Shown here: in pieces, positions 1 through 64,000 of the stretch
Numbering within the stretch: position 1 is the first letter of the stretch
How the letters are laid out: every line of letters starts with the position of its first letter
Source: Candidatus Scatomonas pullistercoris
Lineage (GTDB): Bacteria > Bacillota > Clostridia > Lachnospirales > Lachnospiraceae
DNA length: 64,000 bases
Direction of reading: 5' to 3'
NCBI GenBank assembly: GCA_018713515.1
Contig: DVOO01000009.1
Location: forward strand, 62,001-126,000
Position numbers and translations under genes: made by a program
The notes under the pieces: model-generated
The model's input: only the letters and a program-made list of their open reading frames with translations
Database searches by the model: none
What the model was told of the DNA's origin: nothing

Positions 1-1481
1 ATCCGGAGAAAAGAGGGCAGTTTTTTGATGCCAGAATCGGCGCGTATCTTCTGAATCCCCTAAAATCCGCCTATACTTATGATGATATCGCAAAAGAGTT
101 TCTGGGAATGTCCATACCTTCTGCAGAGGATATTTTCGGAAGCGGAAAACTTCCGGCGGTTTCCGCCATGGAGCCGGAAGCCGCGGGCCGCTGGTGTGTT
201 CTGACCGCCTGGGTTTCCCGGGCAGTCAGGGAGCCCATGGAAAACAGACTGCGGGAGCTTGGAATGGAAGAGCTTTTCAGGACTGTAGAGATGCCGCTGA
301 TTTTTACGCTGCATGATATGGAAACGGCGGGAATTTCCGTAAAGGGAGAAGCGCTGGCCGAGTACGGAAATAAACTGCAGGAGGGAATCCGCGCCCTGGA
401 GACGAAAATCTATGAACAGGCCGGAGAAACCTTCAATATAAATTCTCCAAAGCAGCTGGGAGTCATCCTGTTTGAAAAAATGAAGCTGCCAGGGGGGAAG
501 AAAACAAAAAGCGGGTACTCCACGGCGGCGGATGTTCTGGAGAAGCTGGCGGGGGATGCCCCCATTGTGGCAGATGTTCTCGAATACCGCCAGCTGGCCA
601 AGCTGAAGTCTACCTATGCGGACGGTCTGGCAGCCTGTATCGCGGCGGACGGGCGGATTCATTCTAACTTTAATCAGACCATTACCGCCACCGGACGGAT
701 CAGCAGTACGGAGCCCAATCTCCAGAACATTCCCGTGCGGATGGAGCTGGGACGCCAGATCCGGAAGGTTTTTGTGCCAAAAGAAGGCTGCCTTTTTATA
801 GATGCGGATTATTCTCAGATAGAACTGCGTGTGCTGGCACATCTGTCAGGGGATGAGAAGCTGATTGAAGCGTACCGGGAGGCTAAGGATATCCACAGAA
901 TTACTGCTTCGGAGGTGTTCCATGTGCCTTTCGATCAGGTGACGCCTCTGCAGAGACGGAACGCTAAGGCGGTGAATTTTGGAATTGTATATGGTATCAG
1001 TTCCTTTGGCTTAAGCCAGGACCTGAGCATCAGCCGGAAGGAAGCGGCGGAGTATATCGAAAAATACTTCCACACCTATCCAAAGATCAAGGAATTTCTG
1101 GACCGGACTGTGGAGCAGGCCAGGAAAGACGGTTATGTGACAACGCTGTTCGGGCGCCGCAGGCCGGTGCCGGAGCTTGCCTCCAGCAATTATATGCAGC
1201 GTTCTTTCGGGGAGCGGGTGGCCATGAATTCCCCGATCCAGGGAACAGCGGCGGATATTATAAAAATAGCCATGGTGCGGGTCAATGAAAGACTGTCCAG
1301 AGAGGGATTTGCATCGCGGCTTCTGCTGCAGGTGCACGATGAGCTCCTGGTGGAGGCGCCGGAGGCAGAAGTAGAAGCCGTGTCCCGGCTGCTGGAGGAG
1401 GAGATGAAGGGCGCGGCCAGTCTGTCTGTAGAGCTGGAAGTGGATATGCACACAGGAAAAAGCTGGTATGAGGCAAAATAG
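1..1481 (+). CDS. polA: DNA polymerase I, C-terminal part (5' end outside window)
   Basis: This is the last 492 codons of family A DNA polymerase I, which fills gaps and replaces RNA primers during repair and lagging-strand synthesis. The reading frame is open from base 3, so the gene starts upstream. All three polymerase motifs are visible: motif A (DYSQIELR, about base 808), motif B (RRNAKAVNFGIVYG, about base 957) and motif C (QVHDELLVE, about base 1330). The upstream part here covers the end of the 3'-5' exonuclease-like region; whether its catalytic acids survive cannot be judged from this fragment. coaE follows after 20 bases, an order common in Firmicutes. Confidence 0.97.
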   Translation, partial: PEKRGQFFDARIGAYLLNPLKSAYTYDDIAKEFLGMSIPSAEDIFGSGKLPAVSAMEPEAAGRWCVLTAWVSRAVREPMENRLRELGMEELFRTVEMPLIFTLHDMETAGISVKGEALAEYGNKLQEGIRALETKIYEQAGETFNINSPKQLGVILFEKMKLPGGKKTKSGYSTAADVLEKLAGDAPIVADVLEYRQLAKLKSTYADGLAACIAADGRIHSNFNQTITATGRISSTEPNLQNIPVRMELGRQIRKVFVPKEGCLFIDADYSQIELRVLAHLSGDEKLIEAYREAKDIHRITASEVFHVPFDQVTPLQRRNAKAVNFGIVYGISSFGLSQDLSISRKEAAEYIEKYFHTYPKIKEFLDRTVEQARKDGYVTTLFGRRRPVPELASSNYMQRSFGERVAMNSPIQGTAADIIKIAMVRVNERLSREGFASRLLLQVHDELLVEAPEAEVEAVSRLLEEEMKGAASLSVELEVDMHTGKSWYEAK

Positions 1482-1501
1482 TCTTCGGAGGAAAACAAAA
1501 G

Positions 1502-2101
1502 ATGAGAATGATTGGAATTACCGGCGGCGTGGGCTCCGGGAAAAGTGAAGTGCTTTCCTATCTGCAGGAGCATTACGGCGGACGTGCTATTGAGGCGGAC
1601 AAGGCCGGCCATCTTCTGATGAAAAAGGGGGGCCGCTGCTACCGGCCCATTGTGGAGCTGTTCGGAAGAGAAGTTCTGGACGGGGAGGGAGAGCTGGACA
1701 GAAAAAAGCTGGGAGCCATTGTCTTCCGGCACGCGGATCTTCTGGAAAAGCTGAACCGCATTGTACACCCTGCAGTAAAAAACTATATTCTGGAGGAGAC
1801 GGAGAAGGCCCGGGAAGCGGGAGAAAAATTCGTGTTTCTGGAAGCAGCGCTGCTGATTGAAGAAAAATATGATGAAATTTGCGATGAATTGTGGTATGTT
1901 TATGCAGAAGAGGGCGTCAGAAGGGAGCGGCTGAAGCGGAGCCGGCAGTATTCGGATGAGAAAATCCGGGATATGATGGCCAGCCAGCTTACGGAGGAAG
2001 AATTCCGGAGACACTGCTGCTTTGTGCTGGATAACAGCGGCAGCTTCCAGGCGACAGTTCAACAACTGGAACAGAGGATGAGAGAGTATGAAACTGTGTA
2101 G
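1502..2101 (+). CDS. coaE: Dephospho-CoA kinase
   Basis: CoaE phosphorylates the ribose 3'-hydroxyl of dephospho-CoA, the last step of coenzyme A synthesis. The 199-residue length is normal. A P-loop (GGVGSGKS, residues 8-15) follows the start, and the text after it (EADKAGHLL) fits the acceptor-binding region. A GGAGG-type site precedes the ATG. The 3' end overlaps the next gene by 14 bases, so the two are probably translationally coupled and cotranscribed with polA. Confidence 0.96.
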   Translation: MRMIGITGGVGSGKSEVLSYLQEHYGGRAIEADKAGHLLMKKGGRCYRPIVELFGREVLDGEGELDRKKLGAIVFRHADLLEKLNRIVHPAVKNYILEETEKAREAGEKFVFLEAALLIEEKYDEICDELWYVYAEEGVRRERLKRSRQYSDEKIRDMMASQLTEEEFRRHCCFVLDNSGSFQATVQQLEQRMREYETV

Positions 2102-2885
2102 TATTGCCAGCGGCAGCAGCGGCAACTGCATTTATGTGGGAAGCGATACCACAAGCGTGCTGATCGACGCGGGAATCAGCGGAAAGAGGATAGAAGAGGG
2201 TCTGCATACGATCGGGCTCACAGGACAGGATATTGACGCGGTATTTATCACCCATGAGCATTCTGATCACATTAAGGGGCTGGGTGTTCTGGCGCGGAAG
2301 AGGGGGATTCCCATTTATGCCACCCGGGAAACGTATGAAGCAGTCCTGCGCGGGGCATCCGTGGGGAAGATCCCGGAGGGGCTTTTCCATGAAATCTGTC
2401 CGGACCGGAGCGTAGAGATGGGGGATCTGATCATAGAACCCTTCTCCATCTCCCATGACGCGGCCAATCCCGTGGGATACCGGGTCAACCACGGAAAACA
2501 GAGCATGGCGGTGGCCACAGATCTGGGCGTATACGGCACCTATACGGTAAACCATCTGAAAAATCTGGATGTGCTTCTTCTGGAGGCCAATCACGATATC
2601 CACATGCTGGAGGTGGGTACATATCCCTATTATCTGAAGCAGAGAATTCTGGGTGAGAGAGGGCACCTTTCCAATGAAATGGCAGGGCAGCTTCTCTGTG
2701 AGGTGCTGCACGACAATATGAAGCAGATTGTGCTGGGTCATCTGAGCCGGGAAAATAATTATCCGGCCCTGGCCTATGAAACGGTCTGCGCAGAGGTAAC
2801 CATGGGAGACAACCCCTACAAATCAGGAGATTTTCATATCAGCGTGGCGAAAAGAGATTCAGTAGGGGAGCTTATAGAGATTTGA
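2088..2885 (+). CDS. MBL-fold metal-dependent hydrolase (YycJ/WalJ type)
   Basis: This 265-residue protein is a metallo-beta-lactamase-fold hydrolase of the YycJ/WalJ type. The metal-binding motif HEHSDH lies at residues 56-61, and further ligand histidines are visible downstream (SHDA and the GHLS region near the C-terminus). There is no signal peptide, so it acts in the cytoplasm. WalJ relatives are linked to cell-wall control and 5' exonuclease activity, but that family role is not shown here, and the usual walRK neighbours are absent. The start overlaps coaE, which places it in the polA-coaE transcript. Confidence 0.85.
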   Translation: MKLCSIASGSSGNCIYVGSDTTSVLIDAGISGKRIEEGLHTIGLTGQDIDAVFITHEHSDHIKGLGVLARKRGIPIYATRETYEAVLRGASVGKIPEGLFHEICPDRSVEMGDLIIEPFSISHDAANPVGYRVNHGKQSMAVATDLGVYGTYTVNHLKNLDVLLLEANHDIHMLEVGTYPYYLKQRILGERGHLSNEMAGQLLCEVLHDNMKQIVLGHLSRENNYPALAYETVCAEVTMGDNPYKSGDFHISVAKRDSVGELIEI

Positions 2886-2911
2886 GCTGCGGGAAAAAGA
2901 GGAGGATTACC

Positions 2912-3184
2912 GTGAAAAAAACTATTATTACAGTCGTTGGACATGACCAGGTGGGAATCATCGCGAAGGTGTGCAACTATCTGGCAGAGAATCAGGTGAA
3001 TATTGAGGATATTTCCCAGACTATTGTACAGGGGTATTTTAACATGATGATGGTGACGGATACCTCCCGCTCGGAAAAGGACGTCGGCGTCCTGGCGGAG
3101 GAGCTGAAGAATCTCGGCGAAGAGATCGGCGTGGTGATTCGCTGCCAGCACGAAGATATTTTTCATATGATGCACCGGATATAG
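2912..3184 (+). CDS. ACT domain-containing protein (UPF0237 family)
   Basis: This is a 90-residue protein consisting of a single ACT domain plus a short C-terminal helix. ACT domains bind small ligands, often amino acids, and this family resembles the glycine-cleavage regulator GcvR. I place the start at the GTG at 2912 because an AGGAGG-like site (2899-2905) sits 7 bases upstream; a longer in-frame TTG start at 2882 lacks one. The text from residue 1 ([19 protein letters not shown]) is the typical family N-terminus. It is followed after 17 bases by UPF0210, its usual partner. Confidence 0.9.
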
Positions 3185-3201
3185 GAAGGGGCGGAAGGAT
3201 T

Positions 3202-4566
3202 ATGATCAACATATTCGAAGTAAATGAGACAAACCAGATGATTGACCAGGAAAATCTGGACGTCCGGACCATTACTCTGGGAATCAGCCTGCTGGACTGC
3301 ATTGACGGGAGCCTGGACAAGGTAAACCGGAAAATCTATGATAAGATTACCGCAGTGGCCCGCAATCTGGTGGAGACGGGAAGAGAGATAGAGAGAGAAT
3401 ACGGAATCCCCATTGTGAACAAGCGGATTTCTGTGACTCCTATTGCTCTGGTCGGTGGAGCCGCCTGCAGAACCCCGGAGGATTTTGCATCCATCGCGGA
3501 GACGCTGGACCGGGCTGCCCACGAGGTGGGAGTGAATTTTATCGGAGGCTATTCTGCGCTGGTTTCCAAGGGAATGACAAGGGCGGATGAGCTGCTGATC
3601 CGGTCGATTCCCCAGGCTATGTCCCGGACGGAGCGGGTGTGCAGTTCCGTCAACGTAGGCTCCACCAAGACGGGCATCAACATGGATGCGGTAAAGCTCA
3701 TGGGAGAGATTGTAAAGCAGACGGCGGAAAGCACCCGGGATCAGAACTGCATGGGATGCGCCAAGCTGGTGGTGTTCTGCAACGCGCCGGATGACAATCC
3801 TTTTATGGCCGGGGCCTTCCACGGAGTGACAGAGGCGGATGCCATCATCAACGTGGGCGTTTCCGGACCGGGAGTGGTGAAGCATGCCCTGGAGAAAGTA
3901 CGGGGAGAGAACTTTGAAGTGCTCTGTGAAACCATCAAAAAGACGGCCTTCAAGGTAACCCGCGTAGGCCAGCTGGTGGCGCAGGAGGCCTCCAGAAGGC
4001 TGGGCATTCCCTTCGGCATTTTGGATCTGTCTCTGGCGCCGACACCGGCGGTGGGAGATTCTGTGGCGGAGATCCTGGAAGAGATTGGGCTGGAGGCTGC
4101 AGGAGCGCCGGGCACGACGGCAGCGCTGGCGCTGCTGAACGATCAGGTGAAGAAGGGCGGCGTAATGGCCTCCTCCTATGTGGGGGGGCTAAGCGGAGCT
4201 TTTATTCCGGTCAGTGAGGATCAGGGAATGATCGATGCGGTGAATGCGGGCGCATTGTCGCTGGAGAAGCTGGAGGCCATGACCTGTGTCTGCTCGGTGG
4301 GGCTGGATATGATCGCCATTCCCGGCAGCACCAGCAGTTCCACCATATCTGGAATCATAGCGGATGAAATGGCCATCGGCATGATCAATCAGAAGACGAC
4401 GGCAGTCCGGCTGATTCCGGCCATCGGAAAAGAAGTGGGGGATGTGATCGAATTCGGAGGCCTGCTGGGGCGTGCGCCCATTATGCCGGTGAATTCCTTC
4501 TCCTGCGAAGCCTTTGTCAGCCGCGGAGGACGGATCCCGGCGCCGGTTCACAGCTTTAAGAACTAA
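3202..4566 (+). CDS. UPF0210 / DUF711 (PFL family) protein
   Basis: This 454-residue protein belongs to UPF0210 (DUF711), whose biochemical function is not established. It is full length for the family and very well conserved in text, for example the [11 protein letters not shown] and [12 protein letters not shown] stretches and the glycine-rich segments in the second half. It has no membrane segment. It directly follows the ACT protein; the two are neighbours in many Firmicutes, which suggests that the ACT domain senses a ligand for this protein. The gene ends just before the hairpin at 4583-4611. Confidence 0.92.
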
Positions 4567-4582
4567 ATACGGCAAAAAATCA

Positions 4583-4611
4583 GACAGCCGGTCAGAGGAT
4601 GACCGGCTGTC
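4583..4611. terminator. Bidirectional terminator between UPF0210 and tmcAL
   Basis: A perfect 12-bp stem (4583-4594 with 4600-4611) closes a 5-base loop. On the minus strand it is followed by a run of six Ts, so it should terminate tmcAL efficiently; on the plus strand the downstream T-tract is poor. The tmcAL stop codon (4592-4594) lies inside the stem. Confidence 0.8.
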
Positions 4612-5860
4612 TTGTGCATTCTTCCCGGAATGACTGGCCCATTTTCTGGGAGCGTACAGCCTCGTATAAATTGGACGCCCGGAGATCCAGAGCGTATGCC
4701 TCCCGGGGAAGGCGGGAGGGGCGGGCCTCCAGGCGAAGCCCCTCCGCCTGTTTGATCGAAGCGAGGAGCGGGGAGGAGCGGCGGCGGAAGCCCAGAACCC
4801 GGGCAAAGCCGTCATCCGTGATGGTCCGGCAGGCCAGGCTCCCGGAAAAAGCAGAGCCCGGAGACAGACTGGATGCGGAGGGGATGCCCAGAAGAAAATG
4901 CAGGAGATCCCGGTCAATGCTGCTCCGCGTCCGGCCGCGGGTTTTTATCAATTCCGCAAACTGTGAAAAAGAGAGAAAATGATTGCGCAGGGACAGGACC
5001 CTCCGGGCCGTCTCCCGGGGCATACAGGGCAGCAGATCCTCCTCCCGGCTGTCCAGCAGGAGACATTTCAGCAGCAGCGAAAAATCGTTCAGTTCCAGCC
5101 AGCCCTCCCGGGACAGCAGACAGGAAAAGGCGGAAAAAACTTCCGGAGGCATCTGCCGCTCCGCTTCTTCCGGGTTCCCTGTTTTTACGGCCAGCCGGAG
5201 AGCGGAGGCAGAAGCAAAAGAGCCGGATGCCTGCCTGTCATGGTAACCGCTTCCAACGCGCTTCAGGGTGCGGGGCAGAACAGAGCTCCGGAGACGTTTC
5301 AGGGCCGTGCAGTATTCGATGCCCAGGATATTGTTGGGAAGACAAAGCAGCTCCGGCGCGGCCAGCTTCTCCCCATCCGCAGAACAGGCTTCCAGAGCCT
5401 TCTGGCGGGCCAGAGGGTAGGAGTTTCCCTGCCGGAGAGACTGCCGGAGGGCATTCCGGAAATGGGGGGGCTCCTCGGCGAGAACAGCAGCGGCCTCCAG
5501 CAGCGGCGCCAGTTCACCGGCTTCACTTCCAAACCACAGCTCCTGCACCACCCCCAGCCGGTCCAGAATGCGCACAGCTTCCTGGGCAAAGCGGGCCGCG
5601 CTCCCGGAGGCCGCGGCGCAGGGAAGTTCCAGAACAAGATCTGCCCCGCCCAGCAGGGCCAGGCGGGCGCGGGCGTATTTATCCAGCAGGGCGGGCCGTC
5701 CCCTCTGTACGAAATCTCCGCTCATTACAATGATAATATAATCCGCGCCGCTTTGCTTCCTGACTTCCCGGATCTGATAGGCGTGTCCGTTGTGAAAGGG
5801 ATTATATTCAGCAATAATTCCCACTGTTTTACAGTGCTGGAAAAGGTCTACAGGGGCCAC
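4592..5860 (-). CDS. tmcAL: tRNA(Met) cytidine acetate ligase
   Basis: TmcAL (formerly YlbM) uses ATP and acetate to acetylate the wobble cytidine of elongator tRNA-Met. The 422-residue protein has the nucleotidyltransferase HxGH motif (HNGH, residues 23-26) inside the family signature GIIAEYNPFHNGH, and a conserved SGDFVQRGRPA segment. No ATG is available near the N-terminus. I choose GTG at 5860 because GGAGG lies 8 bases upstream; the TTG at 5875 has no ribosome site. Divergent promoters separate it from pta, and the acetate substrate of TmcAL links it loosely to acetate metabolism next door. Confidence 0.92.
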   Translation of the reverse strand: MAPVDLFQHCKTVGIIAEYNPFHNGHAYQIREVRKQSGADYIIIVMSGDFVQRGRPALLDKYARARLALLGGADLVLELPCAAASGSAARFAQEAVRILDRLGVVQELWFGSEAGELAPLLEAAAVLAEEPPHFRNALRQSLRQGNSYPLARQKALEACSADGEKLAAPELLCLPNNILGIEYCTALKRLRSSVLPRTLKRVGSGYHDRQASGSFASASALRLAVKTGNPEEAERQMPPEVFSAFSCLLSREGWLELNDFSLLLKCLLLDSREEDLLPCMPRETARRVLSLRNHFLSFSQFAELIKTRGRTRSSIDRDLLHFLLGIPSASSLSPGSAFSGSLACRTITDDGFARVLGFRRRSSPLLASIKQAEGLRLEARPSRLPREAYALDLRASNLYEAVRSQKMGQSFREECTRQPVIL

Positions 5861-5892
5861 AGGCTGCACCTCCAATTAAAAGAACTGAAAGT

Positions 5893-5921
5893 ATTATAGC
5901 AAAAAGAGCGAAAAGGCACAA
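5893..5921 (-). promoter_or_regulatory. sigma-A-type promoter for tmcAL
   Basis: On the minus strand TTGTGC (5916-5921) and TATAAT (5893-5898) are separated by 17 bases. Transcription would start near 5886, about 25 bases before the GTG start. Confidence 0.75.
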
Positions 5922-5968
5922 TGTTCAGAAAAAAATACAGAATTAAGGTGTTAAAAAATTAACTTTTC

Positions 5969-5997
5969 TTGTGAAGTCGGCATAACCGTAATATAAT
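5969..5997 (+). promoter_or_regulatory. sigma-A-type promoter for pta-ackA
   Basis: TTGTGA (5969-5974) and a consensus TATAAT (5992-5997) are 17 bases apart. The predicted start is near 6004, giving a leader of about 90 bases before pta. Confidence 0.8.
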
Positions 5998-6005
5998 TCA
6001 AATAG

Positions 6006-6032
6006 CGGGTATAAACAGAGAAGTTATACCCG
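6006..6032 (+). promoter_or_regulatory. Hairpin at the 5' end of the pta-ackA leader
   Basis: A perfect 9-bp inverted repeat (6006-6014 and 6024-6032) with a 9-base spacer begins at the predicted transcript start. It has no T-tract, so it is not a terminator. It could stabilise the 5' end of the mRNA or be an operator just downstream of the promoter. Confidence 0.5.
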
Positions 6033-6092
6033 AAATGTGTGTCTGTTCCTGAAAAAAAGCGGACGCCAAAATTGTGGAAAGGAGTCAATAGC

Positions 6093-7091
6093 ATGCGTTT
6101 TATTGACAGAATTAAAGAAAGAGCTAAGAAAAACAAAAAGACCATTGTTCTTCCGGAGAGCGAAGACAGACGGACCTTTGTGGCTGCCGAGAAGATCCTG
6201 AAAGAGGGTATTGCGGACCTGATCATCATCGGCGATGAGGAAACCGTACATAAGGGAAGCCGCGGCCGTGACATTTCCGGAGCGACCATTATCGATCCCG
6301 CAAAGTTTGAGAAACTGGACGCTTATGTCGACAAGTTCACAGAGCTGCGTGCCAAGAAGGGCATGACCAAGGAAAAAGCCAGAGAAATTCTGCTGACCAA
6401 CTATCCGTATTTCGGCGTTATGATGGTCAAGATGGGAGATGCCGACGGCCTTGTTTCCGGCGCCTGCCATTCTTCCGCGGACACCCTGCGTCCCTGTCTG
6501 CAGATTCTGAAGACGAAGCCCGGCACCCGTCTGGTATCTGCTTTCTTTGTGGTATCTGTTCCGGACTGTGAGCTTGGCTCTCATGGAACCTTTGTATTTG
6601 CCGATGCCGGACTGAACCAGAATCCCAATCCCGCAGAGCTGGCGGCTATTGCGGAGTCCTCCGCGGAATCCTTTGAACTGCTGGTGGAGGACAGGCCGAA
6701 GATTGCCATGCTTTCCCATTCCACAAAGGGAAGTGCCAGCCATCCGGATGTGGACAAGGTTGTGGAGGCCACAAGAATTGCTCAGGAGGAATGCCCGGAT
6801 CTGTTCCTGGATGGTGAGCTTCAGCTGGATGCGGCTCTGATTCCCGAGATCGCCGCTTTCAAGGCGCCCGGAAGCAAAGTAGCCGGCAAGGCCAACGTGC
6901 TGGTCTTCCCGGATCTGGATGCCGGAAATATCGGCTACAAGCTGGTACAGAGACTGGCCAAGGCAGATGCCTACGGTCCTATTACCCAGGGCATCGCGGC
7001 GCCGGTCAACGACCTTTCCAGGGGCTGCTCTGCCGATGATATTGTAGGTGTTGTGGCTATCACGGCTGTTCAGTGCGCGGCACAGGACTGA
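6093..7091 (+). CDS. pta: Phosphate acetyltransferase
   Basis: Pta converts acetyl-CoA and phosphate to acetyl phosphate and CoA, the first step of the acetate fermentation branch that ends in ATP. The 332-residue product is the short form without the N-terminal regulatory domains of enterobacterial Pta. Conserved stretches include [10 protein letters not shown] near the N-terminus and [14 protein letters not shown] near the C-terminus. I place the start at ATG 6093, preceded by GGAAAGGAG; in-frame upstream codons lack a ribosome site. ackA follows after 34 bases in the same operon. Confidence 0.97.
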
Positions 7092-7125
7092 ATGCGGACG
7101 GAATAAATATTGGGAGGATAATGGA

Positions 7126-8325
7126 ATGAAAGTATTAGTGATCAACTGTGGAAGTTCATCTCTGAAGTATCAGCTGATCGATTCGGACTCGGAAGAAGTT
7201 CTGGCCAAAGGCCTTTGTGAGAGAATTGGCATCGACGGCAGACTGGTTTACCAGAAGGAAGGGTGTGAGAAAGAGATCACCGAGGCGGCCATGCCTACGC
7301 ATAAGGAGGCAATCCAGATGGTTCTCCATGCGCTTGTAAACGACAAGACAGGCGCTGTAAAGGATCTCTCGGAGATCGAGGCAATCGGACACCGCATTGT
7401 ACACGGCGGGGAAAAATTTGAGAGTTCCGTTGTGATCAATGAGGAAATGATTGAGGCGGTAAAGGAGTGTACAGAGCTGGCGCCGCTGCATAATCCGGCT
7501 AATCTGATCGGCATCCAGGTATGCCAGGAGCTGATGCCGGGAGTGCCCATGGTGGCTGTGTTTGATACGGCTTTTCATCAGACTATGCCCCCCAAGGCTT
7601 ATATGTATGGCCTGCCCTACGAGTATTATGAGAAATACAGAGTCAGAAGATACGGATTCCACGGAACCTCCCACAGCTTTGTATCCAAGGAGCTGGCGAA
7701 GTTCCTGGGACTTGATATTAACAACTCCAAGCTGATTGTATGCCATCTGGGCAACGGCTCTTCTGTCAGCGCGGTGCAGAACGGCAAGTGCGTGGACACC
7801 AGCATGGGACTGACTCCGCTGGAGGGCCTGGTTATGGGAACACGTTCCGGAAGCATTGATCCGGCTATCGTGGAGTTCATCGCCAAAAAGGAGAATCTGG
7901 ATATTGACGGAGTCATGGATGTGCTGAATAAGAAGTCGGGCGTATACGGCCTGACGAAGGGATTGTCCAGCGATTTCCGCGATCTGGAGGAAGCGGCTGA
8001 GCAGGGCAATGAGCTGGCACAGCTGGCACTGGATATTTTCGCCTACGACGTGGCAAAATACATTGGCGCATATACTGCCGCCATGAATGGCGTGGACGCC
8101 ATCGCCTTTACTGCGGGTATCGGTGAAAACGGGCCCATCACCAGAACAGCGGTTGCCGGATATCTGGGATACCTTGGCATCAAGCTGGATGAGGAAAAGA
8201 ATCAGATGCGCGGATTTGACAACAAGATTTCTACAGAGGATTCCAAAGTTGCCGTCTGCGTGATTCCCACCAACGAGGAGCTGGCCATCTGCCGTGAGAC
8301 GGTTGCTCTGGTCGGAAATAAATAA
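7126..8325 (+). CDS. ackA: Acetate kinase
   Basis: AckA transfers the phosphate of acetyl phosphate to ADP, giving acetate and ATP. The 399-residue length is typical. The N-terminal [13 protein letters not shown] and the [17 protein letters not shown] and FTAGIGEN motifs of the ASKHA fold are all present, including the catalytic-region [10 protein letters not shown]. The ATG at 7126 follows GGGAGG with good spacing. Together with pta it forms the standard substrate-level phosphorylation module and is closed by the terminator at 8355-8386. Confidence 0.97.
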
Positions 8326-8354
8326 AGCAGGAAAAGAACAGGAAATCGAAAAAG

Positions 8355-8386
8355 CGGAGATGCCGAAATGGACATCTCCGTTTTTT
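8355..8386. terminator. Bidirectional terminator shared by ackA and tRNA-Val
   Basis: An 8-bp stem (8355-8362 with 8373-8380) is followed on the plus strand by six Ts and flanked on the other side by five As, which give a T-tract on the minus strand. It can therefore end both ackA and the convergent tRNA-Val transcript, whose 3' end lies only 3 bases away. Confidence 0.85.
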
Positions 8387-8388
8387 GA

Positions 8389-8462
8389 TGGAAGCAATGG
8401 GGCTCGAACCCATGGCCTCCCGCTAGTCAGGCGAGCGCTCATCCCAGCTGAGCTATGCTTCC
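8389..8462 (-). tRNA. tRNA-Val (GAC)
   Basis: This is a 74-base cloverleaf on the minus strand. The acceptor GGAAGCA pairs with TGCTTCC, the anticodon loop CTGACTA gives anticodon GAC, and the T-loop TTCGAGC is standard. No CCA is encoded. An extended -10 element (TGC then TATAAT, 8472-8477) lies just upstream. Confidence 0.95.
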
Positions 8463-8512
8463 ATAATATGCATTATAGCACAGGCTGCAGCCAAAGGAAA
8501 GAAGGTTTTCCG

Positions 8513-9364
8513 TCATTTCTGTTCTCCGGCGGGAAAAAGTTCCCGGTAAAAGATAAACTGCTGCAGAACACCCTGAAAACCACTGTATTTTTCAAAGGGA
8601 AAGCCCTCCGGATAATGTTTTTCCAGGGCCTGACGGATGTGGGTGTCCACAGGAAAAGCCTCCAGCTGGTGGAGCCCGAAGAGGCAGATGCAGTCGGCCA
8701 CCTTCGGCCCTACACCGTAGAGCTTCAGCAGCTCTGCGCGGGCTTCCCGAAAGCCGGCGCGGACCAGCATCTCAGGCGCAAGCATTCCGTCGCGGACGCT
8801 TTGGGCCGCGGCCAGCACATATTTGCTTCTGTAGCCCAGATTGCATTCCAGCAGGCTTTCTGTATCGGCAGCCGCCAGCGCCTCCGGAGTCGGAAAGGCG
8901 TAATAGCCGGTGCCGTCCGGGGCGCGCATCAGCTTCCCGTAGCGCAGGCAGAGACTGCGGATACACCGCTTAATCCGCCGGATATTATTCTGCTGGGAGA
9001 TAAGAAAGGTAATGATCATCTCAAAGGAGTTCTGGCGGAGGATCCGGATTCCTTTTCCGGCTTCTGCCGCCCGGGTCAGATAGGCGTCCGCCGGATCGAT
9101 CCGGCGGATCCACTGTGCGTAATCTGTATCCAGGTCAAAATAGGGCCGCCAGAAGCTTTCAAATTCCTGCGGACTGCAGAAGAACACACACGTGTTTCCC
9201 TCCTGCCTGGCCCGGAGATACCGGTCATGTGCCAGGATTTCATACGTGCCCCCGCCGGCAGTCTCCATGCGGAAGCACTGGCCGGATTCTGCAATCTGCG
9301 GAAGAGAAAAGGTTTCTGAGGAATAGGTGACGGTGTTTAAGGTGAAATCGTTCTTTTTCATCAT
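8513..9364 (-). CDS. Ogg1-type 8-oxoguanine DNA glycosylase/lyase
   Basis: This 283-residue protein is a helix-hairpin-helix glycosylase of the Ogg1 type, which removes 8-oxoguanine from DNA and cleaves the resulting abasic site. The hairpin LYGVGPKVADC (about residues 215-225) is followed by the catalytic-region aspartate (PVDTHI, D240), and the Schiff-base lysine is K181 in GYRSKY. An N-terminal beta domain resembling that of clostridial Ogg precedes them. I choose the ATG at 9364, with GGAGA upstream, over the in-frame TTG at 9370. It lies between tRNA-Ala and tRNA-Val on the minus strand; a terminator separates it from tRNA-Ala. Confidence 0.9.
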   Translation of the reverse strand: MMKKNDFTLNTVTYSSETFSLPQIAESGQCFRMETAGGGTYEILAHDRYLRARQEGNTCVFFCSPQEFESFWRPYFDLDTDYAQWIRRIDPADAYLTRAAEAGKGIRILRQNSFEMIITFLISQQNNIRRIKRCIRSLCLRYGKLMRAPDGTGYYAFPTPEALAAADTESLLECNLGYRSKYVLAAAQSVRDGMLAPEMLVRAGFREARAELLKLYGVGPKVADCICLFGLHQLEAFPVDTHIRQALEKHYPEGFPFEKYSGFQGVLQQFIFYRELFPAGEQK

Positions 9365-9382
9365 GTACAATCTCCGAAAATG

Positions 9383-9405
9383 AAAAAACCGCCTTACCGG
9401 CGGTT
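9383..9405 (-). terminator. Terminator of tRNA-Ala
   Basis: On the minus strand a 7-bp stem (9399-9405 with 9387-9393, loop of 5) runs into a six-T tract. It lies 10 bases after tRNA-Ala and just upstream of the glycosylase gene. Confidence 0.85.
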
Positions 9406-9415
9406 AAAATTGAAA

Positions 9416-9488
9416 TGGAGCATAGGGGATTCGAACCCCTGGCCTCCACAATGCCATTGTGGCGCGCTCCCAGCTGCGCTAATGCCCC
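9416..9488 (-). tRNA. tRNA-Ala (GGC)
   Basis: This is a 73-base cloverleaf. The acceptor GGGGCAT pairs with ATGCTCC (one G-T pair), the anticodon stem CCACA/TGTGG encloses ATGGCAT with anticodon GGC, and the T-loop is TTCGAAT. CCA is not encoded. Its promoter is TTCACA (9523-9528) and TATACT (9500-9505) with 17-base spacing on the minus strand. Confidence 0.95.
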
Positions 9489-9499
9489 GAACAAAAAGC

Positions 9500-9528
9500 A
9501 GTATACCACAGTTTTTCGGATTTGTGAA
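9500..9528 (-). promoter_or_regulatory. Promoter for tRNA-Ala
   Basis: TTCACA and TATACT are 17 bases apart on the minus strand, starting transcription close to the mature 5' end of the tRNA. Confidence 0.7.
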
Positions 9529-9588
9529 TCCCCTTTTTTATTTTTATTGAAAGAAAGCTGCATTTGTACAGTCCCGGGGATATGTCCG

Positions 9589-9617
9589 TTGCATTTTGGG
9601 GGTCTCTGGTGTATACT
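9589..9617 (+). promoter_or_regulatory. Promoter for the sufC-sufB pair
   Basis: TTGCAT (9589-9594) and TATACT (9612-9617) are separated by 17 bases. A 9-bp hairpin with one bulge (9627-9658) starts almost at the predicted transcript start and lacks a T-tract. Confidence 0.7.
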
Positions 9618-9716
9618 ATATTCTCTGGCAGGGATGTCTGAAGATACAGCATCCTGCCGGCATACAGAGATATGAGAGAAAGAGTGCCGTACATAAAAGA
9701 TAAAGGAGGAAATGCC

Positions 9717-10451
9717 ATGCTTACGCTTGAAAACGTCGGATGGACTGCCCCTGACGGGGAAGAAATTCTGAGAAATATAAGCCTGGAAATCCCCGAGGGG
9801 AAGATGACGGTCATCACGGGGCCGAACGGGGGAGGAAAGACATCCCTGGCCAAATTGATCGCCGGTCTTGTGACGCCCACAGAGGGAAAAATTCTGCTGG
9901 ACGGAGAGGATATCACAGGATGGGATATGACCGAGAGAGCCCGCCATGGGATCAGCTACGCATTTCAGCAGCCGGTCCGTTTTAAGGGCCTTACCGTCAG
10001 GGATCTGCTGGAAATTTCCGCCGAGGAAGCTCTGAGCCAGGATATGGTCTGCAAATATCTGGGCGAGGTGGGACTCTGCGCGGGAGAATATATCGAACGT
10101 GTGGTGGACGACAGCCTTTCCGGAGGAGAAGGGAAGCGGATTGAGATTGCCACGGTTCTGGCCCGGAAGAATGTAAAGGTCAGAGTTTTCGATGAACCGG
10201 AAGCCGGCATCGACCTCTGGAGCTTTACCAATCTAATCGATGTGTTTCAGCGCCTGAAAAATAAGCCGGAGGAGGCACTTCTGGTTATTTCTCATCAGGA
10301 GCGGATACTGAATATCGCGGACCGCATTGTAGTGGTGGCGGAAGGCCATGTGCGGACAGCAGGAGATAAGGACACAGTCCTGCCAAGCCTTCTGGGCCAG
10401 GAAAAGGTGGCCCGCTGTCCCATGGAAGAGGAAAGGAGCTGTGCGGGATGA
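9717..10451 (+). CDS. SufC-like ATPase of a minimal SUF-type system
   Basis: This 244-residue ABC ATPase matches SufC, the ATPase of SUF iron-sulfur scaffold complexes. It has Walker A (GPNGGGKT, residues 35-42), the signature SLSGGEGKR and Walker B ending in DEPEAGID. There are no membrane segments, and the only partner gene is the SufB-like protein that follows with a 4-base ATGA overlap. I use ATG 9717, 8 bases after AAAGGAGG. The pairing without sufS, sufU or sufD fits the SUF-like minimal (SMS) class rather than a transporter. Confidence 0.88.
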   Translation: MLTLENVGWTAPDGEEILRNISLEIPEGKMTVITGPNGGGKTSLAKLIAGLVTPTEGKILLDGEDITGWDMTERARHGISYAFQQPVRFKGLTVRDLLEISAEEALSQDMVCKYLGEVGLCAGEYIERVVDDSLSGGEGKRIEIATVLARKNVKVRVFDEPEAGIDLWSFTNLIDVFQRLKNKPEEALLVISHQERILNIADRIVVVAEGHVRTAGDKDTVLPSLLGQEKVARCPMEEERSCAG

Positions 10452-11365
10452 ATAAGATTACAGAGGAAATGCTGCGGACGGTGTCCGAATGGCAGGGGGA
10501 TTTCAAAGGCGCGTACAATATTCGTGAAAACGGAGGCTGCGCGGGCCGTCAGTCATCGGAGCATATCAAGATAGAAAACAAACCGGACGGGCCCGGCCTG
10601 GTGATCCGCATCAGCCCGGAGGCGCAGCAGGAAACTGTTTATATTCCCGCCTGCGTTACCAGAGGAAATGTAGATGACAAAGTGTACAATGATTTTTATG
10701 TGGGAGCGGGCGCCGATGTGACGATTGTGGCCGGCTGCGGTGTGCATACAGATAATGAGGGAGAAGCCAAGCACGATGGAATCCACCGTTTTTTCCTGGA
10801 CAGAGGGGCTCACGTTCTTTACAAGGAGAAACATATAGGCACCGGAACCGGTACGGGCCTTAAGAAGATCAATCCGGTGACCGATATGGAACTGAAGGAA
10901 GATGCTGTCATGGAGATGGATACCATCCAGATTGGAGGCGTGGACAGCACAAAACGTTCTACCAGAGCAGTTCTGGGACCCCGTGCACGGCTGATCATTC
11001 ATGAGAGGATCATGACGGAGGGAGAGGAGCAGGCATCCACAGATTTTGAGGTGGAGATGCAGGGTGAGGATTCAGGAGTGGATCTGATTTCCCGCTCTGT
11101 GGCAAGGGATCATTCTTATCAGGAATACCATTCTAAAATCCGCGGCAACTGCCGCTGCACCGGCCATTCTGAATGCGATGCTATTCTGATCGGGGACGGC
11201 AAGGTCAATGCGGCTCCGGAACTTTTTGCCGGTGATATTGATGCTTCTTTAATCCATGAGGCGGCTATCGGAAAAATTGCCGGAGAGCAGATTGTGAAGC
11301 TCCGCACGCTGGGTCTGACAGAGGAAGAGGCAGAGAAAAAGATAGTGGAAGGATTTCTCCGCTGA
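10448..11365 (+). CDS. SufB/SufD-family scaffold protein of a minimal SUF-type system
   Basis: This 305-residue protein belongs to the SufB/SufD family and would form the scaffold on which Fe-S clusters are assembled. It is much shorter than E. coli SufB (about 495 residues) and lacks the long N-terminal region. The C-terminal core is intact: C243 in SECDAILIGD aligns with the catalytic cysteine of SufB, and H270-E271 in the LIHEA motif match the conserved HE pair. The C-terminal helix (GLTEEEAEKKIVEGF) is standard. With a single SufB-like gene a homodimer is expected instead of SufBD. Confidence 0.88.
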   Translation: MNKITEEMLRTVSEWQGDFKGAYNIRENGGCAGRQSSEHIKIENKPDGPGLVIRISPEAQQETVYIPACVTRGNVDDKVYNDFYVGAGADVTIVAGCGVHTDNEGEAKHDGIHRFFLDRGAHVLYKEKHIGTGTGTGLKKINPVTDMELKEDAVMEMDTIQIGGVDSTKRSTRAVLGPRARLIIHERIMTEGEEQASTDFEVEMQGEDSGVDLISRSVARDHSYQEYHSKIRGNCRCTGHSECDAILIGDGKVNAAPELFAGDIDASLIHEAAIGKIAGEQIVKLRTLGLTEEEAEKKIVEGFLR

Positions 11366-11383
11366 TCCCGCAGAATAAAGAAA

Positions 11384-11420
11384 AAGCGTCTGAGCGGCAT
11401 ATGTATGCCGACAGGCGCTT
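11384..11420. terminator. Hairpin terminator between sufB-like and PNPOx-like genes
   Basis: Two stacked stems (11384-11392 with 11412-11420, and an inner 7-bp stem) form a long hairpin. On the minus strand it ends in a T-run and should terminate the PNPOx-like gene; on the plus strand only three Ts follow, so termination of the suf pair is weaker. Confidence 0.75.
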
Positions 11421-11435
11421 TCCCTCTATCTGTTT

Positions 11436-11834
11436 TCAGAACTGGATCGTTCGGGGATCGCTGGTAAAGGAAGAGAAGGTGGCCGTTGCGTCCTTCAGAT
11501 AAAAAACTTCGCAGTTTCCGTCATCGGGCGCGTACTTATCCTGAAGAGAGGGATAATCGGCCAGAACAGCGGCACGGGCTTCATTCCGGTCATCCCGGAC
11601 TGCAGTGCCCGACAGGCGGAGCCAGGTTCCGGTGGCGGGAGAGAAGGTACAGATTTCAACTTTGGGGTTGTCCATCAGCTGGCTGTACACATCCTTCACG
11701 TGGCCGGTTTGAAAATACAGCCTGCCTTCAAATTTTGCAATGGTGCCGAAGGGGCGGACACGCGGCTGGTCTCCCTCAGCCGTGGCCAGATAGTACGTAG
11801 GGTTTTCTTTCAGAAATTTTAAAACTTCATCCAT
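11436..11834 (-). CDS. Pyridoxamine 5'-phosphate oxidase-like flavoprotein
   Basis: This 132-residue protein is a small split-barrel flavin-binding protein of the PNPOx-like family, recognised from YYLATAEGDQPRVRPFG at the N-terminus and the LYFQTGHVKDVYSQL segment. Members bind FMN or F420-like cofactors and reduce varied small molecules; the substrate here is unknown. It is too short and divergent to be PdxH. The ATG follows GAAAGGAG. A minus-strand promoter (TTGCGC 11897-11902, TAAAAT 11874-11879, 17-base spacing) lies upstream, so it is monocistronic. Confidence 0.85.
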   Translation of the reverse strand: MDEVLKFLKENPTYYLATAEGDQPRVRPFGTIAKFEGRLYFQTGHVKDVYSQLMDNPKVEICTFSPATGTWLRLSGTAVRDDRNEARAAVLADYPSLQDKYAPDDGNCEVFYLKDATATFSSFTSDPRTIQF

Positions 11835-11932
11835 AAAAAATACAACTCCTTTCCGAAAAAAATTCTTTCTTCTATTTTATCGCTCCTCGTCTCTGGGCGC
11901 AAGAAAATAAAGACGTAAAAATTTCAGAAACT

Positions 11933-11961
11933 TTGACTTTTATATTAGATTGTATTATTCT
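11933..11961 (+). promoter_or_regulatory. Promoter for the cysteine-rich protein / MATE gene set
   Basis: TTGACT (11933-11938) and TATTCT (11956-11961) are 17 bases apart, 49 bases upstream of the start at 12010. Confidence 0.65.
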
Positions 11962-12009
11962 ATTGACTAACAGCCAGCCGCAGGGGCGGTATGGCGTAAG
12001 GAGGAATCC

Positions 12010-12333
12010 ATGGAGAATTCTAGCCGTTTTTTTGCGAATACAGCCTGCCAGTATTATCCCTGCCACCAGGGGCTGGAGGATTTTAACTGCTTATTCTGTT
12101 ATTGCCCTTTTTATCTGCGGGAAAAGTGTCCGGGCAGTCCGAGATTTCTGGATATCCGCGGAAAAATTGTTAAGGACTGTACGGACTGTACCTTCCCCCA
12201 CCGTCCGGAAAATTACGATGCGGTTATTCAGTGGATTAAACGGGAAAATGAGAAGAGAGTTTTCAGTGAGGAAATAAGAAAAAAAGCCATAAAAGTTGTG
12301 CCGGATACGAAGGAAGTAGAGAGCGATGAATGA
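12010..12333 (+). CDS. Cysteine-rich small domain protein
   Basis: This 107-residue protein matches the cysteine-rich small domain family (PF04071, from memory). Nine cysteines lie in the first 60 or so residues, with aromatic-rich spacing (ACQYYPC, CLFCYCPFY, CTDC) suggesting bound metal, probably zinc or an Fe-S cluster. Relatives often accompany cobalamin genes, but none occur here. The function is unknown. The C-terminal third is charged and probably helical. A strong GGAGG precedes the ATG, and the end overlaps the MATE gene by 8 bases. Confidence 0.82.
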   Translation: MENSSRFFANTACQYYPCHQGLEDFNCLFCYCPFYLREKCPGSPRFLDIRGKIVKDCTDCTFPHRPENYDAVIQWIKRENEKRVFSEEIRKKAIKVVPDTKEVESDE

Positions 12334-13738
12334 AAATGCAGAACAGATGCCGAAGCGGAAAGAAATAAATCTGGGAGAGGGAAATGTAGGAAAACTGATG
12401 TTCCGTCTGGCATTGCCGGCCATCACTGCTCAGATAATTAATCTTCTGTACAATCTGGTGGACCGGATGTACATCGGACATTTGAAGGGGATTGGCGCGG
12501 CGGCGCTGACGGGTGTGGGGGTTACGTTGCCCGTAATTCTGGCCATTTCCGCCTTTGCATATCTTTTCAGTGCCGGCGGCGCGGCCAGGGCCTCGATCAT
12601 GATGGGAAAAAAGAAGAATGACGAAGCAGAGCGCATTCTGGGCAACTGCACCGCCGTGCTGATTTTAGCCGCCCTTGTTCTGACGGTATTCTTTCAGTTT
12701 TTCGGCCGCAGCATCCTGATGATTTTCGGTGCCAGCGAAAATACCATCGGATATGCCTGGGATTACATGCAGATTTATTCCCTGGGAACAATTTTTGTTC
12801 AGATTGCCCTGGGCCTTAACAACTTTATCAACGCACAGGGTTATGCGGCCATGGGCATGCTGAGCGTAATTATCGGGGCGGGAACCAACATCATTCTGGA
12901 TCCGATTCTGATGTATGTTTTCGATATGGGGGTTCGGGGAGCGGCTCTGGCTACGATTATTTCCCAGGCACTTTCAGCGGTCTGGATCCTCGCCTTTCTC
13001 AGCTCGCGCCGCAGCTTTTTGAAGCTGAAGCTTAAAAATCTGAGAATCTCGGGGAAAATTCTGGGTCCCTGCATTGCTCTGGGGGCCGCACCCTTTGTCA
13101 TGCAGTTTACGGAGAGTATTTTGAACATCTGCTTTAATGTATCTCTGAAGGCCTACGGCGGCGATATTGCCGTGGGTGTCATGGCTGTGCTGTCCAGTGT
13201 TATGCAGTTTGCGCTGCTGCCCATTATGGGGATGACCCAGGGCTCACAGCCTATTATCAGCTATAATTACGGGGCGGGCAAGCTGGAACGCGTGCGCCGT
13301 GCCTTCCGGGTCTTGCTGAAATGCAGTGTTATTTACGCGATTATTCTGTGGGCGCTGGCCATGCTGTTTCCGCAGATGTTTATGAGAATGTTTACCACAG
13401 ATGCGGAATATATCGCCATGGGAACCTGGTCCATGCGGGTATATACGGCGGCAATCTGTGTGATGGGAGTGCAGTACGCCTGCCAGCAGACCTTTGTGGC
13501 GCTGGGGAATGCCAGAACTTCTCTCTGGCTGGCCCTTCTGCGGAAGGTTTTTCTGCTGATTCCGCTGATTTTTATTCTGCCGCGCATCTTTAAGGAGAAT
13601 CAGGTCTTTGCCGTTTTCCTTGCGGAGCCGGTGGCCGATGTAGTGGCGGCATCCACAACGGCAGTTCTGTTCTGGAGATTTTTGAAGAAAATTATGAACT
13701 CGGGCGGAGAGATCCAGGGGGATGTGCATGGGCAGTAA
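12326..13738 (+). CDS. MATE family efflux transporter
   Basis: This 470-residue membrane protein is a multidrug and toxic compound extrusion (MATE) transporter, expected to have 12 helices and to export drugs or metabolites using a sodium or proton gradient. The repeated halves are visible, with NLLYNLVDRMYIGHLKG in the first and MTQGSQPIISYNYGAGK at the start of the second. The substrate cannot be inferred. It is the first of three MATE genes in the window and overlaps both neighbours (8 bases upstream, 11 downstream), so it belongs to the accessory operon starting at 12010. Confidence 0.93.
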   Translation: MNENAEQMPKRKEINLGEGNVGKLMFRLALPAITAQIINLLYNLVDRMYIGHLKGIGAAALTGVGVTLPVILAISAFAYLFSAGGAARASIMMGKKKNDEAERILGNCTAVLILAALVLTVFFQFFGRSILMIFGASENTIGYAWDYMQIYSLGTIFVQIALGLNNFINAQGYAAMGMLSVIIGAGTNIILDPILMYVFDMGVRGAALATIISQALSAVWILAFLSSRRSFLKLKLKNLRISGKILGPCIALGAAPFVMQFTESILNICFNVSLKAYGGDIAVGVMAVLSSVMQFALLPIMGMTQGSQPIISYNYGAGKLERVRRAFRVLLKCSVIYAIILWALAMLFPQMFMRMFTTDAEYIAMGTWSMRVYTAAICVMGVQYACQQTFVALGNARTSLWLALLRKVFLLIPLIFILPRIFKENQVFAVFLAEPVADVVAASTTAVLFWRFLKKIMNSGGEIQGDVHGQ

Positions 13739-14543
13739 GGTACTTTTTCTGGATATAGACGGTACTCTGGTGGACTTCCGGGGAAAAATGCCGGAGTCGG
13801 CGGGCAGAGCTCTGGAGCTGGCCAGGGAGAGAGGGCATAAGCTGGTGCTTTGTACCGGAAGAACCAGGACACAGCTGTTTTCCTGGCTGCTGGCGTATGG
13901 ATTTGACGGCCTGATTACCGGAGCAGGAGCACAGGTAGAGGCTGACGGAAAGCTGATCAGCCGTCATCTGATGGAACAGAAGAAGCTGGAACGGGCAGTG
14001 GACTATTTTGAGAGGATCCGGGCCCCCTACTATCTGCAGGCGGTAAATGGCATTTACGCGCCCCGGTGGTGTCTGGAATGCCGGATGGAAGTGTTTCGGG
14101 GCAGAATTACAGAGAAAGAAAGAGAAAAGCAGTTTGGCACCGTCACCCGGGATGACAGGCCGGGTAAGAGAGTGGATGTGGAAAAGATTGCCTATTATCA
14201 GTCTGCGGAGGGTGTGGAGCAGGTGAGGGAGGGGCTGGGCAGCTATTTTGCAGTGGAAGCATCCAGCTATCAGCTCATCAATTCTTCGGACGGGGAGGTA
14301 ACCATCCGCGGAATTAATAAAGCATATGGTATGCAGCGTTATCTGGAGTATGCCGGAATTGCCCAGGAGGATACCTGTGCCTTTGGAGACGGGCCGAATG
14401 ACAGGGAAATGCTGGAGTTTGCCGGGATCGGAGTGGCCATGGGAAATGCCGGGGAGGAGCTGAAGGGCTGCGCGGATTTTGTGGCGGCTCCCATAGACCA
14501 GGATGGCCTGTACCGGGCCTTTGAGACACTGGGCGTGCTGTAA
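13728..14543 (+). CDS. HAD-superfamily hydrolase, Cof type
   Basis: This 271-residue protein is a HAD phosphatase of the Cof/IIB subfamily. Motif I is DIDGTLVD at the N-terminus, the second motif lies in VLCTGRTR, and the C-terminal FGDGPNDREML carries the magnesium-binding aspartates. Cof-type enzymes dephosphorylate sugar phosphates, nucleotides or flavin phosphates; the substrate here is not evident. The ATG at 13728 is favoured because AGGGGG lies upstream with good spacing; an ATG at 13722 is also in frame. It overlaps the MATE gene by 11 bases. Confidence 0.9.
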   Translation: MGSKVLFLDIDGTLVDFRGKMPESAGRALELARERGHKLVLCTGRTRTQLFSWLLAYGFDGLITGAGAQVEADGKLISRHLMEQKKLERAVDYFERIRAPYYLQAVNGIYAPRWCLECRMEVFRGRITEKEREKQFGTVTRDDRPGKRVDVEKIAYYQSAEGVEQVREGLGSYFAVEASSYQLINSSDGEVTIRGINKAYGMQRYLEYAGIAQEDTCAFGDGPNDREMLEFAGIGVAMGNAGEELKGCADFVAAPIDQDGLYRAFETLGVL

Positions 14544-14559
14544 GGAGCAGGGGAATCTT

Positions 14560-15378
14560 ATGACGGACAAAATACTGGTACTGGATTTTACCGGAACAGC
14601 AGGGAAAGAGCATGAGTCCGCAGTCAGATACGATTTTCGGAAGCTGGCGGGAACGGACGGATACTGTTCGGAGGAGGCATCCATTGTCCTGAAGAGGAAA
14701 CTGGGCGAATTTGGCTATGAGGGCATTCATTTTCTGGACTCAGGTAATTATCATTATCTGACAAAATTTTTTCTGGATCAGATCCGGGAACCCTTTGATC
14801 TGGCGGTATTTGACAACCATACGGATATGCAGCCCTCCGCGCTGCTGCCTCTGTTATCCTGCGGCAACTGGCTGCTGGAGACGCTGAAAGAGAATTCACT
14901 GGTGCACAGAGTCTGCCTGATCGGTCCCCCGGGGGAAGCGCCTGCGGAGGTGGGAGAGGAGGAAAGAAAAAAACTGTGCTGGATTACCAGGGAAGAGTTT
15001 CGGAAGGGAGAGGCAGAGAAGATTCTGGCAAATGTCTGCACAGGGTACCCGGTTTACTTTTCCATAGACAAGGATGTTCTTGGACGGGAGGATGCCAGGA
15101 CCAACTGGGATCAGGGAGAAATGAAGCTGGAAGAGCTGTGCGGTCTGCTTCGGTTCCTGGGAAGCAGGGGAAAAGTCCTGGGGGCGGATATCTGCGGAGC
15201 GGAGATTCCGATTACATTAGAAGGAAAATCCATTAACAGCCGGACAGATGAACGGCTGGTGGAATGTATATATAAGATAACCATAAGAGGAGGTAACAAA
15301 GATGGCATTCGAGAGAGAGACACTGGTAGAGGATGCAGTAAAGCTGGGATTTTCCCATGCGGGGCTGGCAAAGATTGA
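14560..15378 (+). CDS. Arginase/ureohydrolase-family protein
   Basis: This 272-residue protein belongs to the arginase superfamily. Metal-binding motifs are present: DNHTDMQ (about residue 89) and SIDKDVLG (about residue 169), which match the DxHxD and DxD ligands of arginase and agmatinase. The rest is divergent and the substrate is unknown. The start at 14560 follows AAGGAGCAGGGG. The C-terminus runs 77 bases into the next gene; the last 25 or so residues are encoded entirely in that overlap and look unlike a natural domain end. Confidence 0.8.
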   Translation: MTDKILVLDFTGTAGKEHESAVRYDFRKLAGTDGYCSEEASIVLKRKLGEFGYEGIHFLDSGNYHYLTKFFLDQIREPFDLAVFDNHTDMQPSALLPLLSCGNWLLETLKENSLVHRVCLIGPPGEAPAEVGEEERKKLCWITREEFRKGEAEKILANVCTGYPVYFSIDKDVLGREDARTNWDQGEMKLEELCGLLRFLGSRGKVLGADICGAEIPITLEGKSINSRTDERLVECIYKITIRGGNKDGIRERDTGRGCSKAGIFPCGAGKD

Positions 15379-15853
15379 GACGCTGAAGCCCATGGAGGAG
15401 GTGCGGAACATGTGCGCGGTGGATAAGTGCCACGCTTATGACAGAACCTGGACCTGTCCTCCGGGATGCGGAACCGTCGAAGAGTGCGCGGAGCGTATGA
15501 AGAAGTATGACTGGGGAATTCTGGTACAGACCACGGCAGAGCTGGAAGACAGCTTTGACTTTGAAACGATGCAGCAGAGACAGGAGGATCACTCAAATTA
15601 CTGTAAGGAATTTTTGAAGGAACTGCACGGGGTGTACGAGGATATTCTGCCGCTGTGCAGCGCCAGCTGCGATCTCTGCAAGGAGTGTACCTATCCGGAT
15701 GCCCCCTGCCGTTTTCCGGATAAGGCGCTGTCGGCCATGGAAGGATACGGGCTTCTTGTGAGCCAGGTATGCCAGGACAACGATCTGAAGTATTACTACG
15801 GCCCCAATACGGTGACCTATACGGCCCTGTTCCTGATTAAGGAGCACGCGTAA
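15302..15853 (+). CDS. DUF2284 metal-binding protein
   Basis: This 183-residue protein matches DUF2284, a cysteine-rich family annotated as predicted metal binding. Cysteines are grouped in CAVDKCHAYDRTWTCPPGCG, and in the CSASCDLCKECTYPDAPC stretch, a likely Fe-S or zinc site. No function is established. The start is well supported by AGAGGAGG seven bases before the ATG, even though this lies inside the end of the arginase-like gene. It appears cotranscribed with the genes from 12010 onward. Confidence 0.88.
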   Translation: MAFERETLVEDAVKLGFSHAGLAKIETLKPMEEVRNMCAVDKCHAYDRTWTCPPGCGTVEECAERMKKYDWGILVQTTAELEDSFDFETMQQRQEDHSNYCKEFLKELHGVYEDILPLCSASCDLCKECTYPDAPCRFPDKALSAMEGYGLLVSQVCQDNDLKYYYGPNTVTYTALFLIKEHA

Positions 15854-15881
15854 AGGAGAAGCATAAGAAAGCGAGAGGCGG

Positions 15882-16766
15882 ATGAGGGAAAAGACAAAAG
15901 AAGGGAAGGCCGGGCAGAAGCCCAGAAAGATCCGAAGAAAAGAACTGGCGGAAAATATCCGCCGCCATAAAGGACTGTTTCTCCTGTACACAGTTCTGCG
16001 GGCGCTGGTCATACTGGTTATGATCGCGCAGATTTTGAACCGGAATTATGAAAATGTATTTCTCTGTGTGCTGACGCTGCTTCTTTTTACACTGCCTTCG
16101 GCAGTGGAAATTCGTATGGAGATTGACATACCGGCGGGGATGCAGGCCATTATCCTGCTGTTCATTTTTGCCGCGGAGATTCTGGGAGAGATTAATAAAT
16201 ATTATCTGATTTTTCCGGAATGGGATACGATGCTTCATACTCTGAACGGATTCCTGGCGGCGGCCATCGGCTTTGCCCTGGTGGATCTGCTGAACCGGAG
16301 CGAGCGGTTCTCCTTTAAGCTGTCGCCGCTGTTTGTGGTTCTGGTAGCGTTCTGTTTTTCCATGACCATCGGAGTCTTCTGGGAATTTTTTGAATATTTC
16401 ATGGATATAAGTTTTGGACTGGATATGCAGAAGGACACGGTGATTCACAGGATCAGTTCAGTGATGCTCAACTCCACCGGAGCTAACCGGCCGGAGGCCA
16501 TCCGGAATATTACAAGTACCGCAGTCAACGGACAGGAGTTGGGGTTGGGAGGGTATCTGGACATCGGTCTGATCGATACCATGGGAGATTTATTTGTGAA
16601 TTTTATCGGCGCAGTCACGTTTTCGGTTATCGGGTACGGCTATCTGAAGTATCAGGGCCGCAGAAACCGAATTGTCAGGGAGCTGATTCCCACCTGGAGA
16701 GGCGAGGAGGAGCTGACTGTACAGGAGAAAGAACCGGCAGGAGGCGAGGATGCAGATGGAAAATAG
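15882..16766 (+). CDS. YjdF/DUF2238-like membrane protein
   Basis: This 294-residue protein has a basic N-terminus, then about six to seven hydrophobic segments (around residues 33-52, 57-72, 85-100, 120-137, 148-170 and 245-262). The WDTMLHTLNGFLAAAIGF and DTMGDLFVNFIGA motifs resemble the YjdF/DUF2238 integral membrane family. Its function is unknown. The C-terminal 40 residues are charged and cytoplasmic. The ribosome site is weak (GAGAGGCGG). It overlaps the next membrane gene by 17 bases. Confidence 0.75.
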   Translation: MREKTKEGKAGQKPRKIRRKELAENIRRHKGLFLLYTVLRALVILVMIAQILNRNYENVFLCVLTLLLFTLPSAVEIRMEIDIPAGMQAIILLFIFAAEILGEINKYYLIFPEWDTMLHTLNGFLAAAIGFALVDLLNRSERFSFKLSPLFVVLVAFCFSMTIGVFWEFFEYFMDISFGLDMQKDTVIHRISSVMLNSTGANRPEAIRNITSTAVNGQELGLGGYLDIGLIDTMGDLFVNFIGAVTFSVIGYGYLKYQGRRNRIVRELIPTWRGEEELTVQEKEPAGGEDADGK

Positions 16767-17127
16767 AAAAAAGGCCTTTCCGCTGTCTCTGGCCTCTCTC
16801 ATCCTGGGGCTTCTGAACAGCGGGATCAATCTGCCCTGGGCTGCGGTGATTCTTTTGCGGGGCAGCGCGGATGCCCACGGCGGCATTGGACTTTTTCCGG
16901 ATTCGGAGCTGATGAATTTCTTCGGCAGTTTATCCTTCTTTATGTCTGTCACCGCGGCAGCTCTGATTTTTTTGGTTTTATCCGTTGTTTTTCTGATCCG
17001 TATCCGGAAACGAAATCCGGGGAAGAAAGAAAAAGGCTTGGCGGCAGCGGGGCTTCTGCTGAATGTGCTGGGCCTGCTGGCCAATTGGGTATATTTCTCT
17101 GCCTGGGCCCAGTACGGAGGCGCCTGA
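16750..17127 (+). CDS. Small membrane protein of unknown function
   Basis: This 125-residue protein has about three hydrophobic segments (residues 10-35, 55-82 and 95-118) separated by a basic loop (RIRKRNPGKKEK). Its layout resembles DUF4064/DUF4190-like small membrane proteins but I do not recognise a family with confidence. The start at 16750 overlaps the preceding gene; an alternative ATG is at 16756. It is the last gene of the 12010-17127 group. Confidence 0.65.
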   Translation: MQMENRKKAFPLSLASLILGLLNSGINLPWAAVILLRGSADAHGGIGLFPDSELMNFFGSLSFFMSVTAAALIFLVLSVVFLIRIRKRNPGKKEKGLAAAGLLLNVLGLLANWVYFSAWAQYGGA

Positions 17128-17153
17128 ACGCGGGAGAAAATTGTTTTACGGGC

Positions 17154-17182
17154 TTGTGCAAAGCAGGTGGCCATGATAAAAT
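17154..17182 (+). promoter_or_regulatory. Promoter for the thi operon
   Basis: TTGTGC (17154-17159) and TAAAAT (17177-17182) are 17 bases apart, placing the transcript start a few bases before the TPP aptamer. Confidence 0.65.
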
Positions 17183-17201
17183 ATTATATATGAATACTGC
17201 A

Positions 17202-17281
17202 GGGGAGCTTGTGCGCAGGCTGAGAGGAAGTCATCAACTTCGACCCTTATACCTGATTTGGATAATGCCAACGTAGGGAAA
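17202..17281 (+). promoter_or_regulatory. TPP riboswitch (THI element)
   Basis: The conserved TPP aptamer core is clear: GGGGAGC, then GGCTGAGAGG, GACCC, ACCTGAT, and GGATAATGCCAACGTAGGGA. It senses thiamine diphosphate. A terminator follows at 17298 before thiC, so control should be by premature transcription termination when TPP is abundant. Confidence 0.97.
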
Positions 17282-17297
17282 AGGCTTTTGTGACCAG

Positions 17298-17337
17298 AGC
17301 CGTTCTTGTTTGACGATTCAGACAGGAACGGCTTTTT
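17298..17337 (+). terminator. Regulated terminator of the TPP riboswitch
   Basis: A hairpin with an 8-bp base stem (17298-17305 with 17326-17333) plus further upper pairing is followed by five Ts, 32 bases before the thiC start. It is the expression platform of the riboswitch. Confidence 0.9.
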
Positions 17338-17368
17338 CTATGAAAATTCAAGGAAAAGGAGAGTATCT

Positions 17369-18670
17369 ATGAGCTATACGACACAGATGGACGCGGCAAA
17401 ACAGGGAATCATTACCCCCCAGATGGAAGCGGTCGCCAAAAAGGAATACCGGACCCCGGAAGAGATCCGTGCCTGGGTAGCTGAGGGAAAAGTGGCGATC
17501 TGCGCCAACAAGAAGCATACCTGCCTGGATCCCAACGGCGTGGGTTCCATGCTGCGGACCAAGATCAACGTAAATCTGGGGGTATCCAGAGACTGCAAAG
17601 ATTATGATATTGAGATGCAGAAGGTAATGGAGGCGGTTCATATGGGAGCCGAGGCCATCATGGATCTGTCCTCCCACGGGGACACCACCGAGTTCCGCCG
17701 GAAGCTGACCGCGGAGTGCCCGGCCATGATCGGTACTGTGCCGGTCTACGATTCTGTCATCCATTACCAGAGAGACCTGGCGGAGCTTTCTGCAAAGGAT
17801 TTTATCGAGGTGATCCGTCTCCACGCGGAGGACGGAGTGGATTTTGTCACCCTGCACTGCGGGATCACCAGAAAGACCATCGAGCAGATCCGGAAACATA
17901 AGAGAAAAATGAACATTGTTTCCAGAGGAGGCTCCCTGGTGTTCGCCTGGATGAGCATGACGGGAAATGAAAACCCGTTTTACGAATATTTTGATGAGAT
18001 CCTGGAAATCTGCCGGGAACACGATGTGACGATCTCTCTGGGAGACGCCTGCCGTCCGGGATGCCTGGCGGACGGAAGCGATGTGTGCCAGATCGAAGAG
18101 CTGGTGCGTCTGGGCGAACTGACCAAGAGAGCCTGGGAAAAGGATGTGCAGGTGATGGTGGAGGGACCGGGCCATATGCCCATGGATCAGATTGCCGCCA
18201 ATATGAAGCTGCAGCAGACCATCTGCATGGGGGCGCCTTTCTATGTGCTGGGCCCCATTGTCACGGATATTGCCCCCGGTTACGACCACATCACCTCTGC
18301 CATCGGAGGCGCCATCGCGGCGGCTTCCGGAGCGGCCTTCCTCTGTTATGTGACGCCGGCCGAGCATCTGGCCCTTCCCAATGTGGAAGATGTGAAGCAG
18401 GGGATCATGGCCAGCAAGATCGCGGCCCATGCGGCAGATATTGCCAAGGGGGTTCCCCATGCCAGAGATATAGATGATAAAATGGCGGATGCCAGGAGAA
18501 GGCTGGACTGGGAAGGACAGTGGGAGTGCGCTCTGGATCCGGAGACGGCCAGGGCTATCCGTGCGGACCGCAGCCCGGAGCATGACGATACCTGCTCCAT
18601 GTGCGGAAAATTCTGCGCTGTGCGCAGCATGAACAAGGCGCTGGCGGGAGAGTACATCGATATCCTGTAA
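17369..18670 (+). CDS. thiC: Phosphomethylpyrimidine synthase
   Basis: ThiC is a radical-SAM enzyme that rearranges aminoimidazole ribotide into hydroxymethylpyrimidine phosphate for thiamine synthesis. The 433-residue length fits the short bacterial form. The Fe-S cluster motif CSMCGKFC is near the C-terminus, and the family stretches [10 protein letters not shown] and [14 protein letters not shown] are present. The ATG at 17369 follows AAAAGGAGAG. It is the first gene of the riboswitch-controlled thi operon. Confidence 0.98.
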
Positions 18671-18699
18671 GACCGGAGGCATGCACAGAAAGGAACGAT

Positions 18700-19518
18700 A
18701 TGAGAGAATATCTTGAGCGGGTGAGGGAAACCTCCCCGCTGATCCATAATATAACGAATTACGTAACGGTAAATGACTGCGCCAATATTCTGCTGGCCTG
18801 CGGGGGTTCCCCCATTATGGCGGATGACAGCAGGGAAGTGGAGGACATTACATCCATCTGTGCCGGACTGAATATCAACATAGGAACCCTGAACCAGCAC
18901 ACCATTCCGGCCATGCTCCTGGCGGGGAAAAGAGCCAATCTCTGCGGCCATCCCGTCCTGCTGGATCCGGTGGGAGCAGGGGCCTCCGCGCTGCGGACAG
19001 ATACGGCCCGAAGACTTATGGAGGGAATCACCTTTTCCGCGGTCAGAGGAAATATATCAGAAATCAAAGCGCTGGCGGGAGAGGAAAGCGCGGCCAGAGG
19101 CGTGGACGCGGATGCCGTGGACGCTGTGACAGAGGAGAATCTGGAGCAGGCGGAAGCTCTGGTCCGGGCGTTTGCCGGCAGGAATCATACAGTTGCGGCA
19201 GTGTCCGGCGCCATTGATCTGGTGTCTGACGGAGAAAGAACGTATGTGATCCGGGGCGGACATCCCATCATGTCCCGGATCACCGGCAGCGGCTGCATGC
19301 TTTCGGCCATGACGGCGGCCTATATAGCGTCGAATCCGGAACATATACTGGAGGCGGCAGCGGCCGCTTTCTGCGCCATGGGGCTCTGCGGAGAAATCGC
19401 CTGGAGGCGTATGAAGCCGGAGGATGGAAACAGCAGCTTTCGCAATTATCTGATTGATGCGGTCTATAATCTGGACGGGGAAACCCTGGAGAAAGGAGCC
19501 AATTATGAAGTGTGGTGA
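18700..19518 (+). CDS. thiM: Hydroxyethylthiazole kinase
   Basis: ThiM phosphorylates hydroxyethylthiazole, salvaging the thiazole half of thiamine. The 272-residue protein has the family text PLIHNITNYVTVNDCAN near the start, and ITGSGCMLSAMTAA with the catalytic cysteine near residue 200. The ATG at 18700 follows GAAAGGAACG. It overlaps thiE by 14 bases. As no thiG, thiS, thiH or thiF is in the operon, this salvage step is probably how the thiazole moiety is obtained, unless those genes lie elsewhere. Confidence 0.97.
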   Translation: MREYLERVRETSPLIHNITNYVTVNDCANILLACGGSPIMADDSREVEDITSICAGLNINIGTLNQHTIPAMLLAGKRANLCGHPVLLDPVGAGASALRTDTARRLMEGITFSAVRGNISEIKALAGEESAARGVDADAVDAVTEENLEQAEALVRAFAGRNHTVAAVSGAIDLVSDGERTYVIRGGHPIMSRITGSGCMLSAMTAAYIASNPEHILEAAAAAFCAMGLCGEIAWRRMKPEDGNSSFRNYLIDAVYNLDGETLEKGANYEVW

Positions 19519-20164
19519 AAAATGCCTGCGCCTTTATGCCGTGACGGACCGGAGGTGGCTTGGGGATTCCACCCTGGAGCAGCAGGTGGAGGAGGCTCTG
19601 AAGGGAGGCGCTACCTTCGTTCAGCTGCGGGAAAAACAGCTGGATAAAAAGAGTTTTTACAGGGAAGCAGTTTCGCTCAAAAAGCTTTGCCGGAAATACG
19701 GCGTTCCCTTTGTGATCGATGACGATGTGGAGCTGGCCCTGGAATCCGGCGCGGACGGCGTGCATATCGGTCAGAGCGATATGGCACTGCTGGATGCCAG
19801 AGAAAAGCTGGGTCCGGAGAAAATGATCGGTGTGTCCGCCAGAACCGTGGAGGAAGCCCTGGAGGCGGAACGAAACGGGGCGGACTATCTGGGGGTGGGG
19901 GCTGTGTTTTCCACATCCACAAAGCCTGACGCGGTGGATGTGAGTCTTGAAACCCTGCGGAAAATCTGCGAAAGCGTGTCCATCCCCGTGGTGGCCATCG
20001 GCGGAATTGGGACGGAAAATCTGCCGAAGCTGGCCGGAACGGGAATTGCCGGGGTGGCTGTGGTATCGGCTCTTTTTGCTGCAGAGAATATTCGGAAGTC
20101 CGCGGAAAAGCTGCGGAGGCTGTCCGAGGAGGCTGCGGCCGGAAACGCGGGGGAAGGCGTATGA
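19505..20164 (+). CDS. thiE: Thiamine-phosphate synthase
   Basis: ThiE joins hydroxymethylpyrimidine diphosphate and thiazole phosphate to give thiamine monophosphate. The 219-residue TIM-barrel has the expected motifs: RLYAVTDRRWL, FVQLREKQLDKK, DGVHIGQSD, YLGVGAVF and VAIGGIG. The ATG at 19505 follows GAAAGGAG inside the end of thiM. The end overlaps thiD by 4 bases. Confidence 0.97.
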   Translation: MKCGEKCLRLYAVTDRRWLGDSTLEQQVEEALKGGATFVQLREKQLDKKSFYREAVSLKKLCRKYGVPFVIDDDVELALESGADGVHIGQSDMALLDAREKLGPEKMIGVSARTVEEALEAERNGADYLGVGAVFSTSTKPDAVDVSLETLRKICESVSIPVVAIGGIGTENLPKLAGTGIAGVAVVSALFAAENIRKSAEKLRRLSEEAAAGNAGEGV

Positions 20165-20955
20165 AGAAGATACTGACAATTGCCGGATCTGACTCCAGCG
20201 GCGGGGCGGGCATTCAGGCGGATATCAAGACGATTACGGTTCACGGCATGTATGCCATGAGCGTGATTACGGCGCTGACGGCCCAAAATACTACAGGAGT
20301 AACCGGGATTCTGGAAGTTCCGGCGGAATTTGTGGCAAAGCAGATCGACGCGGTATTTCAGGATATTCGTCCCGATGCGGTAAAAATCGGGATGCTGTCC
20401 GGCAGAGAAGTGATGGAGACGGTGGCGGAGCGCCTGGCCTTTTACAGGGCGGAACACATTGTCCTGGATCCGGTGATGGTGGCCACCAGCGGCAGTTCCC
20501 TTCTGCGGGATGGAACAGAGACGTTGCTGGAAACTCTGATGCCCCTGGCGGAACTTGTTACCCCCAATATTCCTGAGGGGCAGGCATTAAGCGGAATCCG
20601 GATCGAAAATTCCGGGGATATGGCCAGAGCAGCAGAATGGCTGGGAAAAAAGACGGGCAGCGCAGTGCTGCTGAAAGGCGGTCATCTGCAGGAAAAGGCC
20701 GATGATTTTCTGTGGAAGGGAGAAGGCGGACGCTGGTTTGTAGGAGAAAGGATAGAAAATTCCAATACCCACGGCACCGGCTGTACTCTCTCCTCAGCGC
20801 TGGCCTGCAGTCTGGCTGCCGGCAGAAGCCTGGAGGAGAGTGTGGAGCGGGCGAAGGCCTATGTGGCCGGAGCCATCGCCGCGGGGCTGGATCTGGGAGC
20901 GGGAAACGGCCCGCTTAATCATCTTTATGAACTGGATGGATGCGGATACCATTGA
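20161..20955 (+). CDS. thiD: Hydroxymethylpyrimidine/phosphomethylpyrimidine kinase
   Basis: ThiD phosphorylates HMP and HMP phosphate, providing the pyrimidine diphosphate for ThiE. The 264-residue ribokinase-fold protein begins with ILTIAGSDSSGGAGIQADIK, and carries the C-terminal NTHGTGCTLSSALA motif with the catalytic Asp/Cys region. It is the last gene of the thi operon. Its final 41 bases overlap the convergent DUF4317 gene, with no terminator visible between them. Confidence 0.97.
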   Translation: MKKILTIAGSDSSGGAGIQADIKTITVHGMYAMSVITALTAQNTTGVTGILEVPAEFVAKQIDAVFQDIRPDAVKIGMLSGREVMETVAERLAFYRAEHIVLDPVMVATSGSSLLRDGTETLLETLMPLAELVTPNIPEGQALSGIRIENSGDMARAAEWLGKKTGSAVLLKGGHLQEKADDFLWKGEGGRWFVGERIENSNTHGTGCTLSSALACSLAAGRSLEESVERAKAYVAGAIAAGLDLGAGNGPLNHLYELDGCGYH

Positions 20956-22051
20956 CGGCCACTTCTCCGTCCAGACGGATCACCAGGCATTCCTGCCCGT
21001 CAATGGTGCGGGTTTCCACAAGATCTGTGCGGTCAGGGCTTACCTGAACGGTAATATCAGGGGTTTTGACCTCAAAGCGCCGGGCATTTGCCACGTTGGC
21101 GGCCATGAGACTGCCGTGCTCTCCGGCCTCCCGGTCGAATTCCTCCCCGAAATGCTCCAGCTGTTCCCGGCTGGCGCCGCAGCCGGCGAGAAGACGTTCC
21201 ACATCGGCCTTGCCCAGGGCTGCCGGTTCCGGATCTTCTTTTTTTTCTTCCAGAATCTGATTCAGGTTTTCGTGGATCGTCCGTGCTACCTCAAAACCGC
21301 AGTCCGCTCCGAAGGTTTCCTCCACCATGGTGCTGAAAGCTTCCTTCTGGCCTTTGGCGGGAATAGGAAGAGGGCAGCCCAGCATTTCTCCGGAAATCTC
21401 CGGGTGCAGATCCTCCGGATTGCGGGAATAGTACAGCATGCTGTGCAGATCCGTATTCCGGTCATTAAAGGCCGGGAACAGAAAGCCCAGATCCGGTTTC
21501 TGGACCATCCAGTCCTGGATCCTGTCAATAAAGGCATTGCTGTCCGCATCATAGCAGAGCCCCGGCTTGGAGAGGGATACGGGACAGATGCTGCACAGAA
21601 TAAACTGATACATGTAATCCGAAGCATCGTCCATTTCCAGACCGTCGGACGTGCGGGAGGGGATATCGTAGACACCGTAGATCAGAAGAATCAGATAATT
21701 TTCCGGAAACAGGTATGTATCAATCATTTTGTCATAGAAGGAATCCAGCAGGCTCTCGTCTTTCAGAGCACTGTCCCGGAGAGCGAGCAGAAGCTTCTGC
21801 CGCCCCTCGCCCAGCTCCTCCTCCAGGGGAAATTCCAGATTCAGGAGATTTTTACCGATGGCGCCGGAGAGGGTTCTCTTAAAAATTTCAATGTATTTAA
21901 ACATCTCTTCCTCGGGCAGGGAGAGGAAGGCCTCCTTCATTTCCAGCTTTTTTTCTTTGTGTCCGTCCACATAACAGCCGCAGATCCGCTCGATGCGGCA
22001 GCGGTCTTTATTAAAAAGCTTTCGTATTTCAAGCACTTCTTTTTTGTTCAT
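20915..22051 (-). CDS. DUF4317 protein of unknown function
   Basis: This 378-residue soluble protein belongs to DUF4317, a family I know mainly from Lachnospiraceae and other Clostridia, with no established function. It starts MNKKEVLEIRKLF and includes the conserved RICGCYVDG, SDYMYQFILCSICPV and GCPLPIPAKGQ segments. The ATG is preceded by TTGGAGGTATAAAC. No membrane or signal segments are seen. It stands alone on the minus strand, overlapping the 3' end of thiD. Confidence 0.88.
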   Translation of the reverse strand: MNKKEVLEIRKLFNKDRCRIERICGCYVDGHKEKKLEMKEAFLSLPEEEMFKYIEIFKRTLSGAIGKNLLNLEFPLEEELGEGRQKLLLALRDSALKDESLLDSFYDKMIDTYLFPENYLILLIYGVYDIPSRTSDGLEMDDASDYMYQFILCSICPVSLSKPGLCYDADSNAFIDRIQDWMVQKPDLGFLFPAFNDRNTDLHSMLYYSRNPEDLHPEISGEMLGCPLPIPAKGQKEAFSTMVEETFGADCGFEVARTIHENLNQILEEKKEDPEPAALGKADVERLLAGCGASREQLEHFGEEFDREAGEHGSLMAANVANARRFEVKTPDITVQVSPDRTDLVETRTIDGQECLVIRLDGEVAVNGIRIHPVHKDD

Positions 22052-22194
22052 GTTTATACCTCCAATGGATGTATTTTAGCAGAGATGCGGAAGGTTGGCA
22101 AGAATCACAGCGCAACTCCGGAGGCCTGCAGGGCGGAAAACGGAAAGCATGAAAAAAACAGGAACAGAAAATATTGATTTTTTTAAAAAAATGC

Positions 22195-22223
22195 TTGCAT
22201 TTTGCTGCGACATGCTGTATTAT
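22195..22223 (+). promoter_or_regulatory. Promoter for the tRNA-Glu pair
   Basis: TTGCAT (22195-22200) and TATTAT (22218-22223) are 17 bases apart, 25 bases upstream of the first tRNA. Confidence 0.75.
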
Positions 22224-22247
22224 AAGCAAGTGCTCTGATTGAGCTAT

Positions 22248-22319
22248 GGTAGATTGGTCAAGCGGTTAAGACGCCGCCCTCTCACGGCGGAAACAGGGGT
22301 TCGATTCCCCTATCTACTG
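22248..22319 (+). tRNA. tRNA-Glu (CTC), copy 1
   Basis: This is a 72-base cloverleaf with anticodon loop CTCTCAC (anticodon CTC) in stem CCGCC/GGCGG, a 3-bp D-stem and a 4-base variable loop as in B. subtilis tRNA-Glu. The acceptor GGTAGAT/ATCTACT has a G1-U72 wobble instead of G-C, and the discriminator is G. No CCA is encoded. Confidence 0.92.
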
Positions 22320-22373
22320 CGCAGGTGTCTGTACATCAGGCAGCTTTCTATATACAGTTTATAACCGGAGTAT

Positions 22374-22445
22374 GGTAGATTGGTCAAGCGGTTAAGACGC
22401 CGCCCTCTCACGGCGGAAACAGGGGTTCGATTCCCCTATCTACTG
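22374..22445 (+). tRNA. tRNA-Glu (CTC), copy 2
   Basis: This is identical to copy 1 over all 72 bases and one base beyond on the 5' side, while the 54-base spacer is unrelated to the flanks. It shares the G1-U72 pair. It is probably cotranscribed with copy 1. Confidence 0.92.
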
Positions 22446-22513
22446 TTGCAGAAGAAGATGCGTATCTGGATATCCAGGTATGCATTTTTTCTGTACAGAA
22501 AAGAGGGGGGGAT

Positions 22514-22542
22514 TTGACTTTTGCTTACCACGAGAGTAGAAT
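22514..22542 (+). promoter_or_regulatory. Promoter for the VanW-family gene
   Basis: TTGACT (22514-22519) and TAGAAT (22537-22542) are 17 bases apart, 47 bases before the start codon. Confidence 0.65.
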
Positions 22543-22589
22543 GTTTGTGGTTACTTATAGACGCAGAAAAGAAATGGTGAGGAAGTAAG

Positions 22590-24050
22590 ATGAGTAACAA
22601 AGAGATAAAAAAGAAAGCGAATGCCAAAACCCGTTTTATCGTTATGCTTGTCGCAGGCATTGCAGTCCTGCTGGCAGCGGCCTATCTGATTTTCTGTCAG
22701 GCGGTGCAGAGCAGCGGGATCTGGAGGGATGTATCCGTCAACGGCGTGCAGCTGAAGGGGCTGTCGATAGAAGAGGCCGAACAGGCCGTACAGCAGAAAT
22801 TCGAGGAAGAGTATCAGGACGCCGCTGTCACAGTGACGCTGGATGGTCAGGAGTACAGGATTCCGGTCTATTCTCTGCTGACCATGGATGCCTCAAAGGC
22901 GATTGAGGACGCCTACGCTCCGGGACACGGACTGTGGATCGCCAGAGGCCTGGACTGGATCGCGGTACAGCTGGAGGGTTCCGGAAACGTGGAGGTGGCC
23001 CCCACAGTCAGCAACCAGGATCTTCTGGATCAGGCTATTTCTGATTCCGGAATACTGAACTACACGAGCTGCACAGAATCCACATGGGAACAGACGGACA
23101 CGGAGCTGGTCATTCATAAGGGGACCACAGGAGTGGTGCCGGACCAGGAGGGGCTGAAAAAAGCGGTGCTGGATGCCGTAGAAAATAATAAGCTGGACGA
23201 GACTATTACCTGCCCCACTACGGAGCAGCAGCCCCAGACGCTGGATTTTCAGAGCATCGCGGACAGCGTGCAAAGAGATCCTGTGAATGCGTCTCTGGAT
23301 GCCGCCAATAATTATGCGGTGACAGAAAGCGTGACGGGAATATCTCTGGATGCGTCCCAGGCCCAGGCCGCCTATGATGCAGCTGCGGAGGGCACGGATG
23401 TGGTGATCCCGCTTACGGTGACGGAACCGGAGATCACTACGGCAGATATGAACGCCAATCTGTTTAAAGATGTTCTGGGAACCTATCAGTCCACCGCTGT
23501 ACCTTCCGGAGGAAAAATTCACAACATCAGTCTGGCAGTAAGTATGTGCGACGGTATCGTGCTTCTGCCGGGAGAGAAATTTTCCTACAATGGAGTTATC
23601 GGGGATACAACAGAGGAAAGAGGTTTCCAGCTGGCCAACGCCTATTCCAACGGCGAGGTGGTTCAGGAGCCGGGCGGCGGTGTCTGCCAGGTGTCTTCCA
23701 CCATCTTCTCCGCGCTGCTGCAGACGGATCTGGAAGTCGTACAGCGTCAGAATCACTCTATGGTTGTTACTTATGTGCCCTTTGGCATGGACGCTACCGT
23801 TTCCTGGGACCAGCCGGACTTCAGATTCAAGAATAACCATACCTATCCGATCAAGCTGTCTTTGAGTTTTGAAAACAATGTGATTACGGTTCAGATTCTG
23901 GGAACGAAGGAGAGCGATCTTACCGTGCAGAGCCGGGTGGAGCAGACGGGTGAAATGACCTATGATACGTACAGGGATTATTATGACAGCAACGGAACGC
24001 TGGTAAACAGTGAGTACATCTGCCACAGCGTATACAAACCGGTATCGTAA
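22590..24050 (+). CDS. VanW-family cell-wall protein with PG-binding repeats
   Basis: This 486-residue protein has a basic N-terminus and one hydrophobic anchor (about residues 16-38), so most of it lies outside the membrane. Two repeats of the YoaR/PG_binding_4 type follow (VNGVQLKGLSIEEAEQAV near residue 50, and a second with GISLDASQAQAAYDAA near 250). The C-terminal VanW domain is unmistakable (PGEKFSYNGVIGDTTEERGF and PGGGVCQVSSTIFSAL). VanW proteins occur with vancomycin-resistance and cell-wall genes but their activity is not defined; no van genes are near. It is monocistronic, with a strong terminator after it. Confidence 0.9.
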   Translation: MSNKEIKKKANAKTRFIVMLVAGIAVLLAAAYLIFCQAVQSSGIWRDVSVNGVQLKGLSIEEAEQAVQQKFEEEYQDAAVTVTLDGQEYRIPVYSLLTMDASKAIEDAYAPGHGLWIARGLDWIAVQLEGSGNVEVAPTVSNQDLLDQAISDSGILNYTSCTESTWEQTDTELVIHKGTTGVVPDQEGLKKAVLDAVENNKLDETITCPTTEQQPQTLDFQSIADSVQRDPVNASLDAANNYAVTESVTGISLDASQAQAAYDAAAEGTDVVIPLTVTEPEITTADMNANLFKDVLGTYQSTAVPSGGKIHNISLAVSMCDGIVLLPGEKFSYNGVIGDTTEERGFQLANAYSNGEVVQEPGGGVCQVSSTIFSALLQTDLEVVQRQNHSMVVTYVPFGMDATVSWDQPDFRFKNNHTYPIKLSLSFENNVITVQILGTKESDLTVQSRVEQTGEMTYDTYRDYYDSNGTLVNSEYICHSVYKPVS

Positions 24051-24104
24051 TTCCTGCGCGGCGCAAAAACAGAAAATCCGGCAGTATCCCTGCCATTGAA
24101 AAAG

Positions 24105-24149
24105 GGACTGTGAAAAAATGAGAAATCATTTCTTCGCAGTCCGCTTTTT
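24105..24149 (+). terminator. Terminator of the VanW-family gene
   Basis: A 17-bp stem with two mismatches (24105-24121 with 24126-24142), a GAAA tetraloop and five following Ts form a strong intrinsic terminator. The rest of the gap to 24331 shows only a TATAAT (24268-24273) without a good -35. Confidence 0.85.
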
Positions 24150-24331
24150 CTGTATAAGTGTATGAGATTATTCAAATGCGCAAGAAGGACAGGGCAGAGG
24201 AAAGTGTGAAAACGAATGGTTAATACTGAATAACAGAAGGAAACTACTGGAAACCGTAAAGAGAAATTATAATAAAATCAAATGTTTAACAGTTCACGGA
24301 TTCGGACAGAAAAAGAGAGGGGAGACAGTAA

Positions 24332-25714
24332 GTGAAAAGCAGAACCAGAGGACATCAGATGGATATGCTGCGGGGACCGATCTGGAATCAGATTCCGCGG
24401 TTTGCATTTCCGGTTGCGGCCACAGCCATTCTGGAGCAGTTATTTAACGCCTCGGATATTGCGGTGGTCGGCAATTTTACCGGCGCGGAGCGGACGGTGT
24501 CGGTCGCGGCGGTGGGAGCCAACAGTTCCATCATAAGCCTGGTTGTCAATCTGTTTATCGGGATAGCGCTGGGGGCCAATGTGGCGATCGCCCATGCGGT
24601 CGGCAGGAATGACAGGGAAGAGGTGCAGAAAACGGTACATACATCGATAGTTGTGGCGCTTCTGGGAGGAATTCTGGTGACCCTGGCGGGAGAGCTGGCC
24701 GCCGCGCCGGTTCTGCGGCTGCTTCAGGTGCCGGAGGATGTATTTCCGCCGGCCCTGCTGTATTTAAGAATTTATCTGATCGGCATGCCGGTCATTCTGC
24801 TGTATAATTTTGAGGCGGCCATATTCCGCAGCGTGGGTGAGACGAGGACGCCGCTGCTGGCCCTGGCATTTTCCGGGGGCCTGAATGTGGTGCTGAATCT
24901 TTTCTTCGTCATTGTTCTGCATATGACCGTCAACGGCGTGGCGATTGCCACAGTCATCTCCAATGGCGTCAGCTCCGTCATCCTGTATCAGAAGCTCAGA
25001 CACTCGCCGCGGGAGATCCGTGTATCGGCCGGAAAGCTGAAGATTGATGGGGCGAGTCTGAAGAGAATATTCAGAATCGGGCTTCCCGCAGGTATTCAAA
25101 GCGCTGTATTTTCCGTGGCGAATATCGTGATTCAGTCCTCCATAAACAGCCTGGGAACGGTGGTCATGGCGGCCTCCAGCGCGGCTTACAATATCGAAGT
25201 GATCACCTATGACATCCTGAATTCTTTCAGCCAGGCCTGTACCACCTTTGTGGGACAGAATTACGGAGCGGGACAGATAAAGCGGTGCAGAAAAACGCTG
25301 CTGCTCTGTATCCTTGAAGGGCTAATCACCCTTGTGGCGGTGATCGCCCTGCTCCTGTTCTTCGGGCGTACGCTTCTGTCCATCTTCAACAGTGACCCCG
25401 AGGTGGTGTCGGTGGGATATGTCCGGCTGCTGACAATCATGACGGCCCATGTATTCAGCCTGCTGTATGAGGTGATGTCCGGGTATCTGCGGGGATTCGG
25501 CATTTCTCTCGTGCCTGCCGTGCTGACAATTATCGGCGTATGCGGCATACGTATCCTGTGGATTCAGTTTGTATTTCCCCACAGCCGGACCTTCCAGACG
25601 ATCATGAATGTCTATCCCATCAGTCTTTCGGCCACGGCGGTGATGATTTTTGCCGCGGTGATGTATTATATTTATAAGCACAGGAGAGAAGGGCGGCAGA
25701 AAACAGACGAATAG
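24332..25714 (+). CDS. MATE family efflux transporter
   Basis: This 460-residue protein is a second MATE antiporter. It shows the two-fold repeat with IPRFAFPVAATAILEQLFNASDIAVVGNF in the first half (split by neither frameshift nor stop) and IFRIGLPAGIQSAVFS plus FVGQNYGAGQ in the second. About 12 hydrophobic stretches are present. The GTG at 24332 follows GAGAGGGGAG; an in-frame ATG at 24359 is less well placed. It stands alone and faces the tetR gene across a perfect inverted repeat. Whether the TetR protein also controls it is unknown. Confidence 0.92.
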   Translation: MKSRTRGHQMDMLRGPIWNQIPRFAFPVAATAILEQLFNASDIAVVGNFTGAERTVSVAAVGANSSIISLVVNLFIGIALGANVAIAHAVGRNDREEVQKTVHTSIVVALLGGILVTLAGELAAAPVLRLLQVPEDVFPPALLYLRIYLIGMPVILLYNFEAAIFRSVGETRTPLLALAFSGGLNVVLNLFFVIVLHMTVNGVAIATVISNGVSSVILYQKLRHSPREIRVSAGKLKIDGASLKRIFRIGLPAGIQSAVFSVANIVIQSSINSLGTVVMAASSAAYNIEVITYDILNSFSQACTTFVGQNYGAGQIKRCRKTLLLCILEGLITLVAVIALLLFFGRTLLSIFNSDPEVVSVGYVRLLTIMTAHVFSLLYEVMSGYLRGFGISLVPAVLTIIGVCGIRILWIQFVFPHSRTFQTIMNVYPISLSATAVMIFAAVMYYIYKHRREGRQKTDE

Positions 25715-25720
25715 AATAAT

Positions 25721-25768
25721 AGAAAGAGGGTTTGAAAAAACGTGCATGTTTTTTCAAACCCTCTTTCT
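25721..25768. terminator. Perfect 21-bp inverted repeat between convergent genes
   Basis: Bases 25721-25741 pair perfectly with 25748-25768 around a 6-base loop, 7 bases after the MATE stop and 23 before the tetR stop. The T-runs lie inside the stem rather than after it, so it is an unusual terminator for either gene. Confidence 0.6.
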
Positions 25769-25790
25769 GTTTGCAGGTCAGGATGGGTGA

Positions 25791-26402
25791 TTAGATGGCC
25801 ATCAGAAAATTCAGGGATCCCGGCGGATTCTCCGTCCCTTTTTCCAGAAGGGAGATAAGCCCGGCAATGGTATCCCGCACCTCTTCCCGGGAGGTTTCCA
25901 CAATGGAATTATCCAGCTTGACGGTGAGAACAATGAGAACGATCTCCGCCAGAGCTTCCGGGCGGTCGAAATGGATCTCCCCCTGGCGGATGCCCTGCCG
26001 TATGATCTCCGCCAGCACAGGCTTCAGCTCCAGGACAATGTGACTGACATACCGCTGGTGAAGAAAGGCTTTTTCCGGCGCGTCCACCGCTGTATTTGTC
26101 TCGGACTTTAAGAATTCACTGGAAGAATTGCGGCAAGCCTGGAAGATCATGGCCATCCGCGTGAAGGGCGAGATAGAGGACTGGGAAGCCAGCTCTTTCG
26201 CGGTTTTCAGCGGTTCCTCATAGCTTCTTTCAATCAGCGCCTCAAAAATGGCATCCTTGGACGGAAAATAGTAGTAGATGCTTCCCTTTCCGATTTCCGC
26301 GGCCTGAGCGATCTCGCTGACGGAAATGGTCTGGAGACTCCTGGTGCGCAGGAGCATCTGGAGAGCGTCCAGAATCCGGTCATGTTTATTTTTATTTTGC
26401 AT
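25791..26402 (-). CDS. TetR/AcrR-family transcriptional regulator
   Basis: This 203-residue regulator has a TetR helix-turn-helix at about residues 27-46 (ISVSEIAQAAEIGKGSIYYYF), with a divergent ligand-binding domain typical of small-molecule-sensing repressors. I use the ATG at 26402, preceded by AGAGGTG; a longer in-frame start would add 14 residues with no ribosome site. It diverges from the SCP2-to-ligase operon and very probably represses it through the two operators at 26537-26590. Its own promoter (TTGTAC 26472-26477, TATACT 26448-26453, minus strand) lies in the same gap. Confidence 0.92.
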   Translation of the reverse strand: MQNKNKHDRILDALQMLLRTRSLQTISVSEIAQAAEIGKGSIYYYFPSKDAIFEALIERSYEEPLKTAKELASQSSISPFTRMAMIFQACRNSSSEFLKSETNTAVDAPEKAFLHQRYVSHIVLELKPVLAEIIRQGIRQGEIHFDRPEALAEIVLIVLTVKLDNSIVETSREEVRDTIAGLISLLEKGTENPPGSLNFLMAI

Positions 26403-26447
26403 ATATAACACCTCTTTATGCAGGCGGCTATCTGGAAATTTCAATTC

Positions 26448-26477
26448 AGTATATCACACCCATGCATGGCAGTACAA
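26448..26477 (-). promoter_or_regulatory. Promoter for the tetR gene
   Basis: On the minus strand TTGTAC and TATACT are 18 bases apart. It does not overlap the operators, so autoregulation is not obvious. Confidence 0.6.
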
Positions 26478-26534
26478 CAGAAAAAATCACAGTATTCCCG
26501 AAAAAATCTGGATTTTTTTTGCACGGAATCACTA

Positions 26535-26590
26535 TTGACCGTTGGTCGAAAAAATGGTACTGTAACTGTAAAGAAAGTTGACCAACGGTC
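26535..26590 (+). promoter_or_regulatory. Promoter with two TetR-type operators for the 26632-31116 operon
   Basis: The promoter is TTGACC (26535-26540) and TACTGT (26558-26563) with a 17-base spacer. GACCGTTGGTC (26537-26547) covers the -35 box, and its exact reverse complement GACCAACGGTC (26580-26590) lies just after the predicted start. Centres are 43 bp apart, about four helical turns, and both are followed by GAAAAAA/GAAAAAA-like text, consistent with repression by two TetR dimers. Confidence 0.8.
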
Positions 26591-26631
26591 GAAAAAAGTA
26601 AAAAGCAAGAGGATTCAAGGAGGAACGAGCA

Positions 26632-26961
26632 ATGACATATGCAGAACTGTTTTCGGAAATAAAGGGGATGCTGGCGGACGCGGATGTCAGCCATGTAGAG
26701 GAGCATCTGGCCTACCAGTTCAATATTACCGGAGAGGGCGAAGGCATCTTTTACGCGGAGATTAAGGAGGGCAAGCTGTACGTGGAACCCTATGAATATT
26801 TTGACCGGGATGTAATCTTTACCTGCTCGGCGGATACTCTCCTGAAGATTATGGCAGGCAAAAAGGATCCTGTTCTGGCTTTTACCCTGGGACAGCTGAA
26901 GGTGGAGGGCAGTATTGAAAAAGCTTTGAAACTGAAAGAACTTGTAAAAGACAGGAAGTAA
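26632..26961 (+). CDS. SCP2 sterol-binding domain protein
   Basis: This 109-residue protein consists of one SCP2 (sterol carrier protein 2) domain, a fold with a hydrophobic cavity that binds lipids or acyl chains. The family text YEYFDRDVIFTCSADTLLKIM and the G-x-L-K-V-E-G-S-I-E-K-A region near residue 92 are clear. There is no signal peptide. As first gene of the TetR-controlled operon, upstream of a condensation enzyme, ACP and ligase, it may carry a fatty acyl substrate or product; that is inference. AAGGAGG precedes the ATG. Confidence 0.88.
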   Translation: MTYAELFSEIKGMLADADVSHVEEHLAYQFNITGEGEGIFYAEIKEGKLYVEPYEYFDRDVIFTCSADTLLKIMAGKKDPVLAFTLGQLKVEGSIEKALKLKELVKDRK

Positions 26962-26968
26962 TGCGGAA

Positions 26969-27913
26969 ATGGGAAAAGTTCTGACAGGAGCAGTCATTCT
27001 GGCTGCTGCTGCGGCCGCCGCGGTCGCAGGAATTACTGCGTATTTTTATAAAAGAACCATGAAGCGTTCCCGGGCCAGGACGGAGCGAACCATGAAAATG
27101 TCCGGTACGGACTGGACACAGTATATGCCCATGATGAGGGAGAGGAGAGCCTGGATGGAAGCGCAGCCCCATGAGGATGTGTGGCTCCGGTCGAAGGATG
27201 GACTGAAGCTCCATGGCACCTATTTTCCCGGAGAGGAGGGGAAAAAAGCGGTTATCTGTTTTCACGGCTATACCAGCCGGGGGATGGACGACTATGTGGG
27301 GCTGTCCGCTTACTATCTGAAGCATGGATTCCGGATGCTGCTGGTGGATGAAAGAGCGCATGGGGACAGCGAGGGAGAATATATCGGCTTTGGCTGTCTG
27401 GACCGGTTTGACGGCATGCAGTGGGTGCGCTGGATGATTGGAAAAGCCGGCAGGGATGCGGAGATCCTGCTCCACGGAACTTCCATGGGGGCGTCGACAG
27501 TCCTGATGATGACGGGACTTTTGCTTCCCGGACAGGTGAAGGGTGTGGTTTCGGACTGTGCCTTCACATCGCCCAGGGAGGTATTCACCCATGTGCTCCA
27601 CTCCATGTACCATATGCCGGCATTTCCGCTGATTCCCCTGGCCGACCGGATCAACCGGAAAAAGGCGGGGTACGGGCTGGATACCTGCAATGCCGCCAGA
27701 GAAGTGCGCAGGGCGAAGATTCCGGCGCTTCTGATCCATGGGGACCGGGATACCTTTGTCCCCTGCGGCATGTGCGATGTTATTTATGAAAACTACGCGG
27801 GCCCCAAAACGAAAAAGATCTTTCATGGGGCCGGCCACGCGGAAAGCTATTATAAGGATCCGGCTGCCTATGAGCAGGCGCTGGATACATTTACGGAGGG
27901 AATAATAAAATGA
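26969..27913 (+). CDS. Membrane-anchored alpha/beta hydrolase
   Basis: This 314-residue protein has an N-terminal hydrophobic segment (about residues 5-27) followed by basic residues, so it is membrane anchored with the catalytic part probably in the cytoplasm or, if a signal, outside. The alpha/beta hydrolase triad is visible: nucleophile S172 in GTSMG, acid in HGDRDTFVP and histidine in GAGHAESY. The oxyanion text CFHGYTSRGMDD is present. Within this operon it could release product from the carrier or hydrolyse an acyl precursor. It overlaps the next gene by 4 bases. Confidence 0.87.
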   Translation: MGKVLTGAVILAAAAAAAVAGITAYFYKRTMKRSRARTERTMKMSGTDWTQYMPMMRERRAWMEAQPHEDVWLRSKDGLKLHGTYFPGEEGKKAVICFHGYTSRGMDDYVGLSAYYLKHGFRMLLVDERAHGDSEGEYIGFGCLDRFDGMQWVRWMIGKAGRDAEILLHGTSMGASTVLMMTGLLLPGQVKGVVSDCAFTSPREVFTHVLHSMYHMPAFPLIPLADRINRKKAGYGLDTCNAAREVRRAKIPALLIHGDRDTFVPCGMCDVIYENYAGPKTKKIFHGAGHAESYYKDPAAYEQALDTFTEGIIK

Positions 27914-29316
27914 TGAAGACAAGAAAAGGGCACCCGGTCTATCCGCTGACAGTCGCTCAGAAGTTTCATTTGTTTTACCAGGCATTCTGTCCCAAAAAGG
28001 AGGTCCTGAATATCGGTACCAGCCTGACCATCGATACGGAGATTGACTGGGAGGTGCTCCGAGCGTCCATCTACAAGGCCTACGAGCGGAGCGAGGGTAT
28101 GAGGATCCGCTTTGCGAAGGACAAAGAGGGAAACTGCTACCAGTATATTGCGGATAAAGAGGAGCGGGAAATCGAATTTGTGGATTTCACCGGAAAGACA
28201 GAGGAAGAGGCCGCGGATACCATGCAGGAATGGACGAGGGTTCCCTTTAAATTTCAGGATTCTCCCATGAACCGGATCGTGATGATCCGCACGCCGGACG
28301 GCTACAACGGCGTATATTTTCTGGGGGATCATATGACGGTGGACGCTCAGTCCCTGATCTGCTTCCTGAAGGACATTATCGAGCTGTACTGTAATGCCAA
28401 ATACGAGGGTGTTCCCTATCCGAAGGATATGGCCTCCTATCTGGAGCAGCTGAAAAAGGATCTGGCCTATGAGGCTGGAAGCCGGGCCCAGCAGAGGGAC
28501 CGGGAGTATTTCCATAAGCTGATTGAAGAATCGGAGCCCATCTATAACGGCATTTACGGCCGGCAGGGACTGGAGTTCACAAGACAGAAGCTGCAGGATC
28601 CGACTCTCCGCGCGGCCTGGAATACCTCGGACTCCGTAGATTCCGCTCTGGACATTTTTCATCTGGAAGCAGAGCCTACCAGCCGTCTGATGGCTTTCTG
28701 CGAAAAATACCATGTGTCCATGGTGTGCCTGCTGCTGATGGGCATCCGCACCTATTTCCAGAAGATGAATGGCTTCGACGATGTAAGCATCAACACAGCC
28801 ATCGCACGGCGCGCGACGCTCCTGGAGAAGAAGTCCGGAGGCACCCGGATCCATTCCTTCCCCTTCCGCACCATTATCCCGGAGTCAAAGACTTTCCTGG
28901 AAGGCATCTATGCGATCCGGGATAAGCAGAATGAAATGTTCCGCCACGCGAACTTTGACCCTGTGGAGTATTTTGCGTACCGCAGTAAGATTTATCCCCA
29001 GAAGGAGAAGGGGCTCACCTATGAGCCCATGTCCCTGACGTACCAGCCTCTGACCCTGAAGGAAAAAGGCCTGGATCAGCTGGGAGATATCCGCTACAAG
29101 ACCCGCTGGTATCCCAACGGAGCCACCACCCAGGCCATGTATCTGACCGTTATGCACCGGCCCGATGACAACGGCATGGATTTTAACTTCGAGCACCAGG
29201 TAAAAGCCGTTTCCAAAAAGGATCTGGAATATTTCTATTATTATCTCTGCCGGATCCTGTTCAAGGGCATTGAAAATCCCGATCTGACCATCGGCGATAT
29301 TATAAAACTGGTATAA
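27910..29316 (+). CDS. Free-standing condensation-domain (NRPS C-domain-like) protein
   Basis: This 468-residue protein belongs to the condensation/CoA-dependent acyltransferase superfamily, as used in nonribosomal peptide synthetases. The active site motif HHxxxDG appears as D140-H141-M-T-V-D145-A146: the catalytic second histidine and the aspartate are kept, the first histidine and glycine are replaced. The length covers both lobes of one C domain and nothing else. It would join an acyl or aminoacyl group from the ACP to a nucleophile such as an amine. The start overlaps the hydrolase stop. Confidence 0.85.
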   Translation: MMKTRKGHPVYPLTVAQKFHLFYQAFCPKKEVLNIGTSLTIDTEIDWEVLRASIYKAYERSEGMRIRFAKDKEGNCYQYIADKEEREIEFVDFTGKTEEEAADTMQEWTRVPFKFQDSPMNRIVMIRTPDGYNGVYFLGDHMTVDAQSLICFLKDIIELYCNAKYEGVPYPKDMASYLEQLKKDLAYEAGSRAQQRDREYFHKLIEESEPIYNGIYGRQGLEFTRQKLQDPTLRAAWNTSDSVDSALDIFHLEAEPTSRLMAFCEKYHVSMVCLLLMGIRTYFQKMNGFDDVSINTAIARRATLLEKKSGGTRIHSFPFRTIIPESKTFLEGIYAIRDKQNEMFRHANFDPVEYFAYRSKIYPQKEKGLTYEPMSLTYQPLTLKEKGLDQLGDIRYKTRWYPNGATTQAMYLTVMHRPDDNGMDFNFEHQVKAVSKKDLEYFYYYLCRILFKGIENPDLTIGDIIKLV

Positions 29317-29365
29317 ACAGTGTTTAGAAATCACGCAGTCCTATCTGCGCACAGGAGGAGCAAAG

Positions 29366-29593
29366 ATGTTTGATAAATTAGTGAAGATTATCTGTAATTA
29401 TGTGGAAGTGGAGCCGGAGAATATTCATCCGGAATCCAGATTCGTGGAGGATCTGGGATTTACCTCCTTTGATTTTATGAGTATGCTGGGTGAGATTGAG
29501 GACGAATGGGACGTTGAGATCGATCAGGATAAGGCCGTAAATATCCGCACGGTGGGCGAGGCTGTGGATTATCTGCAGACCCTGGCTGACTGA
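29366..29593 (+). CDS. Acyl carrier / peptidyl carrier protein
   Basis: This 75-residue acyl carrier protein carries substrates as thioesters on a phosphopantetheine arm. The attachment serine is S34 in DLGFTSFDFM, a variant of the usual DSL motif. It is acidic, as carriers are. It is separate from the fatty-acid synthesis genes and sits between a condensation protein and a ligase, so it is probably dedicated to this pathway. A phosphopantetheinyl transferase is not encoded here and must come from elsewhere. GGAGG precedes the ATG. Confidence 0.92.
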   Translation: MFDKLVKIICNYVEVEPENIHPESRFVEDLGFTSFDFMSMLGEIEDEWDVEIDQDKAVNIRTVGEAVDYLQTLAD

Positions 29594-29610
29594 CAGAAAA
29601 GGGGGAAATT

Positions 29611-31116
29611 ATGGTCTGCAGCACAATTCGAGATATTCTGACCGGCACGGAGGCCAGGTATGGAGACCAGGACGCCGTCCGGTATAAGGTGGAAAAAAAT
29701 GAAACCGCATCGAAGACCTACTCGGAGCTGAAAAGGGACAGTGAAAGTTTCTCCTGTGCTCTTCGGGAGCTGGGGGAGCAGGGAAGCCATATTGCCATTA
29801 TTGGCAGAACTTCTTATGAATGGCTGCTTTCCTATTTCGGAATTGTGGACGGAGGAAGTGTGGCTGTTCCGCTGGATGCGTCCCTTCCGGCTGCCGATCT
29901 CTGCGAGCTCCTGGACCGGGCGGATGTAACCGCTCTGGTCTTTGATGAGGTGCGCAGGGATGTGGCTGAGATGGCAGGGGAGAGATGTCCGAAGCTGAAG
30001 CACCGGATCTCCATGAAGGCTGACGGAGAGAAAGAGATTCTTTCTCTCCCGGAGCTGCTGGAACAATACGGGGGAGCCTTTGACTGCAGGCCGGAGCCGG
30101 ATCAGCTTTGCACCATCCTCTTTACCTCCGGTACCACCGGAAAAAGCAAGGGCGTTATGCTGACTCACCGCAACCTGGCTGAAAATGCCACCTGCCTTGA
30201 CATGAAGATCCCGGAGCGCACGGTAATTTTGTCGGTGCTGCCCATCCACCACGCCTACTGCCTCAGCATGGATATTCTGAAGGCCATGTCTCTGGGCAGC
30301 GTGATCTGCATCAATGATTCACTCATGCGGGTGGTAAAAAATATCAAACTTTTTAAGCCGGAGATGATCCTGATGGTTCCGCTGATGATCGAAACCATCG
30401 CCAAAAAGCTGCAGGAGTCTGCTCTGCTCCCGGCCGCCCTGGTAAAAAGCCAGGTGTTTGGAAAACAGTTTCACACCATCTGCAGCGGCGGCGCGTATCT
30501 GGATCCCTCCTACATTGATCTGTTTCAGAAGTACGGAATCACCATTCTGCAGGGATACGGCATGACGGAGTGTTCGCCGGTAATCAGTACTACGGTCAGC
30601 TGGAATATACGGAAGGATGCCGTGGGACAGCTGCTTCCCAACTGCGAGGCCAGGACCGTGGAGGGAGAGCTCTGGGTACGGGGCAGCAGCGTGATGCAGG
30701 GATATTACAAAATGCCGGAGGAGACAGAGGAGGCCCTGGAGGACGGCTGGCTTAAGACCGGGGATCTGGGGTATGTGGACGGGGAAGGCTTTGTCTACCT
30801 GACCGGCCGGAAAAAGAACCTGATCATTACCAAAAACGGGGAAAATGTTTCCCCGGAGGAGCTGGAAAACCGGCTGAGCCAGAATCGTCTCGTGAAAGAA
30901 ATCCTGGTGAGAGAAGCAGAGGGAGTGATTGAGGCGGAGATCTATCCGGATCAGGACTACATAAAGAAAAAGAGGATCCGGGATGTGCGGGAAGCCCTGC
31001 AGAAGGCCATTGATGATTACAATGCGGAAGCGCCGCTGTACAAGCGGATCTACCGACTGAAGATAAGAGATACGGAATTTGAGAAAACAACATCCAAGAA
31101 AATAAAAAGATTCTGA
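29611..31116 (+). CDS. AMP-dependent acyl/aminoacyl ligase
   Basis: This 501-residue adenylate-forming enzyme activates a carboxylic acid with ATP and would load it onto the ACP encoded just upstream. The phosphate-binding loop LFTSGTTGKSKGVMLTH is near residue 167, followed by GYGMTECSP, the hinge region GDLGYVDGEGFVYLTGRKKNLI and the C-terminal catalytic lysine region TTSKKIKRF. The fatty-acyl-type GEGFVYLTGR text suggests a fatty or aryl acid rather than a standard amino acid, but specificity cannot be read reliably. It is the last gene of the operon; no convincing terminator follows (see 31124). Confidence 0.9.
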   Translation: MVCSTIRDILTGTEARYGDQDAVRYKVEKNETASKTYSELKRDSESFSCALRELGEQGSHIAIIGRTSYEWLLSYFGIVDGGSVAVPLDASLPAADLCELLDRADVTALVFDEVRRDVAEMAGERCPKLKHRISMKADGEKEILSLPELLEQYGGAFDCRPEPDQLCTILFTSGTTGKSKGVMLTHRNLAENATCLDMKIPERTVILSVLPIHHAYCLSMDILKAMSLGSVICINDSLMRVVKNIKLFKPEMILMVPLMIETIAKKLQESALLPAALVKSQVFGKQFHTICSGGAYLDPSYIDLFQKYGITILQGYGMTECSPVISTTVSWNIRKDAVGQLLPNCEARTVEGELWVRGSSVMQGYYKMPEETEEALEDGWLKTGDLGYVDGEGFVYLTGRKKNLIITKNGENVSPEELENRLSQNRLVKEILVREAEGVIEAEIYPDQDYIKKKRIRDVREALQKAIDDYNAEAPLYKRIYRLKIRDTEFEKTTSKKIKRF

Positions 31117-31158
31117 CCGGCAGAGCCCGCGCGCAAAACGCGGGCTATCAGCGAATGC

Positions 31159-31653
31159 CTATTTATAGCTCAATTTTTCTGATAACGCCAGATACTCGTC
31201 GGCATTCCGGCTCAGATCCTCCTTCTCCTGTTCTGTCAAAGACCGCCGGATACGGGCGGGACTGCCCATCACCAGCGAACCGTCCGGAATCCGCGTTCCC
31301 TTTGTCACAAGGCTTCCGGCGGCAACCAGGCAGTTCTTTCCGATCACTGCTTTATCCAGCACAATGGCTCCCATGCCGATCAGACTCCCGTCACCCACGG
31401 TACAGCTGTGCAGCACCGCATTGTGGCCCACCGTCACCCGGTCTCCGATCACTGCGGGCATCTCCCGGCTCACATGTACCGTACAGTTTTCCTGAATATT
31501 GGTTTCACACCCGATGGTCACAGGCGCTTCATCCCCCCGGATTACGCTGCAGTACCAGACGCTGCTGCGCCTGCCGATGGTTACATCTCCCACAATTACT
31601 GCTTCCGCAGCGATCTTCGCCTCCGGATCAATATTGGGATTTCCGTAAATCAT
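31159..31653 (-). CDS. Gamma-class carbonic anhydrase-like protein
   Basis: This 164-residue left-handed beta-helix protein consists of hexapeptide repeats and belongs to the gamma carbonic anhydrase family (YrdA/PaaY-like). The histidines expected to bind metal are visible in CTVHVSREMPAVIGDRVTVGH and VLHSC (the H residues of TVH, VGH and LHS). It may interconvert carbon dioxide and bicarbonate, but many relatives lack proven activity. The ATG at 31653 follows GGAGGGGG; an in-frame upstream start adds 17 residues without support. It is convergent to the ligase operon. Confidence 0.88.
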   Translation of the reverse strand: MIYGNPNIDPEAKIAAEAVIVGDVTIGRRSSVWYCSVIRGDEAPVTIGCETNIQENCTVHVSREMPAVIGDRVTVGHNAVLHSCTVGDGSLIGMGAIVLDKAVIGKNCLVAAGSLVTKGTRIPDGSLVMGSPARIRRSLTEQEKEDLSRNADEYLALSEKLSYK

Positions 31654-31738
31654 ATGCCCCCTCCTTCCTTGAATACGCCAAAGCTTTGTCCTCCTGTCCG
31701 GCAAAAGTCTGGCTGCAGCCGGATTTTTCTTATTTTAT

Positions 31739-31861
31739 CACAGATTCCTCTCTGTGTAATCCCCGTATTTTCTATTCCGCCCTTTTCCGCCGAAGGAAAT
31801 ACGGGCAGCCGCTCCGTCCGCACTGTATGCTTGTTTTTGCGCGGCCGGAGCGGACTTTTTC
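31739..31861 (+). ncRNA. Candidate structured RNA ending in a terminator, upstream of dinB
   Basis: Three successive hairpins are seen: 31739-31744 with 31751-31756 (6 bp), 31762-31770 with 31797-31805 (9 bp) and 31810-31821 with 31841-31852 (12 bp, one mismatch) followed by GAC and six Ts. No plus-strand gene ends here, as the region is divergent between the carbonic anhydrase and dinB. It may be a small RNA, a leader, or the distal end of a long transcript from the ligase operon. Confidence 0.35.
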
Positions 31862-31880
31862 ATAGGAAATCTGTCGGTTC

Positions 31881-31891
31881 TGTGCTATACT
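31881..31891 (+). promoter_or_regulatory. Extended -10 promoter for dinB
   Basis: TGC directly before TATACT (31886-31891) gives an extended -10 element; no -35 box at normal spacing is visible. It lies 44 bases upstream of the dinB start. Confidence 0.5.
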
Positions 31892-31935
31892 GAAACAGGA
31901 TTTTGTATTAAAAACTGCCGGGAGAGGAGGGCTCC

Positions 31936-33195
31936 ATGAAGAAAGTTATTTTTCATATTGATGTGAACAGCGCCTACTTAAGCTGGTCTTCTCTGAAGGC
32001 CCTGGCGGAAGGGGAGAAAACGGACTACCGGACAGTTCCCTGCGTGGTGGGCGGAGATGAGAGTAAGCGCCACGGCGTAGTGCTGGCCAAGAGCCTTCCG
32101 GCCAAACAGTACGGGATCCGCACGGGGGAATCTCTCTTTGAGGCTCGCAGAAAATGTCCGGTGCTCACCATTCTGAAGCCGGATTTTACCACCTATGTAA
32201 AGATGAGCCGGGCCATGTTCCGGATTTTTGAAAAATATTCCCCGGACATTTATCAGTATTCCATTGATGAGGCCTTTCTGGACATGACAGGCATGGAGGA
32301 GCTTCTGGGGACTCCTGCAGAGGCGGCAGGGCGGCTGAAGGACGAAATCCGGGACAACCTGGGATTTACGGTGAATGTGGGGATTTCCTCTAATTACCTT
32401 CTGGCCAAGATGGCCTCGGACCTTGAAAAGCCGGATAAGATTCACACGCTGTTTCCCCATGAGATAAGGGAGAAAATGTGGCCGCTGCCGGTGGGAGAGC
32501 TGTTTTCCGTGGGCAGGAGCGCCGGGAAAAAGCTGGAAAAGCACGGGGTGAAGACCATCGGGGACCTGGCGGCCCTGGACCGGAGCCGTCTCGTATCGGA
32601 GATGGGCGTGCAGGGCGGCGTGATCTGGGATTATGCCAACGGAATCGAATCTTCCCCGCTGGTGCAGCGGGAAATTAAAGAAAAAAGCTACGGAAGCAGC
32701 ATTACGACTTCGGAGGATGTGGAGACCTGCGAAGCAGCCTGCCAGATGCTTCTGGGGCTCTGCGAGACGGTGGGAACCAGGCTGCGGCTGGATTCCATGA
32801 AAGTCAGCACCATCTCCGTCCAGGTGACGGACTATAATTTTAAAAAGCGCTCTCATCAGAAAAGCCTGGGGCACAGCACGGATGTGACGGCGGAAATCTA
32901 TGAGGCGGCCTGCGTTCTGATGCGGGAATTGTGGAACGGCACGCCGGTGCGGCTGATCGGGGTGTCCGGCGGAAAAGCGGCCGTGGAGGAGTACGAACAG
33001 CTTTCACTTTTCACAGACGAAAAAACGGAAAAGCAGAAGAAGCTGGACCGGGCCATGGACAGCCTGAAATCCAGGTTTGGGGACGATGCGGTGGTCCGGG
33101 CCAGCCTGCTGAAAAATTTCGGGCGTTCCGGAGGTATGGCCAGAGCGAAGATGAAACAGAAACTGGAGAACGACAGAGACGGGAGGCAGAAATGA
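31936..33195 (+). CDS. dinB: DNA polymerase IV (Y family)
   Basis: This 419-residue Y-family polymerase copies damaged DNA with low fidelity. It starts with FHIDVNSAYLSWS, has YSIDEAFLDMT with two catalytic acids, and a little-finger domain in the second half. A beta-clamp binding motif (QLSLF) lies near the C-terminus. No LexA-type operator was found by eye upstream. truA begins within its stop codon (ATGA overlap). GGGAGAGGAGG precedes the ATG. Confidence 0.95.
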   Translation: MKKVIFHIDVNSAYLSWSSLKALAEGEKTDYRTVPCVVGGDESKRHGVVLAKSLPAKQYGIRTGESLFEARRKCPVLTILKPDFTTYVKMSRAMFRIFEKYSPDIYQYSIDEAFLDMTGMEELLGTPAEAAGRLKDEIRDNLGFTVNVGISSNYLLAKMASDLEKPDKIHTLFPHEIREKMWPLPVGELFSVGRSAGKKLEKHGVKTIGDLAALDRSRLVSEMGVQGGVIWDYANGIESSPLVQREIKEKSYGSSITTSEDVETCEAACQMLLGLCETVGTRLRLDSMKVSTISVQVTDYNFKKRSHQKSLGHSTDVTAEIYEAACVLMRELWNGTPVRLIGVSGGKAAVEEYEQLSLFTDEKTEKQKKLDRAMDSLKSRFGDDAVVRASLLKNFGRSGGMARAKMKQKLENDRDGRQK

Positions 33196-33947
33196 ATTAC
33201 AGGATGACTCTGGCCTACGATGGAAGCCGGTATGACGGATGGCAGAAACAGGGTAATACAGAGAAAACGATTCAGGGAAAGCTGGAGGCGGTGCTGTCCA
33301 GGCTGGCGGGCTGTCCCGTGGAGGTAAACGGGGCGGGGAGAACGGACGCGGGCGTCCACGCCCTGGGCCAGACAGCCAGCTTCCGCATGAAAACGGAATG
33401 TTCCTGCCGGGAAATACAGGAATATGCAAACCGCTATCTGCCGGAGGACATTGCGGTGCTGTCCCTGGAGGAGGCGCCGGAACGGTTTCATGCCCGGCTG
33501 CATGCCGCAGGCAAGCGCTACCGGTATCAGCTGGCCTTTGGCAGCAGAAAGCCTGTTTTTGACCGGAAATACCTCTTCCGGCTGGAGGAAGCGCCGGATT
33601 TTGGGGCCATGCGGCAGGCGGCCCGGGAGCTGGAGGGAACCCATGATTTCCGTTCCTTCTGCTCTCTTCGGAAAATGAAAAAGTCTTCGGTGCGGACGAT
33701 CTTCCGCATCGGTATCCTGGAAGATTTTGAGAGGGAGAGGGCGGAACTGATTTTTGAGGGAAATGGATTTCTCTATCATATGGTGCGGATCCTGACCGGG
33801 ACCCTGCTGGAGGTGGGGGCCGGCCGGCGGAGTCCGGAAGAGATGCGGCGCATCCTGGAGGCGGAAGACAGAGGAGCGGCCGGATTTACGGCGCCGCCCC
33901 AGGGCCTGTTTTTAGAAAAAGTGTGGTACAGCGAGGAGGAACAATGA
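33192..33947 (+). CDS. truA: tRNA pseudouridine(38-40) synthase
   Basis: TruA isomerises uridines 38-40 of tRNA anticodon arms to pseudouridine. The 251-residue protein has the catalytic motif GAGRTDAGVHA with D52, and the family LAYDGSRYDGWQ start. I set the start at ATG 33192, preceded by GGGAGG and overlapping the dinB stop; a far longer in-frame opening inside dinB is not the start. It overlaps the next gene by 4 bases, giving a dinB-truA-HAD operon. Confidence 0.95.
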   Translation: MNYRMTLAYDGSRYDGWQKQGNTEKTIQGKLEAVLSRLAGCPVEVNGAGRTDAGVHALGQTASFRMKTECSCREIQEYANRYLPEDIAVLSLEEAPERFHARLHAAGKRYRYQLAFGSRKPVFDRKYLFRLEEAPDFGAMRQAARELEGTHDFRSFCSLRKMKKSSVRTIFRIGILEDFERERAELIFEGNGFLYHMVRILTGTLLEVGAGRRSPEEMRRILEAEDRGAAGFTAPPQGLFLEKVWYSEEEQ

Positions 33948-34585
33948 AAGACTGCAGAGGAATGATTTTTGACCTGGACGGAACGCTTCTGGACTCCATG
34001 GGTGTGTGGAGTCAGATAGATGTGGATTTTCTTGCCAAGAGAGGCATTGACCTGCCGGAGGACTATCAGCGGATGGTGACGCCCATGGGCGCCAGGCAGG
34101 CGGCGGATTATACCATTGAAAGGTTTCATCTGCCGGATACGCCGGAAATGCTCATGGAAGAATGGCTGAACATGGCCCATGAGGAATACAGCCGGAACAT
34201 ACCCCTGAAGCCCTATGCCTATGAATATGTGGAAAAGCTGTACCGGGAGGGAAAGAAGATGGCCATTGCCACTTCCTCGGACCGGTATCTGGTGATGCCG
34301 GCGCTTGAGCGTACCGGCCTGCTTCCCATGATGAGCGCCGTGGTCACCGCCGCGGAGGTCAGGCGGGGAAAGGGATATCCCGATATTTATGAGAAAGCGG
34401 CGGGGGAGCTTGGAATGGCGGCCGCGGAGTGCGCCGTATATGAGGATATAATCGAGGGAATCCGCGGGGCAAAGGCCGGCGGATTCCTGGCGGTGGGTGT
34501 CTACGAGAAACAAAATGCGGAGAATTACGACCTGATCCGCCGGGAAGCGGATGTGTATATTCACTCCTTCAGGGAGCTTCTGTAG
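33944..34585 (+). CDS. HAD-superfamily hydrolase (beta-phosphoglucomutase-like)
   Basis: This 213-residue protein is a HAD enzyme of the phosphatase/phosphomutase type. Motif I (FDLDGTLLDSMGVW) has both aspartates, motif II lies in AIATSSDR, and the C-terminal acidic motif is YEDIIEGIRGAKAGG. A cap domain lies between motif I and motif II. Substrate is unknown; the closest general class is PGMB/YniC-like sugar phosphate phosphatases. The ATG at 33944 follows GAGGAGGA; the gene overlaps truA and ends the operon. Confidence 0.9.
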   Translation: MKDCRGMIFDLDGTLLDSMGVWSQIDVDFLAKRGIDLPEDYQRMVTPMGARQAADYTIERFHLPDTPEMLMEEWLNMAHEEYSRNIPLKPYAYEYVEKLYREGKKMAIATSSDRYLVMPALERTGLLPMMSAVVTAAEVRRGKGYPDIYEKAAGELGMAAAECAVYEDIIEGIRGAKAGGFLAVGVYEKQNAENYDLIRREADVYIHSFRELL

Positions 34586-34641
34586 AAGAGACCGGTACCA
34601 GAAAAAAGGACAGGGCCAGCCGGAGAAGAATAAGGTTTTCA

Positions 34642-34670
34642 TTGCCGGACCAGGAGGGCTGTGATATAGT
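34642..34670 (+). promoter_or_regulatory. Promoter for the 48-residue protein and SdhB-like gene
   Basis: TTGCCG (34642-34647) and TATAGT (34665-34670) are 17 bases apart. The predicted start near 34677 puts the next terminator inside this leader. Confidence 0.6.
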
Positions 34671-34703
34671 AAAAACAGTCCCAGTAAATACTGATGATCA
34701 GAC

Positions 34704-34734
34704 AGAGCTGCTGTGTAGACGGCAGCTCTTTTTT
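34704..34734 (+). terminator. Terminator, possibly an attenuator, before the SdhB-like pair
   Basis: An 8-bp stem (34704-34711 with 34722-34729) is followed by six Ts. It can end the dinB-truA-HAD transcript; but it also lies 27 bases after the predicted start of the next transcript and so may attenuate it. Confidence 0.75.
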
Positions 34735-34752
34735 CTGAGGGGAGGCGTGAAA

Positions 34753-34899
34753 ATGATTCTGAAAAAATGCAGCGCGGCGGCGGCTCTGCTGGGGATTCTC
34801 TGTCTGGCCGGCCATATGGGAACCATGTGTTTTTCACTTTTTACCGGCTGGTATGTGCTGGATCTGTGCAAGGGGCTGGCCCATCTGACCCTGTCATGA
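34753..34899 (+). CDS. 48-residue membrane protein upstream of SdhB-like gene
   Basis: This small ORF encodes 48 residues with a basic start (MILKKC) and a single hydrophobic stretch (about residues 7-31), ending LCKGLAHLTLS. GAGGGGAGG lies upstream at good spacing, and its stop overlaps the SdhB-like start (ATGA), so it is very probably translated. I do not recognise the family. By position it may be a membrane anchor or partner for the Fe-S protein, replacing the usual SdhC/SdhD. Confidence 0.6.
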   Translation: MILKKCSAAAALLGILCLAGHMGTMCFSLFTGWYVLDLCKGLAHLTLS

Positions 34900-35579
34900 T
34901 CGTAAAGATTAAAAGGCAGGACAGGCCGGATTCGGCGCCGTTCTGGCAGAGTTTTGTATATGACGGCAGCCGGGAGGTGACGGTGGCGGCTGTTCTGGAT
35001 TATCTGAATTACAATGACGATCTGACGGATACAGAAGGCCATGGAGCCAGACGGATCCGCTGGGAGTGCAGCTGCCTGCAGAAGGTATGCGGAGCCTGTG
35101 CCATGGTGATTAACCGGAAGCCGGGGCTGGCCTGTGCCGTATTCCTGCGGGATCTGCCGGAGGAGGAGCTTACCCTGGAGCCTCTGAGCAAATTTCCGGT
35201 GATTGCGGATCTGCAGGTGGACCGGTCTGTGATCTACCGGAATCTGCAGCGGGCGCAGATGTATCTGCGGCAGTACCGGGGAGGCAGCGAAAAGGAGTAT
35301 CCCCATCAATATCAGGCGGCAAAATGCCTGAAGTGCGGTCTGTGTCTGGAGGTGTGCCCCAACTACACCGGGGGAGAGGATTTCTTCGGGGCACTCTTTG
35401 CCAATGAGGCGTATCTTCTGAGCAGCCAGTCAGAGGAACCCCGGGAGTTGCGGAGAGAATACGGCCGGCATTTTGCCGCAGGATGTTCCCGGTCGCTGGC
35501 CTGTGAGAGTATCTGTCCGGCAGGAATACCGACGCTGGCCTCCATCGCCAAGATGAACCGGGGAAAATTTGGAAAATAA
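34896..35579 (+). CDS. Succinate dehydrogenase/fumarate reductase-type iron-sulfur protein
   Basis: This 227-residue protein matches the SdhB/FrdB iron-sulfur subunit. The plant-type [2Fe-2S] cysteines are C60, C65, C68 and C80 (motif C-x4-C-x2-C...C). A C-terminal ferredoxin domain holds CLKCGLCLEVCPN for a 4Fe-4S cluster, and a CSRSLACESICPAG stretch for the second cluster. No flavoprotein subunit (SdhA/FrdA) or cytochrome is adjacent, so its redox partner is unknown. The start is fixed by the ATGA overlap with the 48-residue gene. Confidence 0.88.
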   Translation: MIVKIKRQDRPDSAPFWQSFVYDGSREVTVAAVLDYLNYNDDLTDTEGHGARRIRWECSCLQKVCGACAMVINRKPGLACAVFLRDLPEEELTLEPLSKFPVIADLQVDRSVIYRNLQRAQMYLRQYRGGSEKEYPHQYQAAKCLKCGLCLEVCPNYTGGEDFFGALFANEAYLLSSQSEEPRELRREYGRHFAAGCSRSLACESICPAGIPTLASIAKMNRGKFGK

Positions 35580-35599
35580 CAGGGGTCCGGAGGAAGCGC

Positions 35600-35628
35600 T
35601 TGACAGAACTTCCGGCGCCTGTTACAAT
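35600..35628 (+). promoter_or_regulatory. Strong promoter for the third MATE gene
   Basis: A consensus TTGACA (35600-35605) and TACAAT (35623-35628) with 17-base spacing. The leader to the start codon is about 147 bases long and contains a terminator. Confidence 0.8.
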
Positions 35629-35662
35629 AACACCGCTAAAACACGTGTGGATTTTTCAAGCA

Positions 35663-35785
35663 ATGCTTTTTTTCGCCGCACAATCATCGATTCCGATGAT
35701 TGTGCGGTTTTTGCGTAATACGCCCGGAAAAGCAGCTGCCGTGCCTGTACGGGCAGATATCCGACGGAAGGAGAAGATAAGATGA
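35663..35785 (+). CDS. Possible leader peptide in the MATE leader
   Basis: An ATG at 35663 opens a 40-codon frame that runs through the leader terminator and stops (TGA 35783-35785) overlapping the MATE start in an ATGA arrangement. No good ribosome site is seen before the ATG, so translation is doubtful. If translated, ribosome position would decide whether the terminator forms. Confidence 0.3.
   Translation: MLFFAAQSSIPMIVRFLRNTPGKAAAVPVRADIRRKEKIR
35676..35712 (+). terminator. Leader terminator (candidate attenuator) of the MATE gene
   Basis: A perfect 14-bp stem (35676-35689 with 35694-35707), ATTC tetraloop and five Ts lie 48 bases after the predicted start and 70 bases before the MATE gene. 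No gene upstream needs it apart from the SdhB-like gene, whose stop is 97 bases away and beyond the new promoter. Confidence 0.85.
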
Positions 35786-37122
35786 ATGAAACATTTATGA
35801 AGGAAAAACCTGTTTTGCCGCTGCTGGCCTCCATGGCCGTCCCCATGGTCATCTCCATGCTGGTCAATTCTCTCTACAACATTGTGGACAGCTTTTATGT
35901 GGCCCAGATCAGCGAGGATGCCATGTCCGCCCTGTCCCTGGTGTACCCGGTTCAGAATCTGATCAATGCCCTGGCCATCGGCTTCGGCATCGGCATCAAT
36001 GCGGCCATCGCTTTCTATCTGGGAGCGGGGAATCACCGGAAGGCGGATATGGCAGCCTCCCAGGGCATGGTGCTCTCCATTTTGCACGGGGCAGTGATTA
36101 TGATCGCCAGCATTGCCGTCATGCCGGCCTTTCTGAAAATGTTCACCTCCCGCCGGGCCATTGTGGATCTGGGCGTACAGTATTCCAATATTGCCTTTTC
36201 CTTTTCCATAGTGATCATGGTCAGTCTCACCTTTGAAAAAATTTTTCAGGCTGTTGGCAGGATGACGGTGACCATGGCGGCGCTTCTTGTGGGCTGCGGG
36301 GCCAATATCATTCTGGATCCGGCGATGATCTTCGGTATGGGGCCGTTTCCGGAGATGGGAATCCGCGGAGCTGCCCTGGCCACCGGTATCGGGCAGGTGC
36401 TTACCGTGGTCATCTACCTGATCGTCTGCGCAGTTCGCCCCCTTCCGGTGCGTATCCGCAGAACATACCTGAAACCGGACCGCCGGATGGCGGGCAGGCT
36501 GTATGCCGTCGGCATTCCGGCGGCTCTGAATCTTGCCCTGCCGTCTCTGCTGATTTCTGCCCTCAACGGAATTCTGGCCGCTTATTCTGAGATTTATGTG
36601 CTGATTCTGGGAGTCTATTATAAGCTGCAGACCTTTCTGTATCTGCCGGCCAGCGGCGTTGTACAGGGCATGCGGCCCATCATCGGCTATAATTTCGGCG
36701 CGGGGGAGAAAAAAAGGGTCCGGAAGATTTTTCGCATGGCTCTTTGTATGAATCTGGTGATCATGACTGCGGGTACCGTGATCTGTTTAGCCGTTCCGGG
36801 TGCACTCATCGGACTGTTTTCCGGCAATCCTGAAACCATCCGGGAAGGAGCACTGGCCCTGCGGATTATCTGCGGGGGATTTATTGTTTCGGCCGTGTCC
36901 GTGACGGCCTCCGGCGCTCTGGAGGGCCTGGGAAAAGGCACCCCCTCTCTGGTGATCTCTGTCTGCCGGTACGTGGCCGTGATTATTCCGGCGGCGTTTC
37001 TTCTGAGCAGGCTTTTCGGGGCCGAAGGAGTCTGGAACGCTTTCTGGGTGACGGAGCTTGTGTCGGCAGCGGCCGCGTATGTGGTATATAAAAGAACGCT
37101 GAAGCAGAGCGGAGTAAACTGA
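35782..37122 (+). CDS. MATE family efflux transporter
   Basis: This 446-residue protein is the third MATE transporter of the window. It begins MNETFMKEKPVLPLLASMAVPMVISMLVNSLYNIVDSFYV (only the family layout is used here) and has the second-half motif GMRPIIGYNFGAGEKKR. About 12 hydrophobic helices are visible. Exported compound is unknown. The start at 35782 follows GGAAGGAGAAG. A strong promoter and an internal leader terminator suggest inducible expression, as for antibiotic-responsive efflux genes; that link is inference. Confidence 0.93.
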   Translation: MNETFMKEKPVLPLLASMAVPMVISMLVNSLYNIVDSFYVAQISEDAMSALSLVYPVQNLINALAIGFGIGINAAIAFYLGAGNHRKADMAASQGMVLSILHGAVIMIASIAVMPAFLKMFTSRRAIVDLGVQYSNIAFSFSIVIMVSLTFEKIFQAVGRMTVTMAALLVGCGANIILDPAMIFGMGPFPEMGIRGAALATGIGQVLTVVIYLIVCAVRPLPVRIRRTYLKPDRRMAGRLYAVGIPAALNLALPSLLISALNGILAAYSEIYVLILGVYYKLQTFLYLPASGVVQGMRPIIGYNFGAGEKKRVRKIFRMALCMNLVIMTAGTVICLAVPGALIGLFSGNPETIREGALALRIICGGFIVSAVSVTASGALEGLGKGTPSLVISVCRYVAVIIPAAFLLSRLFGAEGVWNAFWVTELVSAAAAYVVYKRTLKQSGVN

Positions 37123-37132
37123 AGGTGCCCCT

Positions 37133-37161
37133 TTGCAATTCCGGAGCCTATCTGCTATAAT
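37133..37161 (+). promoter_or_regulatory. Promoter for the parE-parC pair
   Basis: TTGCAA (37133-37138) and TATAAT (37156-37161) are 17 bases apart. Confidence 0.8.
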
Positions 37162-37174
37162 GGACACGATTTGT

Positions 37175-37207
37175 GCCGCGGCTTCCGCCCTGGGCGGTTG
37201 CCGCGGC
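37175..37207 (+). promoter_or_regulatory. GC-rich leader hairpin before parE
   Basis: An 8-bp outer stem (37175-37182 with 37200-37207) and 5-bp inner stem (37185-37189 with 37193-37197) are separated by a symmetrical TT/TT internal loop. It starts about 7 bases after the predicted start site. Only GTTTCTTCT follows, so termination would be weak. Confidence 0.55.
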
Positions 37208-37250
37208 GTTTCTTCTGAGCAAGTTTTGTAGAATGAAAGGTTTGATAGGA

Positions 37251-39176
37251 ATGGCAAATAAGAATACCTACGATGCCGGCAGCATCACGGTGCTGGAGGG
37301 TCTGGAGGCGGTCCGCATGCGGCCCGGCATGTATATTGGAAGTACCGGACGGAAGGGACTGAACCATCTGATCTATGAGATTGTGGACAATGCGGTGGAT
37401 GAGCACCTGGCGGGATTCTGCTCTCATATCCGGGTGGTGCTGGAGGCAAACGGCTCCTGCACGGTGGAGGACAACGGGCGGGGAATCCCGGTTGGCATGC
37501 ATGAGAAGGGGGTGCCGGCGGAACGGCTGGTCTTTACCACCCTCCATGCAGGAGGAAAGTTCGATCACAATGCTTACAAGACCAGCGGCGGTCTCCACGG
37601 CGTGGGTTCCTCTGTGGTAAATGCTCTGTCCACCTATCTGGACATTAAAATCAGCCGGGATGGATATGTGCACCATGACCGGTATGAGAGGGGCGTGCCG
37701 GTGACGGAGCTGGAGAACGGCCTTCTGCCGAAGCTTGGAAAGACGAAGGAGACGGGAACTCTGGTGAATTTTCTTCCGGATCCGGAAATTTTTGAGAAAA
37801 CTCGCTTTGCTTCCACGGAACTGAAGAGCCGGCTGCACGAGACGGCCTACCTGAATCCGGAGCTGACCATCGACTATGAGGACCGGCGGGACGGAAAACT
37901 GGAAACGGAAACCTTCCATGAGCCGGAGGGCATTGTGGGATTCGTAAAGGATCTGAACAAGAAGAAAGAGGCCATCCATGAACCCGTATATTTCCGGGGA
38001 GAATCCGAGGGCATTACGGTGGAAGCCGCCTTTCAGTATGTGCGGGAATTCCAGGAAAATGTACTGGGCTTCTGCAACAATATTTACAACGCGGAGGGCG
38101 GCACCCATCTGACAGGATTTAAGAGCCAGTTTACCCAGGTCATGAACAACTATGCCAGAGAGCTGGGGATCCTGAAGGATAAGGATGATAACTTTACCGG
38201 GGCTGATATCCGCAACGGCATGACGGCGGTGGTGTCCATCAAGCATCCGGATCCCCGGTTTGAGGGACAGACCAAGACGAAGCTGGACAATCCCGATGCG
38301 GCCAGGGCCGCCGGAAAGGTGACGGGGGAGGAGATCGTCCTCTATTTCGACCGTCATCTGGAGGTGCTGAAAAACGTCCTCTCCTGCGCGGAGCGCTCGG
38401 CCAAAATCCGGAAAACCGAGGAAAAGGCCAAGACCAACATGCTGACGAAGCAGAAATATTCCTTTGACGCCAACGGCAAGCTGGCCAACTGCGAGAAGCG
38501 GGATCCCTCCGCCTGTGAAATCTTTATCGTGGAGGGAGATTCCGCCGGCGGCTCCGCCAAGACGGCCAGGGACCGGAGCTTCCAGGCCATTCTTCCCATC
38601 CGGGGCAAGATCCTCAATGTGGAGAAAGCGACCATCGACAAGGTGCTGGCCAACGCGGAGATCAAGGCCATGATCAACGCCTTCGGCTGCGGCTTTTCGG
38701 AAGGGTACGGAAATGATTTTGATATCAGCAAACTCCGCTATGACAAGATTATCATCATGGCCGATGCGGATGTGGACGGCGCCCATATTTCCACTCTGCT
38801 GCTGACGCTGTTTTACCGGTTCCTGCCGGATCTGATCTACGAGGGCCATGTCTATATCGCCATGCCGCCTCTGTACAAGGCAATACCGGCAAAGGGAGAA
38901 GAAGAATACCTGTACGACGACAAGGCGCTGGAAAAGTACAGAAAGCGGCATCACGGGGAGAAGTTTACCCTTCAGAGATACAAGGGCCTGGGAGAGATGG
39001 ACGCGGAGCAGCTCTGGGAAACCACGCTGAATCCGGAGACCCGGAAGCTGAAGCTGGTGGAGATCGAGGACGCCCGCATGGCTTCCGAGGTGACGGAGGT
39101 GCTCATGGGAACGGAGGTTCCGCCGAGAAAAGCATTTATCTACGAGCACGCCGCGGACGCGGAGCTGGATATTTAA
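37251..39176 (+). CDS. parE: Type IIA DNA topoisomerase subunit B (ParE/GyrB type)
   Basis: This 641-residue ATPase subunit drives strand passage in a type II topoisomerase. The GHKL ATP site (EIVDNAVDEH, DNGRGIP, GGLHGVGSSVVNALS), transducer region, TOPRIM domain (EGDSAGGSAK and DADVDGAHI) and the C-terminal YKGLGEMDAEQLWETT are all present. I start at ATG 37251 (MANKNTYDAG); an ATG at 37233 is possible. The partner ParC-like gene lacks a GyrA box, so I favour topoisomerase IV over gyrase, without certainty. Confidence 0.9.
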   Translation: MANKNTYDAGSITVLEGLEAVRMRPGMYIGSTGRKGLNHLIYEIVDNAVDEHLAGFCSHIRVVLEANGSCTVEDNGRGIPVGMHEKGVPAERLVFTTLHAGGKFDHNAYKTSGGLHGVGSSVVNALSTYLDIKISRDGYVHHDRYERGVPVTELENGLLPKLGKTKETGTLVNFLPDPEIFEKTRFASTELKSRLHETAYLNPELTIDYEDRRDGKLETETFHEPEGIVGFVKDLNKKKEAIHEPVYFRGESEGITVEAAFQYVREFQENVLGFCNNIYNAEGGTHLTGFKSQFTQVMNNYARELGILKDKDDNFTGADIRNGMTAVVSIKHPDPRFEGQTKTKLDNPDAARAAGKVTGEEIVLYFDRHLEVLKNVLSCAERSAKIRKTEEKAKTNMLTKQKYSFDANGKLANCEKRDPSACEIFIVEGDSAGGSAKTARDRSFQAILPIRGKILNVEKATIDKVLANAEIKAMINAFGCGFSEGYGNDFDISKLRYDKIIIMADADVDGAHISTLLLTLFYRFLPDLIYEGHVYIAMPPLYKAIPAKGEEEYLYDDKALEKYRKRHHGEKFTLQRYKGLGEMDAEQLWETTLNPETRKLKLVEIEDARMASEVTEVLMGTEVPPRKAFIYEHAADAELDI

Positions 39177-39188
39177 GGGAGGACGCCA

Positions 39189-41426
39189 ATGGAAGAAATT
39201 ATCAGAACCGAATACTCGGAGCTTATGCAGAAGTCTTATATTGACTATGCCATGAGCGTGATTATCGCCCGGGCACTCCCGGATGTCCGGGACGGCCTGA
39301 AGCCGGTACAGAGAAGAACTCTGTACGACATGCTGGAGCTGGGCATCTATTATGACCGCCCCTACAGGAAATGCGCCAGAATCGTGGGAGATACCATGGG
39401 TAAATACCATCCCCACGGGGATAGCTCTATCTACGAGGCCCTGGTGGTTATGGCCCAGGATTTCAAGAAGGGCCAGCCCCTGGTAGACGGGCATGGAAAT
39501 TTCGGGTCTATTGAGGGAGACGGCGCGGCCGCCATGCGTTATACGGAGGCCAGGCTTCAGAAGATCACCCAGGAGGTCTATCTGAAGGATATGGACAAGA
39601 ATGTGGTGGAGTTTGTCCCGAACTTTGATGAGACAGAAAAAGAGCCGGAGGTCCTGCCGGTGCGGATTCCCAATCTTCTGGTCAACGGGGCTGACGGCAT
39701 TGCCGTGGGCATGGCCACCAGCATTCCGCCCCACAATCTCCGGGAGGTTGCCGACGGCGTAATCGCCTACATGAAAAATCCTGATATTACTACGGAAGAG
39801 CTGATGCAGTATATCCAGGGGCCTGATTTTCCCACCGGGGGCATTGTGGTCAACAAGGATGAACTGCCCGCCATCTATGAGAGCGGCTCCGGAAAGATCC
39901 GTCTCCGGGGAAAAGTGGAGCTGGAAAAGGGAAAAGGCGGCCGCCAGTATCTGGTGATCACAGAAATTCCCTATACCATGATCGGAGCCAATATCGGCAA
40001 GTTTTTAAACGATGTGGCAGAGCTGGTGGAAAGCAAAAAAGCCCCGGACATCGTGGATATTTCCAATCAGTCCTCCAAGGAGGGTATCCGCATCGTGCTG
40101 GAGCTGAAAAAGGGCGCCGACGCGGAGAAGCTTAAGAATCTGCTCTATAAAAAAACACGGCTGGAGGATACTTTCGGCGTCAATATGCTGGCGGTGGCAA
40201 ACGGCCGTCCGGAAACACTGAGCCTGAAAAAAATCATCGAGAGCCATGTGGATTTTCAGTTTGACCTGAATACGCGGAAGTACCAGAACCTGCTGGCCAG
40301 GGAGCTGGAGCGGAAGGAGGTACAGGAAGGCCTGATCCGGGCCTGCGACTGTATTGATCTGATTATCGAAATCCTCCGGGGCAGCAGGAGCCAGAAGCAG
40401 GTGAAGGACTGCCTGACCATGGGGATTACCGAAGGTATCCGGTTTAAGACGAAGACCAGCGAGCGGGCGGCGAAAAAGCTGTGCTTTACCCAGCGGCAGG
40501 CGTCCGCCATACTGGAGATGCGTCTCTACCGCCTGATCGGTCTGGAGATTGAGGCCCTGCAGAAGGAATATGAGGATACTCTGAAGAAAATCCAGCGCTA
40601 TGAGGATATCCTGAACCATTACGATTCCATGGCGCAGGTGATAATGGAAGATCTGACCGGAATCCGGGAGGAATTCGGAGGGGAACGGAGAACCCGGATC
40701 GAGAACGCGGAGGAGATCGTGCTGGAAGAGGTAAAGGTGCCGGAGATTGAGGTGGTATTTCTCATGGACCGCTTCGGCTACGCCAGAACGGTGGACGTGT
40801 CTGTCTATGAACGGAACCAGGAGGCGGCGGACAGTGAGAACCGGTACGTATTCCGCTGCATGAACACGGACCGGATCTGTGTATTCACAGACACCGGGAA
40901 AATGCATTCCGTTAAAGTGCAGGATATACCTTATGGAAAATTTCGGGATAAGGGAACGCCGGTAGATAATCTCTGCAACTACAGCAGCAGCCAGGAGCAG
41001 ATCGTTTTCGTGGGAGCCATGGCGGAACTGAAAAACTGCAGACTGGTATTCGTCAGCAGAAAGGCCATGGTGAAAGTGGTAGACGGCAGCGAGTTTGACG
41101 CGGCCAAGCGGACCATCGCGGCCACGAAGCTGGCGGATGAGACGGACCGCCTGGTGCTGGCCGGTATCGCGGACCAGAACGAGTACCTGGTGCTCCGCAG
41201 CGCCGGCGGATATTTTCTGAAGTTTTTGCTGGAGGAAGTGCCGGAGAAGAAAAAAACAGCTCTCGGTGTCCGGGGCATGAAGCTTGCAGAGGGAGATTAC
41301 CTGGAGGCCGCGTATCTGCTGGCCAGCCGCATGGAATTTTCCATTTCCTATAAGGACCGGGAACTGGTGCTGAACAGGCTGAAGCTGGGAAAAAGGGATG
41401 GAAAGGGAACAAAAGTAAGGGGGTAG
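39189..41426 (+). CDS. parC: Type IIA DNA topoisomerase subunit A (ParC/GyrA type)
   Basis: This 745-residue subunit cleaves and rejoins DNA. The catalytic tyrosine is Y118 in [11 protein letters not shown], and the quinolone-resistance region reads [13 protein letters not shown] (S79, S80, E83), a sensitive-type pattern. The C-terminal beta-pinwheel is present but I see no GyrA box (QRRGGKG-like), and the protein is shorter than typical GyrA, so it is more likely ParC. It follows parE after 12 bases with GGGAGG before the ATG. Confidence 0.9.
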
Positions 41427-41430
41427 CGTG

Positions 41431-43107
41431 ATGAAAAAAACGTGGTGGAAAGAAAGTGTTGTGTATCAGATTTATCCCAGAAGCTTTATGGACAGCAACG
41501 GGGACGGAATCGGAGATCTGAACGGGATTACGGAAAAGATGGATTATCTGAAGGAACTGGGCATAGACGTGATCTGGCTCTCCCCGGTCTACCAGTCGCC
41601 GAATGCGGACAACGGATACGATATCAGCGACTATCAGGCAATCATGGAGGAGTTCGGCACCATGGAGGACTTTGACCGGATGCTGGCGGCCGCCCACCAG
41701 CGGGGCATCCGCCTGGTGATGGATCTGGTGGTGAACCATACCTCGGATGAGCACGCCTGGTTTGTGGAGAGCCGGAAGTCCAGGGATAATCCTTACAGGG
41801 ATTTTTATATATGGAGAGAGGGAAAGGACGGAAAAGAACCCAACAACTGGGGTTCCTGCTTCAGCGGTTCTGCCTGGAAGTATGATCCGTCCACAGAAAT
41901 GTATTACCTGCATCTCTTTGCGGAAAAGCAGCCGGATCTCAACTGGGACAATCCCGCGGTCCGGGACGCGGTGTTTGAAATGATGGACTGGTGGTGCCGG
42001 AAGGGCATCGATGGTTTCCGCATGGATGTGATCAGTATGATCTCAAAGGATCCGGCCCTTCCGGACGGAAAGCCAAACGCCTCCGGTTTCGGAGATTACG
42101 GTCCCTACGCCGTAAACGGCCCTCATGTCCATGAGTATCTGCAGGAGATGAACCGGAGAGTTCTGTCCCGCTACGATCTCATGACGGTGGGGGAGTGCTC
42201 CGGCGTCACCGTTGAGGAAGCGAAGAAATACGCCAATCAGGACGGCAGTGAGCTGAACATGGTCTTTCAGTTCGAGCACATGAACCTGGACGGAGGGGAG
42301 AGCTTCAAGTGGAATGACAGGAAGATAGATCTGGCAGAGCTTAAGAAGGTGCTCTCCAGGTGGCAGACAGAGCTGGCCGGAAAGGCCTGGAACAGCCTGT
42401 TCTGGTGCAACCACGATCAGCCGAGGATCGTATCCAGGCTGGGAGATACAAGCACCAGGGAATACTGGGAAGCCTCGGCCAAGATGCTGGCCACCTGCCT
42501 GCATATGATGCAGGGAACTCCTTATGTCTACCAGGGGGAGGAGCTGGGAATGACCAACGTCCCCTTTGGGAATCTCAGTGATTTCCGGGATATTGAGAGC
42601 ATCAACGCCTATCACGAGCTGACGGAGAGCGGACAGATCGTTCCGGAGGAGATGATGCGCTATCTGCGGTACAAGAGCCGGGACAACGCCAGGACCCCCA
42701 TGCAGTGGGATGACAGTGAAAATGCCGGATTTACGACAGGGACGCCCTGGATTATGGTAAATCCCAATTACCGGGAGATCAACGCCCGGGAACAGATGGG
42801 AAGGGAGGATTCCATTTTCCATTATTATCAGAAGCTGATCCGTTTAAGAAAAGAACGGGAGATTATTCCCTACGGCGCGTACGCTCTCCTGCTCCCTGAG
42901 GATCCGGATCTTTTCGTTTACACAAGAAGCCTGGGAGACCAGAAGCTTCTGGTTATCTGCAATTTCCGGAAAGAAGAGAAGAACTTTGTCCTTCCAGAGC
43001 CTTTTGACCCGGAGCAGGCGGAAGTTCTCATCGGAAACTATGGAGAAAGAAGGCCGGAGCGGCAGATGATGCTGCAGGCGTATGAGGCTTTGGTTCTGCT
43101 GCAGTAA
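41431..43107 (+). CDS. Alpha-glucosidase, GH13 (oligo-1,6-glucosidase type)
   Basis: This 558-residue cytoplasmic enzyme hydrolyses terminal glucose from small alpha-glucans such as isomaltose. The GH13 regions are present: DLVVNH, GFRMDV (nucleophile D199), GECSG (acid/base E255) and NHDQPR (third acid). The N-terminal DSNGDGIGDLNGI calcium-binding-type loop matches MalL. The start at ATG 41431 follows AAGGGGG; a GTG at 41428 is in frame. It sits 4 bases after parC, an odd partner, and no sugar transporter is nearby. Confidence 0.95.
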   Translation: MKKTWWKESVVYQIYPRSFMDSNGDGIGDLNGITEKMDYLKELGIDVIWLSPVYQSPNADNGYDISDYQAIMEEFGTMEDFDRMLAAAHQRGIRLVMDLVVNHTSDEHAWFVESRKSRDNPYRDFYIWREGKDGKEPNNWGSCFSGSAWKYDPSTEMYYLHLFAEKQPDLNWDNPAVRDAVFEMMDWWCRKGIDGFRMDVISMISKDPALPDGKPNASGFGDYGPYAVNGPHVHEYLQEMNRRVLSRYDLMTVGECSGVTVEEAKKYANQDGSELNMVFQFEHMNLDGGESFKWNDRKIDLAELKKVLSRWQTELAGKAWNSLFWCNHDQPRIVSRLGDTSTREYWEASAKMLATCLHMMQGTPYVYQGEELGMTNVPFGNLSDFRDIESINAYHELTESGQIVPEEMMRYLRYKSRDNARTPMQWDDSENAGFTTGTPWIMVNPNYREINAREQMGREDSIFHYYQKLIRLRKEREIIPYGAYALLLPEDPDLFVYTRSLGDQKLLVICNFRKEEKNFVLPEPFDPEQAEVLIGNYGERRPERQMMLQAYEALVLLQ

Positions 43108-43140
43108 GGGGCGGAGTTTTTTTCGGCGTATATATTTTTC

Positions 43141-43169
43141 TTGCTATTCGGAAAAGAAGCGGGCATAAT
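43141..43169 (+). promoter_or_regulatory. Promoter for the zinc-ribbon membrane protein
   Basis: TTGCTA (43141-43146) and CATAAT (43164-43169) are 17 bases apart, 35 bases before the start codon. Confidence 0.6.
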
Positions 43170-43204
43170 AGAATAAAACGGAAGAAAAATGGAGGGGTCG
43201 GAAT

Positions 43205-43765
43205 ATGTTTTGTAAAAACTGCGGAAGTGAAGTACCGGACGGAGCGTCCTTCTGCCCGAAGTGCGGCACGGCGGTGAGGGAAACTTCGGTGGGCGGGCCG
43301 TTTTATCAAAATCCGTATCCTGGAGGGGAAGCCCTGCCCATGAACTGGTATAAGTTTGTGATCTATGTGCAGTTGTTTTTATCTGCAGCGGTTAATATCA
43401 TAGGCGGTATCGTGTGGATCGCAGGCGGACAGTATGGGGGGATGGCAACCTATGTATATCTGTTCTACGGCGGGGGACTGAAGGTTCTGGACGTCATGTT
43501 CGGTCTGGCCTCCATCGCTCTGGGCGCCGCGGCCATTCTGGTCCGGCAGAAGCTGGCCCGTTTTGAGACTGGCGCGCCGGGAAAATATCTGAAGCTGCTG
43601 ATTGCCAGCATTGCGGTGGGGCTTATCTATGGAATCTTCGGTTCGATCATTCTCCGCCAGAGCGCCTTCAGCGCCAGCAGCATTGTCTCGATCATCCTGA
43701 ATGTGATCCTGGTCTTTCTGAACAACATTTACTTTAAGAGAAGAGAGCATCTGTTCTGCAGATGA
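43205..43765 (+). CDS. Zinc-ribbon membrane protein
   Basis: This 186-residue protein begins with a zinc ribbon (CKNCG...CPKCG, cysteines at 3, 6, 20 and 23), then about four membrane helices (around residues 50-72, 80-115, 128-150 and 158-178). The cytoplasmic zinc ribbon plus membrane-bundle layout is frequent in Clostridia; the function is unknown. It resembles in layout the two proteins at 54071 and 55883 but has a different membrane part. A strong GGAGG precedes the ATG. Confidence 0.85.
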   Translation: MFCKNCGSEVPDGASFCPKCGTAVRETSVGGPFYQNPYPGGEALPMNWYKFVIYVQLFLSAAVNIIGGIVWIAGGQYGGMATYVYLFYGGGLKVLDVMFGLASIALGAAAILVRQKLARFETGAPGKYLKLLIASIAVGLIYGIFGSIILRQSAFSASSIVSIILNVILVFLNNIYFKRREHLFCR

Positions 43766-43781
43766 ATGAGGAAGATAAAGA

Positions 43782-43818
43782 AAGCCGGAAGCTGCTCCTG
43801 CAGGGCAGTTCCCGGCTT
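43782..43818 (+). terminator. Hairpin after the zinc-ribbon gene
   Basis: A 7-bp stem (43782-43788 with 43812-43818) with a further inner stem ends in CCTTTA. The T-tract is weak, so readthrough into the MBL gene is likely. Confidence 0.45.
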
Positions 43819-43840
43819 CCTTTACATGGGAGGTGCCAGA

Positions 43841-44632
43841 ATGAAAGTATGGGTACTGATGGAAAATACGTCCTTGTCTCCGGATTTTTGCTCCGAGCAC
43901 GGGCTGAGTCTGTGGATAGAATCCGGGAACTGCCGGCTGCTCTTCGACACCGGGCAGTCAGAAAAATTTGCCCGCAACGCGGGACAGCTGGGGGTGGACC
44001 TGGCGGAGGCGGATCTGGCGGTTCTCTCCCACGGCCACTACGATCACGGCGGGGGTCTGAAAAAATTTCTGGAAGAGAATGAAAAGGCGCCAGTCTATCT
44101 GAGCTGCCATGCATTTGAGAAGCATTTTTCCGGACGGGAGAGAGATATCGGGCTGGATCCGGCCCTGCAGGCCTGCGGGCGGCTGGTGTATGTCCGGGAG
44201 AAAAAGGAGCTTGGCGGAGGAATGGTTCTGTATCCCTCCGGGGGATTCCGGCCGGTATATCCCGTAGATGCCAGCGGCCTTACCACCTTCCGGGACGGCC
44301 GGTGGATGAAGGAAGATTTCCGGCATGAGCTGTATCTGCTGATTCGGGAAGGGGGCAGGAGGATCCTCTTCAGCGGCTGTTCCCACGCCGGGATTCTGAA
44401 CATTATGGAATGGCTGCGGCCGGACATTCTGGTGGGCGGCTTTCATCTGAAGCATCTGGATCCGGACGGAGCAGGAAAGGCCGTCCTGGAACAGATGGCA
44501 GAGAAGCTGAAGACGTACGATACTGTCTATTATACCTGCCACTGTACCGGAACGGCCCAGTACGCATATCTGAAAGAAAAAATGGGAGACCGGCTCCATT
44601 ACCTGGCGGCGGGAGAACACCTTACTCTGTGA
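43841..44632 (+). CDS. MBL-fold metallo-hydrolase
   Basis: This 263-residue protein is a metallo-beta-lactamase-fold enzyme with the metal motif HGHYDHGGG near residue 66, and further histidines in FSGCSHAGI and YTCHCTG near the C-terminus. It resembles the group annotated as methanopterin-synthesis-related (DHPS-like) MBL proteins, but the substrate is unknown. I start at ATG 43841, preceded by GGGAGGTG; the 25 residues before it in frame lie over a hairpin. The end overlaps the convergent ATP-grasp gene by 11 bases. Confidence 0.85.
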   Translation: MKVWVLMENTSLSPDFCSEHGLSLWIESGNCRLLFDTGQSEKFARNAGQLGVDLAEADLAVLSHGHYDHGGGLKKFLEENEKAPVYLSCHAFEKHFSGRERDIGLDPALQACGRLVYVREKKELGGGMVLYPSGGFRPVYPVDASGLTTFRDGRWMKEDFRHELYLLIREGGRRILFSGCSHAGILNIMEWLRPDILVGGFHLKHLDPDGAGKAVLEQMAEKLKTYDTVYYTCHCTGTAQYAYLKEKMGDRLHYLAAGEHLTL

Positions 44633-45944
44633 GAACGAGAGAGGGGACGGCCTTTTCGTTGTACTGGCTGGAAATGATGCCGCCGTCGGAAAGCCGGGAA
44701 TAGACGCCGGCAAGCCGTCCGTTGTAGACGAACAGGCCGGACATGTTGGTGTAGTCTTTGAATTCCGCGGGCTCCTCAATGAAACAGATATTCCCTGTGC
44801 GGAAGGGCGGGCAGTATTCCTGATAGATATAATTCTGATTCATGGAATCATCAATGTGTGCGGCCCACTCCTGTTCCGTACAGTCGCAGCCTGCCCAGAC
44901 GCCCCGGGAAGCATAGGAATCCAGAGGCTTGATCAGCCAGCGGTCTTTTTCCCGGAGAAGCCGGCTCCGGTCCGCAGATCCTTCGGCCAGCAGATTTGTG
45001 TAAGGTACGTGGGCCCTTACGAAGTCCCGTTCCCGGGGATCCAGCAGGGCCAGGGTGGGCTCCTCGTGAAGCATTTTGAACAGCCACTTGTTGTGGATGA
45101 TCTGCGTCCGGAAAGCACCGATCAGGCATACATCCTGATTTTTGACCGCCTGCAGGAAGGGCTGCACCCGGGAGGCGTGGGCCATGACATCGGTGGTCAC
45201 AGCCCTGCGATAAACAGCATCGATGGGACGGCCCAGAGGGGAGAGCAGACGGTGGTTTTCATAGGAAAGCTCAGTGATTTCAGCAATCTCACAGGAAATT
45301 CCCGCCCGCTCAAATCTTCTCTGAAATTCTTCAAATTCCGTAATGGAAGCGTTTTCCAGAAAATCAACGATGGCCACGTGGGGATGGTCCACGCGCTTTT
45401 CGTAGGTGCTGTAGATGGAAAGAAACGTCTGTACCCAGGAGTCGTACAGTTCAAAGGATGTGAAATGGTGGCGCCCAAGCATGCGCTGGTGGGCCGGATT
45501 CAGTTCCAGGGCCTGGTTCAGCACGAAATCCTCATTCATGGCGCTGGTTCCGTCTGTGTTGATCTCACAGAATTTGAAAGAGCCGTTCTGCTCATTATAG
45601 AAAATATCAAAGCGGGCGATGGGCAGAAGGCTGTCATAGAGGCAGGGAGTCAGGATCAGCTCCGCAAGCTCCGGGGAAAAGGGAAACAGTTTCCGGTATT
45701 CGGGATTCCGCAGATATTCCCGGATCACCTTCTGGAAGATTCGGAAGGTGGTGTCCACGATGTCCCGGAAATGACGGATGACTGCCGGGGTAAAGACTTT
45801 GGGGATCTGCAGGGTGCGGACGCAGCGGCCGTGGTAGGCCACGGAGGAATGGAGAAGATAGTCCCTGGTCCTCCAGGCAGCCGCTCTGTTTTCTTCAAAA
45901 TTTTCTTCAATAATTGTCTGATATTCTCTGCGTATAGATTCCAT
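44622..45944 (-). CDS. Glutathionylspermidine-synthase-like ATP-grasp ligase
   Basis: This 440-residue protein resembles the C-terminal synthetase domain of glutathionylspermidine synthase (GSP_synth), an ATP-grasp ligase that joins a glycine-like carboxylate to an amine. Supporting text includes ARFDIFY (residues 110-116), FKFCEINTDGTSAMNED (123-139) and a WLIKPLDSYASRGVW lysine region near residue 340. There is no amidase domain. The gene follows the GCS2 ligase with a 38-base overlap and its own AAGGAG site, so the pair probably acts in sequence: a gamma-glutamyl compound is made first and then amidated or extended. The product is unknown. Confidence 0.8.
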   Translation of the reverse strand: MESIRREYQTIIEENFEENRAAAWRTRDYLLHSSVAYHGRCVRTLQIPKVFTPAVIRHFRDIVDTTFRIFQKVIREYLRNPEYRKLFPFSPELAELILTPCLYDSLLPIARFDIFYNEQNGSFKFCEINTDGTSAMNEDFVLNQALELNPAHQRMLGRHHFTSFELYDSWVQTFLSIYSTYEKRVDHPHVAIVDFLENASITEFEEFQRRFERAGISCEIAEITELSYENHRLLSPLGRPIDAVYRRAVTTDVMAHASRVQPFLQAVKNQDVCLIGAFRTQIIHNKWLFKMLHEEPTLALLDPRERDFVRAHVPYTNLLAEGSADRSRLLREKDRWLIKPLDSYASRGVWAGCDCTEQEWAAHIDDSMNQNYIYQEYCPPFRTGNICFIEEPAEFKDYTNMSGLFVYNGRLAGVYSRLSDGGIISSQYNEKAVPSLVLTE

Positions 45945-47175
45945 AATACTCCTTTTTTAATGTGGTATGTCTGAACAGGTTCCGGCGGAAGGGCAGGAGA
46001 TAGATTCGCTCGCTGTCCTCCAGATGCCCGCCGGCCAGTTCCAGTAGCTCTTCCAGAAAAGAGGCGGCCTTCTGCCCGTACAGAAGTCCGTCCAGACCCT
46101 GCCTTTCCAGGGAGGCTTCCGCCAGGGCAATCTCCTCTTCGGAAACGGGATATCGGGAAAGCAGCTGCTCCAGGACGTCCGGGTCGAAGAACAGCCCTTT
46201 GATGAGCGCCAGATAAGCCATTACGTATTCAAAGGGCATGCTGTCCGCACCCCGGATTTCCACGTAATGTTTGAGCCGAACATCCAGGAAGGTCATGGAG
46301 AGGATGTGCTCTATGTCTTCCGGAGCCAGCGTGCGGCCGTCGTACAGTTCGGCAGCAGTCCGGCTGCCGGTATAGACGGCACCGCCGGGCGACGGCATAA
46401 AGATCAGGGGCAGATTCCACAGATATTCGGCATAGGCGTGAAATCCGAATTCCGGGCTGAAGATTCCCGGGATCCTTCCGCACCGGGCCGGATCCACACG
46501 CTCCCAGATATAGGTTCTGGCCAGATTGCCCTCATAGGGACTACCCTCAAAGACAGGGGTATTGTCTGTCAGAAGCTTGAGGGCGGGCATCAGAAGGTAT
46601 GCGCCCCGGTATTTGCGGCGGAAATCGTCCTCACAGCAGTAATCGATGGAAACCTGGGTGGCCGCGGTGCCCCGCATCATATTCCTTCCGCAGGTGCCGG
46701 AAGTCTGAAAATACGTATCCATATATGCATACCGTTTTTTGGGAATCAGGGGCAGATCCTGCGCCCGGCTTCGGGGCTGGTAGCCAAGGGTGACCAGACG
46801 GTAATGGTACCGGGCCAGAAGAGGACGGATCTGCCGGAGAAAGCTCTCATAGATGCGCTGAATGGTCCGGAGACTTTCCTTGGGAACGATGCTCACTTCC
46901 AGCTGGCCGGCCGGTTCCAGGCTGATGGCATAATCATTGTTGTAAAGGCCCAGCAGGCAGCCCTCCTCCCGGTATTCCCGGGGATACTGAGAGGAGAGTT
47001 CCTCCAGAAGAAAGGCGATGCCGTGATCTTCATAATAGGTAACCGCATCCAGCGTGTCTTCCCGCACAATAAAGTGCTCAATCTCCAGGCCCAGCTTCTG
47101 CACGCAGTTTAATTTGCAGCCGTCCCGGAAATATTGCTCCAGGATCTCCAGGTTATTCTGTTTCGTCATGTTCAT
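45907..47175 (-). CDS. GCS2-family glutamate-cysteine ligase-like enzyme
   Basis: This 422-residue protein belongs to the GCS2 family, which includes plant and proteobacterial glutamate-cysteine ligase and EgtA. These enzymes form gamma-glutamyl amide bonds using ATP. Visible family text: LGLEIEHFIV (E31 and E33 of the metal site), SLEPAGQLEVSI, MMRGTAATQVSIDY and RGADSMPFEYVMAY. The amine acceptor cannot be deduced, so cysteine is only one option. It is first in a two-gene operon with the ATP-grasp ligase; its promoter overlaps that of tRNA-Thr. GGAG lies 9 bases before the ATG. Confidence 0.85.
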   Translation of the reverse strand: MNMTKQNNLEILEQYFRDGCKLNCVQKLGLEIEHFIVREDTLDAVTYYEDHGIAFLLEELSSQYPREYREEGCLLGLYNNDYAISLEPAGQLEVSIVPKESLRTIQRIYESFLRQIRPLLARYHYRLVTLGYQPRSRAQDLPLIPKKRYAYMDTYFQTSGTCGRNMMRGTAATQVSIDYCCEDDFRRKYRGAYLLMPALKLLTDNTPVFEGSPYEGNLARTYIWERVDPARCGRIPGIFSPEFGFHAYAEYLWNLPLIFMPSPGGAVYTGSRTAAELYDGRTLAPEDIEHILSMTFLDVRLKHYVEIRGADSMPFEYVMAYLALIKGLFFDPDVLEQLLSRYPVSEEEIALAEASLERQGLDGLLYGQKAASFLEELLELAGGHLEDSERIYLLPFRRNLFRHTTLKKEYYGIYTQRISDNY

Positions 47176-47241
47176 AAATTCTTGCTCCTGTCCCGTTTGC
47201 GGAGTCTCTTCCGGAGACGGAAAAGAAGGATCCGCAAAAAA

Positions 47242-47283
47242 AATATAATTTGTAGTTGAAATTTTTCAAAAATCAGGTATAAT
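47242..47283. promoter_or_regulatory. Overlapping divergent promoters for tRNA-Thr and the GCS2 operon
   Basis: On the plus strand TTGAAA (47256-47261) and TATAAT (47278-47283) are 16 bases apart and drive tRNA-Thr. On the minus strand TTGAAA (47264-47269) and TATATT (47242-47247), also 16 apart, point at the GCS2 gene. The two -35 boxes form the palindrome TTGAAATTTTTCAA. Confidence 0.65.
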
Positions 47284-47292
47284 AGACGTTGT

Positions 47293-47365
47293 GCCGGAAT
47301 AGCTCAGTCGGTAGAGCACTTCACTCGTAATGAAGGGGTCGTCAGTTCGAGTCTGATTTCCGGCT
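47293..47365 (+). tRNA. tRNA-Thr (CGT)
   Basis: This is a 73-base cloverleaf with acceptor GCCGGAA/TTCCGGC, anticodon stem CTTCA/TGAAG enclosing CTCGTAA (anticodon CGT) and T-loop TTCGAGT. The discriminator is T and CCA is not encoded. Confidence 0.95.
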
Positions 47366-47371
47366 CTGTGG

Positions 47372-47404
47372 AGTCCGTGGCCAAGGGTGGCTGCGGACTT
47401 TTTT
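47372..47404 (+). terminator. Terminator of tRNA-Thr
   Basis: A 6-bp base stem (47372-47377 with 47394-47399) with additional inner GG/CC pairs is followed by a run of six Ts, 7 bases after the tRNA. Confidence 0.85.
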
Positions 47405-47535
47405 GTTCCTGTCTGTCCGGAGCGGGCACGGCCTTCTCCTGCAGGAGCAGACGAACTTACACAGATACGTCCTGCCTATTGTAACCAGTTTTGCTGAAAA
47501 AGGCAAGTTTCATTCAGGAAAAGAGGGAACAGATT

Positions 47536-49719
47536 ATGAAAACGCTTGTAATTGCCGAGAAGCCCTCCGTAGGCCGTGATATCGGCCGGGTGCTTTCCTG
47601 CCGCCCGGTGGGAAACGGATTCATGGAGGGACAGAAGTATATCGTAACCTGGGCGCTGGGTCATCTGGTTACCCTGAAGGATCCCGAGGATTACGATAAA
47701 AAATATAAAGAATGGAAGCTGGAGGTGCTTCCCATCATGCCGGAGAAGCTGCAGATAAAAGTCATTCCCCAGACGGGCAGACAGTACCGTCAGGTGGAAA
47801 GTCTTCTGAACCGCCAGGATGTGGGGGAAGTGGTGATCGCTACGGACGCGGGCAGAGAGGGAGAACTGGTGGCCCGGTGGATTCTGCAGAAAGCGGGATG
47901 CAGAAAGCCGCTGAAGCGTCTGTGGATTTCTTCGGTGACTGACAAAGCCATCCGGGATGGTTTTGCGCATCTGAAAGATGCCAGGGAGTACGAGCATCTC
48001 TACGAAGCGGCCGTCTCCCGGGCGGAGGCGGACTGGCTGGTGGGCATCAATGCCACTCGGGCGCTGACCTGCAAGTATAATGCGCAGCTCTCCTGCGGAA
48101 GAGTGCAGACGCCAACGCTGGCCATGATTGCGGGGAGAGAGGAAGAAATCCGGAGCTTTCAGCCGAAGCCCTATTATGGCGTTTCCCTGACGGCGGAGGG
48201 AATCCAGTTTACCTGGCAGGAGGAGAAGAGCGGAAGCTTCCGCACTTTTTCCGGAGAAAGAGCTGAAGAGGTAAAGAAAAAGGCCGGACAGGGCCCTCTG
48301 CGAATCACCCGGGCGGACAAAAAGGAACGGCGGCAGCCGGCGCCGCCCCTTTATGATCTGACGGAGCTTCAGCGGGATGCCAGCAGAAAGTACGGTTTTT
48401 CCGCAAAGAAAACGCTGGATCTCATGCAGCGTCTCTATGAATACCACAAGGTTCTTACCTATCCGCGGACGGATTCCCGCTATCTGAGTTCGGATCTTGT
48501 GCCTACCCTGAAGGAGCGGCTGGCTGCGATCCAGACAGGCCCCTACAGAACTCTGGCAGCCAGGGCGGGAAAACAGAATTTTTCGGGAAAACTTTCCTTT
48601 GTGAATAATGCGAAAGTATCTGACCATCACGCCATTATTCCCACAGAACAGTACGTACAGCTGGCAGCCATGAGCCCGGAGGAGAGAAAAATATATGATC
48701 TGGTTGTCCGCCGTTTTCTGGCAGTTCTGCTGCCGTCCTGCGTCTATGAGGAGAGCTGCCTTACAGCAGAGTCGGGAGGAGAACGGTTTCTGGCCCGGGG
48801 GAAAACCCTGCTGGAAGAGGGATGGCGGGCGGCCTATGAGGAACAGCCGGAGGAAGCAGAAGAGGATGAGGAGCTTGGGGAGCAGAAGCTCCCTTCTCTG
48901 CAGGAGGGAAGCAGGCTGAAGGTGCAGAGCTGCCGGATCCGGGAGGGGAAGACAAAGCCCCCCGCGCGGTTTACGGAAGCCACGCTTCTGTCCGCCATGG
49001 AGAACCCGGTCCGGTATCTGGAGGAGAAAAACGGAAAGCTGGCCAGAACCCTGGGAGAAACGGGAGGACTGGGAACTGTGGCCACCCGTGCGGATATTAT
49101 TGAGAAACTGTTTCACACCTTTTTGCTGGAGAAGAAGGGAAACGAGATCCTCATCACTTCCAAGGCCAGACAGCTGCTGAAACTGGTGCCGGAAGATCTG
49201 AAGAAGCCGGAGCTTACGGCCCGGTGGGAACTGCAGCTCTCAGACATGGCAGGGGGAAAGCTGCAGCGCGGAGTATTTATGAAAAATATCCGGGAATACG
49301 CCTCGGAGCTGATCCGGCAGATCCGTCAGGATGACGGGGTATTCCGGCATGAAAATCTGACAAATAAGCGGTGCCCCCGCTGCGGCAAACGGATGCTGGC
49401 GGTAAATGGAAAGAATGCGAAGCTTCTCGTCTGCCAGGACCGGGAATGCGGTTACCGGGAGACTGTTTCCAGAACCACCAATGCCCGCTGCCCCGTCTGC
49501 CATAAACGGATGGAACTGGCCGGGAAGGGGGAGGCGGCCACATTCATCTGCTCCTGCGGCCACAAAGAAAGGCTCAGCAGGTTTGAAGAACGGAGAAAAA
49601 AGGAGGGGGCAGGCGTCAGCAAACGTGATGTGGCCCGCTACCTGTCCAGACAGAAGGAAGCGGAGCAGCCGGTGAACAACAGCTTTGCCGAAGCGCTGAA
49701 AAATATCAAGCTGTCTTGA
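47536..49719 (+). CDS. topB: DNA topoisomerase III
   Basis: This 727-residue type IA topoisomerase relaxes and decatenates single-stranded DNA. The TOPRIM glutamate region (VIAEKPSVGRDI) opens the protein, DAGREGE follows, and the catalytic tyrosine is Y309 in LTYPRTDSRYL. Two C-terminal zinc-ribbon-like motifs are seen (CPRCGKRM...CQDREC and CPVCHKRM...CSCG). I start at ATG 47536, 8 bases after AGAGGGAA; an in-frame opening 45 bases upstream lacks a site. The gap from the tRNA-Thr terminator holds no other recognisable element. Confidence 0.96.
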   Translation: MKTLVIAEKPSVGRDIGRVLSCRPVGNGFMEGQKYIVTWALGHLVTLKDPEDYDKKYKEWKLEVLPIMPEKLQIKVIPQTGRQYRQVESLLNRQDVGEVVIATDAGREGELVARWILQKAGCRKPLKRLWISSVTDKAIRDGFAHLKDAREYEHLYEAAVSRAEADWLVGINATRALTCKYNAQLSCGRVQTPTLAMIAGREEEIRSFQPKPYYGVSLTAEGIQFTWQEEKSGSFRTFSGERAEEVKKKAGQGPLRITRADKKERRQPAPPLYDLTELQRDASRKYGFSAKKTLDLMQRLYEYHKVLTYPRTDSRYLSSDLVPTLKERLAAIQTGPYRTLAARAGKQNFSGKLSFVNNAKVSDHHAIIPTEQYVQLAAMSPEERKIYDLVVRRFLAVLLPSCVYEESCLTAESGGERFLARGKTLLEEGWRAAYEEQPEEAEEDEELGEQKLPSLQEGSRLKVQSCRIREGKTKPPARFTEATLLSAMENPVRYLEEKNGKLARTLGETGGLGTVATRADIIEKLFHTFLLEKKGNEILITSKARQLLKLVPEDLKKPELTARWELQLSDMAGGKLQRGVFMKNIREYASELIRQIRQDDGVFRHENLTNKRCPRCGKRMLAVNGKNAKLLVCQDRECGYRETVSRTTNARCPVCHKRMELAGKGEAATFICSCGHKERLSRFEERRKKEGAGVSKRDVARYLSRQKEAEQPVNNSFAEALKNIKLS

Positions 49720-49744
49720 CAGAACTCCTGAAAAAAAGTAATAT
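49716..49744 (+). promoter_or_regulatory. Promoter for citrate synthase
   Basis: TTGACA (49716-49721) and TAATAT (49739-49744) are 17 bases apart. The -35 box overlaps the topB stop codon. Confidence 0.75.
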
Positions 49745-49775
49745 CAGATGAGAAAAATGGAAAGGATGGGATAAT

Positions 49776-51140
49776 ATGACGGCTGAATGGAACAGCGATA
49801 TGGAACACAGATTTGAGGAACTGGTAGAGCGCAGCCGGAGATCCGGCCGTATCGACCCATCGCTTTATACGGAATACGATGTGAAGCGAGGACTCAGGGA
49901 TTCCACCGGAAAGGGCGTGCTGACAGGGCTGACGGAGATCTCGGATGTAATCGGATTCGGCGTCCGCAGCGACGGACAGAAGGTGCCGGCGGACGGTGCG
50001 CTCTACTACCAGGGCTACAATGTGGCGGAGCTGATCAAGGGCTTTGAGAACCGCAGATTCGGCTTTGAGGAGATTACCTACCTGCTGCTGTTCGGAGAAC
50101 TTCCCAACAAAGTACAGCTCCGGGAATTCATCGATATCCTCAGCTACTGCCGGGAGCTTCCGGAGGAATTTACCAGAGACGTCATTATGAAGGCGCCCAG
50201 CGCCAATATGATGAATTCGTTGCAGAAGTGCGTGCTGACTCTGTACTCCTACGATGAGCGGCCGGAAGATACCAGCATCACGAATATTTTGTGGCAGGAG
50301 CTGAGCCTGATCGCCAAGATGCCCCTGCTGGCCGTATACAGCTACCATACATACCGCCATTACCATCTGAAGGAGAATCTCTTTATCCGGAACCCGAAGC
50401 CGGAGCTGTCTCTGGCGGAAAATCTGCTGCAGATGCTTCACCCGGATGGAAATTATACGGAGCTGGAGGCCAAGGTGCTGGACGTGGCCCTGGTTCTGCA
50501 CGCGGAGCACGGCGGCGGAAATAACTCAACCTTTACCACCCATGTGGTTTCTTCCTCCGGAACGGATACCTATTCAGCGGTGGCCGCTTCTCTGGGATCC
50601 CTGAAGGGACCCAAGCACGGCGGCGCCAATCTGAAGGTGCAGGAGATGTTTGAGGATATCAAGGCCCACGTGTCTGACTGGGAAAATGAGGAAGAGCTTC
50701 GTTCCTATCTGACAAAAATTCTGGACGGAGAGGCCTTCGACCGGGCGGGCCTGATCTACGGCATGGGCCATGCGGTCTATTCTCTGTCGGATCCCAGAGC
50801 GGTGATTCTGAAGGACTATGCGAGACGGCTCTCCGTGGAAAAGCATCTGGAAAAAGAGTTCGGTCTGTATGAGGCGGTGGAGCGCATCGGCGGGGAGTGT
50901 ATTGCCAGGAAAAGAAGGCTGCTGAAGCCGGTCTGCGCCAACGTGGATTTCTTCAGCGGATTTGTTTACACGATGCTGGGCCTGCCCAGGGAACTGTACA
51001 CGCCGCTGTTTGCCATTGCCCGTATATCCGGCTGGTCGGCCCACCGGATTGAGGAACTGGTCAATGACGGAAAGATCATCCGCCCCGCATATAAATACGT
51101 GGGCCATCACAGACAGTACACAGAATTCGACGAACGGTAA
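49776..51140 (+). CDS. Citrate synthase
   Basis: This 454-residue enzyme condenses acetyl-CoA and oxaloacetate to citrate, in a fermenter mainly to make 2-oxoglutarate and glutamate. The active-site residues appear in LHAEHGGGNNSTF (first histidine), GMGHAVYSLSDPRA (second histidine) and the NVDFFSGF aspartate. The extra N-terminal segment of about 60 residues and overall length match the long clostridial form. It is flanked by its own promoter and a strong terminator, so it is monocistronic. Confidence 0.95.
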   Translation: MTAEWNSDMEHRFEELVERSRRSGRIDPSLYTEYDVKRGLRDSTGKGVLTGLTEISDVIGFGVRSDGQKVPADGALYYQGYNVAELIKGFENRRFGFEEITYLLLFGELPNKVQLREFIDILSYCRELPEEFTRDVIMKAPSANMMNSLQKCVLTLYSYDERPEDTSITNILWQELSLIAKMPLLAVYSYHTYRHYHLKENLFIRNPKPELSLAENLLQMLHPDGNYTELEAKVLDVALVLHAEHGGGNNSTFTTHVVSSSGTDTYSAVAASLGSLKGPKHGGANLKVQEMFEDIKAHVSDWENEEELRSYLTKILDGEAFDRAGLIYGMGHAVYSLSDPRAVILKDYARRLSVEKHLEKEFGLYEAVERIGGECIARKRRLLKPVCANVDFFSGFVYTMLGLPRELYTPLFAIARISGWSAHRIEELVNDGKIIRPAYKYVGHHRQYTEFDER

Positions 51141-51145
51141 AAAAT

Positions 51146-51181
51146 GGGAGCCTGTCAAGAGAAAACACTTGACAGGCTCCC
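51146..51181 (+). terminator. Terminator of citrate synthase, overlapping the next promoter
   Basis: A perfect 14-bp stem (51146-51159 with 51168-51181) with an 8-base loop starts 5 bases after the stop. No T-run follows. Its 3' arm contains the TTGACA of the ylxM promoter. Confidence 0.75.
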
Positions 51182-51197
51182 ACGGTTATTGTATAGT
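51169..51197 (+). promoter_or_regulatory. Promoter for the ylxM-ffh operon
   Basis: A consensus TTGACA (51169-51174) and TATAGT (51192-51197) are 17 bases apart. The expected start, near 51204, is at or within 10 bases of the ylxM start codon. Confidence 0.85.
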
Positions 51198-51213
51198 AGG
51201 CTAGGTGATGCCG

Positions 51214-51558
51214 ATGGAGAAGTTTGTACAGCAGACTTTGTTATACGATTTTTACGGGGAGCTGCTGACGCAACATCAGCGCCAGGTGTATGAGGAGGCG
51301 GTATTTGAGGATCTGTCTCCCAGCGAAATCGCTGCAAACCACGGGATCAGCCGTCAGGGCGTACATGATCTGATCAAGCGCTGCGGCAGGATTCTGGAGG
51401 AATATGAAGAAAAACTGCATCTGGTGGAAAAGTTTTTAAATATCCGCGACAGTATGAGAAAGATTCAGACACTGACGGATCCGCAGAACTGCGCGGAGGC
51501 GGAGAGCAGGATGCGGCAGATCCGGGAAATCTCTTCAAACATTCTGGAGGAATTGTAA
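51214..51558 (+). CDS. ylxM: YlxM-family signal recognition particle accessory protein
   Basis: YlxM is a small helix-turn-helix protein found next to ffh; it is thought to assist the signal recognition particle. The 114-residue product shows LSPSEIAANHGISRQGVHDLIKR as the sigma-70 region-4-like helix-turn-helix, followed by a helical C-terminus. Three in-frame starts are possible (GTG 51205, ATG 51208, ATG 51214); I choose 51214 because AGGTG lies 6 bases upstream, but the promoter position would allow a nearly leaderless start at 51208. ffh follows after 3 bases. Confidence 0.9.
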   Translation: MEKFVQQTLLYDFYGELLTQHQRQVYEEAVFEDLSPSEIAANHGISRQGVHDLIKRCGRILEEYEEKLHLVEKFLNIRDSMRKIQTLTDPQNCAEAESRMRQIREISSNILEEL

Positions 51559-51561
51559 TTC

Positions 51562-52908
51562 ATGGCGTTTGAAAGCTTAACAGAAAAACTGCAGAACGTA
51601 TTTAAGAAGCTGCGCAGCAAGGGAAGGCTGACAGAGGCAGATGTGAAGGCCGCGCTGAAGGAGGTCAAGATGGCTCTCCTGGAGGCGGATGTCAGCTTTA
51701 AGGTGGTGAAGCAGTTTATCAATTCCGTACAGGAGCAGGCGGTGGGCCAGGATGTCATGAGCGGTCTGAATCCCGGGCAGATGGTGATTAAGATTGTCAA
51801 CGATGAACTGGTGAAGCTGATGGGGTCTGAGACCACAGAGCTGAGCCTGAAGCCCGGAAATGAGATCACCGTGATTATGATGGCCGGCCTGCAGGGCGCC
51901 GGAAAGACCACCACCACGGCCAAGATCGCGGGAAAGCTGAAGGCGAAGGGAAGAAGGCCTCTTCTGGCGGCCTGCGATGTTTACCGGCCGGCGGCGATTA
52001 AACAGCTGGAAGTGAACGGAGAAAAGCAGGGCGTGGAAGTGTTCTCCATGGGAGAGAAACAGAACCCGGTCAATATCGCGAAAGCGGCTGTGGAACACGC
52101 CAGAGGCCATAATATGAATGTAGTGCTGCTGGATACAGCGGGCCGGCTGCATATTGATGAGGATATGATGCAGGAGCTGTCCGCGATCAAGGAAGCTGTC
52201 CAGGTAGATCAGACCCTGCTGGTGGTGGATGCCATGACCGGACAGGATGCGGTGAATGTGGCGGAGCTCTTCAACAGCAAAGTAGGGATCGACGGCGTTG
52301 TGCTGACAAAGCTGGACGGCGATACGAGAGGCGGAGCGGCCCTGTCCATCCGGGCCACCTGTGGAAAGCCGATTCTCTATGTGGGTATGGGCGAGAAGCT
52401 GTCGGATCTGGAGCAGTTTTATCCGGACCGGATGGCATCCCGGATTCTCGGCATGGGGGATGTCATGAGCCTTATCGAGAAGGCGCAGGCAAACCTGGAC
52501 GAATCCAAGGCCAGAGAGATGGAGAAAAAGCTGCGGAAAGCGCAGTTCGGCTTTGACGATTATCTGGAAAGTATGAACCAGATGAAAAAAATGGGAGGAA
52601 TTTCCAGCGTGCTGGGAATGATCCCGGGCCTTGGCGCCAAGACAAAAGATCTGGAAGGCATGATCGATGAAAAGGACATGGCCAGAAAAGAAGCCATCAT
52701 TTATTCCATGACACCTGCGGAGCGGGCAAACCCGGATCTTCTGAATCCGTCCAGAAAGGCGCGGATCGCAAAGGGAGCCGGCGTGGATATGGCTGAGGTG
52801 AACCGTTTTGTAAAGCAGTTTGAACAGACCCGGAAGATGATGAAGCAGATGCCGGGGATGATGAAAGGCAAACGGGGCAGATTAGGAGGTTTCAAATTCC
52901 CGTTTTAA
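51562..52908 (+). CDS. ffh: Signal recognition particle protein
   Basis: Ffh binds signal peptides and SRP RNA and targets ribosomes to the membrane. The 448-residue protein has the N domain, the GTPase G domain (GLQGAGKTTTTAKIA, DTAGRLHID, TKLDGDTRGG), and the methionine-rich M domain (MNQMKKMGG and QTRKMMKQMPGMMKG). Length is normal. It is second in the ylxM operon, ahead of rpsP. Confidence 0.98.
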   Translation: MAFESLTEKLQNVFKKLRSKGRLTEADVKAALKEVKMALLEADVSFKVVKQFINSVQEQAVGQDVMSGLNPGQMVIKIVNDELVKLMGSETTELSLKPGNEITVIMMAGLQGAGKTTTTAKIAGKLKAKGRRPLLAACDVYRPAAIKQLEVNGEKQGVEVFSMGEKQNPVNIAKAAVEHARGHNMNVVLLDTAGRLHIDEDMMQELSAIKEAVQVDQTLLVVDAMTGQDAVNVAELFNSKVGIDGVVLTKLDGDTRGGAALSIRATCGKPILYVGMGEKLSDLEQFYPDRMASRILGMGDVMSLIEKAQANLDESKAREMEKKLRKAQFGFDDYLESMNQMKKMGGISSVLGMIPGLGAKTKDLEGMIDEKDMARKEAIIYSMTPAERANPDLLNPSRKARIAKGAGVDMAEVNRFVKQFEQTRKMMKQMPGMMKGKRGRLGGFKFPF

Positions 52909-52956
52909 CCGGAAATTTGTTCTCAATAGAAATAATTTTACAGGGAGGTGAAAAGA

Positions 52957-53202
52957 ATGGCAGTAAAGATTCGTTTAAGAAGAATGGGACAGAAGAAGGC
53001 ACCCTATTATAGAATTGTTGTGGCGGATGCCAGATCTCCGAGAGATGGAAGATTCATCGAGGAAATCGGTACCTATGACCCGAATCAGGAACCCAGCGCT
53101 TACAGTGTAGATGAGGAGGCAGCTAAGAGATGGCTTGCAAACGGCGCGCAGCCTACGGAAGTAGTTGGCAAAATCTTCAAGCTGGCGGGCATCCAGAAGT
53201 AA
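52957..53202 (+). CDS. rpsP: Small ribosomal subunit protein bS16
   Basis: The 81-residue protein is bS16, an assembly protein of the 30S subunit, starting [19 protein letters not shown]. The ATG at 52957 lies 8 bases after GGGAGG. It is followed by khpA after 21 bases, the usual order. Confidence 0.98.
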
Positions 53203-53223
53203 GCGGCGCGGAGGTGTCCAGTA

Positions 53224-53451
53224 ATGAAAGAATTAGTAGAAGTAATTGCAAAATCTCTGGTTGACAATCCGGATCAGGTGGTCGTCACCGAGACAGAGAA
53301 GGGTGATGAGCTGCTGATCGAGCTGAAAGTGGCCTCCTCTGACATGGGGAAGGTGATTGGAAGACAGGGGCGTATCGCCAAGGCAATCCGCTCCGTGGTG
53401 AAAGCAGCCTCTTCCAGATCGGATAAGAAGGTTGTAGTTGAGATTCTTTGA
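53224..53451 (+). CDS. khpA: KH-domain RNA-binding protein
   Basis: KhpA is a 75-residue single KH domain that binds RNA, often with KhpB, and affects cell division and translation. The GxxG loop is in GKVIGRQGRIAKAI (residues 42-55). It has the normal length and its standard place between rpsP and rimM. A hairpin with a T-tract follows it. Confidence 0.96.
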   Translation: MKELVEVIAKSLVDNPDQVVVTETEKGDELLIELKVASSDMGKVIGRQGRIAKAIRSVVKAASSRSDKKVVVEIL

Positions 53452-53466
53452 TTTGCAAGAACGCGG

Positions 53467-53525
53467 CTGCCGCGGGGAAGAATCCGGACAAAATTGTATC
53501 CGGGATCTTTCCTGCGGCAGTTTTT
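53467..53525 (+). terminator. Internal terminator between khpA and rimM
   Basis: A long hairpin pairs 53467-53487 with 53500-53520 (21 positions, four non-Watson-Crick, at least two of them G-U wobbles) and is followed by five Ts. It starts 16 bases after khpA and ends 18 bases before rimM, so it should partially terminate the operon. Confidence 0.8.
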
Positions 53526-53543
53526 ATATCCAGGAGGAAGTGT

Positions 53544-54074
53544 ATGGAAGAGTATTTAAAAGTGGGTGTGATTACTTCCACCCATGGACTCCGGGGCGAA
53601 GTGAAAGTTTTTCCCACCACGGACGACCCGGAACGTTTCCGGGATATCCGGACGGTATACCTCAGACAGAGCAAAGTACAGCAGGAGCTTCGGGTGAAGG
53701 GCGTAAAATTTTTCAAAAATATGGTGATCCTGAAATTCCAGGGAATCGATGACATCAGCGAAGTAGAGGCCTGGCGGGGTGCAGAACTTTACGTGGAAAG
53801 AAAGGACGCGGTGCCTCTGGGGGAAAACGAGTATTACATTGCGGACCTGCTTGGAATGGAGGTTCTGCTGGAGCGGGGAGAGCGCCTGGGAATCCTGAAG
53901 GATGTTCTGTCCACCGGGGCCAATGATGTGTATATTGTGGAATCGGAAAAATATGGGGAAGTGTTGATTCCTGCCATAAAACAGTGTATTATGGGAGTGG
54001 ATGTGATTTCGGGAGTGATGACGGTACGTCTGCTTCCGGGACTTATTAACGAAAATGGGAGGGAGAAAGCATGA
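53544..54074 (+). CDS. rimM: Ribosome maturation factor RimM
   Basis: RimM helps fold the head of the 30S subunit and binds uS19. The 176-residue protein has the N-terminal barrel (VGVITSTHGLRGEVKVFPTTDDPERF), and the C-terminal PRC-barrel domain (YYIADLLGMEV...GANDVYIVESEKYGEVLIP). The ATG at 53544 follows CAGGAGGAAG; a longer in-frame opening covers the terminator and is not the start. It overlaps the zinc-ribbon gene by 4 bases. Confidence 0.97.
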   Translation: MEEYLKVGVITSTHGLRGEVKVFPTTDDPERFRDIRTVYLRQSKVQQELRVKGVKFFKNMVILKFQGIDDISEVEAWRGAELYVERKDAVPLGENEYYIADLLGMEVLLERGERLGILKDVLSTGANDVYIVESEKYGEVLIPAIKQCIMGVDVISGVMTVRLLPGLINENGREKA

Positions 54075-54763
54075 AGACATGCAGGAAATGCGGTGCTTCG
54101 ATGGCGGATACGGCCAAGTTCTGCACGATCTGCGGCACTCCGGCGGAAGAAGAACAGGCGAAGACGCAGAAAGCAGAAGAGCGCACGCAGTCTGCCTATG
54201 CCCGGAGTTCAGAAACCCGGAACGCAGGGCAGCAGAATGATACATATGGCGGCATGAATTCCGGCAGCCAGGGTCAGACTTATCAGAACCAGAGCTACCA
54301 GAATTCCGGCAGCCAGGGATATCAGAATCAGGCTTATCAGAACCAGTCCTACCAGCAGAACTATGGAGGTCAGGGATATCAGAATAATCAAGGCTACGGG
54401 CAGGATTATTATTCCCCTTACGGAATGCGTCCCCGGACCAGCGGGATCGCGGTGGCTGCGCTGGTGTTCGGTCTGGTCGGGATCTTTCTCGGATATTTAG
54501 GGGCGGCTCTCGCAGTGCTCTCGGTGGTCAATGCCAGCTGGATGATCCTGGCTATCCTGCTGTACGCGCCCAGCGCCCTGGGAGTTATTCTTGGCATTGC
54601 CGGAATCGCCAAGACGGGCGACGGAGTTACGAAGGGAAGAGGTCTGGCCATCGCCGGCCTTGTGCTTGGCATTCTTTTCCTTGTGATCTGGGGAATTGCC
54701 GCGGCGATTGCCAGGGAGGCGGCAGGCTACGCCACGTACGGCCTTTACAGCCTGTTTAGCTGA
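54071..54763 (+). CDS. Zinc-ribbon, DUF4190-like membrane protein with Tyr/Gln repeats
   Basis: This 230-residue protein has a zinc ribbon (CRKCG...CTICG, cysteines at 4, 7, 18 and 21), a hydrophilic linker of about 90 residues dominated by repeated YQNQ, SQGYQNQ and NQGYG units, and a membrane part of about two to four helices (residues 123-145, 150-168 and 190-218) of the DUF4190 type. Function unknown. It is embedded between rimM and trmD with an ATGA overlap, where these genes are normally adjacent. The linker coding DNA has imperfect direct repeats (about 54275-54400). Confidence 0.85.
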   Translation: MKTCRKCGASMADTAKFCTICGTPAEEEQAKTQKAEERTQSAYARSSETRNAGQQNDTYGGMNSGSQGQTYQNQSYQNSGSQGYQNQAYQNQSYQQNYGGQGYQNNQGYGQDYYSPYGMRPRTSGIAVAALVFGLVGIFLGYLGAALAVLSVVNASWMILAILLYAPSALGVILGIAGIAKTGDGVTKGRGLAIAGLVLGILFLVIWGIAAAIAREAAGYATYGLYSLFS

Positions 54764-54784
54764 GAAAGCTGAAGAAGGACAGGC

Positions 54785-55861
54785 ATGAATTATTACGTTT
54801 TGACACTGTTTCCTGAGATGATCCGGCAGGCGGCGGGAACCAGCATCCTGGGCCGGGCGATCCGGGGCGGCCGTATCCAGGTCCACACGGTGAATATCCG
54901 CGATTACTCCGTTAATAAACACATGCGGGTCGATGATTATCCTTATGGAGGCGGAGCCGGCATGGTCATGGAGGCGGAGCCGGTGTGCCGGGCTATTGAG
55001 GCGGCGGAGCGGGAAACCGGCCAGGGAACAAGGGTTGTCTATCTGACGCCTCAGGGGAAGGTCCTGAACCAGACGGTTGTGGAGGAACTGGCCGGAGAGG
55101 AGAACCTGATTCTCCTGTGCGGCCATTATGAGGGGATTGATGAGCGGGTGCTGGAGGAAAAGGTCACGGACTATATTTCCATCGGCGATTACGTACTGAC
55201 CGGCGGCGAGCTGGGAGCGCTGGTGCTCATCGATGCCGTATCACGCTTTGTGCCGGGAGTCTTAAGCAACGAGGAATCCGCTCAGTTTGAGTCTCTGCAG
55301 GATAATCTTCTGGAATATCCCCATTATACGCGTCCGGAAGAGTGGAGAAGGAAAAAAGTCCCGGAGGTGCTTTTATCCGGAGATCACAGAAGGATTGAAG
55401 AATGGCGCAGAGAAAAATCTCTGGAGCGCACCCGTGAGAGGCGGCCGGATCTTCTGGAGAGGAGTTTTCAGGTGACCGGCGGCTGGTTTGGAGGAGAGAA
55501 CTGCGGAGTTCTGGTCCGCAGTCTTACAGACGCGGTTTCCCGGTACGGCTCCTGTCTGGATCTGAACCGAAAGAAAATACGCCGGCAGGGCAGAGTGTTT
55601 GGCGAGAGGGAGCTGCTGATTCTGGGCCTGGATCCGGAAGCGGAAACCCCGGAGGACGGAAGACCCTGGAGAAATCTGAGAGGCAGGGGGACGCCTCTGG
55701 TTCTTGTTTTTCCGAAAGCGGGACAGGAGCCGCCGGCGGCGGAAGAAATGGAAAAACAGGGCTTCCGGGTTCTGACGGTATTTAGCGGAAGTCTGCAGAA
55801 ACTTTCCGAGGAGACACGTGAATATGCGATCCAGATCCGAAAAAACCTGGAAAATTTGTAA
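54785..55861 (+). CDS. trmD: tRNA (guanine-N1-)-methyltransferase with C-terminal extension
   Basis: TrmD methylates G37 of tRNAs using SAM, preventing frameshifting. The SPOUT core is residues 1 to about 225, with the SAM knot text LCGHYEGIDERV and ISIGDYVLTGGELGALVLIDAVSRF, and R154 in place. The position of the catalytic aspartate of E. coli (D169) appears as glutamate E169 in SAQFESLQDN by my alignment. The 133 residues from 226 to 358 are an extra domain that I do not recognise; ordinary TrmD ends near 240-255. It is flanked on both sides by zinc-ribbon membrane genes. Confidence 0.93.
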   Translation: MNYYVLTLFPEMIRQAAGTSILGRAIRGGRIQVHTVNIRDYSVNKHMRVDDYPYGGGAGMVMEAEPVCRAIEAAERETGQGTRVVYLTPQGKVLNQTVVEELAGEENLILLCGHYEGIDERVLEEKVTDYISIGDYVLTGGELGALVLIDAVSRFVPGVLSNEESAQFESLQDNLLEYPHYTRPEEWRRKKVPEVLLSGDHRRIEEWRREKSLERTRERRPDLLERSFQVTGGWFGGENCGVLVRSLTDAVSRYGSCLDLNRKKIRRQGRVFGERELLILGLDPEAETPEDGRPWRNLRGRGTPLVLVFPKAGQEPPAAEEMEKQGFRVLTVFSGSLQKLSEETREYAIQIRKNLENL

Positions 55862-55882
55862 GAGACAGAGGGAGGATACAAT

Positions 55883-56335
55883 ATGAAGAAGTGTGCGTAT
55901 TGCGGCGCGGATCTCGAAGACAGTGCGGGATACTGTACACGGTGCGGCCGTCCGGCAGAATCCTTCGGGAATTACGCCGGTTCCTATGAAAACGGAAATA
56001 CTTCCCAGCCGTACGGCAGCCCTTATCAGGCGAATCAGGGATATTACGGAGGGCCGGTGCCGGCCCGCTACAATGGAATGGCCATCGCATCTCTGGTGCT
56101 GGGAATCGTAAGTATTTTCTTTAACGCACTCTATCTGGTTCCGTCTATCCTGGCCATCATTTTCGGCGTAATGGCGCGTTCCCAGATATCCAAAAATCCC
56201 AATCAGCAGGGAGCGGGAATGGCTGTGGCCGGGCTCGTCCTGGGAATCGTTTTTCTGGCCATTTATCTGATCGTGATCCTTATCGCGCTGGTGGCCGGAA
56301 GCTATGCCTGGAATTTCTATCTGAGCGCTCTCTAA
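55883..56335 (+). CDS. Zinc-ribbon, DUF4190-like membrane protein
   Basis: This 150-residue protein has a zinc ribbon (CAYCG...CTRCG, cysteines at 4, 7, 18 and 21), a Tyr/Gly/Asn-rich linker (about residues 25-62) and two membrane helices (65-95 and 110-140) typical of DUF4190. It is a shorter relative in layout of the protein at 54071. The function is unknown. It sits between trmD and rplS with GAGGGAGG before the ATG. Confidence 0.85.
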   Translation: MKKCAYCGADLEDSAGYCTRCGRPAESFGNYAGSYENGNTSQPYGSPYQANQGYYGGPVPARYNGMAIASLVLGIVSIFFNALYLVPSILAIIFGVMARSQISKNPNQQGAGMAVAGLVLGIVFLAIYLIVILIALVAGSYAWNFYLSAL

Positions 56336-56350
56336 ATGAACTGTGAACAG

Positions 56351-56376
56351 GCAGGAGTGGCGAAAAAGCCTCCTGC
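56351..56376 (+). terminator. Hairpin after the second DUF4190 gene
   Basis: Bases 56351-56361 pair with 56368-56376 with one bulge. No T-run follows, so termination is uncertain. Confidence 0.4.
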
Positions 56377-56388
56377 AGGAAAAAATAC

Positions 56389-56417
56389 TTGCAATTCGCG
56401 GATGCCCGTAGTATAAT
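56389..56417 (+). promoter_or_regulatory. Promoter for rplS
   Basis: TTGCAA (56389-56394) and TATAAT (56412-56417) are 17 bases apart. The 80-base leader contains a hairpin (56453-56461 with 56465-56475) that could be an L19-type autoregulatory leader, but I cannot match it to the known motif by eye. Confidence 0.75.
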
Positions 56418-56504
56418 AGGCAAGGTTTCAATGTTTCAGACGGTCCGCTTTCACGTTTATCGGTGATATGAACGTCCAGAGTAATTATTAAAGGAGAGAT
56501 AGCA

Positions 56505-56852
56505 ATGAACGAAATCATCAGAAAAATCGAGGCAGAGCAGTTAAAGGCGGAGGTACCTCAGTTTCACGTGGGCGATACCGTTAAGGTATACGGAAAGATC
56601 AAAGAGGGAAACCGTGAGAGAATCCAGGTGTTCGAGGGAGTCGTCCTGAAGAGACAGGGCGGCGGAAGCCGGGAGACTTTTACTGTCCGCAAGACTTCCA
56701 ACGGAATCGGTGTGGAGAAGACATGGCCCCTTCATTCTCCCAATGTAGAGAAGGTAGAGGTTGTGAGACGCGGTAAAGTAAGACGGGCGAAACTGAACTA
56801 TCTGAGAAGCCGTGTAGGAAAAGCAGCGAAGGTAAAAGAGTTAGTAAAATAA
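56505..56852 (+). CDS. rplS: Large ribosomal subunit protein bL19
   Basis: The 115-residue protein is bL19, located at the subunit interface. Family text [26 protein letters not shown] and [27 protein letters not shown] is intact. AAAGGAGAG precedes the ATG. It has its own promoter, separating it from trmD and the zinc-ribbon genes. Confidence 0.98.
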
Positions 56853-56863
56853 GAAAAGACAGG

Positions 56864-56899
56864 ACAGGGACTTATACGGAGGTATACAGTCCCTGTTTT
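56864..56899 (+). terminator. Terminator of rplS
   Basis: A 9-bp stem (56864-56872 with 56888-56896) plus an inner TATA/TATA pairing is followed by four Ts, 12 bases after the stop. Confidence 0.8.
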
Positions 56900-56965
56900 A
56901 CAACCGCCGTTTACCCGGACCGGGCTTTTGGCGGCAGGATTTTCTGCTGAGAGGTACATGAAACG

Positions 56966-57538
56966 ATGAGGGCTCCTTCAAAATATACGAGAGATTATTA
57001 TGTCCGTTCCAGAATCAGGAAGACGGTGTTCTGGATTGCCGCAGTGGCCGCAGCCATTGCACTGGCTTATGCGTATTCTTTTTATTTCGGACAGAATATT
57101 GTGGTGCAGGAAAGCTCCATGGATCCCACGCTGTCGGCCGGGGATACGCTTCTGATCGACAGGGCCGCCTATAAGCTGGGTTCTCCCAAACGGGGAGACA
57201 TCATCGTGTTCCGGACCAGCGATGACCCGAAATCCAGCCTGCATATCAAGCGGGTGGTAGGACTGCCGGGGGAAACCGTTCAGATTCAGAACGGACAGAT
57301 CCTGATTAACGGGGAGACCTATGTGGAAAAAAGAGATTTTCCGGCCATTACCAATCCCGGGATCGCCGAAGAGCCTGTGGAGCTTGGACGGGGGGAATAT
57401 TTTGTCCTGGGAGACAACCGCAACAACAGTGAGGACAGCCGCTATGCGGACATAGGACCGATTGAGAAAAAGCGGATCGTAGGGAAGCTCTGGATGGTGA
57501 CGGCTCCTTTTGAAAAAATGGGACTGCTTCACCACTAG
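56966..57538 (+). CDS. lepB: Signal peptidase I
   Basis: LepB cleaves signal peptides at the outer face of the membrane. The 190-residue protein has one N-terminal membrane helix (about residues 20-40), the catalytic serine S51 in the SSMDPT motif and the general base lysine K95 in HIKRVVGLPGE. The GDNRNNSEDSRY box is near the C-terminus. Length is typical for the single-helix Gram-positive type. It stands between rplS and rbgA as in many Clostridia. Confidence 0.96.
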   Translation: MRAPSKYTRDYYVRSRIRKTVFWIAAVAAAIALAYAYSFYFGQNIVVQESSMDPTLSAGDTLLIDRAAYKLGSPKRGDIIVFRTSDDPKSSLHIKRVVGLPGETVQIQNGQILINGETYVEKRDFPAITNPGIAEEPVELGRGEYFVLGDNRNNSEDSRYADIGPIEKKRIVGKLWMVTAPFEKMGLLHH

Positions 57539-57556
57539 AGGCAGGGAGGCAGAGCA

Positions 57557-58414
57557 ATGGAGATACAATGGTATCCGGGGCATATGACCCGGGCCAGAAG
57601 ACAGATGCAGGAGGATATCCGGCTGATTGATCTGATTATTGAGCTGGTGGATGCGAGGGCTCCGCTGTCCAGCCGGAATCCTGATATAGATGAGCTGGGC
57701 CGCCAGAAGGCCCGGCTGATTTTGCTTAATAAGGCAGATCTGGCAGATGAGAACTGGAACCGCAGGTGGGCAGATTATTTTAAAAACCAGGGATTTTATG
57801 TGCTGCAGGCGGACTCCAGGAAGAAAAATCACTTAAAGGCAGTACAGCCTCTGATCGCGGAGGCGTGCCGGGAGAAAATTGAGAGAGACCGGAGGCGAGG
57901 CATACAGAACCGCCCGGTGCGGGCCATGGTAGCCGGAATTCCCAACGTGGGGAAATCTACATTTATCAATTCCTATGCGGGCAGGGCCTGCGCGAAGACG
58001 GGAAACCGTCCGGGCGTTACGAAGGGCAAGCAGTGGATCCGTCTGAATAAGACGCTGGAGCTCCTGGATACGCCGGGGATCCTGTGGCCAAAATTTGAGG
58101 ATCCGGAGGTGGGGCAGAATCTGGCCATAATCGGATCGGTGAAGGAGGAACTGCTTAATACGGAGGAGCTTGCGCTGATTCTGATCCGCCGGCTGCTGGA
58201 GAGGTATCCCGGTGTTTTGTCGTCCCGCTACGGCCTGGAAGGGGAGGAGAGGGATCTGCAGGTGCTGGAGGATATTGCGGTGAGCCGGAAATGCGTGGTG
58301 CGCGGCAATGAGCTGTCCTACGAAAAGGCGGCAGGCATCCTGCTGGATGATTTCCGCAGCGGCCGTCTGGGGCGGATTACCCTGGAATATCCGCAGGAGG
58401 AAATAAAAGGGTAG
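57557..58414 (+). CDS. rbgA: Ribosome biogenesis GTPase YlqF/RbgA
   Basis: RbgA is a circularly permuted GTPase needed for late 50S assembly. In this 285-residue protein the G4 motif (LLNKADL) comes before the P-loop (GIPNVGKSTFIN) and the G3 motif (DTPGI), the permuted order. The N-terminal QWYPGHMTRARRQM is the family signature. A GGGAGG precedes the ATG, and rnhB follows after 7 bases. Confidence 0.97.
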   Translation: MEIQWYPGHMTRARRQMQEDIRLIDLIIELVDARAPLSSRNPDIDELGRQKARLILLNKADLADENWNRRWADYFKNQGFYVLQADSRKKNHLKAVQPLIAEACREKIERDRRRGIQNRPVRAMVAGIPNVGKSTFINSYAGRACAKTGNRPGVTKGKQWIRLNKTLELLDTPGILWPKFEDPEVGQNLAIIGSVKEELLNTEELALILIRRLLERYPGVLSSRYGLEGEERDLQVLEDIAVSRKCVVRGNELSYEKAAGILLDDFRSGRLGRITLEYPQEEIKG

Positions 58415-58421
58415 TGCAAAT

Positions 58422-59180
58422 ATGAAGAAGACGCTGAAGGAAATACGGGAAGAATTTGAGAAGGCTCCGGAGTCGGAATGGGAGGGCTTTCTGAGCCGAT
58501 ACCGGGAAGATGAAAGAAGCGGAGTTCAGAAGCTGCTGGCCGGGATCCGGAAAAAGCAGGAGTGGCTGGCCGCCGAGCGCCGGCGTGTGGAGCTTCTATG
58601 TGCTTACGAAAAGCAGTATGAGAAAGCGGAATATATCTGCGGAATTGACGAGGTGGGAAGAGGCCCTCTGGCGGGGCCGGTGATGGCCTGCGCGGTGATT
58701 CTGCCGAGGAAAGCAAGAATCCTGTATATCAATGATTCAAAGCAGCTTGGTGAAAAGAAACGGGAGGAACTGTATGAAGAGATCCTGGCGCAGGCGCTGG
58801 CTGTGGGCATTGGCTCGGCGGAGCCGAAGCGGATCGACGAGATCAATATTCTGAACGCCACGTATGAGGCCATGAGGGAGGCGGTGGACAGACTGGAGAT
58901 AAGGCCCTCGCTTCTGCTGGTAGACGCGGTGCGGATCCCGGGGATTTCCATTCCGCAGGTTCCGATTGTCAAGGGGGACGCAAAAAGCCAGTCGATTGCG
59001 GCTGCCAGCATCGTGGCCAAGGTGACCAGGGATCGTCTTATGAAGGAATATGACAGGAGAATGCCGGAGTACGGTTTCGCCTCCAACAAAGGCTATGGGT
59101 CCTCTTCGCATATAGAAGCCTTGAAAAAGTACGGTCCAAGTCCGATACACAGAAGATCTTTTATTACACATTTTATCTGA
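58422..59180 (+). CDS. rnhB: Ribonuclease HII
   Basis: RNase HII removes ribonucleotides misincorporated in DNA. The 252-residue protein has the N-terminal extension common in Firmicutes (about 70 residues), then GIDEVGRGPLAGPV with the catalytic DE pair, and DAVRIPG plus the SIAAASIVAKVTRD region with further acids. It lies in the rbgA-rnhB-yraN order. Confidence 0.97.
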   Translation: MKKTLKEIREEFEKAPESEWEGFLSRYREDERSGVQKLLAGIRKKQEWLAAERRRVELLCAYEKQYEKAEYICGIDEVGRGPLAGPVMACAVILPRKARILYINDSKQLGEKKREELYEEILAQALAVGIGSAEPKRIDEINILNATYEAMREAVDRLEIRPSLLLVDAVRIPGISIPQVPIVKGDAKSQSIAAASIVAKVTRDRLMKEYDRRMPEYGFASNKGYGSSSHIEALKKYGPSPIHRRSFITHFI

Positions 59181-59191
59181 GGAAGAGCGGG

Positions 59192-59545
59192 TTGAACACA
59201 AGGCAGAAGGGAATGGAATATGAGACGCTGGCAGCGGAATATCTCGCCGGGCGCGGGTACGCGATTCTGGAGAAAAATTTCCGGTGCCGGTGCGGTGAGA
59301 TCGATCTGGTGGCCAGGCAGGGAATCTGCCTGGTTTTTGTGGAAGTAAAGTACAGGAGGGACGGCGGATGTGGGGAGGCTTCTCAGGCTGTTGACAGAAG
59401 AAAACAGCAGAGACTGTCACGGACGGCCATGTGCTACTGTCTGGAGAGGGGGATTCCTGAAGATATTCCCTGCCGGTTCGATGTGATTTCTGTGACGGGC
59501 AGGGAGCTGAGGCACTATGAAAACGCCTTTGATTTTATTCGCTGA
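59192..59545 (+). CDS. YraN/UPF0102-family nuclease-like protein
   Basis: This 117-residue protein belongs to UPF0102, a restriction-endonuclease-like fold. The catalytic-type residues are visible in KNFRCRCGEIDLVARQG and FVEVKYR. Its role is not established, though a DNA-processing or recombination role is usual in guesses. I accept the TTG start at 59192 (MNTRQKG in translation), preceded by GAGGAAGAG; the ATG at 59213 would drop 7 residues. Confidence 0.9.
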   Translation: MNTRQKGMEYETLAAEYLAGRGYAILEKNFRCRCGEIDLVARQGICLVFVEVKYRRDGGCGEASQAVDRRKQQRLSRTAMCYCLERGIPEDIPCRFDVISVTGRELRHYENAFDFIR

Positions 59546-59569
59546 CGCGGCCGGTATAAGGAGGAAACA

Positions 59570-60424
59570 ATGGAGATTCGATGGAAAACAGAGAGCGGCC
59601 CAAGACCGGTGATCCGCGAAAAAAATGGTGTAGTATGGCTGTCCTTTCCGCTGCTTGAGCAGACGGGCATGGTAGTACAGGGGTTTACCACGCGCCTGGG
59701 CGGGGTCAGCCGGGGGATCTTTTCTTCCATGAATCTGAGCTTCACCCGCGGGGATGAGGAGGAAGCGGTCAGAGAAAATTTCCGGAGGGCCGGCGCAGCC
59801 ATGGGCTTTTCCGTTGAAAGCATTGTCACCTCCGATCAGACGCACACCAATCATGTGCGCCGCGTATCGGGAAAAGACTGCGGCAGCGGAATTCTGCGGC
59901 CCCGGAACTACAGCCAGATAGACGGCCTGCTCACCGATGAGCCCGGCGTGACTCTGGCTACCTTTTATGCCGACTGTGTTCCACTCTTTTTTGTGGATCC
60001 GGTTCACCATGCCATTGCGCTGTCGCATTCGGGCTGGCGCGGCACAGTACAGCGGATCGGGCGGGTGACTGTGGAAAAAATGAAGCAGGAATTCGGAAGC
60101 CGTCCGGAGGATCTTGTGACGGCCATCGGTCCCTCCATCTGCCAGGATTGCTATGAGGTGGGAGAAGATGTGGCAGAGGCTTTTTATGAGGAGTTTGGAC
60201 GGGATGCGGACAGAACCCTTCTTTATGAGAAAGGAGGGGGGAAGTATCTGCTGAATCTCTGGGAAGCAAACCGGCGGGTGCTGACGGAAGCGGGAGTCCC
60301 GGGAGAAAAGATACAGATGCCCTGCATCTGCACCTGCTGTAATCCGGAGTTTCTGTTTTCTCACAGAGCTTCTCACGGAAAAAGAGGAAATCTGGGGGCT
60401 TTTCTGATGCTGAAAAGACCCTAA
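59570..60424 (+). CDS. pgeF: Peptidoglycan editing factor PgeF (laccase-like fold)
   Basis: This 284-residue protein is from the YfiH/PgeF family, which corrects misincorporated amino acids in peptidoglycan precursors and has also been assigned purine nucleosidase activity. The metal-binding residues are in SDQTHTNHV, ADCVPLFFVDP and SHSGWRGTVQRIG, with the cysteine and histidine spaced as in the family. GGAGG precedes the ATG. It closes the plus-strand operon, facing prs. Confidence 0.95.
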   Translation: MEIRWKTESGPRPVIREKNGVVWLSFPLLEQTGMVVQGFTTRLGGVSRGIFSSMNLSFTRGDEEEAVRENFRRAGAAMGFSVESIVTSDQTHTNHVRRVSGKDCGSGILRPRNYSQIDGLLTDEPGVTLATFYADCVPLFFVDPVHHAIALSHSGWRGTVQRIGRVTVEKMKQEFGSRPEDLVTAIGPSICQDCYEVGEDVAEAFYEEFGRDADRTLLYEKGGGKYLLNLWEANRRVLTEAGVPGEKIQMPCICTCCNPEFLFSHRASHGKRGNLGAFLMLKRP

Positions 60425-60433
60425 AAACAGAAA

Positions 60434-60468
60434 AGGACGGAGAGGATCCTGCGGATCTCCTCCGTCCT
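60434..60468. terminator. Terminator between pgeF and prs
   Basis: A hairpin of about 16 bp with a mismatch (60434-60450 with 60453-60468) is followed on the minus strand by CCTTTTCTG, so it mainly ends prs; on the plus strand no T-run follows. Confidence 0.75.
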
Positions 60469-60477
60469 GTATACAAA

Positions 60478-61644
60478 TCAACGATGTTCCTTCAAAAGTT
60501 TGTTGAGCTTCGCGGTGGTATCTCTGACTTTGTCCACGGACACATCGTGATTCAGGGTATCCATAATGCTGGCCAGATATTTGCCCATGGCAGCCGGTTC
60601 ATACCAAGGGCGTCCCAGAAGCTCCGGCGTACGGTAGGTCAGATCTGTAGTGATAACCTTCGTAATATAGCCCTTCTCATAGTATTCATCGAATTTGGCC
60701 AGTCCGTCGGTAAAGAGACCGAAGGTGGTGCACACAAACACCTCGCCGGCTCCTCTGGCCTTGATCTGTTTTGCGACGTCCAGCATACTTTCTCCCGAAG
60801 AAATCATATCGTCAATGATGACCACGTTCTTGCCTTCCACGGAATCTCCCAGGAACTCGTGGGCAACGATGGGATTTTTTCCGTTGATAATCGTGGAGTA
60901 ATCTCTCCGCTTGTAGAACATGCCCATGTCCACGCCAAGAATATTGGAAAAGTAGACGGCTCTTGACATGGCGCCCTCATCCGGACTGATGACCATCAGA
61001 TGGTCGTTGTCGATGCGCAGATCCGGCACACATTTCAGAAGAGCCTTCAGGAACTGATAGGTAGGGAAAAAGTTGTCGAAGCCGTGCAGAGGAATGGCAT
61101 TTGTCATCCGCGGATCATGGGCATCGAAAGTGATGATGTTGGAAACACCCATGCGGCTCAGCTCCTGTAGCGCAATGGCGCAGTCCAGAGATTCGCGGCC
61201 GGAGCGCTTGTGCTGGCGCCCCTCGTATAAAAACGGCATGATTACGTTAATGCGGTGGGCCTTGCCGATGGTGGCGGCTATGATGCGCTTCAGATTCTGA
61301 TAATGATCGTCCGGAGACATGTGGTTTTCATGGCCGCAGACGGTGTAGGTCATGCTGTAGTTGCAGACATCCACCAGCATAAAAAGATCCATGCCCCGGA
61401 CAGATTCGCGGAATACCCCTTTGGCTTCACCTGTGCCAAAGCGGGGACATTCACAGTCAATCAGAAAAGAATCTCCGGCGTAACCCAGGAGATTTGCTTT
61501 GTCGGGACTGCGCCGGAGCAGGTCTCTGCGGAACTGAACAAGGTATTTATCAATGGTGTGCGCCAGGGGCTCGCAGCCCGGCAGGGCGCAGATCTTCAAA
61601 GGTGCAACAGGAATCGAATGCTCCAGATAGTCCAGGTTTGCCAT
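60478..61644 (-). CDS. prs: Ribose-phosphate diphosphokinase (PRPP synthetase)
   Basis: Prs makes PRPP from ribose 5-phosphate and ATP for nucleotide, histidine and NAD synthesis. The PRPP-binding loop VVIIDDMISSGES and the HDPRMTNA region are present. At 388 residues it is about 70 longer than the common class I enzyme (around 315), with a longer N-terminal half and a C-terminal extension, a form I recall in Clostridia as a second Prs type. The flexible-loop region (YEGRQHKRSGRESLD) is present. GGGAGG precedes the ATG. Confidence 0.92.
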   Translation of the reverse strand: MANLDYLEHSIPVAPLKICALPGCEPLAHTIDKYLVQFRRDLLRRSPDKANLLGYAGDSFLIDCECPRFGTGEAKGVFRESVRGMDLFMLVDVCNYSMTYTVCGHENHMSPDDHYQNLKRIIAATIGKAHRINVIMPFLYEGRQHKRSGRESLDCAIALQELSRMGVSNIITFDAHDPRMTNAIPLHGFDNFFPTYQFLKALLKCVPDLRIDNDHLMVISPDEGAMSRAVYFSNILGVDMGMFYKRRDYSTIINGKNPIVAHEFLGDSVEGKNVVIIDDMISSGESMLDVAKQIKARGAGEVFVCTTFGLFTDGLAKFDEYYEKGYITKVITTDLTYRTPELLGRPWYEPAAMGKYLASIMDTLNHDVSVDKVRDTTAKLNKLLKEHR

Positions 61645-61698
61645 GGGAACCTCCCTCGTTTCATTTGTATTTTACATGCATTTAATACTTCCCGTTCA

Positions 61699-61727
61699 GT
61701 TATAACATGGATAAAATCCACTGTCAA
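61699..61727 (-). promoter_or_regulatory. Promoter for prs
   Basis: On the minus strand TTGACA (61722-61727) and TATAAC (61699-61704) are 17 bases apart. Confidence 0.75.
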
Positions 61728-61730
61728 TGC

Positions 61731-61759
61731 TTGCTTTTTGATATTCAAATTGATATGAT
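61731..61759 (+). promoter_or_regulatory. Promoter for the DUF512 gene
   Basis: TTGCTT (61731-61736) and TATGAT (61754-61759) are 17 bases apart, diverging from the prs promoter with only 3 bases between their -35 boxes. Confidence 0.65.
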
Positions 61760-61783
61760 AGTAATGCTTAAGTGGAGGGTTCG

Positions 61784-63166
61784 ATGAAAGAGAACAGACA
61801 TATTGTCAGGGATGTGGTGCCCGGCAGCATCGCGGCAGAGCTGGAAATAGAAGCCGGCGATGAGCTTCTCTCCGTAAATGGAGAGCCGGTGGAGGATATC
61901 TTTGACTATCAGTTTCTGATTCAGGACGAGGAGATTGAAATCCTGATAAAAAAGCCGGACGGAGAAGAATGGCTGCTTGAAATTGAAAAGGATGCGGAGG
62001 AAGATCTGGGGCTTGTGTTTGAAAACAGCCTGATGGATGCCTACCGCTCCTGCAGCAATCACTGTATTTTCTGCTTTATTGACCAGATGCCTCCCGGAAT
62101 GCGGGAGACACTTTATTTTAAGGATGATGACTCCAGGCTGTCCTTTCTGCAGGGCAACTACGTAACACTTACCAATATGAAGGAAGGGGATCTGGATCGG
62201 GTGATCCGGTACCGCCTGGAACCTATCAATATTTCCGTCCATACGGTGAATCCGGAGCTTCGCTGCAGAATGCTGAATAACCGGTTCGCGGGAGATATCT
62301 GCGAAAAAATCCGCAGACTGTATGAGGCGGAAATTGAGATGAACGGGCAGATCGTGCTCTGCAGAAACATCAATGACGGGCAGGAGCTGGACCGGACAAT
62401 CCGGGAGCTGGCCGGATTTATGCCGTTTCTGAAAAGTCTTTCGGTGGTTCCGGTGGGGCTGACCCGCTACAGGGAGGGGCTGTATCCTCTGGAGCCCTTT
62501 GGCCGTGATGAGGCTCGGCAGGTTCTGCGGCAGATCCGCACCTGGCAGGAGAAGCTTTTCGGAGAGAAGGGCCGGCGCTTCGTCCATGCTTCCGATGAAT
62601 GGTATCTTCTGGCAGGAGAGGATATTCCGGAGGAGGAGATGTACGAGGGCTACCCGCAGCTGGAAAACGGAGTCGGCATGCTGCGGCTTCTGAGCCGGGA
62701 AGTGGAGGATGAGCTGGCCGGACGGGCAGGGGATGACCGGGAGAGAAATATCTCCCTGGCCACGGGTATCCTGGCCGCGCCCTGGATGGAGGGACTGATC
62801 CGGAAAATACAGGAGAAATATCCCGGCGTGCATGCAGATATTTATCCGGTGAAGAACCGGTTTTTCGGAGAGAAGATTACGGTTTCAGGGCTGCTGACCG
62901 GCCAGGACCTGGAAGGGGAGCTGGCGGACAAGGCTCTGGGAGAGCGTCTGCTGATTCCCTGCAATATGCTCCGGGACGGCGAAAATGTGTTCCTGGACGA
63001 TGAAACGGTGGAGAATCTGGAAGAGAATCTTCATGTGCCGGTTCAGGTGGTGGATCAGGCCGGCGCCGCTCTGGTGGCGGCTGTCCTTGAGGAAAACGCT
63101 GTTATGACACATAGAAGGAGACAAAGTTATGAGCAAACCGATTGTAGCCATTGTCGGCAGGCCTAA
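61784..63166 (+). CDS. DUF512 radical-SAM-like protein with N-terminal PDZ-type domain
   Basis: This 460-residue protein combines a PDZ-like N-terminal segment ([22 protein letters not shown]), a radical-SAM-type cysteine motif ([14 protein letters not shown], a C-x3-C-x2-C variant) near residue 84 and a C-terminal DUF512 domain. The reaction is unknown; the family is conserved in Firmicutes next to der. I start at ATG 61784, preceded by GTGGAGGG. Its last 38 bases overlap der, so the two are coupled. Confidence 0.9.
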
Positions 63167-64000
63167 CGTGGGAAAATCCACTCTGTTTAACGGGCTGGCG
63201 GGAGAGAACATCTCAATCGTGAAGGATACGCCGGGCGTGACCCGCGACAGGATCTACGCGGATGTACACTGGCTCAACTGGAATTTTACCCTGATCGATA
63301 CCGGCGGAATTGAGCCGGAGAGCAGAGATGTGATCCTTTCCCAGATGCGTGAGCAGGCGGAGATCGCCATTGATACGGCGGATGTGATTCTTTTTCTGAC
63401 GGATGTGCGGCAGGGGCTGGTGGACGCGGACGCCAAGGTGGCCGATATGCTGCGCCGTTCCGGGAAGCCGGTGGTGCTGGTGGTGAACAAGGTGGATAAT
63501 TTTTCTTCCCAGATGATGGATGTATATGAATTCTATAATCTGGGGCTGGGTGAGCCCTATCCCATATCGGCGGCCGGAAAGCTGGGGCTGGGAGACATGC
63601 TGGACGTTCTTACCTCCTATTTTCCGAAGGCATCGGAGAACGGCGGAGAGGAAGAGATTCCGAAGGTTGCCATTGTGGGCAAGCCGAATGTGGGTAAATC
63701 TTCTATTATAAATAAGCTTCTGGGGCAGAACCGGGTAATTGTTTCCGACATTGCGGGTACCACCAGGGACGCCATTGATACCAATATCCGCTGGAACGGG
63801 CGGGATTACATTTTTATCGATACGGCAGGGCTCCGCAGAAAAAGCCGGATTAAGGAGGAACTGGAGCGGTACAGTATTATCCGCACGGTTTCGGCGGTGG
63901 AGCGCGCAGATGTTGTGATTATCGTTATCGATGCGGTGGAGGGCGTCACGGAACAGGACGCCAAGATTGCCGGGATCGCCCATGACAGAGGCAAGGGCAT
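63129..64000 (+). CDS. der: Ribosome-associated GTPase Der, N-terminal part (3' end outside window)
   Basis: Der (EngA) is a double GTPase required for 50S subunit assembly. Both G domains are visible in this fragment of about 290 residues: P-loops GRPNVGKST and [10 protein letters not shown]3 motifs DTGG and DTAG, and the G4 motif NKVD of the first domain. The second G4 motif and the C-terminal KH-like domain lie beyond the window edge. The ATG at 63129 follows GGAGACAAAG inside the DUF512 gene. Confidence 0.97.

Follow-up and report, generated by a model that had tools for sequence, protein, structure and literature searches.

The five-gene operon described here, from Candidatus Scatomonas pullistercoris (Lachnospiraceae), very probably encodes a TetR-repressed route for N-acyl amide (FAA) synthesis. 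On homology it is a member of the known FAA ("CTA") operon family, since its free-standing condensation (C) protein is related to OaaC over the full length. An earlier note on this DNA had proposed a candidate acyl-amide pathway, and that reading is now well supported by this homology and by an acyl carrier protein (ACP) and an AMP-forming ligase (A protein) lying in the same C-T-A order, the product itself being one that we infer.

The window, a stretch of 64,000 nucleotides of contig DVOO01000009.1, contains genes for an SCP2-fold protein, an alpha/beta hydrolase (ABH), a C protein, an ACP and a ligase in one direction, and, as the earlier note had described them, all five open reading frames (ORFs) are intact on the + strand, with every protein matching its Pfam family above the curated cut-off (Table 1). 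Intergenic gaps are short, the start codon of C overlaps the stop of the hydrolase gene, and clear ribosome-binding sites can be read from the sequence at SCP2, ACP and ligase. Upstream of the operon lie a TetR gene in divergent orientation and two palindromic putative operators. The TetR protein resembles the BetI and FadR models, with scores far below their cut-offs, and its likely start is the ATG at 26402, which gives 203 aa as in many relatives; the ORF list holds an alternative TTG start at 26444 (ORF 25791-26444, 217 aa). With C, ACP and A on three separate ORFs, the locus differs from a canonical modular NRPS, in which they share one polypeptide. The arrangement is more than a chance one, because its gene order is kept in dozens of genomes and its operator pair is absent after shuffling (see below). 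Two neighboring genes, one for a MATE transporter (24332-25714) and a hexapeptide gene (31159-31704), were rejected as parts of the operon, neither being conserved beside the cassette. No PADLOC match to anti-phage defence was obtained for any of the five proteins (0/5), and a plasmid-borne cassette was set aside, the search having returned only weak Bacillus matches (21-23%).

Table 1. Features of the operon and its control region (positions within the window)
Feature	Position	Strand	Evidence
TetR-family repressor	25791..26402	-	PF00440 (TetR_N) 49 bits, PF21303 37.5 bits
Putative operator 1, TTGACCGTTGGTCGAAA	26535..26551	+	Exact match, one of two in genome; conserved in relatives
-10 hexamer TACTGT, preceded by TGG (extended -10)	26558..26563	+	TG-N-TA conservation
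Putative operator 2, TTGACCAACGGTCGAAA	26578..26594	+	Exact match; 43 bp after operator 1, just past -10
SCP2-fold predicted lipid-binding protein, 109 aa	26632..26961	+	PF02036 50.7 bits, cut-off 21.3
Alpha/beta hydrolase (ABH), 314 aa, N-terminal hydrophobic helix	26969..27913	+	Hydrolase_4 41 bits
Stand-alone condensation (C) protein	27910..29316	+	PF00668 (Condensation) 132 bits
Stand-alone acyl carrier protein (ACP), 75 aa	29366..29593	+	PF00550 (PP-binding) 43 bits
AMP-forming acyl ligase (A protein), 501 aa	29611..31116	+	PF00501 (AMP-binding) 217 bits

The strongest evidence on the pathway comes from the C protein. Compared with all PDB sequences, it matches 12kh over residues 10-467 (379 bits, 2.7e-112), the next chain reaching 40 bits. 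We assume that 12kh is OaaC of Coprococcus eutactus, on the basis of the entry name 'Condensation Domain Protein', its DHxxxDS motif and its fit to the published structure (PMC13142362); the two proteins are ~39-41% identical. When the OaaC operon itself was sought, relatives of up to 57% came up, with C. eutactus not among them. OaaC converts ACP-bound fatty acids and free amines to N-acyl amides in vitro, does not use oleoyl-CoA, forms a homodimer that is opened by holo/acyl-ACP, and belongs to a clade of C domains with the motif (D/H)HxxxDS/A (PMC13142362). In the FAA set of the same study the His and Asp of the motif are nearly invariant and the residue after Asp is Ser in 42% or Ala in 36% (PMC13142362). 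The window's protein carries D140-H-M-T-V-D-A at this position and thus has the (D/H)HxxxD core followed by Ser/Ala that is found in FAA/CTA operons, and the two catalytic residues pointed out earlier, H141 and D145, are both invariant in 21 aligned C proteins.

The rest of the module is intact as well. Ser34 of the ACP, the residue singled out earlier and its phosphopantetheine site, is invariant in 106 homologues, the A3, A5 and A7 motifs of the ligase are conserved, and the order C-ACP-A with a free-standing carrier and ligase is that of FAA/CTA operons. A single phosphopantetheinyl transferase is encoded elsewhere in the genome. No pyridoxal-dependent decarboxylase (PF00282) scores above the cut-off in the genome, and the amine is therefore probably scavenged.

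The five-gene order is not peculiar to this genome. When species genomes were scanned with the C gene as the point of entry, 77 named loci turned up whose C protein is at 67-88% identity. SCP2 and the hydrolase precede C in all 75 of those with enough upstream sequence (75/75), most named loci having a TetR gene divergent upstream of SCP2. The arrangement TetR<>SCP2-ABH-C-ACP-A thus recurs across Lachnospiraceae, and comparison of neighborhoods finds the order conserved in dozens of genomes. An OaaC-family C protein is present in 31 of 200 sampled genomes of the family, and in 21 of these 31 (the window's own genome included) it is at least 55% identical to that of the window. SCP2 is not adjacent in two genomes with such a C protein (L124/G029 and L221/G022), the first of which has a MarR-type gene where SCP2 would be.

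A second type of operon, here called OaaC-type, has a C protein 34-39% identical to that of the window, the order C-ACP-A and no SCP2. Among the 21 such loci with both ACP and ligase (L110-L116, L118 and L185-L197), a related hydrolase adjoins 14, usually together with TetR; in 11 the genes run ABH-C-ACP-A with a convergent TetR gene behind them. Other families of Clostridia have ABH-C-ACP-A beside a phosphopantetheinyl transferase or a MerR-type gene. In a tree of C proteins built from OaaC relatives alone, all 27 rows with SCP2 fall into a single group at the cost of two label changes, as L157, which lacks SCP2, nests inside it. The two branches also differ in the signature after the catalytic His, DAQSLI in the SCP2 branch and DSxG in the OaaC branch, and the Ala after Asp is found in all alignment rows of the SCP2 branch. 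Judged from the tree and the neighborhoods, SCP2 marks one branch of the C proteins, whereas a hydrolase and a TetR-family regulator often accompany operons of the family as a whole. It had been suggested that SCP2, the hydrolase and TetR control together mark a distinct variant; this holds for SCP2, which is branch-specific, and fails for the hydrolase and TetR control, the former accompanying 14/21 OaaC-type operons and the latter being common.

The putative control region could be defined to the level of single bases in the SCP2 branch, in which alone the twin-operator promoter was mapped. The left half of operator 1 is the -35 hexamer TTGACC, which is followed by a spacer of 17 nt and TACTGT. 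The two putative TetR operators read from the sequence earlier are both exact, and the pair TTGACC-NNN-GGTCGAAA around the -35/-10 region is kept with a spacing of 43/44 bp in 53 of 69 loci, with at least one GACCNNNRGTC site between TetR and SCP2 in 68 of the 69. Across those 53 loci, the per-base conservation of the extended -10 element TG-N-TA that follows operator 1 is 96%. When the same 69 loci were subjected to mononucleotide shuffling (200 rounds), a mean of 0.26 loci had a site and a pair never arose. The operator-linked promoter was absent from the output of a promoter scanner, so it is put forward on its conservation across relatives. The sites are palindromic, lie at the divergent promoter and are conserved along with the regulator, as would be expected of local operators of a TetR repressor. 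Furthermore, exact copies of TTGACCNNNGGTCGAAA in the 2.35-Mb genome are limited to the two operators, with one more site at two mismatches; we conclude from this exclusivity that the repressor is probably dedicated to the promoter of the SCP2 operon, and a dedicated repressor fits a paired operator at a conserved promoter.

The model of the SCP2 protein (pLDDT 90.8) matches SCP2 structures over the full length with Z about 14, including mosquito SCP-2 with the C16 fatty acid palmitate (1pz4, Z 13.6), and the fold together with the PF02036 match places it in the SCP2 family. It shares that fold with the mosquito protein over its whole length; here, in contrast, the protein is bacterial and free-standing, its gene lies behind a putative pair of TetR operators, and it is linked to amide synthesis. 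The gene is the sole copy in the genome. SCP2 folds bind varied lipids, sterols among them, and this raises the alternative that the operon makes an amide from a donor other than an ordinary fatty acid, such as a bile acid, a sterol carboxylate, or an aryl or a branched/hydroxy acid, that SCP2 helps to carry. We consider this reading unlikely. It gains from the restriction of SCP2 to one branch of C proteins with a signature of its own, but the best NCBIfam model for the ligase is long-chain-fatty-acid--CoA ligase (245 bits, below the cut-off of that model), against a much lower 122 bits for steroid-24-oyl-CoA synthetase, and the relatives of the C protein and ACP belong to a fatty-acyl system. 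The narrower proposition that SCP2 feeds a non-fatty acyl donor (e.g. bile acid or sterol carboxylate) to this branch of ligases is less probable still; were it true, it would define a class of amide conjugates distinct from the known fatty acid amides.

Any link between SCP2 and the specificity of the ligase is weakened by copies of the same SCP2 subfamily outside the operon. In 200 genomes of the family, TetR-SCP2 pairs occur without the ligase in L204, L205, L208 and L211, with operator-like sites at the first three, and SCP2 genes are solitary in seven more cases. The tree of this short protein is poorly resolved, except that the L205 copy is well supported inside the operonic copies; only an N-terminal fragment of the ligase is left after SCP2 at this locus. 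From the leftover fragment and the nesting, it appears that L205 lost the synthesis genes and that TetR-SCP2 stayed. Persistence of the pair without them suggests that SCP2 is useful alone, e.g. in binding a ligand that TetR also reports, and by its distribution the subfamily is not strictly part of the amide pathway. The same pattern invites a second alternative, in which the system serves mainly to handle free fatty acids. TetR and SCP2 would then form the core of a response that binds and buffers them, and the amide would be a means of disposal, with no signalling. The persistence of TetR-SCP2 pairs without C, ACP and A, in three cases with operator-like sites, and the ligase remnant of L205 speak for it, as does the report that oleic acid is toxic to Blautia wexlerae, with growth rescued by dopamine and by other amines (PMC13060934). 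Against it stand the constant company of SCP2 and synthesis genes in the named loci, which were found via the C gene, and the OaaC-type operons, which do without SCP2. We regard it as a tenable second choice, somewhat doubtful as it stands. This alternative overlaps the explanation that we prefer; the purpose differs and the chemistry is the same.

The hydrolase has the triad Ser172/Asp261/His290, invariant in 18 homologues from both branches, and its model (pLDDT 86.5) is closest to the Pf2001 esterase (Z 29), followed by monoglyceride lipases (Z 22-24). The alpha/beta hydrolase fold and the Ser-Asp-His triad are common to all of these; the protein described here differs in its N-terminal hydrophobic helix, which precedes a strongly positive stretch, and in its linkage to a C protein. 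Lys/Arg residues are more numerous after than before the helix in 98 of 102 homologues, and in many relatives the helix is moderately hydrophobic at most. The membrane-anchored hydrolase of the earlier note therefore keeps its N-terminal hydrophobic helix and gains an orientation, the charge around the helix suggesting a cytosolic catalytic domain; an extracellular lipase is disfavored, since an active site in the cytosol is predicted from the positive stretch that follows the helix. A third alternative gives this enzyme the opposite role, the degradation of the amide product or of a host amide, so that the operon would run a cycle or amide catabolism instead of net synthesis. The triad is indeed that of a serine hydrolase and fully conserved, and the fold is close to esterases and monoglyceride lipases. 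However, the evidence goes no further than an esterase/lipase fold, co-expression of C, ACP and an ATP-using ligase with an enzyme that undoes their product would be futile, and a hydrolase accompanies OaaC-type operons too; we find this role quite improbable.

In the synthetic pathway that we infer, the ligase would adenylate a carboxylic acid (a long-chain fatty acid from outside being the most likely one) and load it on holo-ACP, and the free-standing C protein would transfer the acyl group to a small diffusible, scavenged amine, releasing an N-acyl amide. SCP2 may bind the hydrophobic acid or the product and buffer it or shuttle it between membrane and ligase. As for the hydrolase, which probably has its anchor at the inner face of the membrane and its active site in the cytosol, it could free acyl chains from simple lipid esters or clear stalled acyl-ACP. 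TetR would block the single promoter through its two operators, one overlapping the -35 and one after the -10, until released by an acyl ligand. A plausible benefit would be fatty-acid detoxification, which has been reported for B. wexlerae (PMC13060934). As the C protein is only ~39-41% identical to OaaC, donor and acceptor may be different from those of OaaC.

Three published descriptions bear on this proposal. Free-standing C, ACP and adenylating ligase are common to the Oaa cluster of C. eutactus (OaaA, OaaACP and OaaC; PMC13142362) and to the operon described here, the C proteins being homologous over their full length with a (D/H)HxxxD active site in both; the window's protein, in contrast, has DA where OaaC has DS, and SCP2 is added. 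Neither hydrolase nor SCP is mentioned in the text of that paper. The CTA operon of Blautia and Coprococcus (PMC13060934) has in common the C-T-A order, the Lachnospiraceae, and exogenous fatty acids and amines; it consists of three genes, as against five and a divergent TetR with two operators here. CTA-bearing isolates of these genera produce more acyl amines than isolates lacking the operon (PMC13060934). This live-cell evidence may concern the other branch, since both operon types are found in the genus of L048 (labelled Blautia) and every genome of at least 4 Mb with a match in that genus carries the OaaC-like type. FAA clusters of gut Clostridia, with the C-T-A order in Lachnospiraceae and exogenous fatty acids joined to amines, were reportedly described by Chang et al. 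in 2021 (Nat Microbiol 6:792). Our search of the literature for SCP2 or regulator partners of such operons found nothing relevant. The SCP2-bearing version is thus apparently widespread in Lachnospiraceae and yet undescribed; what is apparently new is the SCP2 branch, the mapped operator pair, and the hydrolase and TetR as common partners in the family, the kind of pathway being already known.

Human G-protein-coupled receptors are targets of the fatty acid amides of gut Clostridia, which are hormone-like lipids, and operons of this kind have been linked in a 2026 preprint to GLP-1 release and to fatty-acid resistance. To a published system of three genes, our comparison adds a hydrolase and a TetR-family regulator in many cases and SCP2 in a large branch of the Lachnospiraceae. 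Searches restricted to C, T and A can lump together two different types of operon, both found within one genus. Three points become open to experiment as a result: the nature of the inducer, for which the operator has been delimited base by base, the supply of the ligase, and a possible influence of SCP2 on the choice of amides produced.

Both operon types, the SCP2 branch to which the operon of the window belongs and the OaaC-like type without SCP2, are present in the genus of locus L048 (labelled Blautia), whose genomes carry the SCP2-branch condensation (C) protein in 13 cases, the OaaC-like C protein in 12 and neither in 39. At three further loci (L120, L161 and L164) an FAA-like operon is adjoined by a phosphopantetheinyl transferase (PPTase) gene, the gene order at L120 being C-A-ACP-PPTase-ABC transporter.

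OaaC-family C genes also occur with neither ACP nor ligase alongside (L117, L119 and L201, the first adjoining a LacI-type gene), and these are possibly orphan acyltransferases. The window's genome has a second condensation-domain gene, L002, NRPS-like in that an adenylation domain follows the C domain in an open frame of 1410 aa. The ligase of [Ruminococcus] faecis JCM 15917 (L072) is divided into two ORFs of 156 and 361 aa, which probably reflects a frameshift, either of the strain or of the assembly. Downstream of the window operon, the convergent hexapeptide-repeat gene has no conserved place beside the operon.

Location of individual genes beside or related to the operon
Feature	Location	Strand
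Hexapeptide-repeat gamma-carbonic-anhydrase-like gene	window 31159-31704	-
Second condensation-domain gene (L002)	G000:C14:65997-66839	
Split ligase (L072)	from about 9718	

SCP2 paralogues that are more distant (about 118-134 bits) make up a second set, L213-L220, which lies in other neighbourhoods, also in Lachnospiraceae. Four Lachnospiraceae loci (L204, L205, L208 and L211) have the TetR-SCP2 pair and lack C, ACP and an intact ligase; operator-like sites are retained at the first three, and at L205 the ligase is reduced to an N-terminal fragment. These loci appear to form a series of decayed operons, which could reveal the role of SCP2 on its own.
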